NCBI GenBank assembly: GCA_009841255.1
Contig: VXMD01000053.1
Location: 1 to 40,876 of the forward strand
Length of the DNA: 40,876 bases
From: Candidatus Poribacteria bacterium
Lineage (GTDB): Bacteria > Poribacteria > WGA-4E > WGA-3G
Reading direction: 5' to 3'
Below, in pieces: positions 1 to 40,876 of this stretch (its first letter is position 1; the number at the start of each line of letters is the position of its first letter). A program made the position numbers and the translations under genes. The notes below the pieces were generated by a model that ran no database searches, was not told where the DNA came from, and was given only the letters and a program-made list of their open reading frames with translations.

Positions 1-2080
1 TGCCAGTTTGCATGCCGTGGATATCACTGGTAACGATGAACGCCCATGCGCTCTTATAGGTTGAGAGTGCAGGGGCTGCGGCAGCGGCATCCGCATCTCC
101 ACCGGCATCTGCGGCATCATCTTCTTCAGCAGCGTCTCCACCGGCATCAGCAGCATCGTCCTCTGCGTCATCTTCCTCAGCGGCGGCGGCATCATCACCC
201 TCAGCATCAGGAGCTTCCTCTTCAGCGGCTGGCTCTTCAGCAACTTCTTCGGCAGGTGCCTCTTCTTCAGCAGCGGGTTCTTCAACGACTTCCTCTGGGG
301 CTGGTTCCTCGGCAGGTGCTTCTTCGGGTTCAGGCTGTTCGGGCTGGTTGTCCCATGCATCACCCGTGAACTTCACCATCCCGCCAGCAGGTGTATTCAC
401 GATATACCCCTTGTCCCCCGTAATGCCAAAGCCATCCCCTTCATCAACAACCGTGTAAGCGACAAAATGCTGCGTCGCCGCATCGAGTTGAATAACCGCT
501 GTAGCGTCCAGCATTTCCGCCAACGATTTCGCTGTATAGGGCTCTGCGGGCATCAGCGGAATCGAAATCATGTTCAAGCCCGGTTCAAGCGTCACATCGA
601 AACCAGGACCTTCTACAACCGGTTCAGGCATTGGTTCTTCTACGACGGGCTCCGCAGGTGCCGAAACTGGCATGATTGTCAACATCGCTGTCGGTTCTTC
701 CCACGCAAATGCTTCACCCACGTCAGCACCCCCTTGGATACCTTCGTGTGCGGCTATAACACCGCCTTCCGTCGGAACACGTTCATTGCTCATCGGAGGA
801 TCTGTCGCTTCATCTAAACCCAGTGGTCCTGGGATATCCGAAGCCATCTCTGTGTTCTCTTCACTACCGGCATCATACGCCATCAAATCCAGACTCGCTT
901 CAACAGGATCACCATTCTCATCAAAAAGCGCGACATCGGTAGCGGCGATGAATGCGTCGTTGGTTGACACAAGCATGGAACCCACAGAAAGCGAAGAATT
1001 CACCATATCAGCTGTCACTGTAACAGTGACGGCTTGGCCGGGATCTACAACGCCTTCGGCGAGCGTGACGTTTGCGCCAGTCGCGGTTGCGAATGCCGCA
1101 AGCCCGGAGGTATCCCCATTTTCAGCAAGTGCGACGAGGGCAGGACTCGCAGGTTGACCGACTTCGGCAAGATTTACGCCTGCGGGGTGTGTTACAAAAA
1201 TCGGTGGTGAAAGAATTTGTCCACTGACCCCGTGTTCACCCGTCGTGAGGTTGGTGAGCGTAACCTCGAACATCTGGCTCACTGGCATTTCAGGAGCCGC
1301 GTCATCGGCTGTGGTATCAGCAGCGGCATCTTCCGCTTCTGTGCTATCATCGGTTGCGGTAGCGTCCACTTCTGTGTCATCCGCGACGGCGTCATCAGCA
1401 GCGACATCTTCGGCGGATGGTGCCCCAACCAGTTTGTAACTCTGCAGTTCATATACAATATCTTGATCGTCCTGATATTTGACAGGTCCCACATCAGGTG
1501 CCAGCCATTGATAAGAAGTCGTACGCACGACTACGAGCGCGGTAACACTTCTCGCCCGGAGCTCAAGTTTGACGCAATCCTTAAAGGTTCCTGCTGGGGT
1601 TTCAACGTCCTCAATTGCGACAACTTCTACAACAGTGGTACTGGTTGCTGCTCCCGCGATTTTCAGTTCTGTCTCCACCACAAATTCCCATGTATGCCCT
1701 AGGGGTAACAGAGCTGGGAAGAAAATAACGGGCGGATCAAAAGTCGCCTCTGCGATGCCGAAAGCACCTTCGTCCGTAGCAGTTTGATGTAGTAGAAGTC
1801 CGCCGTCGTGAGCAGACACAAAATACTTGTCAATGACGTCCTTGTCTCCACCGAGTAGTCCAGTAGATATTTTCAGGATAATAATTCCTTCATCGTCACT
1901 GTCTTCTGGTTTCTCAAGCACATAGGTGCGTTGCTCTGCACCATCGGCACTCGAGAGCTTCCACGTATTGCCGACTTCCGAAGGATAATAACTTTGTGCC
2001 ATCCCTGTAGTCGCAAAACTACAGACAAGACTGAATACGAAAAATGGCATCAGCCAAAACACAAATTTGGTAGTTTTCAT
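1..2080 (-). CDS. Secreted multidomain protein with spondin domain (partial)
   Basis: The frame is open from an ATG at 2080 (Shine-Dalgarno AAAGGAGAT) to the window edge, 693 codons, so the C-terminus is missing. Residues 1-29 are a signal peptide ending in GMAQ. Residues 30-220 form a module shared with the gene at 2448-3419 (YYPSEVGNTW, TPAGTF, QWLAPDVGPV). An Asp/Ala/Glu-rich linker follows (about 224-263). Residues 265-466 match bacterial spondin_N proteins: VTLTNLTTGEHG, a 'SMLVSTNDAF' strand, 'AYDAGSEENTE', 'DIPGP' and a 'GGVIAAHEGIQGG' segment. Residues 490-578 carry 'PGLNMISIPL...YTAKSL', a module I associate with secreted poribacterial proteins. An acidic Glu/Ala/Pro/Asp stretch (580-672) precedes a further domain that is cut off. 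Spondin domains bind extracellular matrix in animals; a cell-surface or adhesion role here is inference. Confidence 0.8.
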   Translation of the reverse strand, partial: MKTTKFVFWLMPFFVFSLVCSFATTGMAQSYYPSEVGNTWKLSSADGAEQRTYVLEKPEDSDDEGIIILKISTGLLGGDKDVIDKYFVSAHDGGLLLHQTATDEGAFGIAEATFDPPVIFFPALLPLGHTWEFVVETELKIAGAATSTTVVEVVAIEDVETPAGTFKDCVKLELRARSVTALVVVRTTSYQWLAPDVGPVKYQDDQDIVYELQSYKLVGAPSAEDVAADDAVADDTEVDATATDDSTEAEDAAADTTADDAAPEMPVSQMFEVTLTNLTTGEHGVSGQILSPPIFVTHPAGVNLAEVGQPASPALVALAENGDTSGLAAFATATGANVTLAEGVVDPGQAVTVTVTADMVNSSLSVGSMLVSTNDAFIAATDVALFDENGDPVEASLDLMAYDAGSEENTEMASDIPGPLGLDEATDPPMSNERVPTEGGVIAAHEGIQGGADVGEAFAWEEPTAMLTIMPVSAPAEPVVEEPMPEPVVEGPGFDVTLEPGLNMISIPLMPAEPYTAKSLAEMLDATAVIQLDAATQHFVAYTVVDEGDGFGITGDKGYIVNTPAGGMVKFTGDAWDNQPEQPEPEEAPAEEPAPEEVVEEPAAEEEAPAEEVAEEPAAEEEAPDAEGDDAAAAEEDDAEDDAADAGGDAAEEDDAADAGGDADAAAAAPALSTYKSAWAFIVTSDIHGMQTG

Positions 2081-2139
2081 ATTTTAGATCTCCTTTCTTC
2101 AAAAAGACAGAAATTTGGTAGTACTCACAAAAAGTCAAA

Positions 2140-2340
2140 TCATTCCTGTGAAACACTCGTGAGGAGAGGGGCAAACACATATAAATCAAGATGCGAGCCA
2201 GTCCTATGAGAGCGTTCACGCCATCCCTCTGGTGAAATGTCATCCTGCTCTGAGACGTATCGATACCCAAACCACATTCCGATCGCCATCACCAGAACCG
2301 CAATAATAATAACAACTAATGCTATTTTCCAACTGACCAT
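2140..2340 (-). CDS. Small single-pass membrane protein (66 aa)
   Basis: The 66-residue frame has one clear transmembrane segment at residues 5-27 (IALVVIIIAVLVMAIGMWFG) and a polar tail. I do not recognise the family. It lies between a good promoter (2375-2403) and the spondin gene, with the same orientation, so it could be the first gene of a two-gene transcript. The ribosome binding site is weak (GGAAAA about 8 bases before ATG), and another frame overlaps it, so it may be only leader sequence. Confidence 0.4.
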   Translation of the reverse strand: MVSWKIALVVIIIAVLVMAIGMWFGYRYVSEQDDISPEGWRERSHRTGSHLDLYVFAPLLTSVSQE

Positions 2341-2374
2341 GCAGATTTTTCCAACCCCGCGTAATGATGCTCAA

Positions 2375-2403
2375 ATATTATCATATTCATTAATAGTTTG
2401 CAA
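2375..2403 (-). promoter_or_regulatory. Sigma-70-like promoter TTGCAA-17-TAATAT
   Basis: Read on the minus strand, TTGCAA (2403-2398) and TAATAT (2380-2375) are 17 bases apart. It points at the small membrane ORF and the spondin gene. The same two hexamers at the same spacing precede the paralogue at 3540-3568, which strengthens both calls. Confidence 0.55.
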
Positions 2404-2447
2404 GAAAAAACATCGGAGTAGAACGATCCACTACAAGAGGCTCAAGG

Positions 2448-3419
2448 TTAATTGCTCAAATTCCGTGCGATAAGAACCAAATCCAAAATGTTAATAGTGC
2501 CATCGCCTGTGACATCTGCGTCAGCATCGGACGCTCCGAAGCGAGCAGCCACGAAAGTGAGGTCCAAGACATTCACAACACCGTCCCCTGTTACGTCATA
2601 AGGTACGGGTTCTGGCATAGTTTCCTCCTCAAGGGGTGTTTCGGTCATAACATCTTCCTCAGGAGAGGGTTCGGATGTGGCATTTTCTTCAGAAGTCGGT
2701 TCGGATATAACGTCTTCCTCTGTCGTATCAGGCTCCTCAGGCACGGTTAACAGGTTAGAACGTACTAGAGTAAAGAGTAAGCCATCACTGTTTTCATACT
2801 GGATGGGACCTATATCCGGAGCGAACCATTGGTGGGTACCTGAGTCAAGATTTAAAAATCCACCAGCGGTAAAATTCACATTTACCTGTACCTTCGCGCA
2901 GTTCTGGAATGTTCCCGCCGGTGTGACCACTTCTTCAAACCCAACGACTTCAAAATCAGTGATACTTTTCCCAGATATGGCGAGTCCGATTTCCAGTTTC
3001 ACGTCTGCATCCTCCGCTATCTGCCATTTATCTCCGAGTTCCAACTGCAAAGGGAAAAACGTAACAGGTGTTGAAAAATCCGCAGTCACCATAGCAGGAG
3101 GCTCTTTTAATTCAAAGATAGTTTTATGGAGTTCAATCGCATCAGCACCAACAGTCAAAAAATACGTATCAGTGTCAACCTCGCCAGTGCTGAGTTCCTC
3201 ATTTTTAATTTTTAATAGAATACGTTCTTCACCATCAACGGTTTCGGGTCCCTCAAGGGTATAGGTGTTTCGTTCTTCACCATCAATACTCTCCAAAACC
3301 CATATATTACCAACATCTGATGGATAATAATTCTGTGCTGCAGCTGTTAACATAAAAGAGCAAGCGAAACTCACGATTAGCACTGACTTGAACCACTGTA
3401 AAAATGCGGGCACTTTCAT
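2448..3419 (-). CDS. Secreted protein with C-terminal dockerin-like repeats
   Basis: The product is 323 residues, with ATG at 3419 after a strong GGGGAGGA site. A signal peptide covers residues 1-29 (hydrophobic stretch, then TAAAQ). Residues 30-225 are the module shared with the upstream spondin protein (YYPSDVGNIW, VTPAGTFQNC, HQWFAPDIGPIQYEN). A Glu/Pro/Thr-rich linker follows. Residues 275-323 hold two dockerin type I-like calcium loops, DVTGDGVVNVLDL and DVTGDGTINILDL. Such repeats bind calcium and in cellulosomes dock to cohesins; in environmental bacteria they often simply end secreted proteins. No cohesin is seen here. The function of the N-terminal module is unknown to me. Confidence 0.85.
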   Translation of the reverse strand: MKVPAFLQWFKSVLIVSFACSFMLTAAAQNYYPSDVGNIWVLESIDGEERNTYTLEGPETVDGEERILLKIKNEELSTGEVDTDTYFLTVGADAIELHKTIFELKEPPAMVTADFSTPVTFFPLQLELGDKWQIAEDADVKLEIGLAISGKSITDFEVVGFEEVVTPAGTFQNCAKVQVNVNFTAGGFLNLDSGTHQWFAPDIGPIQYENSDGLLFTLVRSNLLTVPEEPDTTEEDVISEPTSEENATSEPSPEEDVMTETPLEEETMPEPVPYDVTGDGVVNVLDLTFVAARFGASDADADVTGDGTINILDLVLIARNLSN

Positions 3420-3539
3420 ACTTTAATCCTCCCCATGCCACTTGCCATAAGTAAATAGGTACAATACTTAAAATGAATGCCAATTCTTAACGCAACCCAT
3501 CCTATTGACTTTTTCCAAGCTTCATGTGATAATACGAGT

Positions 3540-3568
3540 ATATTACTATATCTGTTGCAATTTTGCAA
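3540..3568 (-). promoter_or_regulatory. Sigma-70-like promoter TTGCAA-17-TAATAT
   Basis: On the minus strand TTGCAA (3568-3563) and TAATAT (3545-3540) have a 17-base spacer, about 120 bases before the ATG of the dockerin protein. It is a near copy of the promoter ahead of the paralogue. Confidence 0.55.
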
Positions 3569-3633
3569 GGAAAGAAAAGAGCGCAGGATTGACTTGTCTG
3601 CGTGCCATAAAGAAGAGTAAAAGGAGAACATAG

Positions 3634-4365
3634 ATGCGTTTAGAAGGACAGGTTGCGATTGTTACAGGGGGTGGCGGAGGTATCGGGAAAGCAACGTGTC
3701 TCGCGTTCGCCAAAGAAGGTGCGGATATTGTCATCCCTGAAGTGAATTTAGCGAACGCGGAAGCGGCTTCAGGAGAAATAACTGCGCTCGGTAGGCAGTG
3801 TCGAGTGATTGAAACGGATGTAGCAGATGGCAACTCTGTACGTAAGATGGTTCAGGGAACACTTGACACATTCGGACGGATCGATATCTTAGTTAACAAT
3901 GCTGGTATTTTTAGTTATACGCGCATCGACGCATGCACAGAAGCGGAATGGGATCGGATGATGGCGGTGAACCTTAAGGGTCCATTTCTCTGTTCACAGG
4001 CAGTCATGGAGACGATGAAGACCCAACGCTCTGGACGAATTATTAACCTCGGTTCGTTGGCGGGACAGGTCGGAGGTTTGGTCGCTTCTGCACCGTACTC
4101 GGCTTCCAAAGCGGGGGTCATGTGTCTGACGAAATCGTTGGCACGTGTGCTTGGAGAGTATGGAATTACAGTGAATTCCATCGCCCCCGGCGTCGCGGCA
4201 ACAGAGATGGCAAAGAATCATCCCGATATGACAGATCAGATTCCACTGGGACGCGTCGCTGATGCGTCAGAAATAGCGAGTGCGATCCTCTTTCTTGCTT
4301 CGGAAGAGGGGCAGTATGTGACAGGTGCGACCCTTGATGTCAACGGTGGGATACGGATGGCTTAA
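3634..4365 (+). CDS. Short-chain dehydrogenase/reductase (FabG-like)
   Basis: A classical SDR of 243 residues, the normal length for the family. The nucleotide-binding motif TGGGGGIG is at 11-18 and NNAG at 88-91. The full catalytic tetrad is present: N113, S141, Y155 and K159 (YSASK). The substrate-side APGV motif is at 184-187 and the C-terminal VNGG is conserved. It should catalyse NAD(P)-dependent alcohol/ketone interconversion in the cytosol; the substrate cannot be read from sequence. The start has a good AAAGGAG site. A hairpin follows, then an aldo/keto reductase, so both may belong to one carbonyl-metabolism locus. A fatty-acid FabG role is less likely because no other fab gene is near. 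Confidence 0.9.
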   Translation: MRLEGQVAIVTGGGGGIGKATCLAFAKEGADIVIPEVNLANAEAASGEITALGRQCRVIETDVADGNSVRKMVQGTLDTFGRIDILVNNAGIFSYTRIDACTEAEWDRMMAVNLKGPFLCSQAVMETMKTQRSGRIINLGSLAGQVGGLVASAPYSASKAGVMCLTKSLARVLGEYGITVNSIAPGVAATEMAKNHPDMTDQIPLGRVADASEIASAILFLASEEGQYVTGATLDVNGGIRMA

Positions 4366-4373
4366 ATAGTTTT

Positions 4374-4423
4374 AACCATCGACTCGTGCTTTGCTGTCTT
4401 GTATCGGAGTCGAGTCGATGGTT
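4374..4423 (+). terminator. 13-bp hairpin after the SDR gene
   Basis: AACCATCGACTCG (4374-4386) and CGAGTCGATGGTT (4411-4423) are perfect inverted repeats with a 24-base loop, 9 bases after the SDR stop. No long T run follows, so it may be an attenuator or a processing hairpin and not a strong intrinsic terminator. Confidence 0.5.
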
Positions 4424-4432
4424 CAAGTTTGC

Positions 4433-4453
4433 AGTTATCAGTTGTCAGTTAAG
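4433..4453 (+). repeat. Heptamer repeat AGTTRTC x2 plus AGTTAAG
   Basis: AGTTATC-AGTTGTC-AGTTAAG stands just before the Shine-Dalgarno of the aldo/keto reductase. Related arrays occur at 7941-7968, 8039-8066 (inverted) and 29060-29087, all ending in TTAAG. Confidence 0.6.
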
Positions 4454-4465
4454 AAGGAGAACAGT

Positions 4466-5467
4466 ATGGAATATAGGACACTTGGACGCGCAGGCGTGAA
4501 GGTTTCACCGCTCTGCCTTGGGACTATGATGTTTGGCGGACCGACAAATGAGAAGGATTCAATTCGGATTATTCACAAAGCTTTGGACGCTGGCATTAAC
4601 TTTATGGACACGGCGAACGTCTATAACGACGGTGAATCGGAACGCATCATTGGGAAAGCGGTCCGCGAAAACCGAGAGAAATGGGTCATTGCCACGAAAG
4701 TTCACGGCAATATGGGAGATGATGTGAATGCAGCGGGTTCACACCGATTTCATATCATGTCGGCAGTCGAAGCGAGCCTGAAACGCCTTGACACAGATCA
4801 CATCGATGTTTATTACTTGCACCGCTGGGACGCTTCCACGCGAATTGCGGAATCGTTACGGGCTTTGGACGATTGTGTGCGACAGGGGAAGGTGCGTTAC
4901 ATTGCCTGTTCCAACTTTCAGGCGTGGCGTATTTGCGAGGCACTCTGGACAAGCGAAAAGCAAGGACTGGAGGAGTTTGTATGCGTTCAACCGCTTTATA
5001 ACATTGTTAACCGGGATCCCGAGGTAGAGTTGTTGCCATTCTGTGAGCAGTATGGTGTGGGGGTTGTGCCGTATAGCCCGCTGGCACGGGGTGTGCTGGC
5101 TGGAAAGTATCTACCCGGCAAAAAACCGCCTGCGGGTTCACGAGCAGCCCGTAAGGATAGGCGAATTTTGCAGACGGAACTCCGCGAGGAGAGTTATGAA
5201 GTTGCGCAGGAACTCAAACCCCTTGCAGATGCGCACGGTAAAACCTTGACGCAATTTTCATTGGCGTGGGTGTTGGCGAATCCGATAATTAGCTCTGCTA
5301 TCATCGGACCGCGCACGATGAAACAATTAGAGGATAACTTGGGGTGCTTAGATTGCACGCTAACGGAAGCCGATGAAGCAACTATTAACGAATTGGTTCC
5401 ACCGGGAGAACACACCGGTAAAGGATATAACGATCCGGCGTATCCAGTGCTGGGACGATTCACATAA
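4466..5467 (+). CDS. Aldo/keto reductase
   Basis: The start at 4466 is chosen over an in-frame upstream ATG (4391) because an AAGAAGGAG site lies 7 bases before it and because MEYRTLGRAGVKVSPLCLGT is the usual family beginning. The protein has 333 residues, a normal length. The catalytic tetrad is visible: D48, Y53 (NVYNDGESE), K78 (ATKVHG) and H119 (YLHRWD). The cofactor-site region SSAIIGPRTMKQLEDN is near the C-terminus. It is an NAD(P)H-dependent reductase of the YajO/YhdN type, cytosolic; the substrate is unknown. It follows the SDR on the same strand. Confidence 0.9.
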   Translation: MEYRTLGRAGVKVSPLCLGTMMFGGPTNEKDSIRIIHKALDAGINFMDTANVYNDGESERIIGKAVRENREKWVIATKVHGNMGDDVNAAGSHRFHIMSAVEASLKRLDTDHIDVYYLHRWDASTRIAESLRALDDCVRQGKVRYIACSNFQAWRICEALWTSEKQGLEEFVCVQPLYNIVNRDPEVELLPFCEQYGVGVVPYSPLARGVLAGKYLPGKKPPAGSRAARKDRRILQTELREESYEVAQELKPLADAHGKTLTQFSLAWVLANPIISSAIIGPRTMKQLEDNLGCLDCTLTEADEATINELVPPGEHTGKGYNDPAYPVLGRFT

Positions 5468-5537
5468 GTCTTTCTATAAACGTAATGAAGAAACACCCAA
5501 GCAAATAAACCTTATAGGACTGAAGAAGGGTTTAGAG

Positions 5538-5660
5538 CATGCCCGGTTTGGAGTTAAGTCCCAGCGCGGTTAGAATGCAGATCGCATGAATCAACGGTAT
5601 GAAGCCCGTATGGGCTTCCCCGGGCATGAACTGGGGCGAGTACGCCGCAAAACCGCGCCT
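5538..5660. repeat. Nested inverted repeats between genes
   Basis: CATGCCCGG (5538-5546) pairs with CCGGGCATG (5620-5628). Inside it GAAGCCC-GTAT-GGGCTTC (5601-5618) is a perfect 7-bp hairpin, and GCGCGGTT (near 5563) can pair with AACCGCGC (near 5648). It fills the gap between two convergent genes. It may be a mobile-element remnant or a bidirectional termination structure. I see no credible protein in it. Confidence 0.5.
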
Positions 5661-5709
5661 ACCGGGCTCGGGGCGCGAATTAGCATTTTTTCTCATAAAA
5701 GGGTTCTGC

Positions 5710-6585
5710 TCACCTGAGCCATGGTAAGATTCTGGAAAAGGCGCGGGACTGCTTTTTGACGAGGAAGAAATTTCTTTTCGGTGAATCAGAAAGTTTCTTA
5801 CATCGCCGGATAGAATATTTCCTGATCTCATAGAGTTGATACCCTAAATCTGCAACATAATTTTCTATCTCTGTGAACAAGGCACGGTTCGTTTCACCAA
5901 CATCTTTCAGCTCCGCCATTAAGAGAGGGGCATGCGTTTTTAAGAAGTGTTCGCCGCCGCGTAACACCTCCAATTGATACCCCTCCACATCAATCTTGAT
6001 AAAATCCGGAACTGGGAGTTCTCGGATGAGGTTGTCAATCGTGTCAAGCGTTACGCGTTCGGATGCCGCTCGTCCGTTAGGATACTTTAAGGAGGCTGTG
6101 CCTTCGGCAAGTGCGGCTTCAGAATAGTAGAGGGGTCGCTGCTCTGCTTTGTCGCCCAGCCCTTTATTGACGACAGTAACATTTGCGAACCGATTCAGAG
6201 AGACATTCTCATGGAGATAGCCACAGGTGCGTAAGGCGGGTTCAAATGCCACAACGGCCCCAGCCTCTTGAACCCGTGAGGCGAGGAGGCATGTATAAAA
6301 CCCGATGTTCGCACCGATGTCCCAACAGATGTCTCCCGACTGAATCATCTTCAGGAGTTTGGTAACGACATGCCGCTCATCATGCGTGCCGTAAAAATAG
6401 AGGTATTGGTGCTCAGGGTTCGCCAAGTTGACTTTCAATTGGAACTGGTATTTACTATGAAAAATAGTAACAGGGTCCTCAGGTGTAATCAACTCCCTTG
6501 TTAGGCTCAAGAGCAAACGTTTCCCGTCAGTGATTGGACAGCATCGGAGGTAGGTCCGCACAAGATAGCTGAGTGGCAGGTTCAT
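5710..6585 (-). CDS. FkbM-family methyltransferase
   Basis: An SAM-dependent methyltransferase of about 291 residues. The SAM-binding motif is CWDIGANIGFYTCLLA, followed by VVAFEPA. The FkbM signature FIKIDVEGYQLEVLRGG and the later MAELKD are present. Two starts are possible: GTG at 6591, or ATG at 6585 whose ATGA overlaps the PhyH stop. I prefer the latter because it couples translation to the upstream gene. FkbM enzymes O-methylate sugars or natural products; pairing with a PhyH oxygenase suggests two-step tailoring of one small molecule or glycan, which is inference. The last 35 residues are basic (SIRRCKKLSDSPKRNFF). Confidence 0.85.
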   Translation of the reverse strand: MNLPLSYLVRTYLRCCPITDGKRLLLSLTRELITPEDPVTIFHSKYQFQLKVNLANPEHQYLYFYGTHDERHVVTKLLKMIQSGDICWDIGANIGFYTCLLASRVQEAGAVVAFEPALRTCGYLHENVSLNRFANVTVVNKGLGDKAEQRPLYYSEAALAEGTASLKYPNGRAASERVTLDTIDNLIRELPVPDFIKIDVEGYQLEVLRGGEHFLKTHAPLLMAELKDVGETNRALFTEIENYVADLGYQLYEIRKYSIRRCKKLSDSPKRNFFLVKKQSRAFSRILPWLR

Positions 6586-7400
6586 CCCCACGTCTCAAGC
6601 CCCAGTAGTTTTTTGCCGAGTCCAGTCAGATATGCCGTTTCGCCTGATTCATGCTCCTTTTCTGGACGTTCGCCACTAAAACCCGCCATACGCTCTTTCC
6701 ATGCGCTGATACGCCGTTCGCGCGCTTCCGGATTCGCTTCTCCTGTGGGGGACATAGTGATATATTGCGCGACCCGCGGTGCCTCGGCGGTATTGATCCC
6801 TGCACTATGTGGTAACGCACTGTGCCAAATAACGAGATCACCGGCTTTCCCGGGGACTGGCACTGCGCCGAGTGCGACTAAATCTTGCTGCCTCGGATCG
6901 GCATCCTCTGGAAGACTTTTTAGCCATTCATCAATTCTATTATGGAACCCTGGCACACAAGTGAACGCGCCCTGGTTGGCGGCGGTATCGGTGAGATAGA
7001 GAACACCTTGCACATGGAATCGGACGGGGACCTCCACAGACATGTCCCAGTGGAGACCTAAGTTCGTACGTTCAAATTTACCGGGGGTATTGGGTGGACT
7101 CATGCTGGCGCGGTCGAAACTCACCCATAACTTCTCAGTTTCCCAAATCTCAGAGAAAGCTTGATGGACACGGGGATATTGCCGAGTTGCCCATAGTGCT
7201 GGGTGCTGATAGATTTCTACCATGATGCTTTTACGAGGCGGGTCGGGATACCAAGTATCCGGATCGTTGGCATCCATCTCAAGAAAATCCCAGACAGCTT
7301 GTGCTGTCTTCTGTATTAAATCTGGGGGTGCCGCATCGTGAATGACGACGTAACCGTTTTCCTCCCAGAAGACGCGATCTTCGGAACTCAAAACTGCCAT
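6582..7400 (-). CDS. Phytanoyl-CoA dioxygenase (PhyH) family protein
   Basis: A 272-residue Fe(II)/2-oxoglutarate-dependent oxygenase. The iron ligands H117 and D119 (LGLHWDMSVEV) and H198 (WHSALPHSAGIN) are in place, and R209 in RVAQYITMSP is the expected 2-oxoglutarate anchor. ATG at 7400 follows TTTGGAGGAAAA. The protein would hydroxylate an aliphatic substrate that cannot be named from sequence. PhyH proteins are strongly expanded in sponge-associated Poribacteria. The stop overlaps the start of the FkbM methyltransferase. Confidence 0.9.
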   Translation of the reverse strand: MAVLSSEDRVFWEENGYVVIHDAAPPDLIQKTAQAVWDFLEMDANDPDTWYPDPPRKSIMVEIYQHPALWATRQYPRVHQAFSEIWETEKLWVSFDRASMSPPNTPGKFERTNLGLHWDMSVEVPVRFHVQGVLYLTDTAANQGAFTCVPGFHNRIDEWLKSLPEDADPRQQDLVALGAVPVPGKAGDLVIWHSALPHSAGINTAEAPRVAQYITMSPTGEANPEARERRISAWKERMAGFSGERPEKEHESGETAYLTGLGKKLLGLETWG

Positions 7401-7465
7401 TTTTTTCCTCCAAATTGTATTGTGCGGAAAGTTTTCGGGTGGGAGATTAATATTTCAGTCGTCTT

Positions 7466-7924
7466 TTACCCCAACCGGCGCAAAAATGCTGACAGAAAAA
7501 TAACTATCAATCCTAAAACTACAGTGAGGTTGAGCCATGGTGTCGGTTTCTTTTGAAATACATCAAAGACAGGATACGGAAACGTCAGCACAATTGCTAA
7601 TGTAAATATTAAAAAGACGATGAAAAGTTTCACACCCAAGACGAGAATATAGAGCGAGTAATCTGATATAAACATTCCAGTGGCAGAAGTGGAACGTGCG
7701 GTGCGAAAGAAGGTGATGAAATTATATAATCCCGATATGAGCACAGTTAACAATGCTGTCCAGACGACACCACTGAAGCGTCGCAATGCAGATGAAATCA
7801 ACGCTTCTGGTTTAGGAAACCGTCTGGCAATCGGGAGTAGAACAACACGAAAAAAAAAGAACCCTCCTATCATCAGAACGACGGAGCCGACATGTATCCA
7901 TTGCATCAACGATTTCAGAAACAT
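7466..7924 (-). CDS. Four-helix membrane protein, CopD-like
   Basis: The protein has 152 residues and four predicted membrane helices (about 7-30, 50-72, 88-116 and 130-148). The first helix region reads MQWIHVGSVVLMIGGFFFFR, resembling the start of CopD-type integral membrane domains, including a His at 11. The family match is from pattern only. A start at ATG 7924 is natural. The gene is followed by PhyH-proximal noncoding bases and preceded by the heptamer-repeat element, so it is probably monocistronic. Confidence 0.6.
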   Translation of the reverse strand: MFLKSLMQWIHVGSVVLMIGGFFFFRVVLLPIARRFPKPEALISSALRRFSGVVWTALLTVLISGLYNFITFFRTARSTSATGMFISDYSLYILVLGVKLFIVFLIFTLAIVLTFPYPVFDVFQKKPTPWLNLTVVLGLIVIFLSAFLRRLG

Positions 7925-7940
7925 CTTTTTTAGAGCTATG

Positions 7941-8066
7941 AGTTGTCAGTTATCAGTTATCGGTTAAGAGATGCTTTGTAACAATTTACCTTTCCTGAGC
8001 GGACTCCAAGGAATTGTGAATTGTCACATCAAAATCTCCTTAACTGACAACCGATAACCGATAACT
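7941..8066. repeat. Inverted pair of heptamer repeats
   Basis: Plus strand 7941-7968 is AGTTGTC-AGTTATC-AGTTATC-GGTTAAG. The region 8039-8066 is its inverted counterpart (AGTTATC-GGTTATC-GGTTGTC-AGTTAAG on the minus strand). They bracket 70 unique bases and could form a long stem. This is MITE-like in shape. No gene is seen inside. Confidence 0.65.
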
Positions 8067-8067
8067 A

Positions 8068-8307
8068 TTACACCACTGGCTTACCACCAACAGGATTAAA
8101 ACAGTCGCGTGCCTGCTTGCAAGCGTCTGGTGACACAAATTGGTCATCGGGTCCTACGTCTTGCATGGTGCAATTGCACCAATAGTGCGAACCGGGATTG
8201 TTTTCAACAAGGTTCTGCAAGTTGCCGCCCGGAATGTAAATTGCCTTCGTCCGTAGATACTGACAGATCGGGCGATTAAAGATTGGAAGTGCTTTTCCTT
8301 GTAACAT
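8068..8307 (-). CDS. Small Cys-rich protein next to molybdoenzyme genes
   Basis: A 79-residue protein with five cysteines: C15, C44-x-C46, C63 and C69. The start has an excellent AAAGGAGCT site and lies 12 bases after the stop of the FAD subunit, so it is the last gene of the oxidase operon. No signal peptide or membrane segment is visible. The spaced cysteines and neighbours suggest metal or Fe-S binding, an accessory subunit or a maturation role. I do not recognise the family, and no function is established. Confidence 0.75.
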   Translation of the reverse strand: MLQGKALPIFNRPICQYLRTKAIYIPGGNLQNLVENNPGSHYWCNCTMQDVGPDDQFVSPDACKQARDCFNPVGGKPVV

Positions 8308-8319
8308 ATCAAAGCTCCT

Positions 8320-9300
8320 TTAGCTTGCAGCCATCATCGCGGCGCGACTGACGAGATTCCGTGTTAAGGTCACCTTATACACGTTGTCGTTCAAGGGTTG
8401 TGCGTCCTTGACGGCATCGGCACCCGCCTGCTGGCTCACCGATTCGTCGATCATCTTGCCCGTGACAGCCGCTTCTGCCTCTTTAGAACGCCAAGGCGCG
8501 GGTGCGACCCCACCGAGCACGATACTGGCGGTTTTACAGGTCTGCCCATCCATCTCAAAAACACCAGCAACGCTTGATAACGCGAAGTCAGGGGCACCCT
8601 TTTCGCGCGCCTTTAAATAGAAACTCTTTGTATTCGGCTTCGGTGCCGGAACACTGACCTCAACGACAATTTCATTGGGTTCCAGTACGTTTTCCCGGAA
8701 CGGGTTTGCAGCCGGTAACGTAAAGAATTCCTCAAGCGACATGTTTTTCTCGCCAGTGGGTCCGACGATTTTGATCGAGGCACCCAAGGCGATTAACGCC
8801 GGTGCGAGGTCCGAAGGATGCACAATGTAAACGGGATCGCCACCGAGGATTGCATGATATTTGCTCAAACCATCAACCGCGTAACAGATGTCTCCACCCT
8901 TTTTCAGGCAATCGGTGGCTTCGTCTCGGTAGTACCAGCACCGAGGACGCTGGCAAAGATTTCCGCCAAGTGTCCCGACGTTCCGAATCTGTGGTGTCGC
9001 GACAGATCCAGCAGCTTGCGCCAGAACGGTATAGTGATGCTGGATCGTCGGATGCATAGCGATGTCAGCGACAGTGGCTAACGCACCGATTTTCAACCCT
9101 GAAGCATCCGCTTCAATGCTATCCATTCCGGGTAACGTCTTGAGATTAATGAGTGTCTTGGGGGTTTCAATGTACTCTTTGAGTTCGGCGAGCAGATCCG
9201 TGCCGCCGGCGATAAGCATGACCTCACCCCAGCCGCTTTCACTCAGGAGTGACGTGACCTGCTCCAGACTGGTAGCGTTAACGTAACTGAATTTTTCCAT
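8320..9300 (-). CDS. FAD/[4Fe-4S] subunit of aldehyde oxidase (YagS/PaoB-like)
   Basis: A 326-residue medium subunit of the xanthine dehydrogenase family. The FAD pyrophosphate loop AGGTDLL is at 31-37 and the second FAD motif ATPQIRNVGTLGGN at 101-114. Right after it comes a cysteine insert, C116, C121, C131 and C139 (NLCQRPRCWYYR...DCLKKGGDICY), typical of PaoB/YagS and 4-hydroxybenzoyl-CoA reductase beta, which carry an extra [4Fe-4S] cluster. The C-terminal CoxM-type domain (LGGVAPAPWRSKEAE) is present. Its job is to take electrons from the Fe-S subunit to FAD and on to an acceptor. Spacing to the Mo subunit is 11 bases. Confidence 0.92.
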   Translation of the reverse strand: MEKFSYVNATSLEQVTSLLSESGWGEVMLIAGGTDLLAELKEYIETPKTLINLKTLPGMDSIEADASGLKIGALATVADIAMHPTIQHHYTVLAQAAGSVATPQIRNVGTLGGNLCQRPRCWYYRDEATDCLKKGGDICYAVDGLSKYHAILGGDPVYIVHPSDLAPALIALGASIKIVGPTGEKNMSLEEFFTLPAANPFRENVLEPNEIVVEVSVPAPKPNTKSFYLKAREKGAPDFALSSVAGVFEMDGQTCKTASIVLGGVAPAPWRSKEAEAAVTGKMIDESVSQQAGADAVKDAQPLNDNVYKVTLTRNLVSRAAMMAAS

Positions 9301-9311
9301 TGCTTACCTCC

Positions 9312-11429
9312 TTATGCCTTTTCCGCAAGTGCGTCAAGGATCTTATCGGGCGTTATGGGTAAGGACCGAATCCGGACACCAATCGCATTGTAAACGGCAT
9401 TCGCAATAGCACCAGGTGTCGGAATACAGGGTGGCTCACCGACACCCGTAACTTTGCGGTGCGTATCAAAAACAATGGATTGAATTTCAGGAATCTCGAA
9501 AGTCCCAGGAACTTTGTAGTCCTCAAGGTTGGCGTTGACCATCCGCCCCGTTTCTGGGTCCATGAACCGCTCTTCGAGCAGTGCCTGCCCCAATCCCATG
9601 ATAACACCGCCATTAATCTGGCTTTCTGTCGTCAACCTGTTAATGGCCAATCCGCAATCCTGCACGGCGACAATTTTGACAACCCTGACAGCACCGGTCT
9701 GAGTATCAATTTCAACTTCAGCGAACTGTGTGCCTGCGGCACCGTTTTGGCGGAGGTCCTCATCCCAAGTTCCACCTTCGCTAATGCTCTCCATACCGAG
9801 TTGCCCGGTTGCCTGTTTCCACGTAATTGTCTTGGTTCTGTCAGAAACAACGTAGATCGTGCCAGTACCGACACGCAGGTCTCCCACAGGTGCCTCAAGC
9901 AAAGGTGCGATGCGTTCAAACAACTTCTGCTTCGCTGCCGCTGCTGCGGTTTTGATAACAGGAGCCACTGATGGTGTTGTTTGACTCCCACCACTACCAC
10001 CAGAGGGTAATCCGGGTTGGCTATCGCCAACCTTTACACGGACATCGGTGGTATCAAGCCCGAATTCTTCGGCGACAATCATCGCAATAACTGTGCGGAT
10101 GCCGGTTCCAATATCTTGTGTGCCTGTGACGGCTTCAACAGTGCCGTCTGCATTGATAGTGACACGCGCTTCTGTGCCGCGTCCGCCGCCACCGCCCCAT
10201 TGTCCGCTGCCGAGTCCCATGCCGCGTTTTTTCACGCCGGTGCCGGAGCCTGGTACGCTGTTACGGCGGTGCCAACCTATTTCTTGCGCGCCGAGGGTGT
10301 ACTGTGCCTGGCGCACTTCATTCGGATCATTGATACGACGAAACTCCACTGGATCCATCCCGAGTTTTTCGGCAAGTTCATCCATCAGAGAGTCCATTGC
10401 GAACGCGCCCTGCGGATGTCCAGGCGCACGCATCGCGCGTTGATTGCCGGCGTTGACAGCCACGTTAACCCGTTCTGCCCGACTGTTTGGTACGTGGTAG
10501 ACGTAAGGTCCGGTGAAACCTGCCCCACTGGAGATACCGCCTGTACCGTAGCCCTTCATATCATAAGCGATAAGCCGTCCGTCGCTTGTGGCACCTGCCC
10601 GGACGTGTTGTGTCATTGAAGGTCTATTCCCAGCAACCAGATGCTCGAATTTCCGGGTCAACATTAACTTGACGGCTTTGCCAGTGATACGTGCCAATTC
10701 GACCGCCGTGCGTCCTTCTATACCGGGTCCGAATTTGCTTCCAAATCCGCCCCCCATGTGTTCCGTGATAACCCTAACCTGGTTTGCTGGTAATTCAAAG
10801 TGCTGCGCGAAATCGTTGCGCACCCCAAAGACCCCTTGTGTAGACGCCCAAACGGTAAGATTCTGTTCATCCTCCCATTTTGCGACATGCCCGTGTGTCT
10901 CCAAGCAAACGTGCGTCTGAACAGGCGTATGATAAGTCGCCTCAATCTCCACAGCGGCTTCAGCGAATCCGGCATTAATGTCGCCGTCTTCCCTGACATT
11001 CGGTTCGCTCTGATTGTTCGCCCAATCCTCTCGGATTTGCGGCGCGTTTGCTGCCATGGCGTCGTCTTCTGTGACGACGTGTGGCAATTCCTCTAAGTCG
11101 ACATGAATGCTTCGAATTGCGTCCTTAGCAATGTCATCGGTTTCAGCGGCAACCGCAGCAATTTCTTGCCCTTGGTACCGGAGTTTATTCCCTACCTCAA
11201 TGAGCGGGATAACAGCGTTGACCCCGGGTAACGCTTCTGCTTCGCTTAAATCAATCCCCCTAACGGTGGCGTGTGCAGTTTCAGAACGCAAGATACGTCC
11301 GTAAAGCATCCCCGGTTCATTGATGTCAAAAGTATACTTCGCTTTTCCAGTGACTTTATCCTTACCGGACAAACGGTTAACCCGTTTTCCGATGAGGCGA
11401 GATTCACTTGCTTCTCCCCATGATGCCAT
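9312..11429 (-). CDS. Molybdopterin-binding subunit of aldehyde oxidase (YagR/PaoC-like)
   Basis: The start is placed at ATG 11429 (AGGAGG site 7 bases upstream), 21 codons inside the longest frame, giving 705 residues. Family motifs: GGGFGSK at 226-232, MRAPG at 333-337, GTQDIGTG at 436-443 and the base-catalyst glutamate E665 in TGVGEPPCIPTPGAIANA. It binds the Mo-molybdopterin (probably cytosine dinucleotide) cofactor and hydroxylates an aldehyde or N-heterocycle. The order Fe-S, Mo, FAD differs from the E. coli paoABC order (Fe-S, FAD, Mo). No XdhC/PaoD-type insertion chaperone is in the window, but moaD-moaE lie 8 kb away. Confidence 0.93.
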   Translation of the reverse strand: MASWGEASESRLIGKRVNRLSGKDKVTGKAKYTFDINEPGMLYGRILRSETAHATVRGIDLSEAEALPGVNAVIPLIEVGNKLRYQGQEIAAVAAETDDIAKDAIRSIHVDLEELPHVVTEDDAMAANAPQIREDWANNQSEPNVREDGDINAGFAEAAVEIEATYHTPVQTHVCLETHGHVAKWEDEQNLTVWASTQGVFGVRNDFAQHFELPANQVRVITEHMGGGFGSKFGPGIEGRTAVELARITGKAVKLMLTRKFEHLVAGNRPSMTQHVRAGATSDGRLIAYDMKGYGTGGISSGAGFTGPYVYHVPNSRAERVNVAVNAGNQRAMRAPGHPQGAFAMDSLMDELAEKLGMDPVEFRRINDPNEVRQAQYTLGAQEIGWHRRNSVPGSGTGVKKRGMGLGSGQWGGGGGRGTEARVTINADGTVEAVTGTQDIGTGIRTVIAMIVAEEFGLDTTDVRVKVGDSQPGLPSGGSGGSQTTPSVAPVIKTAAAAAKQKLFERIAPLLEAPVGDLRVGTGTIYVVSDRTKTITWKQATGQLGMESISEGGTWDEDLRQNGAAGTQFAEVEIDTQTGAVRVVKIVAVQDCGLAINRLTTESQINGGVIMGLGQALLEERFMDPETGRMVNANLEDYKVPGTFEIPEIQSIVFDTHRKVTGVGEPPCIPTPGAIANAVYNAIGVRIRSLPITPDKILDALAEKA

Positions 11430-11506
11430 GTGTTTTCCTCCTATAGCCAACTGCCTCATTGGCGCGGCAGGCTCTTGCGTTTCGCAAGTCAATCTTTGCC
11501 TTCAAA

Positions 11507-12142
11507 TCACACCTTCCCCGATGCAGTTTTGACGGCATCAAAGATGAATGGATAGGTTCCGCAACGACACGTATTGCCAGACAAGCCGACTTTAATTTCT
11601 TCAAGCGTCGGACTTGCGTTCTCGTTCAACAGTGCTGCGGATGAGACGACGAAACCGGGTGTGCAGAATCCGCACATCAGGGCGTCGTGTTTGATGAACG
11701 CTTCCTGAACAGGGTGCAAATCGTCGCCGTCTGCTAATCCCTCGACGGTTGTTATCTGCGTGCCCTGTGCATCCATTGCGAGCATCATACAAGCGTAGAC
11801 TGACTTCCCATCTACCATGACGGTGCAACCGCCACACTCACCCCGATCGCAAATTAGTTTGGCACCCGTCAAGTCGACGTTGTTCCCGCTTGTATCAATT
11901 CCATCACGTAAAACGGTTAAAAGCGTTGTTCGCGCTTCAACCTCGACCTGATACGATTGACCGTTGATGTCGAGTTGGATTGTCGCATTAGCAACGGCGT
12001 CCCCCGCTTGGGCATCGGCGGCTTTTTCAGTGCCGATCAAGACGCTCGGTGCGACAGTTGCAGCAACGGTCCCTGTACCTACACCTTTCAAGAAGTTCCG
12101 GCGTGAGATGTTCGTCCCCTGCTTTTTCTCTTTATCAGGCAT
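11507..12142 (-). CDS. 2Fe-2S subunit of aldehyde oxidase, Tat-exported (YagT/PaoA-like)
   Basis: A 211-residue small subunit. Residues 13-20 read SRRNFLKG, a twin-arginine signal, followed by a hydrophobic stretch and a likely cleavage after ADAQA. The plant-type ferredoxin cluster uses C98, C103, C106 and C118 (CDRGECGGC...C). The helical domain holds the second cluster with C157-GF-C160 and C192-R-C194. Both clusters are complete. The Tat signal implies that the folded heterotrimer works in the periplasm; tatC and tatA are in this window. The gene opens the operon behind promoter 12227-12255. Confidence 0.93.
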   Translation of the reverse strand: MPDKEKKQGTNISRRNFLKGVGTGTVAATVAPSVLIGTEKAADAQAGDAVANATIQLDINGQSYQVEVEARTTLLTVLRDGIDTSGNNVDLTGAKLICDRGECGGCTVMVDGKSVYACMMLAMDAQGTQITTVEGLADGDDLHPVQEAFIKHDALMCGFCTPGFVVSSAALLNENASPTLEEIKVGLSGNTCRCGTYPFIFDAVKTASGKV

Positions 12143-12226
12143 GCGGTACCTCCTTCAATTGTGGGTTCGGATTAACGTTATGTTTATCGCGTTGATTGAA
12201 AAATGTACTATCTCTCAATTCTTCCT

Positions 12227-12255
12227 AATATAGCATATTTGACGTTTTTTATCAA
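12227..12255 (-). promoter_or_regulatory. Promoter of the aldehyde oxidase operon
   Basis: On the minus strand TTGATA (12255-12250), a 17-base spacer ending in TGC, and TATATT (12232-12227) form an extended -10 promoter about 85 bases before the first ATG. Confidence 0.6.
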
Positions 12256-12467
12256 GAAAAAAAACGAATTGGGCGTAATTGGGTTTCAGATGTTGGTTGT
12301 CAGAATCAGGATTTTAGGATTCTCAGATCCACTGTATTTTTTTAGCACTGTGTTTTGCGAATGTGTGTTCTTTGCGGCGGCAGCCCATCGGACCAAATGC
12401 GGTGGAATTGCAGGGTGTCCTACGACTTTTTTATTACAATTCACTTATCGTAGATATGAAAAATTGA

Positions 12468-12497
12468 TTGGCAATTTTTCTCAGAATAGGGTATCAT
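12468..12497 (+). promoter_or_regulatory. Promoter of trxA
   Basis: TTGGCA (12468-12473), an 18-base spacer and TATCAT (12492-12497), 83 bases before the trxA start. Confidence 0.5.
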
Positions 12498-12579
12498 ATT
12501 AATGCACTTATAAGGCGATTACGCAAACACAATATTAAAGGTAGCGTTTTACCTACCAGATTCTAAAAAAGGAGCTATC

Positions 12580-12912
12580 ATGGCTGGAAACACATTTGAA
12601 ATTAGTGATGACACGTTCGAAGGAATAGTGCTTCAATCAGATATACCCGTTGTTGTTGACTTCTGGGCGGAGTGGTGCGGTCCTTGCAAAATGATTTCCC
12701 CGATTTTGGAGGAACTCGCGGGTGAGAACTCTGAGACATTTAAAGTTGGAAAAGTAAACGTTGATGACAACCGTCAGACGGCGATGCAGTACGGTGTTCG
12801 GAGTATCCCAACGTTACTCGTATTCAAAGACGGTAAGGTAGCCCCGAATGGACAGATTGTCGGTGCGATGCCCAAAGATGCCCTTAAGAAGAAAATCTTA
12901 GACGCCCTATAA
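12580..12912 (+). CDS. trxA: Thioredoxin
   Basis: A 110-residue thioredoxin with active site W32-C33-G-P-C36 in VDFWAEWCGPCKM, cis-proline P77 in RSIPTLLVF, and the buried aspartate in the VVVDFWA strand. The start follows AAAAAGGAG. It lacks a signal peptide, so it acts in the cytosol in disulfide reduction. The segment KVAPNGQIVGAMPK replaces the usual G-K-x-V-x-x-x-V-G-A and is slightly long, but the fold should be normal. A hairpin (12939-12982) follows, so it is probably a single-gene transcript. Confidence 0.95.
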   Translation: MAGNTFEISDDTFEGIVLQSDIPVVVDFWAEWCGPCKMISPILEELAGENSETFKVGKVNVDDNRQTAMQYGVRSIPTLLVFKDGKVAPNGQIVGAMPKDALKKKILDAL

Positions 12913-12938
12913 GCCGTTCCTTTCATAATCACACCTCC

Positions 12939-12982
12939 GGAGAATGGAAGATGTGTAAATTAGGTTTGCCCTTCCATTCTCC
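12939..12982 (+). terminator. 12-bp hairpin after trxA
   Basis: GGAGAATGGAAG (12939-12950) and CTTCCATTCTCC (12971-12982) are perfect inverted repeats with a 20-base loop, 27 bases after the trxA stop. No T tract follows; it could be an mRNA-stabilising hairpin. Confidence 0.5.
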
Positions 12983-13017
12983 CACCATTTCCATCCTTCC
13001 CGCTTCTAAGGTTTGCT

Positions 13018-14334
13018 ATGCTTTGGCAACTTGTCTACAATCTGTTCGCTGTCCCCATCATGTTTGTCGGTTTTCACGGCGCGGGGTGTTGTAATCCCAA
13101 AATCCAGGAAGGGATTCAAGAGCGAAAACGGGTGTTCGCAGCGTTGGAGGACCAACTTCAGACTGCCCGAGAGTTGGAGAAAACAGCATGGTTCCACTTC
13201 ACTTCCGTCGGTGAATTTGAACAAGCAAAACCACTGATCGAAGCGATTCATGCAGAGACCCGAGTTGTTTTAACCTTTTTTTCACCCTCTGTTGCACCGA
13301 ATGCCCGATCCTACTCCTACGCTGATGCCGCTGTTTACCTTCCGTTAGATACACCCCGCAACGCAGAACGCTTGATCCGTTTCATCAAGCCGACTTTGAT
13401 CGTTTTTTCCAAATTCGATATTTGGCCCAATCTCGTCTGGAAAGCCTCTAAAAACGGCATTCCCATTATTGTTGTCGCTGGAACGTTACACGCTGAATCG
13501 AAACGATTGTCCCGTTTCGCGAAGCCGTTTTTTCGGAGTGTACATCGGCACATCCGAGCGCATTGCGCGATCTCGGAAGGAGATGCGGCGCGCTTTCAAG
13601 AACTCTGTTCACCCACACATGAAATTGTTGTTACCGGCGACACCCGCTACGAGCAAGTCTACCGACGGGCACTATCCGTTGAACCTGACACCGAATTTTT
13701 CCCGGGACAAGCGACTTTAGGGCGCAACTTGCAAGCCCATATTGCAAAGAAACGTCCAATTCTTATCGCCGGTAGCACCTATACAGAAGATGAGAAAGTG
13801 TTGTTACCCGCATATCAACGACTGCGTGAAAGGATACCCGACAATTTTCCTCACTTAATCTTGGTCCCGCACGAACCGACCCCTGAGCGGATCAAGGAAA
13901 TCCGTGGACATCTGGATCGGGAGCACTTGGTATATCACTGTCTCTCCGAACTTACTCCCGGAATAGATTTGGAAGCGGTAGATATTCTTATCGTTGATAG
14001 GGTGGGACTTCTTGCGAAGTTATATGGATTGGCAGATATTGCGTTTGTTGGCGGGAGTTTTCGCGGGAGCGTTCACAACGTGATGGAACCTGCCGCCCTG
14101 TCGAAACCGGTTCTGTTCGGTCCGACCATCCAAAACGCGTATGAAGCGTCTCTACTTGTGGAACGAGGTGGCGCAAAATTAGTCCACACTGCGCGACAGT
14201 TGGCAGATGCTGTTACTGTGTGGTTGAACGATACAACCGCGAGGGAGACGGCAGGTAGGATAGGAAAAAGCTTAATCGAGGAAAATCTGGGAGCGGTGGA
14301 GCGGACTTTGCGACATCTGCGAGAGTATGTGTGA
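13018..14334 (+). CDS. waaA: 3-deoxy-D-manno-octulosonic acid (Kdo) transferase
   Basis: A 438-residue GT30 enzyme with an N-terminal hydrophobic anchor (5-23). The acceptor-site motif FHFTSVGEFEQ places the general-base glutamate at E66. KFDIWPN corresponds to the usual ETELWPN. GSTYTEDE, LVPHEP and VFGGS-type AFVGGSFRGSVHNVMEPAA form the CMP-Kdo site. It transfers Kdo to lipid A precursor on the inner face of the inner membrane, showing that this organism makes LPS-like glycolipid. The NxxE part reads HNVMEPA where E. coli has HNPLEPA. The gene stands 27 bases before a beta-CASP nuclease and may be co-transcribed. Confidence 0.88.
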   Translation: MLWQLVYNLFAVPIMFVGFHGAGCCNPKIQEGIQERKRVFAALEDQLQTARELEKTAWFHFTSVGEFEQAKPLIEAIHAETRVVLTFFSPSVAPNARSYSYADAAVYLPLDTPRNAERLIRFIKPTLIVFSKFDIWPNLVWKASKNGIPIIVVAGTLHAESKRLSRFAKPFFRSVHRHIRAHCAISEGDAARFQELCSPTHEIVVTGDTRYEQVYRRALSVEPDTEFFPGQATLGRNLQAHIAKKRPILIAGSTYTEDEKVLLPAYQRLRERIPDNFPHLILVPHEPTPERIKEIRGHLDREHLVYHCLSELTPGIDLEAVDILIVDRVGLLAKLYGLADIAFVGGSFRGSVHNVMEPAALSKPVLFGPTIQNAYEASLLVERGGAKLVHTARQLADAVTVWLNDTTARETAGRIGKSLIEENLGAVERTLRHLREYV

Positions 14335-14361
14335 AATGATGGAGAGCGAGGACTGAATAAT

Positions 14362-15903
14362 ATGAAATATGTATTTCTAGGCGGTGCCGGCGAAGTCGGT
14401 GCCTCGTGTCTGTTACTATCGGTTGGCGAGAAAAACATCTTGATTGACGCCGGGACCAGGGTCAACGAAAGTGGCAAAGCGTCACTCCCAGATTTCAAGA
14501 AGTTGAAGGAGATGGCCCCGACACTGGATGCGATCTTTATCTCCCATGCCCACGCCGATCATGTGGGGGCACTGCCGTTAGTGCATCAGATGTTTCCTCA
14601 TACCCCGATCTATGCTACACTTCCAACTCAACGGTTATCTGCGGTTATGTTAGGCGATGCCGTGCGGGTGCAGGAGTCAAGCAAGGAAAAGTTATTCAAC
14701 CAAGAATCGGTTGACACCGCGCTTTGGCGTATAGAGACCGCTGAGATAGGGGTATGGCATCCGTTATGGGACGACTTCCGCTATCAGTTCCACGCTTCTG
14801 GCCACATCCTTGGCGCTGTTTCTATTCTCTTGGAGACGCCTGAAGGGAAGTTCCTCTATAGTGGTGATGTTTCAGGATTTAATCAGAACACCATTGACGG
14901 CATCAAGGACATCAGTTTCTTCAACCCTGATTTCATGTGGTGTGAGGCGACCTACGGTGGTGACAACCATCCCGCGCGCAACGAAGAAGAGAAACGGCTC
15001 GGGACGGCAGTGGCAGCAGTTATAGAAGGCGGAGGTTCCGTTTTGATACCCTCCTTCGCCCTCGGACGCGCCCAAGAGATTATTCTTATCCTCAAGAAGA
15101 TGCAGGCCGCTGGAACCATCCCAAAATTCCCAGTAATTACAGATGGACTCGTCAATGCGATCTGTGCGGTCTATGAGTCGCTACCCCCGCACTTGTCTGC
15201 GAAACTCCATAATTATGTCCTCAACTCCCGTCAACCGATATTTCATACCGCTACCGTCCGAAAAGCAAAGCCCGGAGAACGCGAGAGCATTCTCACAGAC
15301 CCGACTCCCAAATGCATTATCGCCTCATCGGGGATGTTGACAGGTGGTGCCTCTGTGTTCTATGCCTCTGGACTTGCAAGCGATGCGCGTAACGCTATAT
15401 TCTTGAGTGGTTACCAAGACGCAGAATCACCAGGGCGACTCCTACAAGAACTCAAGTCGGGCGATGCGTTGCAACTCGATGGAACCACCGTTGAAGTCAA
15501 ATGCAGGGTGGAACGGTTCCGTCTTTCCGCACATTCTGATCAACAGCAACTCATGAATATGATCCGGCAGGCAAGTCCAAAGGCACTTGCACTCGTGCAT
15601 GCCGAACCCCACGTCGCAGCCACACTCCGAGAACGGGTGTATAAGAATCATATCATGTATTCGCCGGTGAATGGTAAAGTCGAAGATGGAACCAAACGTC
15701 CATTGTGGTTGCCGCCGGATAAGAAAGCAACACCCCAGATAGAGTCATCCCTTGACTTTGAAGTAGCGTTTGGGGATGGCACAACCTTTCATATCCCTGA
15801 TGAAATCGCCGATGTCGAGCAATGGAAAGCATTTGCATCCGGAGAACACACGGCGCGGTTAAAAGGGAATCGGTTGGTTATTACCAAAAAACGTGAGGAT
15901 TAA
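14362..15903 (+). CDS. MBL-fold beta-CASP ribonuclease (CPSF73-like)
   Basis: A 513-residue metallo-beta-lactamase protein. Zinc ligands H62, H64, D66 and H67 (SHAHADHVGALP), H148 (ASGHILGA) and D169 (YSGDV) are present. A beta-CASP domain follows, with VLIPSFALGRAQEI and CIIASSGMLTGG, then the RMMBL tail with RLSAHSD and ALVHAEP. The usual function is endo- and/or 5'-exonuclease processing of RNA in the cytosol. The last 70 residues (after VEDGTKRP) are a non-family extension without clear motif. It resembles archaeal/bacterial CPSF-like proteins more than RNase J. Confidence 0.88.
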   Translation: MKYVFLGGAGEVGASCLLLSVGEKNILIDAGTRVNESGKASLPDFKKLKEMAPTLDAIFISHAHADHVGALPLVHQMFPHTPIYATLPTQRLSAVMLGDAVRVQESSKEKLFNQESVDTALWRIETAEIGVWHPLWDDFRYQFHASGHILGAVSILLETPEGKFLYSGDVSGFNQNTIDGIKDISFFNPDFMWCEATYGGDNHPARNEEEKRLGTAVAAVIEGGGSVLIPSFALGRAQEIILILKKMQAAGTIPKFPVITDGLVNAICAVYESLPPHLSAKLHNYVLNSRQPIFHTATVRKAKPGERESILTDPTPKCIIASSGMLTGGASVFYASGLASDARNAIFLSGYQDAESPGRLLQELKSGDALQLDGTTVEVKCRVERFRLSAHSDQQQLMNMIRQASPKALALVHAEPHVAATLRERVYKNHIMYSPVNGKVEDGTKRPLWLPPDKKATPQIESSLDFEVAFGDGTTFHIPDEIADVEQWKAFASGEHTARLKGNRLVITKKRED

Positions 15904-15926
15904 AGTTGAGGTTGCTGCGGGAGAAC

Positions 15927-16982
15927 TTAGCGCGGTGCGGTTTCCGCTCCAGATTGTGTTCGGTAGCGGATTTTTAGGACTGGACGTCGGTTTTCGTCAT
16001 CTGACTCTTTTGAGGAAAAAACGATAGGGACACTGCCATCTTGCAAGGCGAAGAGATACCCGTAATTGTAATCGGGATTCGCTACCCAAAAGCGGACGGC
16101 ATCGGTGAGCAATTCACTTTTAAAGGTGTAACGCGCTCCTGCTTCTTGAATTTCGCATGTACCATCAATCCGATGGGCGACATCCTCAGAGCCGTTGTAA
16201 TCACTCTCAGTATCGCCGTCTATGCCCGACAACATCGCTTGCGCGGGGGGTCTGTTCCACGGGAGATTGCGATGCAATGCGCTGTTATAGGTGAGTTCGT
16301 TGTCCTCTGCACGTTGGGAGACACCCCTGCCCTCTCGCCACGGGAGCAAAACCCGACGGAAAATGACGGTCTGCGCGGCATCTGTTTGACATTCTTGGAC
16401 ATGTAGGCTTATCGTGGCTTCTAAGATTTGTGTTGGTTCTCGGATCCCCATATCTTCAAAGGCATCATACAGGTCAAAAGCGACGAAAAAGACACTGCCC
16501 GTTGGATCACACACGAGGGTCGGCTCGGCACCGGCATTGTTGTTTCGTGTCTTGCGCTCTTTACTGACAATCAGACTCGTGTCTTGCAAGCCGCCAGAGA
16601 ATGTAACGGAGTCACCAGCACCAAAGGTTATCTCGTTCACAGATGGAAGGGTTATCGTTGTTTCAACTTGTGAATTTTGGAACGAGAGTTGATAGGTTTT
16701 CCCTATCTCTAATGGGGTCGTAAGAATCAGTAAGACGCGATTCATTCGTTGGTCAAGTAGTGCGTATTCGAGTTGGAGATCTGGTACGATCTGATAATTC
16801 TTGAGGTTTTCTGTGTCCTCTGGTAACAACTCTTCGTCAAATTGTAGTTGAATTGCGGCTTGTGATAGCGGAATCGCCTTTAGTAACTTTGGAGTATCTG
16901 CTGCGTTGATGGCCAAGATAGGACAAAGTAGTAGAAAGAAAAATATGGAGAATGTATCTGCGACGCTACGATAGATTTTCAA
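15927..16982 (-). CDS. Secreted protein with SbsA-like Ig and DNRLRE-like domains
   Basis: A 351-residue protein from a TTG start at 16982 with a GGAGA site at suitable distance. Signal peptide 1-28 (ILAINA). Residues 31-115 look like an SbsA-type Ig module (KLLKAIPLSQAAIQLQFDEEL; LEIGKTYQLSF). The rest resembles DNRLRE/disaggregatase-type beta domains of cell-surface proteins: ATISLHVQECQ, a tryptophan-rich turn LPWREGRGV, FKSELLTDAVRFWVANPDYNYGYLF, and an ending RRPVLKIRYR. Those modules are found on secreted or surface-anchored bacterial proteins. Its ligand is unknown. Confidence 0.65.
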   Translation of the reverse strand: MKIYRSVADTFSIFFFLLLCPILAINAADTPKLLKAIPLSQAAIQLQFDEELLPEDTENLKNYQIVPDLQLEYALLDQRMNRVLLILTTPLEIGKTYQLSFQNSQVETTITLPSVNEITFGAGDSVTFSGGLQDTSLIVSKERKTRNNNAGAEPTLVCDPTGSVFFVAFDLYDAFEDMGIREPTQILEATISLHVQECQTDAAQTVIFRRVLLPWREGRGVSQRAEDNELTYNSALHRNLPWNRPPAQAMLSGIDGDTESDYNGSEDVAHRIDGTCEIQEAGARYTFKSELLTDAVRFWVANPDYNYGYLFALQDGSVPIVFSSKESDDENRRPVLKIRYRTQSGAETAPR

Positions 16983-17044
16983 GATGGTTCTCCGAAATTG
17001 TTTATCTCGACCAAGGGATCACTCCTATGGAATAGAGAGTAGTC

Positions 17045-17102
17045 GGGAATCGGAGTTCCCTCCTACAGAAGAACTATGGGCAGGCACAAGACCCGCCCCT
17101 AC
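17045..17102. repeat. Two hairpin repeats with CTAC borders
   Basis: GGGAA-TCGGAG-TTCCC (17045-17060) followed by TCCTAC, and GGGC...GCCC (17078-17098) followed by CTAC, form two adjacent hairpins. An 8-bp direct repeat ACTATGGG flanks the second (17073-17080, 17101-17108). The repeat runs right up to the stop codon of the glycosidase gene. Similar GTAGG-hairpin units occur near 5650 and 34812-34912. Confidence 0.55.
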
Positions 17103-18304
17103 TATGGGACATCGGCTGTGATAAAGACGGCATTTAGGACCTCCCGTTCTCGCTGTCCTGACGGTTTGTTGATGACAGCATTGTTAACGACAAAGGTGCT
17201 GGAAGAACCGCCATCAAGATTAATCGCTTCGGTTGCGCCGAGGTCAATGAGAATACTGGCGAGTTCGTAGAGGGTCAATCCAGTGCTATACTTCGGTTGC
17301 CGCCCGTCTGCAACGACTAAAAAGAGTGTGTCGGCATTGTATCCAAGCGCAGTGCGCGGTTCATGGCTTAGATTCAACACCGAAGCGCGTTTGCCGGGAG
17401 TATGCCGCTTTTCAGCGTGATGCATCTCCGCGAGTGTCTCATTTATCTTACCGTTCCTAAGGAGTCGGAGCCGTCCGCCAATCGCATGTTGAACGCGATT
17501 CCATTCAGGCGGCGATAAGGTAAGGGTAAGCGTGCCACTTGCGCCAGTATCGAACTCGGAAATACTTGGATCTTTTAACCGTGTGCTCATCCAGAGAACT
17601 GCTCCATGCGTGGGAATTGGACTGTTCCCATCGCGTGAGATCCGTTTCACACGATAGGGATGTGCGTAATTTGGGGTCAAAGGGAGTGGGAGGCCGTCGA
17701 TGATCACCTCATTGCCTCGGCGGCGATTAGTATGGGTCGATTCGCCGAGTCGTGGTGTATAGAGTGTTACCTGACATCCATCAAGCCGTCGTTGATTAAC
17801 ACATCCAACGGATAGTGTGTGGTCACCTATTTGCACGCTTGCTTTCATCTCAACGGGTGTGCTCAGGAACTCGCCAGATTCGGTCACACCGAAGCACGCC
17901 TCGGTATCTGTGGGTTGCGTGATGAGTTCACCGTCTTGGACATGCAGGCTTTCTAATACGCCACCGTAGCCACGCATATCACCGAGTACGCCGAATCCTC
18001 CATTCACTGCGACAAGGACACGGCGATCGCCGCGTTGGGTGCGTCGATTCGCCATAGAACGCACGGTTTCCTTACCCAGGACTTGGGCGTTCGCGAGTGC
18101 CACCTCAAAATGTAGCGTCGGTTCTTGTCGGGACATCTCAGCGACATAAAGGACGCACGTTTCGAGATCCCAGTCGTAACGGTAGAGATGAAGCCCTTGT
18201 GCCAAATCTGAAAACAGCGTTTTTTTCTCGCCACCGGCGTGTGCAATAGCGGTAAGCGTTATCAATAGAAACAGTAAACAGGCGATAGCACGGAATTTAC
18301 GCAT
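17102..18304 (-). CDS. Phosphodiester glycosidase family (NAGPA) exported protein
   Basis: The start is placed at ATG 18304, which overlaps the end of folB by 8 bases; an upstream in-frame start at 18334 lies inside folB. The 400-residue product has a signal peptide (residues 1-23, ending AIAHA). The C-terminal half matches the NAGPA/DUF2233 fold: VLVAVNGGFGVLG, PRTALGYNADTLFLVVADGR, SILIDLGATEAINLDGGSSSTFVV. Human NAGPA removes GlcNAc from phosphodiesters; bacterial members act on exopolysaccharide or wall phosphodiesters. A periplasmic or extracellular hydrolase is the inference. Confidence 0.82.
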   Translation of the reverse strand: MRKFRAIACLLFLLITLTAIAHAGGEKKTLFSDLAQGLHLYRYDWDLETCVLYVAEMSRQEPTLHFEVALANAQVLGKETVRSMANRRTQRGDRRVLVAVNGGFGVLGDMRGYGGVLESLHVQDGELITQPTDTEACFGVTESGEFLSTPVEMKASVQIGDHTLSVGCVNQRRLDGCQVTLYTPRLGESTHTNRRRGNEVIIDGLPLPLTPNYAHPYRVKRISRDGNSPIPTHGAVLWMSTRLKDPSISEFDTGASGTLTLTLSPPEWNRVQHAIGGRLRLLRNGKINETLAEMHHAEKRHTPGKRASVLNLSHEPRTALGYNADTLFLVVADGRQPKYSTGLTLYELASILIDLGATEAINLDGGSSSTFVVNNAVINKPSGQREREVLNAVFITADVP

Positions 18305-18656
18305 TACGAAAAATCTCGACAGCAAAATAATCAATGGGTTGTTCTATGGGGGGATGCAGCTTCTTGACGATGAGATGGATCTCATCTACAGCGAATTGTT
18401 CTAAAATGACTGTGGCGATCCTCTCAGCGAGTGCTTCGATGAGTTGAAACGACTGCTGGGTGCCAATCTCAACGATACGTGTGACGACTTCAGCGTAATC
18501 AATGGTATCGGCGAGTGCGTCTGTCTTGCCGGGGTTCGCAAGCGTACTACACCCCAAGGTTGCATCAATCTCATAATGGCCACCGATGTGGCGTTCCGCT
18601 TCGGGAACGCCGTGGTGACCATGAAATCGAATCCCTTTGAGGATAATTTTATCCAT
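18297..18656 (-). CDS. folB: Dihydroneopterin aldolase
   Basis: A 119-residue protein with family features in order: DKIILKGIRFHGHHGVPEAER, the DTIDYAEVV segment with the conserved tyrosine Y54, LIEALAERIA with glutamate at 74, and IVKKLHPPIE with the catalytic lysine at 98 or 99. It converts 7,8-dihydroneopterin to 6-hydroxymethyldihydropterin in folate synthesis, cytosolic, octameric. It sits two bases after the stop of the lipoprotein gene and overlaps the glycosidase start, so the three genes form one transcript. No other folate gene is close. Confidence 0.88.
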   Translation of the reverse strand: MDKIILKGIRFHGHHGVPEAERHIGGHYEIDATLGCSTLANPGKTDALADTIDYAEVVTRIVEIGTQQSFQLIEALAERIATVILEQFAVDEIHLIVKKLHPPIEQPIDYFAVEIFRNA

Positions 18657-18658
18657 GA

Positions 18659-19276
18659 CTATTCTACGGGAATCTCTCCAAAAGTATGGGCAGGTTCGAT
18701 GAGGTATTTCACCTGTTTTCCGAACCGTCCATCGGTGTAATCAATTGCGCGAATTTTCCAGTCCTGACCATCCTTTTTCAGGGCAGAAATCAAGTCGCCT
18801 TTCTGATTCCCCCAAGTATACGCGCCTCGTAAGACGGCTTCTTTCCCTCTGCTATCGATAGCGATATAGGTGATGTCAACCTGCATTTTTCCGCCGCGGA
18901 GCCGGAATATTCCGTCCCATGCTTTGCTGACAGCCTTTCCGCCTTCGTTTTTTTCAAAGGTCCCCGCCCAGAACGTCCAAGCGGTAAAAATATCTTTGCT
19001 CTCACCGGGTAGCCATACGTCCGTTAGGGCGTCAACATCTTGGTCGCCGTGAGCAACAGCGTATTCGGCATAAAGGTCCCGAATCGCTTGCTCCTCAACA
19101 GCAAAGTCAATATCTCTTCCAACAACCACATCGGGTTGCGTTGATTCGGAGGATGTTGTCGTCGGCTGGGTCTGCTTATCGGGTGCTTCTGTTTCATCAA
19201 CGGTGTCGCCGCCACAAGCCATTAGTCCAGCAGCAAGCAAAACGCAGATGAAATAATAAATAGCTTTCGGTTTCAT
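18659..19276 (-). CDS. Lipoprotein with SnoaL/NTF2-like domain
   Basis: A 205-residue protein. The N-terminus has a lipobox, L18-M-A-C21, after a hydrophobic stretch, then a Thr/Ser/Gln-rich linker. Residues 58-190 resemble a SnoaL-like fold (AIRDLYAEYAVAHGDQDVDALTDVW, LRGGKMQVDITYIAID, KKDGQDWKIRAIDYTDG). It should be anchored to a membrane facing the periplasm. SnoaL-like domains are either small enzymes or ligand-binding folds; no catalytic residues can be assigned. The start has AAAGGAG. It heads the folB transcript. Confidence 0.75.
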   Translation of the reverse strand: MKPKAIYYFICVLLAAGLMACGGDTVDETEAPDKQTQPTTTSSESTQPDVVVGRDIDFAVEEQAIRDLYAEYAVAHGDQDVDALTDVWLPGESKDIFTAWTFWAGTFEKNEGGKAVSKAWDGIFRLRGGKMQVDITYIAIDSRGKEAVLRGAYTWGNQKGDLISALKKDGQDWKIRAIDYTDGRFGKQVKYLIEPAHTFGEIPVE

Positions 19277-19389
19277 ACTGCCTTCTCTCCTTTGTTGAAG
19301 GTGATAGGTAAATCACGTTCACACACTTTGTTTTATTTTACCCTATCACACGATAAAAATCAACACAATTTTAATAGCGACCATCAATC

Positions 19390-19412
19390 AGTCATCAGCA
19401 ATCAGTATTAAG
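19390..19412 (+). repeat. Degenerate heptamer repeat
   Basis: AGTCATC-AGCAATC-AGTATTAAG is a worn relative of the AGTTRTC arrays seen at 4433, 7941, 8039 and 29060. It lies in the 256-bp gap between the lipoprotein gene and moaD. Confidence 0.35.
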
Positions 19413-19445
19413 ACTCAAAGATGGCCAGAAGAGCTTGTTTAAAGA

Positions 19446-19475
19446 TTGCTTTAGTAACCGATTTTGTGCTATACT
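19446..19475 (+). promoter_or_regulatory. Promoter of moaD-moaE
   Basis: TTGCTT (19446-19451), an 18-base spacer ending TGC, and TATACT (19470-19475), an extended -10 promoter 58 bases before moaD. No molybdenum-cofactor riboswitch is evident in the short leader. Confidence 0.55.
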
Positions 19476-19532
19476 TTATCGATAGAGTTTATGTGCTGTT
19501 AACCTCTAAAACCTTGTCGAAAAGGAATTCCT

Positions 19533-19787
19533 ATGAACGTCACAGTCAAATACTTTGCTGTATGCCACGAAATGTTAGATAGATCTGAGGAAGAGATGGA
19601 ACTTCCGGACGGTGCTACGATAAAAACGATATTAGAACGTCTTGAGGAAGAATGGCCCGAAATTGCTGAGTTTTACGAAGTGATGCAGATGTCCGTCAAT
19701 TGGGAATATGCTACGGAACATACGGAACTCGCTGAAGGGGACGAGATCGCCCTAATTCCACCAGTGACCGGAGGCTGCAATGTTTAA
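19533..19787 (+). CDS. moaD: Molybdopterin synthase small subunit, MoaD
   Basis: An 84-residue ubiquitin-fold protein with the family pattern VKYFAVCHEMLDRSEE, LPDGATIKTIL and EIALIPPVTGG. The reactive Gly-Gly is G80-G81, but the frame continues for C82-N83-V84 before TAA. MoaD normally ends at Gly-Gly because that carboxylate is adenylated and thiocarboxylated. The three extra codons come from TGC where TGA would be expected, and they overlap the moaE start. Either the tail is trimmed, or the base is a mutation or sequencing error. The start has an AAAAGGAA site. The protein supplies sulfur to MoaE. Confidence 0.88.
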   Translation: MNVTVKYFAVCHEMLDRSEEEMELPDGATIKTILERLEEEWPEIAEFYEVMQMSVNWEYATEHTELAEGDEIALIPPVTGGCNV

Positions 19788-20241
19788 GATAACTACAGAA
19801 GTTATCACAGGCGAGGAAGTACGTGAAGCAGTCGAAGGTCCAGATGCCGGTGCGGTCGTGCTATTCTTGGGTACAGTTCGGAACAACACCGACGGTAGAC
19901 CGGTAAAATATCTCGAATACGAAGCGTACCCACCTATGGCGGAGAAGAAAATGGCGGAAATCGCGCAAGAGATCTCTGACAAGTGGGATCTCGATCGTGT
20001 CGCAATGGTTCACCGCGTCGGGAAATTGGAAATCGGTGAGGTCAGCGTAGCAGTTGCCGTTGCGTCTCCGCATCGCAAAGACGGATTTGAAGCGTGCCGA
20101 TACGCGATGGATCGCCTCAAACAGATCGTGCCTATCTGGAAGCGCGAAGTCTGGGCAGATGGTGAAGCGGAATGGGTGAAACCGGATGCTGTTTTTTTCG
20201 ACGCACCTAAGCCGCACAAAACCGCTTCACAAATTGACTAA
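19780..20241 (+). CDS. moaE: Molybdopterin synthase large subunit, MoaE
   Basis: A 153-residue protein with LEYEAYPPMAEKKM, HRVGKLEIGEVSVAVAVASPHR and the active-site lysines K114 (DRLK) and K121 (PIWKRE), seven residues apart as in E. coli K119/K126. It converts precursor Z to molybdopterin using MoaD thiocarboxylate. The ATG overlaps the last eight bases of moaD, so translation is coupled. Its product is needed by the molybdoenzyme at 8.3-12.1 kb. The 3' end overlaps the convergent argE-like gene by 35 bases. Confidence 0.95.
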   Translation: MFKITTEVITGEEVREAVEGPDAGAVVLFLGTVRNNTDGRPVKYLEYEAYPPMAEKKMAEIAQEISDKWDLDRVAMVHRVGKLEIGEVSVAVAVASPHRKDGFEACRYAMDRLKQIVPIWKREVWADGEAEWVKPDAVFFDAPKPHKTASQID

Positions 20242-21334
20242 AAATTGAAATCCCTTGCGGGAACTGGTCCAACGCCATCCATTCATCCACCGTATGCGCC
20301 TGCAAAATACTGCCGGGTCCGATAATGACAGTCTCCATGTGTTGCGCGAAGACGGCGGCATCCGTACCATAGGCAACAGTTCGCGGTTCAGTCTCACCGG
20401 TTATTTCGAGTGCGGCTTGGACTATCTCCGCATCGGGTGGTGTGCGTACCGGAGGGGCATTAATATACAGATCAAATATTAACCCATGCTTTTCTGCTGA
20501 ATGGCGTGCGCGGTCTATCCATACCTGTGCATTATCTCCAGGCATTGGCCGGTAGTTGATACAACACACGCTTAACGGCGAAGTAATATTCCCTGGACAC
20601 TCGCCGTCGCTGATAGTGATATTCCAATCCGTAAAAGCTGGTGTGAATTCATCATTGAAATATCGAGTATTGGTTGTCAATTCGTGATAAATATCGCGCA
20701 TTTCTGCGAGAAAAGGAATTAACTTTAGATTGGCGTTATCCCCTTCGCCTGTACTGCTGTGTGCTGCCCGACCGTGGGCTGTGGCAGTAAAGCGAACAGT
20801 CCCTTTGTGGGCATATACCGCATGGAGTTCTGTCGGTTCACCGATGATTCCGTATTGCGGAAAACCGTACTTTTCATTAAACATCTGCGACTTTTCAGCA
20901 ACTGCAATTGCCCCGAGGTATCCGACCTCTTCATCGGCGGTAATTACGACATAGAGCGGTGCCTTCAAATCTGATGCTGTATAGTGTGACGCGACCTCAA
21001 TCATACACGCGACACTGCCCTTCATGTCGCAACTGCCTCTGCCGTACATCTTCTCATCGACGATCCGTGCCTCAAACGGATCCATCGACCAACCGACAGC
21101 AGGCACAACATCTATATGTCCAAGCAGTGCCAGCCCGCGTTCCCCGTTCATGGGTCCTTTACGACCAATGAGATTTACCTTCGGCACACCCGCTCGATCT
21201 TTGTATTCAACCCGTTCAACTTCACAATCAATGGATTCCAGCACCTCGGTGAGGAAATCCATGACCTCAACATTGCTGAGCGGACTTACTGTATTATACC
21301 CAATGAGGGTTCTGGTCAATTCTTTTGCATCCAT
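20207..21334 (-). CDS. argE: M20 peptidase, acetylornithine deacetylase type
   Basis: A 375-residue M20 metallohydrolase. Metal ligands and catalytic residues: H73 and D75 (GHIDVVP), D103 (YGRGSCDMKG), E135-E136 (TADEEVGYLG), E165 (GEPTELH) and a late His in ILQAHTVDEW. The overall order and the DMKG motif favour ArgE over DapE, and this would release acetate from N-acetylornithine in arginine synthesis. Related M20 enzymes with other amide substrates cannot be excluded. The start has a weak ribosome site. It converges with moaE. Confidence 0.85.
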   Translation of the reverse strand: MDAKELTRTLIGYNTVSPLSNVEVMDFLTEVLESIDCEVERVEYKDRAGVPKVNLIGRKGPMNGERGLALLGHIDVVPAVGWSMDPFEARIVDEKMYGRGSCDMKGSVACMIEVASHYTASDLKAPLYVVITADEEVGYLGAIAVAEKSQMFNEKYGFPQYGIIGEPTELHAVYAHKGTVRFTATAHGRAAHSSTGEGDNANLKLIPFLAEMRDIYHELTTNTRYFNDEFTPAFTDWNITISDGECPGNITSPLSVCCINYRPMPGDNAQVWIDRARHSAEKHGLIFDLYINAPPVRTPPDAEIVQAALEITGETEPRTVAYGTDAAVFAQHMETVIIGPGSILQAHTVDEWMALDQFPQGISIFSQFVKRFCAA

Positions 21335-21399
21335 AGTTATTAATTCTATAAAAAGTGGTGCAGTTTGTCAATGAATTTTTTAGTGAAGCGCGTTACGAT

Positions 21400-22137
21400 T
21401 TAAAGTTGGTATTCATAAGCGGCGGCGGCAACGGCTACAATTGCGGCAGTTTCTGTGCGGAGAATGTTCTGTCCAAGTGTCACAAGTGTACATCCACTTT
21501 TAATAGCACTGGTGACCTCCTGATCGGAAAATCCGCCTTCCGGTCCGACAAAGAGGGCGATAGAAGCCGGACGTGGTGTCTCTCGCAGAACCGTTTGGAT
21601 ATGCTGGACCTGCGATTCCTGATCACGATGTGGACTGAGGAGGAGACAAAGCGAAAACCTATCGAGTTGTGCAAGAGAGGCATCAAACGCCTGTGCATTG
21701 CATAATTCAGGCAGCCAGGCGCGTTCAGATTGCTTCGTAGCAGAGATAAGGACACGGTGCCAACGTGCATATCGGTTTTGAGTCGGTTTCTGCAAGGCAT
21801 ATTCTGAATGCAACGGTACAATCTGTGTGATGCCGAGTTCTGTCGTTTTTTGGAGAATTAACTCCATCTTATCGTTTTTGGGGAGTCCTTGAAAGAGCGT
21901 GATTTCCGGTGGGACAGGCGGGAAAAACGCATGACTGCGAATTAGGGCTTCGCTTGACAGTCGATCATCGTGTGTTTCGAGAATTTGTGCGATATACACA
22001 TTCCCGCTTCCATCAATAATTCGGACAGTCTCACCGGGTTTTGTCCGAAGGACATTGCGCAAATGATGCTGCTCCGGACCCGTAATTGTAGCGATATTAT
22101 TGCAAATATGAGAAGGGGAAACATAGAAAGTATGCAA
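21400..22137 (-). CDS. rsmE: 16S rRNA (uracil-1498-N3)-methyltransferase
   Basis: A 245-residue SPOUT-family enzyme. The start is TTG at 22137; its AAGGA site is part of the repeat leader at 22138-22225. PUA-like N-terminal part with GPEQHHLRNVLR, then SPOUT motifs ATKQSERAWLPE, FVGPEGGFSDQE and LGQNILRTETA, which form the knotted SAM site. It methylates U1498 of 16S rRNA. It is followed by argE-like 65 bases later. Confidence 0.93.
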   Translation of the reverse strand: MHTFYVSPSHICNNIATITGPEQHHLRNVLRTKPGETVRIIDGSGNVYIAQILETHDDRLSSEALIRSHAFFPPVPPEITLFQGLPKNDKMELILQKTTELGITQIVPLHSEYALQKPTQNRYARWHRVLISATKQSERAWLPELCNAQAFDASLAQLDRFSLCLLLSPHRDQESQVQHIQTVLRETPRPASIALFVGPEGGFSDQEVTSAIKSGCTLVTLGQNILRTETAAIVAVAAAAYEYQL

Positions 22138-22225
22138 TTTTTTTAAACGTTCCTTGCGGTTCGGTGAGATGCGTTGGTATCATCAAGTCGCTTTCCGTTG
22201 AGCCGTCCCGGCGCGTTGCTTGGGA
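22138..22225 (-). repeat. Repeat leader D, supplies the rsmE ribosome site
   Basis: Minus strand: GTAGTCCCAAGCAACGCG..., then CACCGAACCGCAAGGAACGTTTAAAAAA directly before the TTG of rsmE. It shares the CGAACCGCAAGGAA-TTAAAA end with repeats at 23902, 24978 and 30248. Confidence 0.6.
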
Positions 22226-22900
22226 CTACACACTTGCGTCATAGATTGCGGGAGTGCGCAATTTTTGAATAATCGTCTCCGGTTGCTGACTGCGGAAGAT
22301 AGCCGTCCCTGCAACGAGAATCGTTGCGCCTCGATGAATTGTGAGGGGCGCGATTTCTGTAGTTACACCCCCATCAACAGAGATGTCAAGAGGCTGCGTC
22401 ATTTCCTGAACCTTTTGATGTAATGTTGCTATTTTGTCGAGTGTATTTCGCTGAAAGGGCTGACCGCCGAACCCGGGTTCAACACTCATTGGCAGGACTA
22501 AGTCAATGTCCGAAAGGTAAGGTATAGCCATAGAGACAGGTGTCTTCGGACACAGTGCTAACCCCGGTTTAAGTCCGTGTGCTTTGATCGCTGAAATTAC
22601 TTCGTCCGGTTTATCAGCACTTTCGATATGAAAGGTAATCAGATCTGCGCCTGCCGCTGCCAGCGCATCAATATAACGAAGAGGGTGCGTTACCATAATG
22701 TGGACATCAAAAGGAACATCGGTAATCTCGCGAACGGCAGCAATAAAGGGTGGACTGATAGCGAAATTTGGCACAAACTCACCGTCCATCACATCAAAGT
22801 GGAGCATGTCCGCGCCAGCCGTGACGATCCGTTTAACCTCTTCGCCAAGACGGCTGAAATCTGCGGCGAGTAATGAAGGCGCAATTTTAGGAATAGAAAT
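22226..22900 (-). CDS. rpe: Ribulose-phosphate 3-epimerase, ATT start
   Basis: The first ATG (22807) would remove the conserved beginning KIAPSLLAADFSRLGEE, which is present and in frame upstream. No ATG, GTG or TTG lies there before the stop at 22926. The codon at 22900 is ATT, 7 bases after AAAGGGG, giving 224 residues, the normal length. Metal and catalytic residues: H34 and D36 (LHFDVMDG, with D39), the HIMVTHP segment, SVEPGFGGQPF and VDGGV. It interconverts ribulose- and xylulose-5-phosphate. It starts 23 bases after the PASTA gene stop. Confidence 0.88.
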   Translation of the reverse strand: MSIPKIAPSLLAADFSRLGEEVKRIVTAGADMLHFDVMDGEFVPNFAISPPFIAAVREITDVPFDVHIMVTHPLRYIDALAAAGADLITFHIESADKPDEVISAIKAHGLKPGLALCPKTPVSMAIPYLSDIDLVLPMSVEPGFGGQPFQRNTLDKIATLHQKVQEMTQPLDISVDGGVTTEIAPLTIHRGATILVAGTAIFRSQQPETIIQKLRTPAIYDASV

Positions 22901-22923
22901 GTGTAGTCCCCTTTCGTTGAGTT

Positions 22924-23901
22924 CTATCTATAAATCACTTCAGGTAATTTTTCACCATTTTCGTAGACGATCACCCGTACTTTTCCAAAAACGCGGACCC
23001 CTTTTTGTTCCAAATCAATCACTGTACCCGGGGCATAGCGTTGATCCACCTCAATACGTTCACTGTAGTCATCAATTATAACAATTCTGACGTGCCGTGA
23101 AAGTTTTCCTTCCTCACTCACCGTATGCGTGAAAGTTAAGGGTCTGCTGATGTTTTCAGTAACGCCCTGTACACCACTGATTTCGAGTAGGATACGGTCT
23201 CCGGTTCTCACCATCGTGCCGCCTACAGGTTCGTGAGTGATAATTGCACCTTGAGGGATCTTAGGGTGTGAACTATATTCAGTCTCAATCTTTAGTCCGA
23301 CTGATTCCAGTACAGCAACCACATTGGCAGCAAGCTGACCTTGGAAATTCGGAAGTTGTACCACTTGCGCTCTCGGTCCGCGACTCACTAACAGATTTAT
23401 GGGGTTGCCGCGACGTTGACCTCCGCCTTCTGGGGGTGTTTGTGCGATGACAGTATCCTGTAGATAATCTTCGGAATAGACGAAGGCAACCCGATTTGGA
23501 CGAAAACCCGCAGTTGCGAGCGATTCAAAAGCTGCATCCCGCGATTTCCCGATGACGGAAGGAACAGGGACTAACTCAGCTCCGATGCTAACTGTGATTT
23601 CAACGGGTTGATACGATTTTATTCTAAAGTTCGCCTCTGGATTCTGTGAAACGATTTCACCCTTGGGCGCATCGCTACTCGCCTCTTGAATGGTTTTTGC
23701 GGGCTGTAGCCCTGCATCCCCAAGAATCCGCACGGCCTCATAGTAGTTTTGACCGATAATGTTGGGAACAAGCACCTCCTCGGTTCTGACCCAACTCGGA
23801 ATAACGACGAAAATGGCCAAGGCTCCAATTATACCGAATACAACTAAGAGATAAAGGAAAGCCTTGAATGACGCAAATAGCGTATTATTCAAACGATTCA
23901 T
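22924..23901 (-). CDS. Membrane-anchored PASTA-domain protein
   Basis: A 325-residue protein with a short cytoplasmic tail, one membrane helix (13-34) and three PASTA units on the outside: VLVPNIIGQNYYEAVRILGDAGL (near 43), VPVPSVIGKSRDAAFESLATAGF (near 111) and VQLPNFQGQLAANVVAVLESVGL (near 181). No kinase domain is joined, unlike PknB. PASTA units bind peptidoglycan or muropeptides, so a wall-sensing or division role is inferred. About 75 C-terminal residues after the third unit are not recognised. The start is ATG with an AAGGA site given by the repeat leader B. It lies between fmt and rpe, where Firmicute-type clusters carry the PASTA kinase. Confidence 0.85.
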   Translation of the reverse strand: MNRLNNTLFASFKAFLYLLVVFGIIGALAIFVVIPSWVRTEEVLVPNIIGQNYYEAVRILGDAGLQPAKTIQEASSDAPKGEIVSQNPEANFRIKSYQPVEITVSIGAELVPVPSVIGKSRDAAFESLATAGFRPNRVAFVYSEDYLQDTVIAQTPPEGGGQRRGNPINLLVSRGPRAQVVQLPNFQGQLAANVVAVLESVGLKIETEYSSHPKIPQGAIITHEPVGGTMVRTGDRILLEISGVQGVTENISRPLTFTHTVSEEGKLSRHVRIVIIDDYSERIEVDQRYAPGTVIDLEQKGVRVFGKVRVIVYENGEKLPEVIYR

Positions 23902-24003
23902 TTTTTAATGATTCCTTGCGGTTCGGTCAAGTTTTTTGTGCGTTGGACGTTTCTTTGCGTATATCCACCTGCGCCTGCTTCGCAGTGAGAATGCAGGCTA
24001 CGG
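23902..24003 (-). repeat. Repeat leader B, supplies the PASTA-gene ribosome site
   Basis: Minus strand: CCGTAGCCTGCATTC...GCAGGCGCAGG..., ending CTTGACCGAACCGCAAGGAATCATTAAAAA directly before ATG. Same family as repeats at 22138, 24978 and 30248. Confidence 0.65.
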
Positions 24004-24038
24004 GTCTGGTAGAAAGTTGTGAAGGATCGCGCGAGCAT

Positions 24039-24977
24039 CTAAGAAGTAAAAAACTCGCCTGTTTGCAACTGGTAACCGTTAATAAAATCGCGTGCTTTCA
24101 TAGATTTTTTGGTTGCGGGTTGGATTTCTAACAATTGGAGCGTCCCTTCCGCTGTGGCAACGAGTAGCGTTTGCCCTTTGGTTATTTCAAGGGTTCCGGG
24201 TTGTCCATCAAGTTTCTGTGGCAGCGGTTGACAACGGACAATTTTCAGTCGCAATTTCTCTCGGAAGAACGTATAAGCACCGGGCCAGATTGCTGTGCCT
24301 CTGACTAAATTGTGAATCGTGATCGCGGGCTGATTCCAATCGATTTGCCCGATGTCCTTGGTCAGCCGCGGTGCGTGCGTTGCTTTCGCGTTGTTCTGTG
24401 GAACTGCCGCTGGCGGTCCCCCATCCGGCATATTCGACAGACATTGGATAAGCTGATTCGCACCGAGCTGCGCCAACCGTTCCGTCAATGTGAAAGCAGT
24501 ATCCTCATCTCGGATCGGGACTCGATCTGCTGAGACAATATCGCCTGTATCCTCACCCGCATCCAGTAACATAAGCGTCACACCTGTCTCAGTTTCACCA
24601 TTAATGAGTGCCCACTGAATTGGAGCGGCACCTCGGTACTTTGGAAGAAGAGAGGGATGCAAATTGAGAGTGCCACAGGACGGAATATCTAAAACAGTCT
24701 GGGGTAGAATCTGACCAAAAGCAGCAACGACAACTACATCTGGTGCGAGACCTTTAAGAGTTCGCACAACATCGGGCTTTCTCACCTTCTCAGGCTGATA
24801 GACCGGTATTGTGTGTTCTGTCGCAACGACTTTGACAGGTGATGGGCTGAGCCGTTTCCCGCGCCCGCTCGGTCGGTCGGGTTGTGTGACGACACCGATG
24901 AGTTCCAATTTGTGAGTGATGAGCGCTGTGAGTGCTGGAACAGCAAACTCACTGGTCCCCATAAACAGAATACGCAC
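24039..24977 (-). CDS. fmt: Methionyl-tRNA formyltransferase
   Basis: The start is GTG at 24977, giving MRILFMGTSEFAVPAL, the usual beginning; a longer frame to 25004 runs into the repeat. The product has 312 residues. The formyl-transfer residues N105, H107 and D143 are in NLHPSLLPKYRGAAPIQW and GEDTGDI, matching E. coli N108, H110 and D146. The C-terminal OB-like domain (IHNLVRGTAIWPGAYTF) is present. It formylates initiator Met-tRNA. The ribosome site AAGGA is the terminal motif of the MITE-like element next to it. No def gene is adjacent. Confidence 0.95.
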   Translation of the reverse strand: MRILFMGTSEFAVPALTALITHKLELIGVVTQPDRPSGRGKRLSPSPVKVVATEHTIPVYQPEKVRKPDVVRTLKGLAPDVVVVAAFGQILPQTVLDIPSCGTLNLHPSLLPKYRGAAPIQWALINGETETGVTLMLLDAGEDTGDIVSADRVPIRDEDTAFTLTERLAQLGANQLIQCLSNMPDGGPPAAVPQNNAKATHAPRLTKDIGQIDWNQPAITIHNLVRGTAIWPGAYTFFREKLRLKIVRCQPLPQKLDGQPGTLEITKGQTLLVATAEGTLQLLEIQPATKKSMKARDFINGYQLQTGEFFTS

Positions 24978-25206
24978 TTTTAATCTTTCCTTGCGGAGAA
25001 ACAATCGCAGTTTGGGCTTTAACGTGCCTTTCTCAAACCCGCCTGCGCCGTTGTTGCAGGCTACAAGTTCCGTATTTTGACTACGCTACGCGTTATCGGA
25101 TAAAACAAGTTTTAAACCTGTTAGCACGTAATGGAATGGAGTGCGGATTTAAGAAACACGCCATCGCCTAAATGACTGTTATTTCCCCGCAAGGTATCAT
25201 TAAAAA
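24978..25206. mobile_element. 229-bp MITE-like element with terminal inverted repeats
   Basis: The left end TTTTAATCTTTCCTTGCGG (24978-24996) and the right end CCGCAAGGTATCATTAAAAA (25187-25206) match in inverted orientation at 16 of 19 positions. The interior contains GTAGCCTGCAAC and GGCGCAGGCGGG, shared with the repeats at 23902 and 30248, and has no protein. The left end abuts the fmt start codon and gives its Shine-Dalgarno. The right end overlaps the stop codon of the orphan gene at 25200. Confidence 0.6.
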
Positions 25207-25757
25207 CGAATTTGAAGGAGCGGCAGAGCGAAACCGACAGATTTTTCATTCGCCCACTGACTCAGGCCTCTATTCATCGAGTCCTGTAACGATCGGCTCC
25301 TATATCTCGCTATATACGGACTGGTTTCAGACAACCGCGTAAGCGTCCCCTCCACGGGCTCTTCCTCTTCAGAGGGTAGAGGTGTTTCCGGTTCAGGCAC
25401 AAGGGGTGCTGATCGGTCAACATTACGCGTATGTAACCAATCCCATATCCCAATAAACACAGACAATGAAACAGCACCGATACCAATTATGCGATAGTCT
25501 TGGGGGGACAATTCAGGTGCGAATTGATTTTCACGCAGCATTTTTACAGCGCGCATTACTCCGTAACTGTGAATAGCGGTAAACGGTATGGAACTCAAAG
25601 TAATGATCTCAAACCGTCGCAAAGCACTTTCACTATATTCCGCGTGTTCTGTCTCCGACTCAGAAGATTCAGACTCAACTTGCGCTTTTGCCTGAGGGAT
25701 TATTAAGGAAAGAAAGATTAGGTTAAGTAAGAATAACCGAACACCCAATTTATTCAT
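25200..25757 (-). CDS. Exported membrane protein of unknown function
   Basis: A 185-residue protein. Residues 1-25 are a signal peptide ending PQAKAQ. An acidic Ser/Glu stretch follows. Two hydrophobic segments lie near 48-64 (FEIITLSSIPFTAIHSYGV) and 90-107 (IIGIGAVSLSVFIGIWDWL). A proline/glutamate linker (118-136) leads to a basic tail, and the last residue is phenylalanine (LPLLQIRF), as is common in outer-membrane proteins. I do not recognise the family. It lies between lspA and fmt on the same strand; a GGAAGG-like site precedes the ATG. The stop codon falls within the right end of the MITE-like element. Confidence 0.65.
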   Translation of the reverse strand: MNKLGVRLFLLNLIFLSLIIPQAKAQVESESSESETEHAEYSESALRRFEIITLSSIPFTAIHSYGVMRAVKMLRENQFAPELSPQDYRIIGIGAVSLSVFIGIWDWLHTRNVDRSAPLVPEPETPLPSEEEEPVEGTLTRLSETSPYIARYRSRSLQDSMNRGLSQWANEKSVGFALPLLQIRF

Positions 25758-25807
25758 GGATCACCTTCCCGAACGATTAGAACAAGTCTGAACTATAAAA
25801 ATCCTGA

Positions 25808-26320
25808 TCAAGTTTCCGGGTTTTGATTGCGGTTTTGAAAAAGGTAAACAATTAACATCCCTGCCCCAATACAGACAGAGATATCCGCAATGTTAAAGGT
25901 CGGCCAAAAGAGTCCTTTGTCAACTATACCGAATTGCAGGAAATCGACGACTTCACCCAAATAGAGCCGATCAATGAAATTTCCAATAGCGCCACCGAGT
26001 AGAAAACCGAGGGCGATTTGCATCCAGCGACTCTCTCTGAACCGAAGATAATAGGCGACAATGAAGGCTAAAGCAACAATAGTAATGAGGATAAGTAAGA
26101 CCCTGTGTCCAGCAAGAACCCCAAAAGCCGCTCCTGTATTCCTATCGTGTCGAAGGTTGAAAAAACCGGGGATAATCGGAATTACCTCTGTAACCCGAGT
26201 GATATGGTTCTGCACCAGCCATTTACTTCCCCAATCCAGTATCAACACCGGAATCGCCACGCCGATCAAGGGTAGAAGTGTCTGCCATGTACTTTTTTTA
26301 GGATCCTGCATCGTAGGCAT
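25808..26320 (-). CDS. lspA: Signal peptidase II (prolipoprotein)
   Basis: The start at 26320 follows GGGAGG at 10 bases; the longer frame to 26353 lies further inside the IleRS-like gene. The 170-residue product has four membrane helices. Family boxes: NTGAAFG at 61-67, GGAIGNFIDRL near 109-119, and the catalytic aspartates D126 (EVVDF) and D146 (FNIADIS). It cleaves lipoprotein signal peptides at the inner membrane, and a lipoprotein with lipobox LMAC is encoded at 18.7-19.3 kb. Its place after the ileS position matches the widespread ileS-lspA pair. Confidence 0.95.
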   Translation of the reverse strand: MPTMQDPKKSTWQTLLPLIGVAIPVLILDWGSKWLVQNHITRVTEVIPIIPGFFNLRHDRNTGAAFGVLAGHRVLLILITIVALAFIVAYYLRFRESRWMQIALGFLLGGAIGNFIDRLYLGEVVDFLQFGIVDKGLFWPTFNIADISVCIGAGMLIVYLFQNRNQNPET

Positions 26321-29036
26321 TCTTAAGCGCCTCCCATTCCGCTTTTGCATCATCCGTCTCTATATCGGCACCATGCAGCGTTTGCCCGACAATAGATGAG
26401 AATCGGTGCCAATTACTCTGAAAAATGCTACGATTATCAGCAGTTATACCCTCTGTAGAAATGAGCTGATAGAAATGTTCCGCCAAAAAAGGCATCAAGG
26501 GTGCCAACCGTTGCAGGAGCGCAGTCGAGATTTGTGCCAAAATGTCTCGCGCTATGTGTCGGGTCGTATCAGGACGCGATTCCATGGCACGGACATAAAA
26601 ACGAAGATCATCTTCGCAGAAATCGGTTAACAGGGTCCACATTTCATGAAAATTCCCATCTTGATAAGGCTGCTGTATATCCTGTAAAAGTCGAGAGGTA
26701 ACGATTATCGCCAATGAATCAATCGGAAGAATTTTATCAATAGTAGCGGCACTCGCGTCTTCTATCTCCTGCGTCTCCAGATTCGTAGGTGTTTGTGTAT
26801 GAGTGGTCCGTGTCTCAACGCCGCGCTTGTGGCGCAGTTTTTCGTTGTGAGGTTCCGCCTGAGATACATCTTTCGACTCTGTTTTGCTTCTACTTTGAGA
26901 ACCTTGCCCAAACAGGTAGAGGCAATTACTGATACTCTCTAATAGTTCCTGCAATTGCTGATACTGAACGAGGTAGTCCTCTGCGAGTTTGTTAAGTTGC
27001 TTGGGGTTAACCTGTTCTGTTCCGACATCAGGCGTTATTGCGACCAAACGTGCCACATCCGCTGGATATTTCTTAAGAAATGCGTCTTTGACCTGTATTT
27101 CCGCTCCAACTTTCGGCAGTGTGTTAAGCTTTAGTTGCTTAAAAGGTTGGCTTTCTTTAATTGGACGACTTCTGCTAAGCGCGGCAGAGATAACACTGAT
27201 CTCGGCTAACCATTTTGCCCATTTTGAATCGGCTGAATCAATCTGCGGTACAAACATGACACTGGTGTGCCCACCGAGCGGTTTCTTGAAATCAGAATTG
27301 TCAATGATTTGAAGTAGATTGGCAAAGTGGCTATCAATGAGCGTCGCTTCCTTGCGGAAGTCACTTGAATTACAGTTTAGACACCGTGTATCGACGGGTA
27401 AAAGTTCCTCAACACTCAATCGGAACCAGAATTCAAACCCGCGTTGTATAGAGTTCCGGATTGCACTGAGGGTATTTTTATCAGTAAGCGGCTCATCACA
27501 CTGGTCACAAAGGAGGATCGGAAGCGGCATTCCCCATTGGCGCTGTGCTGAAACTTGCAAACCTTTGAAATTGAGAACAGCGTCTTGTACATCGCCAATA
27601 TTTTTATGATTCGTTCCGCCGTAGTTATCCCAATACTCTTGAGCGTTGAGGAGTTGGGTAGTGGCATGGTTATTGGAAATAGAGAATACCCATTTCGAAC
27701 AGGGACGAAACACAGCCAATTCTCTACAGCGTGGACAGTGGGGCTCATGCATTTCACCTTTTTGTGTCTTGAGGAGATAGTCACATTTTTCCAATTGTGG
27801 AACAATAAATTTCTCAGCATCAAACAGATATAAACCACACAATTGCCCAGCTTCCTCGGTGAACCTACCAGCTTCATCAAAAACAGGCATCGCATTCATG
27901 CTGAGCGCTTGGGCGATGTTGTAACTCGGCTGATGATGTGCAGGATTTAAGGGCATAACACCGGATTCTAAGGAAGATATTGATTTGTCTCGGGCAGCAT
28001 CTGTCGCCACGGTTTCAGGAATCAGTGTAATCTTTAAGTCTTTTGCGGGAAATAGTGGGTGCGCTACAACGCATTGTGTGAGTTCAGAGGCTTTGATTTC
28101 TTTAAGAGGTTTCGGTTTGGATTGTCTTTTTGGAAGGTGTTTCGTAAAGTGTTCGAGCTGCGGTTCCCCAAAAAGTAGGTATTCGTCTTGCCATTGGGTG
28201 AGCCAATAGGTAGTCCCGTCCGTAATTCCAAGTTCAACGATTCCTGCTATTTCCCAGAGGTGCGGTATTTGGAGACAGAAGAAAACATTAACGCCAAATT
28301 CTTCTAATCCGACATTGAACGGAAACTTTACGTAGCCATTCAAAGCATGTGTCGGTATTTGCAGAAGATTCGCCTCATTTATCGGGACAGTGCAGTTGGG
28401 ACACCATGGACTCAACTGCGGCAAGTCATGCAGATAGTTGGAATCACGGAGTCGACTAATAAGTGCAATAAGCCTCGCTTCCTGTCGCGATTCAAGCGTT
28501 TTCTGTGAAGTATCCCAATCCGCGAAGATGCCGAGTTGATGAAATTTCTGTTTTTGGACTTCTAATTCCTGTTTATGTCGTGCGCGACACCGTTTTCGGA
28601 GAACAGATAACTTGAGTGGTACTTTAGACTTTGCCGCCTCAATAACGTGTTCCTCAATCCAAAGGGGATAGGTTTCCCACGCGGGGACGTATGTAACATG
28701 ATGCCCTTGCATTAACTCTGCTTTAAGGAAGATATCCTGACAAACTTTTCTACAAAGGGTGTTAAGAGTGAGTGCATCGACTGAGGTGGGCATCTCACGA
28801 AGGACATAGGTCTCTGTCTGGGGGGCGTGGCGGGGCTGCGTTGCGTTCGCCTTGACTGCGTTGTGTTCTACAGTCCCAGATTTTTTGCTTGCGAGTGGGT
28901 ATACATTCGCATTGCCCCAAATTTCCAGAACGGCGTTTTCTCTTTCGCGGTCTGTCAACTGAGGTTTCTCTTCCGACTTCGTGGATTTACCCCGTTTACG
29001 CGTCGTGCTTTTTGCGGCGGAATTTCGTTTTCTCAT
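26298..29036 (-). CDS. Isoleucyl-tRNA synthetase-like protein without catalytic motifs
   Basis: A 912-codon open frame at the ileS place, just before lspA. The IleRS framework is clear: YVPAWETYPLWIE (116-128, for YVPGWDTHGLPIE), LSPWCPNCTVPINEANL (208-224), DEAGRFTEEAGQLCGLYLFDA (387-407), PHCPRCRELAVFRP (432-445), LQVSAQRQWGMPLPI (493-507), KKYPADVARL (655-664). Cysteine pairs C212/C215, C434/C437, C510/C513 and C552/C555 remain. But HIGH aligns with T90-L-N-T93, KMSKS with T639-L-P-K-V643, and the editing DDY with P370-S-Y372. The C-terminal zinc ribbon is absent, and a 45-residue polar insert lies at 713-757. It cannot be a normal ligase. A regulatory or RNA-binding role is possible; slow decay is the alternative. 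Confidence 0.85.
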   Translation of the reverse strand: MRKRNSAAKSTTRKRGKSTKSEEKPQLTDRERENAVLEIWGNANVYPLASKKSGTVEHNAVKANATQPRHAPQTETYVLREMPTSVDALTLNTLCRKVCQDIFLKAELMQGHHVTYVPAWETYPLWIEEHVIEAAKSKVPLKLSVLRKRCRARHKQELEVQKQKFHQLGIFADWDTSQKTLESRQEARLIALISRLRDSNYLHDLPQLSPWCPNCTVPINEANLLQIPTHALNGYVKFPFNVGLEEFGVNVFFCLQIPHLWEIAGIVELGITDGTTYWLTQWQDEYLLFGEPQLEHFTKHLPKRQSKPKPLKEIKASELTQCVVAHPLFPAKDLKITLIPETVATDAARDKSISSLESGVMPLNPAHHQPSYNIAQALSMNAMPVFDEAGRFTEEAGQLCGLYLFDAEKFIVPQLEKCDYLLKTQKGEMHEPHCPRCRELAVFRPCSKWVFSISNNHATTQLLNAQEYWDNYGGTNHKNIGDVQDAVLNFKGLQVSAQRQWGMPLPILLCDQCDEPLTDKNTLSAIRNSIQRGFEFWFRLSVEELLPVDTRCLNCNSSDFRKEATLIDSHFANLLQIIDNSDFKKPLGGHTSVMFVPQIDSADSKWAKWLAEISVISAALSRSRPIKESQPFKQLKLNTLPKVGAEIQVKDAFLKKYPADVARLVAITPDVGTEQVNPKQLNKLAEDYLVQYQQLQELLESISNCLYLFGQGSQSRSKTESKDVSQAEPHNEKLRHKRGVETRTTHTQTPTNLETQEIEDASAATIDKILPIDSLAIIVTSRLLQDIQQPYQDGNFHEMWTLLTDFCEDDLRFYVRAMESRPDTTRHIARDILAQISTALLQRLAPLMPFLAEHFYQLISTEGITADNRSIFQSNWHRFSSIVGQTLHGADIETDDAKAEWEALKNAYDAGS

Positions 29037-29059
29037 ATTTTTCGTACATATTCGTACAT

Positions 29060-29087
29060 AGTTGTCAGTTACCAGTCGTCAGTTAAG
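29060..29087 (+). repeat. Heptamer repeat array
   Basis: AGTTGTC-AGTTACC-AGTCGTC-AGTTAAG lies 24 bases upstream of the IleRS-like gene start, in the gap before yggT. It belongs with 4433 and 7941-8066. Confidence 0.6.
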
Positions 29088-29147
29088 AGGCTTCCGTTTA
29101 ACAAAACCCACTTATAACTATTAACTTTTTGGCACATTCGCCATCTA

Positions 29148-29411
29148 TCACCAGAGCATACGCCTTAAAAATTGCAAGAAAATAATCAGCACAAAAGGTG
29201 AAATGTCGATACCAAGATTCCGAGTCATCGGTCCGAGCGCGTTCCGAATCGGACTTAAAACTGGATCTACGACGCGGCTGGTCCACCAATAGAGCTGCCT
29301 AACGACTGAGTTTTGTGTGCCAAAAACAAACCAAGAAAGTATCACATTTGCTAAAACGACTATTGTGAAAATTTCAAGCAGTTCACTGATGAACCGAGCG
29401 AGCATATCCAT
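29148..29411 (-). CDS. yggT: YggT family membrane protein
   Basis: An 87-residue protein with two membrane helices, near 10-27 and 68-84, and the conserved segment RVVDPVLSPIRNALGP followed by IDISPFVLIIFLQFLRRML. The family is linked to division or osmotic stress and is usually found next to proC and yggS, as here. Exact biochemical function is not known. The ATG at 29411 is 29 bases after the proC stop. Confidence 0.9.
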   Translation of the reverse strand: MDMLARFISELLEIFTIVVLANVILSWFVFGTQNSVVRQLYWWTSRVVDPVLSPIRNALGPMTRNLGIDISPFVLIIFLQFLRRMLW

Positions 29412-29440
29412 TATTTGGGTTCCGTTAACTCATAAACTTA

Positions 29441-30244
29441 TCAGGTACTACCAAGTTCCTTTGCTCGCGCCGTTGCAGCGAGGATGGCTTCTGTAAGTGT
29501 TGCTCGTAAACCGCCTTGTTCTAAAGCGTGGAGCCCGGCGGCGGTTGTACCGCCCGGTGTGGTCACACGGTTTTTGAGGACAGCCGGATGTTCCTGCGTT
29601 TCAACCAACATTTTAGCGGCCCCGAAGACTGTATAGGAAGCGAGTTTCTGTGCGTCCACCCGAGTTAAACCGACATGGACGCCTGCATCCGCTAACGCTT
29701 CAATGAAGAGTGCGACATAGGCAGGCCCACTTCCACTGACCCCCGTGACAGCATCAAGATGGTGCTCATCCATCACTAAAGAGGTGCCGCAAGCGTTGAA
29801 AATTTGCTGTGATATTTCAAGATGCTCCTGATTCGCTGCACTGCCAGCCGTTAGGACCGAGATTGCAGCACCTACCGAGGCTGATATATTCGGCATCACC
29901 CGAACGATGGGTGGAGCGTTATCGAAGTAGGATTCAAGCGTTGTGGTCGTAACACCGGCGGCGATGCTAATGAGCCATTGCGGTGATGATAAGGCACGCG
30001 CAATCTGTGGCAAGACGTGCGGAACTGCTGGAGGGGTGACAGCACAAAAAATAACCTCAGTATTTTCTACCAAGGTAGCAATATCACTTGCACTGTTAGT
30101 CCCTTTTTCATCACAGAGTTGCTGGACGAGGGTATTATCAAGATCGGTAACCCAAATCTGTTTCGCAGGAAATACCGTGTCAGCAATACTTCGGACGATA
30201 ATGCCGCCCATCTTCCCAACGCCTATTACCCCTAAATTTTTAAT
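29441..30244 (-). CDS. proC: Pyrroline-5-carboxylate reductase, start uncertain
   Basis: The mature sequence starts at IKNLGVIGVGKMGG, with the Rossmann GxGxMG near residues 7-12. Other motifs: VRVMPNISA, VSGSGPAYVALF, TTPGGTTAAGLHALEQGG. The reaction is the last step of proline synthesis. The longest frame begins with GTG at 30310, but its first 22 codons are the dispersed repeat, so it is an unlikely start. No ATG, GTG or TTG stands near the true beginning; the best in-frame codon is ATT at 30244, three bases after AAGGA, which gives 267 residues. TTG at 30265 is another option but has no ribosome site. Confidence 0.88.
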   Translation of the reverse strand: MKNLGVIGVGKMGGIIVRSIADTVFPAKQIWVTDLDNTLVQQLCDEKGTNSASDIATLVENTEVIFCAVTPPAVPHVLPQIARALSSPQWLISIAAGVTTTTLESYFDNAPPIVRVMPNISASVGAAISVLTAGSAANQEHLEISQQIFNACGTSLVMDEHHLDAVTGVSGSGPAYVALFIEALADAGVHVGLTRVDAQKLASYTVFGAAKMLVETQEHPAVLKNRVTTPGGTTAAGLHALEQGGLRATLTEAILAATARAKELGST

Positions 30245-30247
30245 TTT

Positions 30248-30327
30248 TCCTTGCGGTTCGACCAAGTAGGTTTGATAGATGAAGTGTCTCTCCGTAGAAC
30301 CGCCCTCCACTTCGTTACAGGCTACTG
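30248..30327 (-). repeat. Repeat leader A upstream of proC
   Basis: Minus strand: CCAGTAGCCTGTAACGAAGTGGAGGGCGGTTC..., ending TTGGTCGAACCGCAAGGA. It contains GCGGTTC and GAACCGC, which can pair. Same family as 22138, 23902 and 24978. Confidence 0.65.
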
Positions 30328-30348
30328 GTTTGATGATACTTTATCTTA

Positions 30349-31086
30349 TTATCCTTTTGAAACCTCAAAGATCGCCCTGCCGATTCTAACGAGGTTCGCA
30401 CCCTCTTGAATGGCGACCTCAAAGTCGTTTGTCATTCCCATAGAAAGATACTTCATGGTAACTCCTGGGAATTTCTGCACTTCTATTTTTTCAGCAAGCG
30501 ATCTCAGTAAAGCGAACGCGGGACGGTTTGCGTCCGGTGAAGGTGTTAGCTGCCCCATTGTCATCAAGCCAATGATGCGCGCCGCTGGATATGCCTGTGC
30601 GTCCTCAATGAACTGAAACACATCATCCGCCGCCACTCCGTGTTTACTTGCCTCGCGAGTCGTATTTATCTGAATTAAAACATCTGTTCGTTGTGAGCGT
30701 TGTTCAGACCTGTGTGCAATTTCTGCTAAAAGCCGCAAACTGTCCACCGAATGAATCAGTGAAAACATCTCCAACGCTGCTTTAACCTTATTTCTTTGCA
30801 AATGTCCAACAAGATGCCATCGACCTGTGTCATCACCGGCATTAGGACCTGTAGTATCTACAAAGGCATTGACTGGTGCGTATTTCTGTTGCGCTTCCTG
30901 CACCCGATTTTCACCTATATCCGTTGCCCCAGCGGTAAGGACCGCCTGAATTTCTGCGACTGAACGCCCTTTCGTAACAGCAACGAGCGTTATTGAATCG
31001 GGTGTGCGTTTACTCTGTTCTGCAGCACGGGCAATGCGTTCATTGATCTTGGAAAGGTTATCGACAATCGAGCGCAATTGGCACAC
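30349..31086 (-). CDS. yggS: PLP homeostasis protein, YggS family
   Basis: The start is GTG at 31086 because AAGGA lies 9 bases before it; a longer TTG frame reaches 31137. The product has 245 residues. The PLP lysine is K39 in LVAVTKGRS; GENRVQEAQQKY, WHLVGHLQRNK, HSVDS, LIQINT, GLMTMGQ and LSMGMTNDFEVAIQEGANLVRIG are all present. It is a fold-type III PLP carrier that balances vitamin B6 and amino/keto acid pools in the cytosol. It leads proC and yggT in a conserved cluster, with a small membrane ORF upstream. Confidence 0.93.
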   Translation of the reverse strand: MCQLRSIVDNLSKINERIARAAEQSKRTPDSITLVAVTKGRSVAEIQAVLTAGATDIGENRVQEAQQKYAPVNAFVDTTGPNAGDDTGRWHLVGHLQRNKVKAALEMFSLIHSVDSLRLLAEIAHRSEQRSQRTDVLIQINTTREASKHGVAADDVFQFIEDAQAYPAARIIGLMTMGQLTPSPDANRPAFALLRSLAEKIEVQKFPGVTMKYLSMGMTNDFEVAIQEGANLVRIGRAIFEVSKG

Positions 31087-31161
31087 CCCACTTGGTCCTT
31101 GGGATCGCAGTGCAATCCGGAAGCGTTTCAACTCCAAAATTGGTTCAACGAAAAGGATTTG

Positions 31162-31440
31162 TCAACTTTCAAGATTGTCTGTTGATGGCGGATCTGGATT
31201 TAAAGGCTTGCTTGCGTGAAAGAGTATACCAATGACAGCAACTAAGACAGCTATACTAACAATTCCAATACCCACGACTATCTTATACATTGCCTCCGTA
31301 TAAACCTGTGTGACTTGGACCGCACTCACGCTGTCGGACAAAACTTCCCGATATTTGGAAGGGTGATTGCCACCTTGAATAATAAAAACAAACCCGACCA
31401 AACCTGTAACGACTGATAACGTTGCAAAAAGCACGCGCAT
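31162..31440 (-). CDS. Small two-helix membrane protein (92 aa)
   Basis: A 92-residue frame with two membrane segments, 4-22 (LFATLSVVTGLVGFVFII) and 53-74 (IVVGIGIVSIAVLVAVIGILF), and a Pro/Asp/Ser tail. The ribosome binding site is weak (GAATCGAAG). The gene sits between promoter 31615-31643 and yggS, same strand. Family unknown. Good transmembrane pattern and position make it more likely real than not. Confidence 0.6.
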   Translation of the reverse strand: MRVLFATLSVVTGLVGFVFIIQGGNHPSKYREVLSDSVSAVQVTQVYTEAMYKIVVGIGIVSIAVLVAVIGILFHASKPLNPDPPSTDNLES

Positions 31441-31614
31441 CTTCGATTCTTTCCGGCATACACCAAATTGTTACTTAACAACGAATTTAAGAAATCATCG
31501 CCCTAAACAGGTTGGAACATCTAAGGAAAATAACGTTACAAATTGTAGTGAGGTTTCGACTACGGGCAATGCTGATACTGCTGCTCAGTCTGTGGCGTTT
31601 ATATATTTACATTA

Positions 31615-31643
31615 ATGATACTATATTTTTCCAAGGAATGCAA
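31615..31643 (-). promoter_or_regulatory. Promoter ahead of the yggS cluster
   Basis: Minus strand TTGCAT (31643-31638), a 17-base spacer and TATCAT (31620-31615). It points to the small membrane ORF and yggS-proC-yggT. The remainder of the 31441-31698 gap shows no gene. Confidence 0.5.
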
Positions 31644-31698
31644 ATTTTTCGTTACAAGAATTCTGTTGCCCATTCACATCGGTATCTGTGAAATAGGC

Positions 31699-32454
31699 TT
31701 AGTTTTCGACATCAAGTTGGATATATGAGAGCATCCTACCTGTTTGTCCGTTCTCAGCGCGATGCGAATAAAAAAGATCTGTACAACAAGCGGTGCAAAG
31801 TGGGGATATTGAGATGGAAGTGGTGGGTACCCCCGCTTCAACCAATTGGTTAACATTGGCCGCGTGTAGACTCAAGTTTGTTCCATTGTGGACGGTGTTG
31901 CCGAAGCGTTCAGTAAATTGCGTGAGCAATTCTGTGCTGACAGTATAGCAACATCTCTGAATAGAGGGTCCCAAATGAATTCGGCAGTTTGCAGCAACGG
32001 TTCCGAAACTGACTTTCATTTGTGCGAGCGTATTCACCGCGATTTGTGCGAAGGTGCCGCGCCACCCTGCATGCGCGATACCGATCGCTGGCGTTTCAAT
32101 ATCAAGAATGAAAATAGGCACACAATCCGCCGTAAAAATTCCCAATGCCACGCCACGCCCCGTGGTAACAAGGGCATCCGCCTCTGGTGGGTTTTCCAGC
32201 GATGCTCCGGCTGCGTCATCTACATTCACAACACAGGTCCCATGAACTTGACGACAACAGCGCAGGTCCTTTAAACCGGTTTGCTGAAAAAAGATTTTTC
32301 TGTTGGTTGCGACTGCGCTTGCATCGTCACCGACATGCTCAGCGAGATTCAAGTCTGCGTAAGGTGGATGGCTAACGCCGCCCGTACGCAGACTAATGCC
32401 GGCGGTGACAATACCGGTTGTTTGAAGTTCCTGAACCGCGCGATACGTTTTCAT
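31699..32454 (-). CDS. pgeF: Laccase-domain purine nucleoside phosphorylase (YfiH/PgeF family)
   Basis: A 251-residue protein with the zinc ligands H71 (QVHG), C111 (FTADCVPI) and H128 (IGIAHAGWRG), matching E. coli H71, C107 and H124. LGPSIQRCCYTV and RAENGQTGRMLSYI are family segments. Members phosphorolyse adenosine and other nucleosides, and in E. coli PgeF corrects peptidoglycan precursor errors. A cytosolic enzyme. It begins three bases after the cupin stop, so the two genes are co-transcribed. Confidence 0.92.
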   Translation of the reverse strand: MKTYRAVQELQTTGIVTAGISLRTGGVSHPPYADLNLAEHVGDDASAVATNRKIFFQQTGLKDLRCCRQVHGTCVVNVDDAAGASLENPPEADALVTTGRGVALGIFTADCVPIFILDIETPAIGIAHAGWRGTFAQIAVNTLAQMKVSFGTVAANCRIHLGPSIQRCCYTVSTELLTQFTERFGNTVHNGTNLSLHAANVNQLVEAGVPTTSISISPLCTACCTDLFYSHRAENGQTGRMLSYIQLDVEN

Positions 32455-32457
32455 AAT

Positions 32458-32781
32458 TTATTTGTAGTCTTCTCGTGGCGGACTAAAGATGTCAAGCGCA
32501 ACAGCGGGCTCTTCAAACGCCCTCGCGCTGTGCGTCACGTTGGAAGGGATAAGGTAAGCGTCCCCCTTTTTGAGTATCCGAGCGTCGCCATCAATGGACA
32601 GTTCAAAGGTCCCCTCGAGGACCATTCCCATCTGTTCATGTGGATGACTGTGCTCAGCAACGACACTATGCGGTTGCAAATTGACAAAGGACATCATTAC
32701 TTTTTCACCGTGAAGCGTCCGAATACTTGCGCCATCGAACACTTGCTTTTCCGGCTGCTCATCAATGAGAAAAAAGGGCAT
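32458..32781 (-). CDS. Cupin-domain protein
   Basis: A 107-residue single cupin. Motif 1 reads EHSHPHEQMGMVLEG, with metal-ligand candidates H44, H46 and Q50 (Gln in the usual Glu place). Motif 2 is GDAYLIPSNVTHSARA with H84. This points to a metal-bound small barrel, which could be an isomerase, a dioxygenase or a sensor. The ending SPPREDYK is common in this family. No specific substrate can be assigned. It sits upstream of pgeF. Confidence 0.85.
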   Translation of the reverse strand: MPFFLIDEQPEKQVFDGASIRTLHGEKVMMSFVNLQPHSVVAEHSHPHEQMGMVLEGTFELSIDGDARILKKGDAYLIPSNVTHSARAFEEPAVALDIFSPPREDYK

Positions 32782-32841
32782 CGGTTATGCGTGTCTCCTG
32801 TTTAGATATGTATTATCGTTGTCAGCGAATGTATGACCTTT

Positions 32842-33615
32842 CTATGGAAATGGGATATCGGGTGTGGCAGGCTCGACGTAGAGAAGCCTTTTACAACTTG
32901 AACAGTAGACTTGCTTCTCATACTTTTGAGCTTCCTTGAGGGTCTGCGGTTGAATAGTGATGCGGCAACTGGTACAGATCCCGTTTTTGCTGAGTGCGAC
33001 GAAACCCGTTTTTGCTCGTGTTGCGCCGGACTGATTTGCGAACTGTGCCTTCATCCAGCGGTGATATTCGTCTCTGCGTCTTTTGTCGATTTTAGGAAGA
33101 AACGCCTTGCGCCGCTTTAACTTTTCATCCTTCTCAGTTTCTAAGTCCTTGAGTTCTTGTTGGAGTTGTGCGGTTTCAGAAGCGGTCTTCTGTTTTTCTC
33201 GGTTTACTTCAGTTTCCAATGCCGCCAGTTCTTCTTTGAGTTGATCGCTTTTCTCCATAAGCATTAAGATAACATCTTCTGCTTCGGCATCCTCATCATC
33301 AAGATATTCGATTTGGCGCTCAAGCGCATCATAAGCCTCGTTTGTCTTCACAATTCGCTGTTCATCTCGATATTTTTCGCGTTGTACAGCGTTCATTTCA
33401 AGTTCAGCGTTTTTGGATCGTTGTTCTCTCTCCACCTCGCCAAGTTCCGCTGATTTCGCTGCTCTATCCTCTTCGCACTGCACAACCGTCGCCTCTAATT
33501 GCTCAATGCTACGTGGGATCTCTTGAAGTTTTTGCTGGATCGACAATAGTTCTTGGTCCCGCTCTTGTAATTGGTATAATAAAGAGAGTTGTTCCTGCAA
33601 AGGCTCATTAGCCAT
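32842..33615 (-). CDS. Coiled-coil protein with C-terminal C4 zinc ribbon
   Basis: A 257-residue protein. Residues 10-185 are a long, highly charged coiled coil (QLQERDQELLSIQQKLQEIP...; EEELAALETEVNREKQ-like repeats). A basic stretch KIDKRRRDEYHRW leads to a zinc ribbon with C214-TS-C217 and C238-SS-C241. The domain order matches the widespread bacterial C4-type zinc ribbon protein family (CdsZ-like in Chlamydia). An interaction with nucleic acid or a scaffold role is likely. The ATG overlaps the tatC stop (TAATG). Confidence 0.88.
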   Translation of the reverse strand: MANEPLQEQLSLLYQLQERDQELLSIQQKLQEIPRSIEQLEATVVQCEEDRAAKSAELGEVEREQRSKNAELEMNAVQREKYRDEQRIVKTNEAYDALERQIEYLDDEDAEAEDVILMLMEKSDQLKEELAALETEVNREKQKTASETAQLQQELKDLETEKDEKLKRRKAFLPKIDKRRRDEYHRWMKAQFANQSGATRAKTGFVALSKNGICTSCRITIQPQTLKEAQKYEKQVYCSSCKRLLYVEPATPDIPFP

Positions 33616-34445
33616 TATATTTCTGCCTCCTTTTCGACGAGATATGCGAAGAAAATACCGAGTTGATACAAAACAAAGAGTGGTATCGCCATCAACAACA
33701 TTGAACCCGGATCGGCAGGTGTCAAGAGGGCTGACATGACACAGATACCTAATAAAGCGTAACTCTGCTTTTCCCGGAAGCCCCGTGCATCAATGACGCC
33801 GATACGGGACAGAAATGCCATCACTATCGGTAACTCAAAGGCGATACCGAATCCCAAGATTAAGCGAGTTACAAAGTTAATATATTTTTCCAGATCCCAC
33901 ATATTGGGTAACTCTGGAAGCAACTGCGCGGAGAATTGTAGGACCACCGGCGTGACAATAAAGTATGCGAAAGCAGCACCGAAAATAAAAAACACGACGA
34001 TAATCAAAAACAGCGGCATCGCGAATCGCCGCTCCGCGCGATTCAGTGCGGGAAAAACGAACGCCCAAATGTGATAAATGATTATCGGCAGTGCCAGCAA
34101 AATCCCAGTGGTTATCCCTAATTTCAGGTACGCCATGATACCTTCTAAGGGACCTACCTTCATAAGTATTGCGTCGACCCTGGAAGTTCCAGATCGCAGA
34201 GCGAGTGCGAAAAACCCGAGTATCGATCCCTCAGTCCCTGCCATGGCCTCAATCGCATTCGCAATCAGCGTGTTCATCGAAGTTCCAAGTGGAAACTTAA
34301 TTACCTTCTCAATGGGCTTGCTGAAAGATAAGCTTAAGACTGTAAAAACGGCGATCGCAATAGCAGAAATAATAATTCGGCGCCGGAGTTCCTCCAAATG
34401 TTCCCAGAAGGTCATTGCAACTTCGTTAACTTCCGTAGATTCCAT
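33615..34445 (-). CDS. tatC: Sec-independent translocase subunit TatC
   Basis: A 276-residue membrane protein with the N-terminal signature MTFWEHLEELRRR at 11-23, six membrane helices and the late motif LLTPADPGSM. TatC recognises twin-arginine signals. A periplasmic insert of about 60 residues between helices 1 and 2 (SLSFSKPIEK...LEGIMAY) is longer than in E. coli and holds a hydrophobic part. One candidate substrate in this window is the 2Fe-2S subunit at 11.5-12.1 kb with SRRNFLKG. A start at codon 11 (MTFWEH) is also possible. Confidence 0.93.
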   Translation of the reverse strand: MESTEVNEVAMTFWEHLEELRRRIIISAIAIAVFTVLSLSFSKPIEKVIKFPLGTSMNTLIANAIEAMAGTEGSILGFFALALRSGTSRVDAILMKVGPLEGIMAYLKLGITTGILLALPIIIYHIWAFVFPALNRAERRFAMPLFLIIVVFFIFGAAFAYFIVTPVVLQFSAQLLPELPNMWDLEKYINFVTRLILGFGIAFELPIVMAFLSRIGVIDARGFREKQSYALLGICVMSALLTPADPGSMLLMAIPLFVLYQLGIFFAYLVEKEAEI

Positions 34446-34472
34446 AGGGCATGTCGCTCACAGTACGAACAA

Positions 34473-34688
34473 TCAAGACTGTTTTGGGGGTTTAATGTTC
34501 GGATCCGATTCTTTATCAATCTCATTTGCTGCTTTTGTCAATTCATCTTGAAGATCACTACCCGCACTTTTAAATTCTCGGATAGCTTTGCCGAGGGAAC
34601 GCCCCATTTCGGGCAACTTTTTCGGTCCAAAAATGACGAGTGCGACCACAAGGATTATAAAGATCTCCATTCCGCCGATTCCACCCAT
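34473..34688 (-). CDS. tatA: Sec-independent translocase subunit TatA
   Basis: A 71-residue protein with a membrane helix 6-20, the FGPKKLPEMGRSLGKAIREFK hinge and amphipathic helix, and a polar tail. ATG at 34688 follows AAAGGAGG. It forms the TatA pore. No tatB is seen, so the system is probably the two-component TatA-TatC type, at least from this locus. It opens a tatA-tatC-zinc ribbon transcript from promoter 34736-34764. Confidence 0.95.
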   Translation of the reverse strand: MGGIGGMEIFIILVVALVIFGPKKLPEMGRSLGKAIREFKSAGSDLQDELTKAANEIDKESDPNIKPPKQS

Positions 34689-34735
34689 GTCTTCATTCCT
34701 CCTTTAGTGAAATGTAGTCGTTTGCTGCTATTTAT

Positions 34736-34764
34736 AGTGTAGCAAAAAATCAACCTATTCGCAA
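34736..34764 (-). promoter_or_regulatory. Promoter of tatA-tatC
   Basis: Minus strand TTGCGA (34764-34759), a 17-base spacer ending TGC, and TACACT (34741-34736). Extended -10 form, 48 bases before tatA. Confidence 0.6.
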
Positions 34765-34811
34765 TTATTTTTTTAAGTGTATTCAGTTTCCTTATTACAG
34801 TCTGCCGACTC

Positions 34812-34912
34812 GTAGCAGGGAACCATTCATTGCCCTTTAACATATCTGCAGAACATGCGATGAATCGCACTGCTACAAGCACACTCACTTGTAAGGGCGC
34901 GATTTATTGCCC
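34812..34912. repeat. Cluster of GTAGC-bordered hairpin repeats
   Basis: GTAGCAG (34812-34818) and CTGCTAC (34870-34876) are perfect inverted ends of a 65-bp unit that includes GCGAT-GA-ATCGC (34857-34868). A third copy, TGTAAGGGCGCGATTTATTGCCC (ending at 34912), follows. They resemble the unit at 17045-17102 and look like intergenic palindromic repeats. Confidence 0.55.
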
Positions 34913-34924
34913 GTTGATCCGAAT

Positions 34925-35469
34925 GCACCGTTTGGTCAATAGAGATATGTGGTTTTGAATTTTTGTTGCGACGGGAAGGTCGTTTTGTGCTCAGATTTCA
35001 GAGTAAGCGATGAGACGTTCTCAGGCAAAAGATGTTCTATTGTTAACGAATTAGAAAGTTATCCTAACCTAACTGTTATTGAAATCTTCCTTAAAATGTT
35101 ACACCGGTGTAACATTTGGTGTACAGAAGGTATCAGCAACAAATCCAGTGGTGGTAAGGGTTCAGAGCCGTTTGTGTTTCGATTTTTCTTTCCCAAAAAA
35201 AAATTTGGCGGAAAGTGTAACATTTTGCCAACTCGCGATATATCATTCTATAGACATATCACCCCACCCCCTTCCCAGTAACGGATGGAGACCCCGGGGT
35301 GTGGAAAAGACTGAAAACCTTTCTGAAATGTGCAAAATCTGTTATTAACAACTTAGGTTATATTATACCGTTTCTATTAACATTTGTCAAGCAAAAATTG
35401 CAAAATGGTAAAAATAACTGAAAGATGTTCTCCACGCTTTTGCTATCTTCTTGTAAGATTGTAAGAACA
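34925..35469. other. Gene-free stretch between tat and the restriction locus
   Basis: I see no credible gene here. Frames of 110 and 89 codons (34949-35281, 35079-35348) overlap one another, lack ribosome sites and show no protein-like pattern. The stretch is AT-rich at its end and holds a perfect palindrome (35094-35117), a further TGTTACAC half-site, and ACCCCGGGGT at about 35291. It may mark the edge of an inserted restriction-modification island. Confidence 0.5.
35094..35117. promoter_or_regulatory. Perfect 24-bp palindrome, possible operator
   Basis: AAATGTTACACC and GGTGTAACATTT abut with no spacer. The core TGTTACAC recurs inverted at 35215-35222. This looks like a dimeric repressor site. 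The nearest promoter is that of tatA, 330 bases away, and no regulator gene is in the window. Confidence 0.45.
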
Positions 35470-38031
35470 TCACTCAGTATTCAACCGAGCGGAGATTTCC
35501 AGAAATTCCTGCTCACTGAATACCAGTTGGAAGATGCCCTGTCGTCTGGAATCGTCACGCACTATCATCCTACCGGCGGTGTTGAATGCCCCCTCAAGTG
35601 TCTCTAATACTTTTCGCTTATACTCTGTATCAAGGTTACCTTCGAGATGCTCACCCTTCGTGTCAAAAATCAAAACACGCGTCCCACCCGCGATGTCATT
35701 CGTCATCGCGACGAAGTCTGGGTAAATACGCCCGCGTTTCCAGCCTTGCAAGTAATACTCACCCCGTTGGCGCGCCGCGACCCGATGCCACCATTGCAGT
35801 GCTCGCTCCTCGTCGAGGTAATACGCGAAGTTCTTTTCCAATTCACTATCGAATTGGTGCTCAAAAACATGTTCAAAGAGGCTTAACTGCAGGGGCTCAT
35901 AATCTCTTCTTGAGAGAGGTCTATCCTCGCGAACCTGTATGTTGTAACTATCCACCATCCGATAGTTGGGTTCTCGTGTCTCCAAGTCAAAGCGGATCTC
36001 ATCTTGGTTCAGTTTCCTGCGAAAGACCTCCTCCGCCTGCTTCTCGACCTCACTTTTTACATGTTCCCGTAGCACATGGGCGAGGTAAGAACGACGGTCG
36101 TAAATATCTGCTTCGGTCTCACCCTCTGCTCTCAGGCGTTCGTGCAGCTGCTCGGCAACGCGAGCCGCCTGCCAGAGATTTGGCATAATGTCGGACAGAC
36201 GGCGTGCAAAATCGGAAACGTTAACAGTTTTGTCAACGTCCGGCTCTTGCTCGGGACGGAAAACAGGAGCAGCCTCACCCACCTCAACTGTTGCGGATTG
36301 CCGTTGGACGCGCTGCGGTGCAGAGGCGCGCGGATCGGGAGGTTCGATCGCTAACCAATCTATATGAGGTAAGATGTGTACTTGATAATTGAGCTGAATC
36401 CATCTATCGCCATCTCTATGGCGGACCACGGGCAGGTAAATCTCCGAATTTTGGAATGGGCCCCGGCGTTGCACCGTCTGCTGTTGGACCTCTTGCGGTA
36501 CGCTCTCTTGACGTGAATCCGACGCTCCCATCACTTCATCGCCTAAGCCTGTCAATCCCTCCGATTCCAAGCCATTTTTAACCTGCGTGACGACGGTGCC
36601 GACATCGACATTATTGCAGTAGACGTAACACTGATCAAGCAACTCTCGACCGGTAAGTTGTGCGTGCGGTTGCCGCATGACTCGCCCAACGAGCTGCGTA
36701 ATTGCCCGTTGTGCTTGGGTATTGTCGAGCATTACCAGCAGATAAGCGAACGGACAATCCCAGCCTTCCATCAGGGCGGATTTTGTGATTATCCAGCGGA
36801 CCTGTGAAAATTCGGAGAGTAGATTTTCACGTCCGAGTTCATCGTTTTCAGCGGATTTGACGCGGACTGCCTCAGAGGGCACACGCAAGTTTTGTGTGAG
36901 ATACTCCCGGACATCCTCGGCGTGGATACGCTCATTGTCTCGTTGATCCCTGCCTGTCCGTTCCACGCGCACAACGGCGATCGGGCGGATGTATCGTCCC
37001 GTGTTGTTCTGATACGATTGTGCCTCGGTGTCAAGGCGTTCGAGTTCGTCAGCGGCTTGGCTGAGGGTCAATTGCCACTCGGCATTCGGGAACGATGTCA
37101 CCTGCACCGGCAGCTTAATCATTTCCTCTTTTTTCAGGTCGGGTCCCTCAATATCGACAAGCAGATTACTGATGCCGCGGTTGGGTGTGGCGGAGAGTTC
37201 AATCACCATCCGTGGATCGAGGCGGTTGATGGATTTGGCGAATTCTTCGTTTGCTTGCCGATTCCTCGCGCCGTAGGCTTTATGTGCCTCGTCCAAAACA
37301 ACAATGGGACGGAGCATTTTGAAGACGTTGAATAGACTCTGTTTGACGAGTCCACCTTCCGTGTGGCACTCCAGATCGGGGTATTCATTTAGCAGACGGG
37401 TATTGCCGAAGATATCGTCACTGTCGGGGTAAAAACTCGGGTAGCGTCCGGAATCTCGGAACATACGGAGGAACTCTCTGCCTTTTTGTCGATTCGTTGC
37501 TGGGAGCATCAGTAACATGACACAGAGGTAGTTGGCGATGTCGTCTCTGTTGAAGGTATCCTCTTTCTCCAGCATCTTGATACGACCCGCACTTGCCCGA
37601 TTCAACATCTTACGGTAAGGGTGTTGTTTGTCCCACAAAGCGGCTCTCGTCTGTGCATAAATTGCCTTGCTTGGCACAACCCAGAGGACCAGACCTCGTT
37701 GCCAACGGAGGCGTTCCAGTGCGGCGGCAGCGAGTAGTGTTTTGCCGCCCCCCGTCGGGACTTTGAAACAGATATGGGGAACGGGACGGTTTGCCTCGTC
37801 GGTGCGGTCAACGTATTCGCCTGCGGTTGCCGCAACGCCACCGTCCTCCGTCAATTTTCGCCAAGCAGACCTGGGATAATTGCGCAGCTCATCGGGGATC
37901 GGAAGGTTGGTCGGTGCTTGTCTGAACATCTCGATCAGCGTTTCTAACTCACGCTGTGTTTCTTCAAGTGTTTCCAACCAACGGGCCAAAGCGTCAAGGG
38001 CACCGCGTTGATATTCCTTTAATTCCATCAT
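35470..38031 (-). CDS. res: Type III restriction enzyme, Res subunit
   Basis: An 853-residue SF2 helicase-nuclease. Walker A is PTGGGKT at 92-98, DEAH at 247-250 (VVLDEAHKAYG), motif III ELSATPNRG, and motif VI QLVGRVMRQPHA. The C-terminal region carries a PD-(D/E)xK nuclease pattern, YPDFVAM then VLIFDTKGEHLEGN, near residues 773-800. It uses ATP to scan and cut DNA in partnership with Mod. The ATG at 38031 is followed by a second ATG; the hicB stop overlaps both. It is the last gene of the operon. Confidence 0.9.
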   Translation of the reverse strand: MMELKEYQRGALDALARWLETLEETQRELETLIEMFRQAPTNLPIPDELRNYPRSAWRKLTEDGGVAATAGEYVDRTDEANRPVPHICFKVPTGGGKTLLAAAALERLRWQRGLVLWVVPSKAIYAQTRAALWDKQHPYRKMLNRASAGRIKMLEKEDTFNRDDIANYLCVMLLMLPATNRQKGREFLRMFRDSGRYPSFYPDSDDIFGNTRLLNEYPDLECHTEGGLVKQSLFNVFKMLRPIVVLDEAHKAYGARNRQANEEFAKSINRLDPRMVIELSATPNRGISNLLVDIEGPDLKKEEMIKLPVQVTSFPNAEWQLTLSQAADELERLDTEAQSYQNNTGRYIRPIAVVRVERTGRDQRDNERIHAEDVREYLTQNLRVPSEAVRVKSAENDELGRENLLSEFSQVRWIITKSALMEGWDCPFAYLLVMLDNTQAQRAITQLVGRVMRQPHAQLTGRELLDQCYVYCNNVDVGTVVTQVKNGLESEGLTGLGDEVMGASDSRQESVPQEVQQQTVQRRGPFQNSEIYLPVVRHRDGDRWIQLNYQVHILPHIDWLAIEPPDPRASAPQRVQRQSATVEVGEAAPVFRPEQEPDVDKTVNVSDFARRLSDIMPNLWQAARVAEQLHERLRAEGETEADIYDRRSYLAHVLREHVKSEVEKQAEEVFRRKLNQDEIRFDLETREPNYRMVDSYNIQVREDRPLSRRDYEPLQLSLFEHVFEHQFDSELEKNFAYYLDEERALQWWHRVAARQRGEYYLQGWKRGRIYPDFVAMTNDIAGGTRVLIFDTKGEHLEGNLDTEYKRKVLETLEGAFNTAGRMIVRDDSRRQGIFQLVFSEQEFLEISARLNTE

Positions 38032-38351
38032 GGTCTTATCTTCTGTTTGAAGCGTGACGTGGTAGGAGCAAGAGAAGGTAAAACGGACCGTTTCTTTGGT
38101 TTTACCGCCTCTACTTCAATGTTAACAAATTCTGCTAAAACGCCTGAAGGTGTTTGATTAGGTAATTTTGAAGTAGATTTTGGAACGACTTCACCATCTT
38201 CTTGTAAACACTCAATATGAAATTTTATGGCTTCAGAAATTTCCTTACGTGTTTCTTCAAGTGTATCACCTACTGCTACACATATGGGAAGATCAGGGAC
38301 ATACGCGCTATAATTCGTATCGCCTTGTTCAAAAAATACAAGATAACGCAT
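38028..38351 (-). CDS. hicB: HicB-family antitoxin
   Basis: A 107-residue protein with the HicB fold segment YSAYVPDLPICVAVGDTLEETRKEISEAIKFHIECLQEDGE, at residues 14-54. A Lys/Arg-rich tail (KPKKRSVLP...) replaces a clear helix-turn-helix. It should bind and block HicA. Its ATG overlaps the hicA stop (TAATG), and its stop overlaps the res start, so translation of toxin, antitoxin and nuclease is linked. Confidence 0.9.
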   Translation of the reverse strand: MRYLVFFEQGDTNYSAYVPDLPICVAVGDTLEETRKEISEAIKFHIECLQEDGEVVPKSTSKLPNQTPSGVLAEFVNIEVEAVKPKKRSVLPSLAPTTSRFKQKIRP

Positions 38352-38551
38352 TAGTTAAGGTCTCCTTTTTCTAAGGAAGCTTGTTTCAAAATGTAGTTCA
38401 ATGTGCGGGGATGAATATCTTTGCCCATCTGTCCTGGAACTGTCACTTTTCCAGGTTTAGTCGGATGTTTAAAATGTCTATGACTCCCTTTTGTCTTGTG
38501 AGCAAACCACCCATCATCTTTAAGTAATTTGATGACTTCTCTAACTTTCAT
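38351..38551 (-). CDS. hicA: HicA-family mRNA interferase toxin
   Basis: The start is placed at ATG 38551 (MKVREVIKLLKDDGW), the family beginning; a TTG four codons upstream is an alternative. The 66-residue double-stranded-RNA-binding-like fold has the catalytic histidine H24 in TKGSHRHFKHP and the later HPRTLNYILKQA helix. HicA cleaves mRNA and is held by HicB. A 150-bp gap separates it from mod. Such an intact pair inside a restriction operon may stabilise the locus. Confidence 0.9.
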   Translation of the reverse strand: MKVREVIKLLKDDGWFAHKTKGSHRHFKHPTKPGKVTVPGQMGKDIHPRTLNYILKQASLEKGDLN

Positions 38552-38701
38552 TATAGATGCCAAGATTTTCCATCTTACAGCAGACTCGGTTAGACCTTAC
38601 AACTTTCTACGCTAATGAAAGTCTACCATAGAATGGGTAAGCAGTCAAGGGAATTGGTAAATCTGTATGCTATGGAGAACCCATGGAGTGTGCCTACTAT
38701 T

Positions 38702-40345
38702 TCACCTTTCGTGCAGGGCATCGGGGAGTTGGCAGAATATAATGCCCATTTGTGTGAGTTCACGCTGGCCGATGTAATTCCCAGCGGCATACACGATCGC
38801 TTTTCTACCGGTATCGCGACTGGCATCGCGAATGCGTTCTGCGCGTTCCAAGTTGAGGATAGCGGCGTTGCTCCGCAGCCATTCAAGATTGGGTTCGTAG
38901 AGCAGGTAGTAGTCGTTTTGGTCGTCGCTGTGGAAAAGTCCGTCATCATTTTGCATTTCCAATGCGTCTGCTCCGGCGGAAACGCCAGCGGTGGTATACA
39001 GTAAATTGGCGGCGAGTGCTGCGTATGAAGGCAAGGCTTCTCCGGTGAGCATCGTTTCCACCTCAATCGGTTTCCCTAAAGTGCAATAGGTAAAGGAGCC
39101 TCCTAAACCCTCGCGGAGGGCATTATCACGGGCATCGGGAACCCCATTGATGACACGACGGACGCGCTCGGCGGTGATAGTGTCGGCATAGTCTTCGCAT
39201 TCTACCAAGATAAATTTTCGATTCCCTTCGTCTTCCTTATTGAGGGATAGGACGGCGTGGGCGGTGGTGCCGCTACCAGCAAATGAGTCAAGAATAATAG
39301 CGTTTTCATCGCCTATGGTTGCGTAATTGACAATGCGTTTTATTAAATCCGTACGTTTTGGATTTGGAAAATCAATCCCTAAGGCATTCATTAAAGAGGA
39401 GGATTCATTAACAATCAGATCCGTCCAGAGTGAACTCAATATTCGTCTATCTGATGGAGGAACGTAATGTTCAGGTCGATTTGTCGTTGACATTCGTAAT
39501 AAATCAGGTCTCTGAGGTGATTGTGCAAACCACCATTCATCAATTTCAGTTTGACTTGGATCGGGTCCACATTCATCAAGCAGACGTTCATAATTTTCTA
39601 TAGCATTCAGACTCCTTTGTCTCTCCCATCTCCACTGACCTGTTTCTGGTGTTATTCCCATTAACTCATATCGCATTGTCGGTCTATCGGTGCCGCGCCA
39701 ATGATTATTCCAACTTCCAGTTTTATCTTCATCAATATCGACAGTCAAATGCGGAAACCTCATATCAGCAGATTTGCTGAAGCAAAGCATGTATTCTGAA
39801 CCTACATTAAGGCGGTCTACATACTCAAATTGAGCTTGAACATTTTTGACACCGCGGCGAACACTGATTATATTTCTAAAATTTCCCTCCTTAAAGACCT
39901 CCTCCATTAGCATCCTTAGATGATGCACTTCATTGTCATCAATAGAGATAAAAATAATACCATCGTCCGAAAGGAGTTCTTTAAGCAAGTGCAATCTCGG
40001 CCACATCATGCAGAGCCATTTGTCGTGTCGCTCCAAGTCTTCGTTATCAACGGGTGCGTTCTCGGTGAGCCATTGTTGCATCACTGGGCTGTTTACGTTA
40101 TCGTTGTAGATCCAGCCTTCGTTGCCGGTGTTGTAGGGTGGGTCGATATAGATGCACTTGATACGGTTGGCGTAGCGTGGCAGTAACGCTTTGAGGGCGT
40201 GCAGGTTATCGCCGTGGATGATAAGATTGTCGTCTGTGTCGGTCGGGTTGCAGGAGCGGGTTTCATCGGGTTCGAGGGGTCGGTAGGGGACGGTGAGGTG
40301 GTGGGCGTAAATGTGTTGTTTTCCTTTGAATTCGAGTGTGGGCAT
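38702..40345 (-). CDS. mod: Type III DNA adenine methyltransferase, Mod subunit
   Basis: A 547-residue N6-adenine methyltransferase of the beta arrangement: the catalytic motif DPPY at 68-71 (IYIDPPYNTGNE), a middle recognition region, then the SAM motif DSFAGSGTTAHAVL at 353-366. It modifies an asymmetric site and provides target recognition to Res. The ATG follows AAAGGA at 7 bases. The recognition sequence cannot be predicted. It starts 32 bases after the preceding gene. Confidence 0.93.
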   Translation of the reverse strand: MPTLEFKGKQHIYAHHLTVPYRPLEPDETRSCNPTDTDDNLIIHGDNLHALKALLPRYANRIKCIYIDPPYNTGNEGWIYNDNVNSPVMQQWLTENAPVDNEDLERHDKWLCMMWPRLHLLKELLSDDGIIFISIDDNEVHHLRMLMEEVFKEGNFRNIISVRRGVKNVQAQFEYVDRLNVGSEYMLCFSKSADMRFPHLTVDIDEDKTGSWNNHWRGTDRPTMRYELMGITPETGQWRWERQRSLNAIENYERLLDECGPDPSQTEIDEWWFAQSPQRPDLLRMSTTNRPEHYVPPSDRRILSSLWTDLIVNESSSLMNALGIDFPNPKRTDLIKRIVNYATIGDENAIILDSFAGSGTTAHAVLSLNKEDEGNRKFILVECEDYADTITAERVRRVINGVPDARDNALREGLGGSFTYCTLGKPIEVETMLTGEALPSYAALAANLLYTTAGVSAGADALEMQNDDGLFHSDDQNDYYLLYEPNLEWLRSNAAILNLERAERIRDASRDTGRKAIVYAAGNYIGQRELTQMGIIFCQLPDALHER

Positions 40346-40377
40346 GGGCGGTTCCTTTGGAGTATTATGCGAAGGAA

Positions 40378-40833
40378 TTAAGTGGTGTAGCGAGTGACAA
40401 AATCGTCACTGTCAATATCTGGTTGACCTTGCCGAGCATAGTATGAAGAAAAGCGCGATACGATATCTTTTAGAAAAGAAGGAGATATCTGAATTGTGGG
40501 TTTTCCAAATTTTTTATCGAAATCGTCTTTGTCAAGAGTCGTCAGTTTTCTAAAGTTGAGGATTCCACCTTCAAAAAAATCTGTTTGCGGAAGCCAATGA
40601 TAGTATGTCCGTCTGTTAGTACAAAGTTCCCTGACTCTACTTCTACTTTTGCTACCGCCTAAGACCTCGTCTATTTCTTCAATCTTGACCAGGAGGATAC
40701 GATCTGTGTTAAGTTCGCCACTTTCTCCTCTCGGAACAAGATCGCAAGCTGGGCTCAGGACGACAAACCATTGATCATCCCCTGTCACTATACTCCCGGT
40801 CGTAATTCTGTCTAATACCGATGTGTACTGCAC
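40378..40833 (-). CDS. Restriction-locus protein of unknown function, maybe N-truncated
   Basis: The frame begins at GTG 40833 (151 residues); an in-frame TAG near 40870 closes it upstream. It has a 'WFVVLSPACDLV' strand, a 'YYHWLPQ' segment, 'GGILNFRKLTTLD', and an ending 'ISPSFLKDIVSRFSSYYARQGQPDI'. The pattern 'V-x-SPxCDL ... LP ... FxxL ... RFxxYxxRxGxPD' resembles the C-terminal part of longer phage-defence-associated proteins, but I cannot name the family. The ribosome site is poor, so the gene may be a fragment whose first part was lost. It lies just before mod. Confidence 0.55.
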   Translation of the reverse strand: MQYTSVLDRITTGSIVTGDDQWFVVLSPACDLVPRGESGELNTDRILLVKIEEIDEVLGGSKSRSRVRELCTNRRTYYHWLPQTDFFEGGILNFRKLTTLDKDDFDKKFGKPTIQISPSFLKDIVSRFSSYYARQGQPDIDSDDFVTRYTT

Positions 40834-40876
40834 GCGGTTTTTTAGACCACTCCCTAAAGGAAGATTGTGCTATAAT

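Follow-up and report, generated by a model that had tools for sequence, protein, structure and literature searches.

Interspersed repeats are a known source of promoters, terminators and the odd stop codon. Palindrome-associated mini-elements derived from IS200/IS605 have a subterminal hairpin and no inverted ends. We know of no repeat family that ends in a ribosome-binding site placed to the single nucleotide before the starts of hundreds of unrelated housekeeping genes. In Streptococcus pneumoniae, BOX elements are assembled from boxA, boxB and boxC modules; in the available part of their description (PMC3049150), 36 genes have their extreme 3' end and stop codon within a BOX with no evidence of truncation, the BOX-encoded ORFs that were tested lack good Shine-Dalgarno (SD) candidates, and no precise coupling of an element end to a start codon is described. 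REPs, including the GTAG-tagged REPs and BIMEs, are palindromes of 20-40 bp without an SD tail (PMC3733652, PMC2817692); Poribacteria are not mentioned in PMC3733652. MITEs such as QMITE1 and QMITE2 of Coxiella (PMC5896051), MITEAba12 (PMC6382973) and the Correia elements are small non-autonomous repeats with terminal inverted repeats and direct repeats, which alter expression signals or gene ends mainly by supplying promoters, the Coxiella QMITEs apparently having no effect on the 5' ends of known genes (PMC5896051).

The window analysed here is a stretch of 40,876 nucleotides, placed by comparison of fmt in Candidatus Poribacteria, which are sponge symbionts. It carries several copies of a repeat whose units, as aligned, read 5' to 3' as [G/A]TAG, a hairpin, a body of about 45 nt that exists in several types, and the tail CCGCAAGGNNNNATTAAAA. 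Like BOX, the unit is a short modular interspersed repeat, and the stop-codon habit of BOX is very like the antisense stops found here, the two being compared by description only. With GTAG-tagged REPs and BIMEs it shares GTAG followed by a covarying palindromic hairpin, an extragenic location, hundreds of copies and head-to-head pairs, whereas it is longer than a REP, possesses an SD tail and lacks the association of RAYT-linked REPs with Y1 genes, which here do not lie next to units or follow them in number. Small size and altered expression signals or gene ends recall the MITEs, but terminal inverted repeats, expected on each copy of a MITE, are absent from single units. Finally, the subterminal hairpin and lack of inverted ends are shared with the IS200/IS605-derived mini-elements, from which the unit differs in that only one hairpin is supported and that, among the Y1_Tnp genes, no IS with matching ends was found. 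The best reading is that of a new kind of interspersed repeat, REP- and BOX-like, set apart from BOX by description.

The repeat unit and its copies

A sequence-only reading had described positions 24978-25206 as a single inserted 229-bp MITE with terminal inverted repeats. The two 19-mers on which it relied are indeed present, CCGCAAGGAAAGATTAAAA on the minus strand at 24978-24996 and CCGCAAGGTATCATTAAAA on the plus strand at 25187-25205, inverted and identical at 16 of 19 positions. Nearly all of the ~50 genome matches to the 229-bp query nevertheless cover query positions 1-87 only, at 75-89% identity, and no other copy spans 229 bp. The extent of these matches sets the unit boundary at ~87 bp, and units of ~86-110 bp are one-sided, with the GTAG-hairpin at one end and ATTAAAA at the other. 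The apparent inverted repeat arises because two units lie head to head with their tails outwards. What survives of the claim is a repeat that is dispersed and non-coding and for which relatives show empty sites; the single MITE gives way to two units in opposite orientation, of which relatives hold either alone or neither.

Unit 1 (24978..25064, minus strand, type A) consists of a GTAG-GCCTGC...GCAGGC hairpin, a body and the tail CCGCAAGGAAAGATTAAAA with AAGGA, which ends at the fmt start codon; about 40 further stretches of the same genome match it at 75-89% identity. Unit 2 (25121..25206, plus strand) aligns with type A units, carries the GCAC/GTGC hairpin variant and overlaps with its tail, CCGCAAGGTATCATTAAAA, the stop of the gene at 25200-25757. 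Three type B units lie elsewhere in the window, all on the minus strand. The first of these (23903..24001) has a longer hairpin and a tail immediately before the ATG (23901) of a PASTA-domain-like protein gene (22924-23901); its site holds a full unit in L117 and L119, the tail only in L120, a tandem tail in L143 and no unit in sister clades. The next (22141..22228, hairpin GTCC/GGAC) precedes the start of the RsmE-like gene at 21400-22137, which begins with TTG here and with ATG in relative G085. The last (30238..30325) is fused in frame to proC (...YLVEPQGKIKNLGVIGVGKMG), whose own GTG start is lost. With at most one mismatch, the tail pattern CCGCAAGGNNNNATNAAAA occurs five times in the window and not once in 100 shuffles.

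The 3' end of the units is fixed (CCGCAAGG NNNN ATTAAAA(A)) while the body is variable. At the 5' end, the 4-bp hairpin stem covaries (GCCT/AGGC, GCCC/GGGC, GTCC/GGAC, GCGC/GCGC, GCAC/GTGC), both sides of one pair being changed in 19 of 39 and 15 of 33 sequences of two alignments in which additional hairpin pairs also vary in step. No conserved pairing was found in the unit body in the alignments, and whole units fold no more stably than shuffled ones (z -0.5 and -0.9). By eye, a long paired stem seemed to precede the SD immediately (GCGGA..UCCGC); the alignments, in which covariation is confined to the 5' hairpin, do not support it. Known structured RNAs (Rfam) gave no match in the window at the gathering threshold, and six unit loci had none either at E 0.1. 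Conservation that might indicate a promoter inside the left end of the unit is weak, reaching about -20.

Tandem units and tandem 21-bp tails occur at L005, L012, L044 and L080, so that two consecutive SDs precede a single ATG, and runs of N lie inside the tandem arrays of L021 and L080. Further hairpin families (GTAGTAGGCACACTCCGTGTGCCGTAAC-like, GTAGGGACTGAATAATCCAGCCCCTAC-like and GGGTTTTTGCTTGGGTGTTTC) crowd the intergenic regions of G085 and of the window's own genome and interrupt or extend units (e.g., pair R>O 105). Another dispersed repeat, AGTTGTCAGTTATCAGTTATCGGTTAAGAG, lies at window positions 4426-4456, 7941-7970, 8036-8066 and 29060-29089, and also in intergenic regions of relatives, fmt leaders included.

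A search for further copies and for empty sites had been proposed as a check on mobility. The exact pattern CCGCAAGGNNNNATNAAAA occurs 376 times in the 5.73-Mb genome (the reversed control pattern 0 times) and the fmt site is empty in L143; the sequence is thus neither confined to this place nor without empty sites in relatives. Among 85 Poribacteria genomes, the tail is essentially limited to the genus of the window, beyond which a neighbouring genus has six and a few others have one match each. Counts within the genus range from 0 to 376, the repeat having expanded in one clade, and the highest (about 200-376) belong to the species closest to the window in ProC sequence. Neither phages nor plasmids gave a match to the repeat, and carriage by either was set aside; 2.9 million viral contigs yielded 16 isolated matches to the pattern, which are taken as chance. 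In the literature searched, which left many subscription papers outside its scope, a repeat of this type is not described for Poribacteria.

Tails at the borders of genes

The border statistics draw on 1.24 Mb from the window's own genome and 1.2 Mb from that of relative G085, roughly one fifth in either case, with start codons predicted from open reading frames. The 231 tails in these 2.4 Mb comprise 109 before a start codon, 22 in-frame fusions and 33 that provide an antisense stop TAA; about a quarter lie at no recognised gene border. In the 1.24 Mb of the own genome, a start codon opening at least 80 codons lies 0-6 nt downstream of 68 of 146 tails; the same holds for 5.6% of random and 2-11% of shifted positions, and for 1 of the 146 tails when read the other way. 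An ATG follows ATTA at exactly 4 nt in 70 of the 231 tails from both genomes (chance per position 0.0023), and the tail TAA is the exact stop of 33 opposite-strand frames that are 90 codons or longer, where every other position accounts for 0-4. The 3' end of the repeat is therefore found at borders of predicted open reading frames far more precisely than chance would place it. Proteins with an antisense stop typically end in ...F* from TTT TAA and, in most comparable cases, within about one residue of their orthologues.

Tails lead 9.0% (own genome) and 6.9% (G085) of genes of at least 150 aa. An SD 4-mer precedes 91-98% of tail-led genes in the two genomes and 49-53% of other genes, against a background of 11-13%, and the 16S 3' end GGCTGGATCACCTCCTT is canonical. 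The SD motif is observed at suitable spacing and probably serves as a ribosome site.

The fmt gene (24039..24977, minus strand) illustrates this situation. Its GTG (CAC at 24975-24977 on the plus strand) stands directly after the tail, CCGCAAGGAAAGATTAAAA stopping at this codon and containing AAGGA as the sequence-only reading had noticed, while unit-free relatives start with ATG. Orthologues of fmt were compared at about 50 Poribacteria loci. Of the two units, L118 and L120 carry just the one that ends at fmt, L119 carries just the inverted one at the stop of the neighbour, and L143 carries neither; in outer species the fmt leaders are short and plain. An SD 4-mer at -20..-4 is present in 1 of 31 unit-free orthologues (background 2) and in 3 of 3 unit-bearing ones, namely two orthologues and the window copy, which argues that the repeat supplied fmt with an SD otherwise missing, in line with the proposal that the element provides its ribosome site. 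The companion proposal, that the element donates a stop codon to the gene between fmt and lspA (25200..25757, minus strand, C-terminus ...LLQIRF*), fared differently. The TTT TAA of this gene does lie inside the tail of unit 2, CCGCAAGGTATCATTAAAA including TTA, the complement of that TAA, but relatives lacking the unit end the gene at this very codon (CGTTTCTAA vs CGTTTTTAA; TTC TAA there, TTT TAA here), and the stop was thus overwritten in place rather than gained. As an arrangement, a tail on the stop of a converging gene does recur in the family (33 cases).

In the 22 fused cases, the tail frame CCG CAA GGN NNN ATT AAA (PQGxIK) reads into the downstream gene. Unit-free species begin proC with GTG GTA GAA GAC CTT CGA TTA, whereas unit-bearing species read ...ATT AAA AAC CTT CGA with the protein sequence PQGxIKN(L), several of them having an in-unit ATG from the body (MSETYLNEPQGIIKN...). 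In trpB, ATG CAA CAA CTC has become ATT AAA AAA CTC behind an in-unit ATG. The unit replaces the first six codons of era (ATG GAC GAA AAT CAA AGT) in three species (L288, L289, L290), and in two of these, the own genome and G083 (L288, L289), no in-frame ATG, GTG or TTG was found between the upstream stop and TTC AAA TCC GGG. Initiation of era would then take place inside the unit, perhaps at AUU. Annotation is affected because, in these genomes, the predicted starts of proC, trpB and era, as well as short N-terminal extensions, derive from the repeat. AUU starts are very rare among bacteria. In rpe (window 22226-22890, minus strand; L117-L169), the start in this genus appears to be ATT, the codon found in 25 of 38 loci, and in most an SD of the AAGGAG type stands some 7 nt before it; the equivalent codon is ATG in outgroups L147, L150 and L151.

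Orthologous sites also differ between species. Twenty tail-led genes have an orthologue in the 1.2 Mb of G085, of which 10 are filled and 10 empty there. Upstream of rpe, L118 has a unit and L120 only CTCCCTTAAAGGAGATTAC, which suggests that the insertion in L118 is recent relative to L120. In this one fairly clean pair, compared between species, no target duplication is visible and an A-rich microhomology, TTAAA, lies at the right junction. Filled and empty pairs are seldom clean insertions; replacement via recombination among copies is possible because the native leader is usually missing too. In filled pairs the tail often keeps its place while body and hairpin differ between species, and tail-only sites exist (the PASTA gene of L120 and proC of L269). 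At the level of sequence comparison, the genomes show hundreds of copies in one clade, with orthologous sites that hold a unit in one species and lack it in another.

Origin and spread of the repeat

We consider that the stretch beside fmt holds, head to head, two copies of a short, dispersed and one-sided repeat that spread in a mobile-type fashion and was exapted as a portable translation-initiation leader, with a probability of roughly 0.8. The filled and empty sites are what suggests mobility of the unit. We propose that the unit would have spread as a non-autonomous mobile element, its A-rich 3' end joining A-rich sequence at gene borders. Copies landing at start codons would have been retained as ribosome sites through pairing of AAGG(A), which lies some 12 nt before the ATG, with the anti-SD CCUCCUU of 16S rRNA; copies fused in frame would supply the first codons of the protein, and antisense copies would form the TAA of a converging gene. 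After landing, the tail would be kept while hairpin and body are exchanged or lost.

The most probable alternative, although we regard it as unlikely, is an immobile, regulon-like regulatory 5' leader whose copies evolve where they stand and are kept alike by gene conversion. The conserved tail position in front of bodies that differ between species would agree with it, as would the high precision at start codons and the hairpin covariation. Such a leader would not be expected at stops in antisense (33 cases), away from gene borders (a quarter of tails) or in tandem arrays, nor to vary from 0 to 376 copies inside one genus with empty sites common; moreover, the genes downstream of tails (fmt, proC, trpB, era, rsmE, the PASTA protein) have no common function. 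Gene conversion among copies is itself a serious alternative to mobile spread, or a partner of it.

Somewhat less likely again is a REP/BIME family moved by a Y1 transposase (RAYT/TnpA-REP). Y1 proteins are encoded in the genome, and the GTAG followed by a covarying hairpin, extragenic position, high copy number and head-to-head pairs are those of such families. However, no units flank the six Y1 genes, no transposase with matching ends was found among the Y1_Tnp genes, and Y1 and tail numbers are uncorrelated across 38 genomes (207 tails and 0 Y1 in G077, 15 tails and 12 Y1 in G082). The conserved part of the unit is, besides, precisely the SD tail that the shorter REPs do not have.

Insertions within genes are purged, and survivors are therefore intergenic. 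A neutral hitchhiker, with a coincidental AAGG in its tail and border copies that are simply those spared by selection, would also end up between genes, a reading that we consider improbable. Purging covers intergenic placement but neither the single ATG spacing shared by 70 of 231 tails nor the 33 at one stop position, and downstream intergenic positions would do just as little harm. The single 229-bp MITE inserted between two genes, which has the inverted 19-mers and the 229 bp between their outer limits in its favour, is very hard to maintain against ~87-bp genome copies without inverted ends and relatives (L118, L119, L120) that carry one arm alone.

A stronger form of the exapted dispersed repeat is a mobile translation-initiation cassette that brings its own SD, in some copies its own start and first codons (perhaps AUU in era) and, inserted backwards, a stop, that prefers open reading frame borders, and that has taken over initiation in roughly a tenth of the genome. 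This remains a tentative proposal, for which we would give slightly less than even odds. In either form, a mobile-looking repeat apparently became a genome-wide supplier of translation signals, standing at the starts of roughly one gene in twelve. If true, a selfish or homogenising sequence would here have rewired translation initiation across a whole genome in nature, and the related species, with 0-376 copies and many filled and empty gene pairs, would constitute a ready experiment on the evolution of initiation strength.
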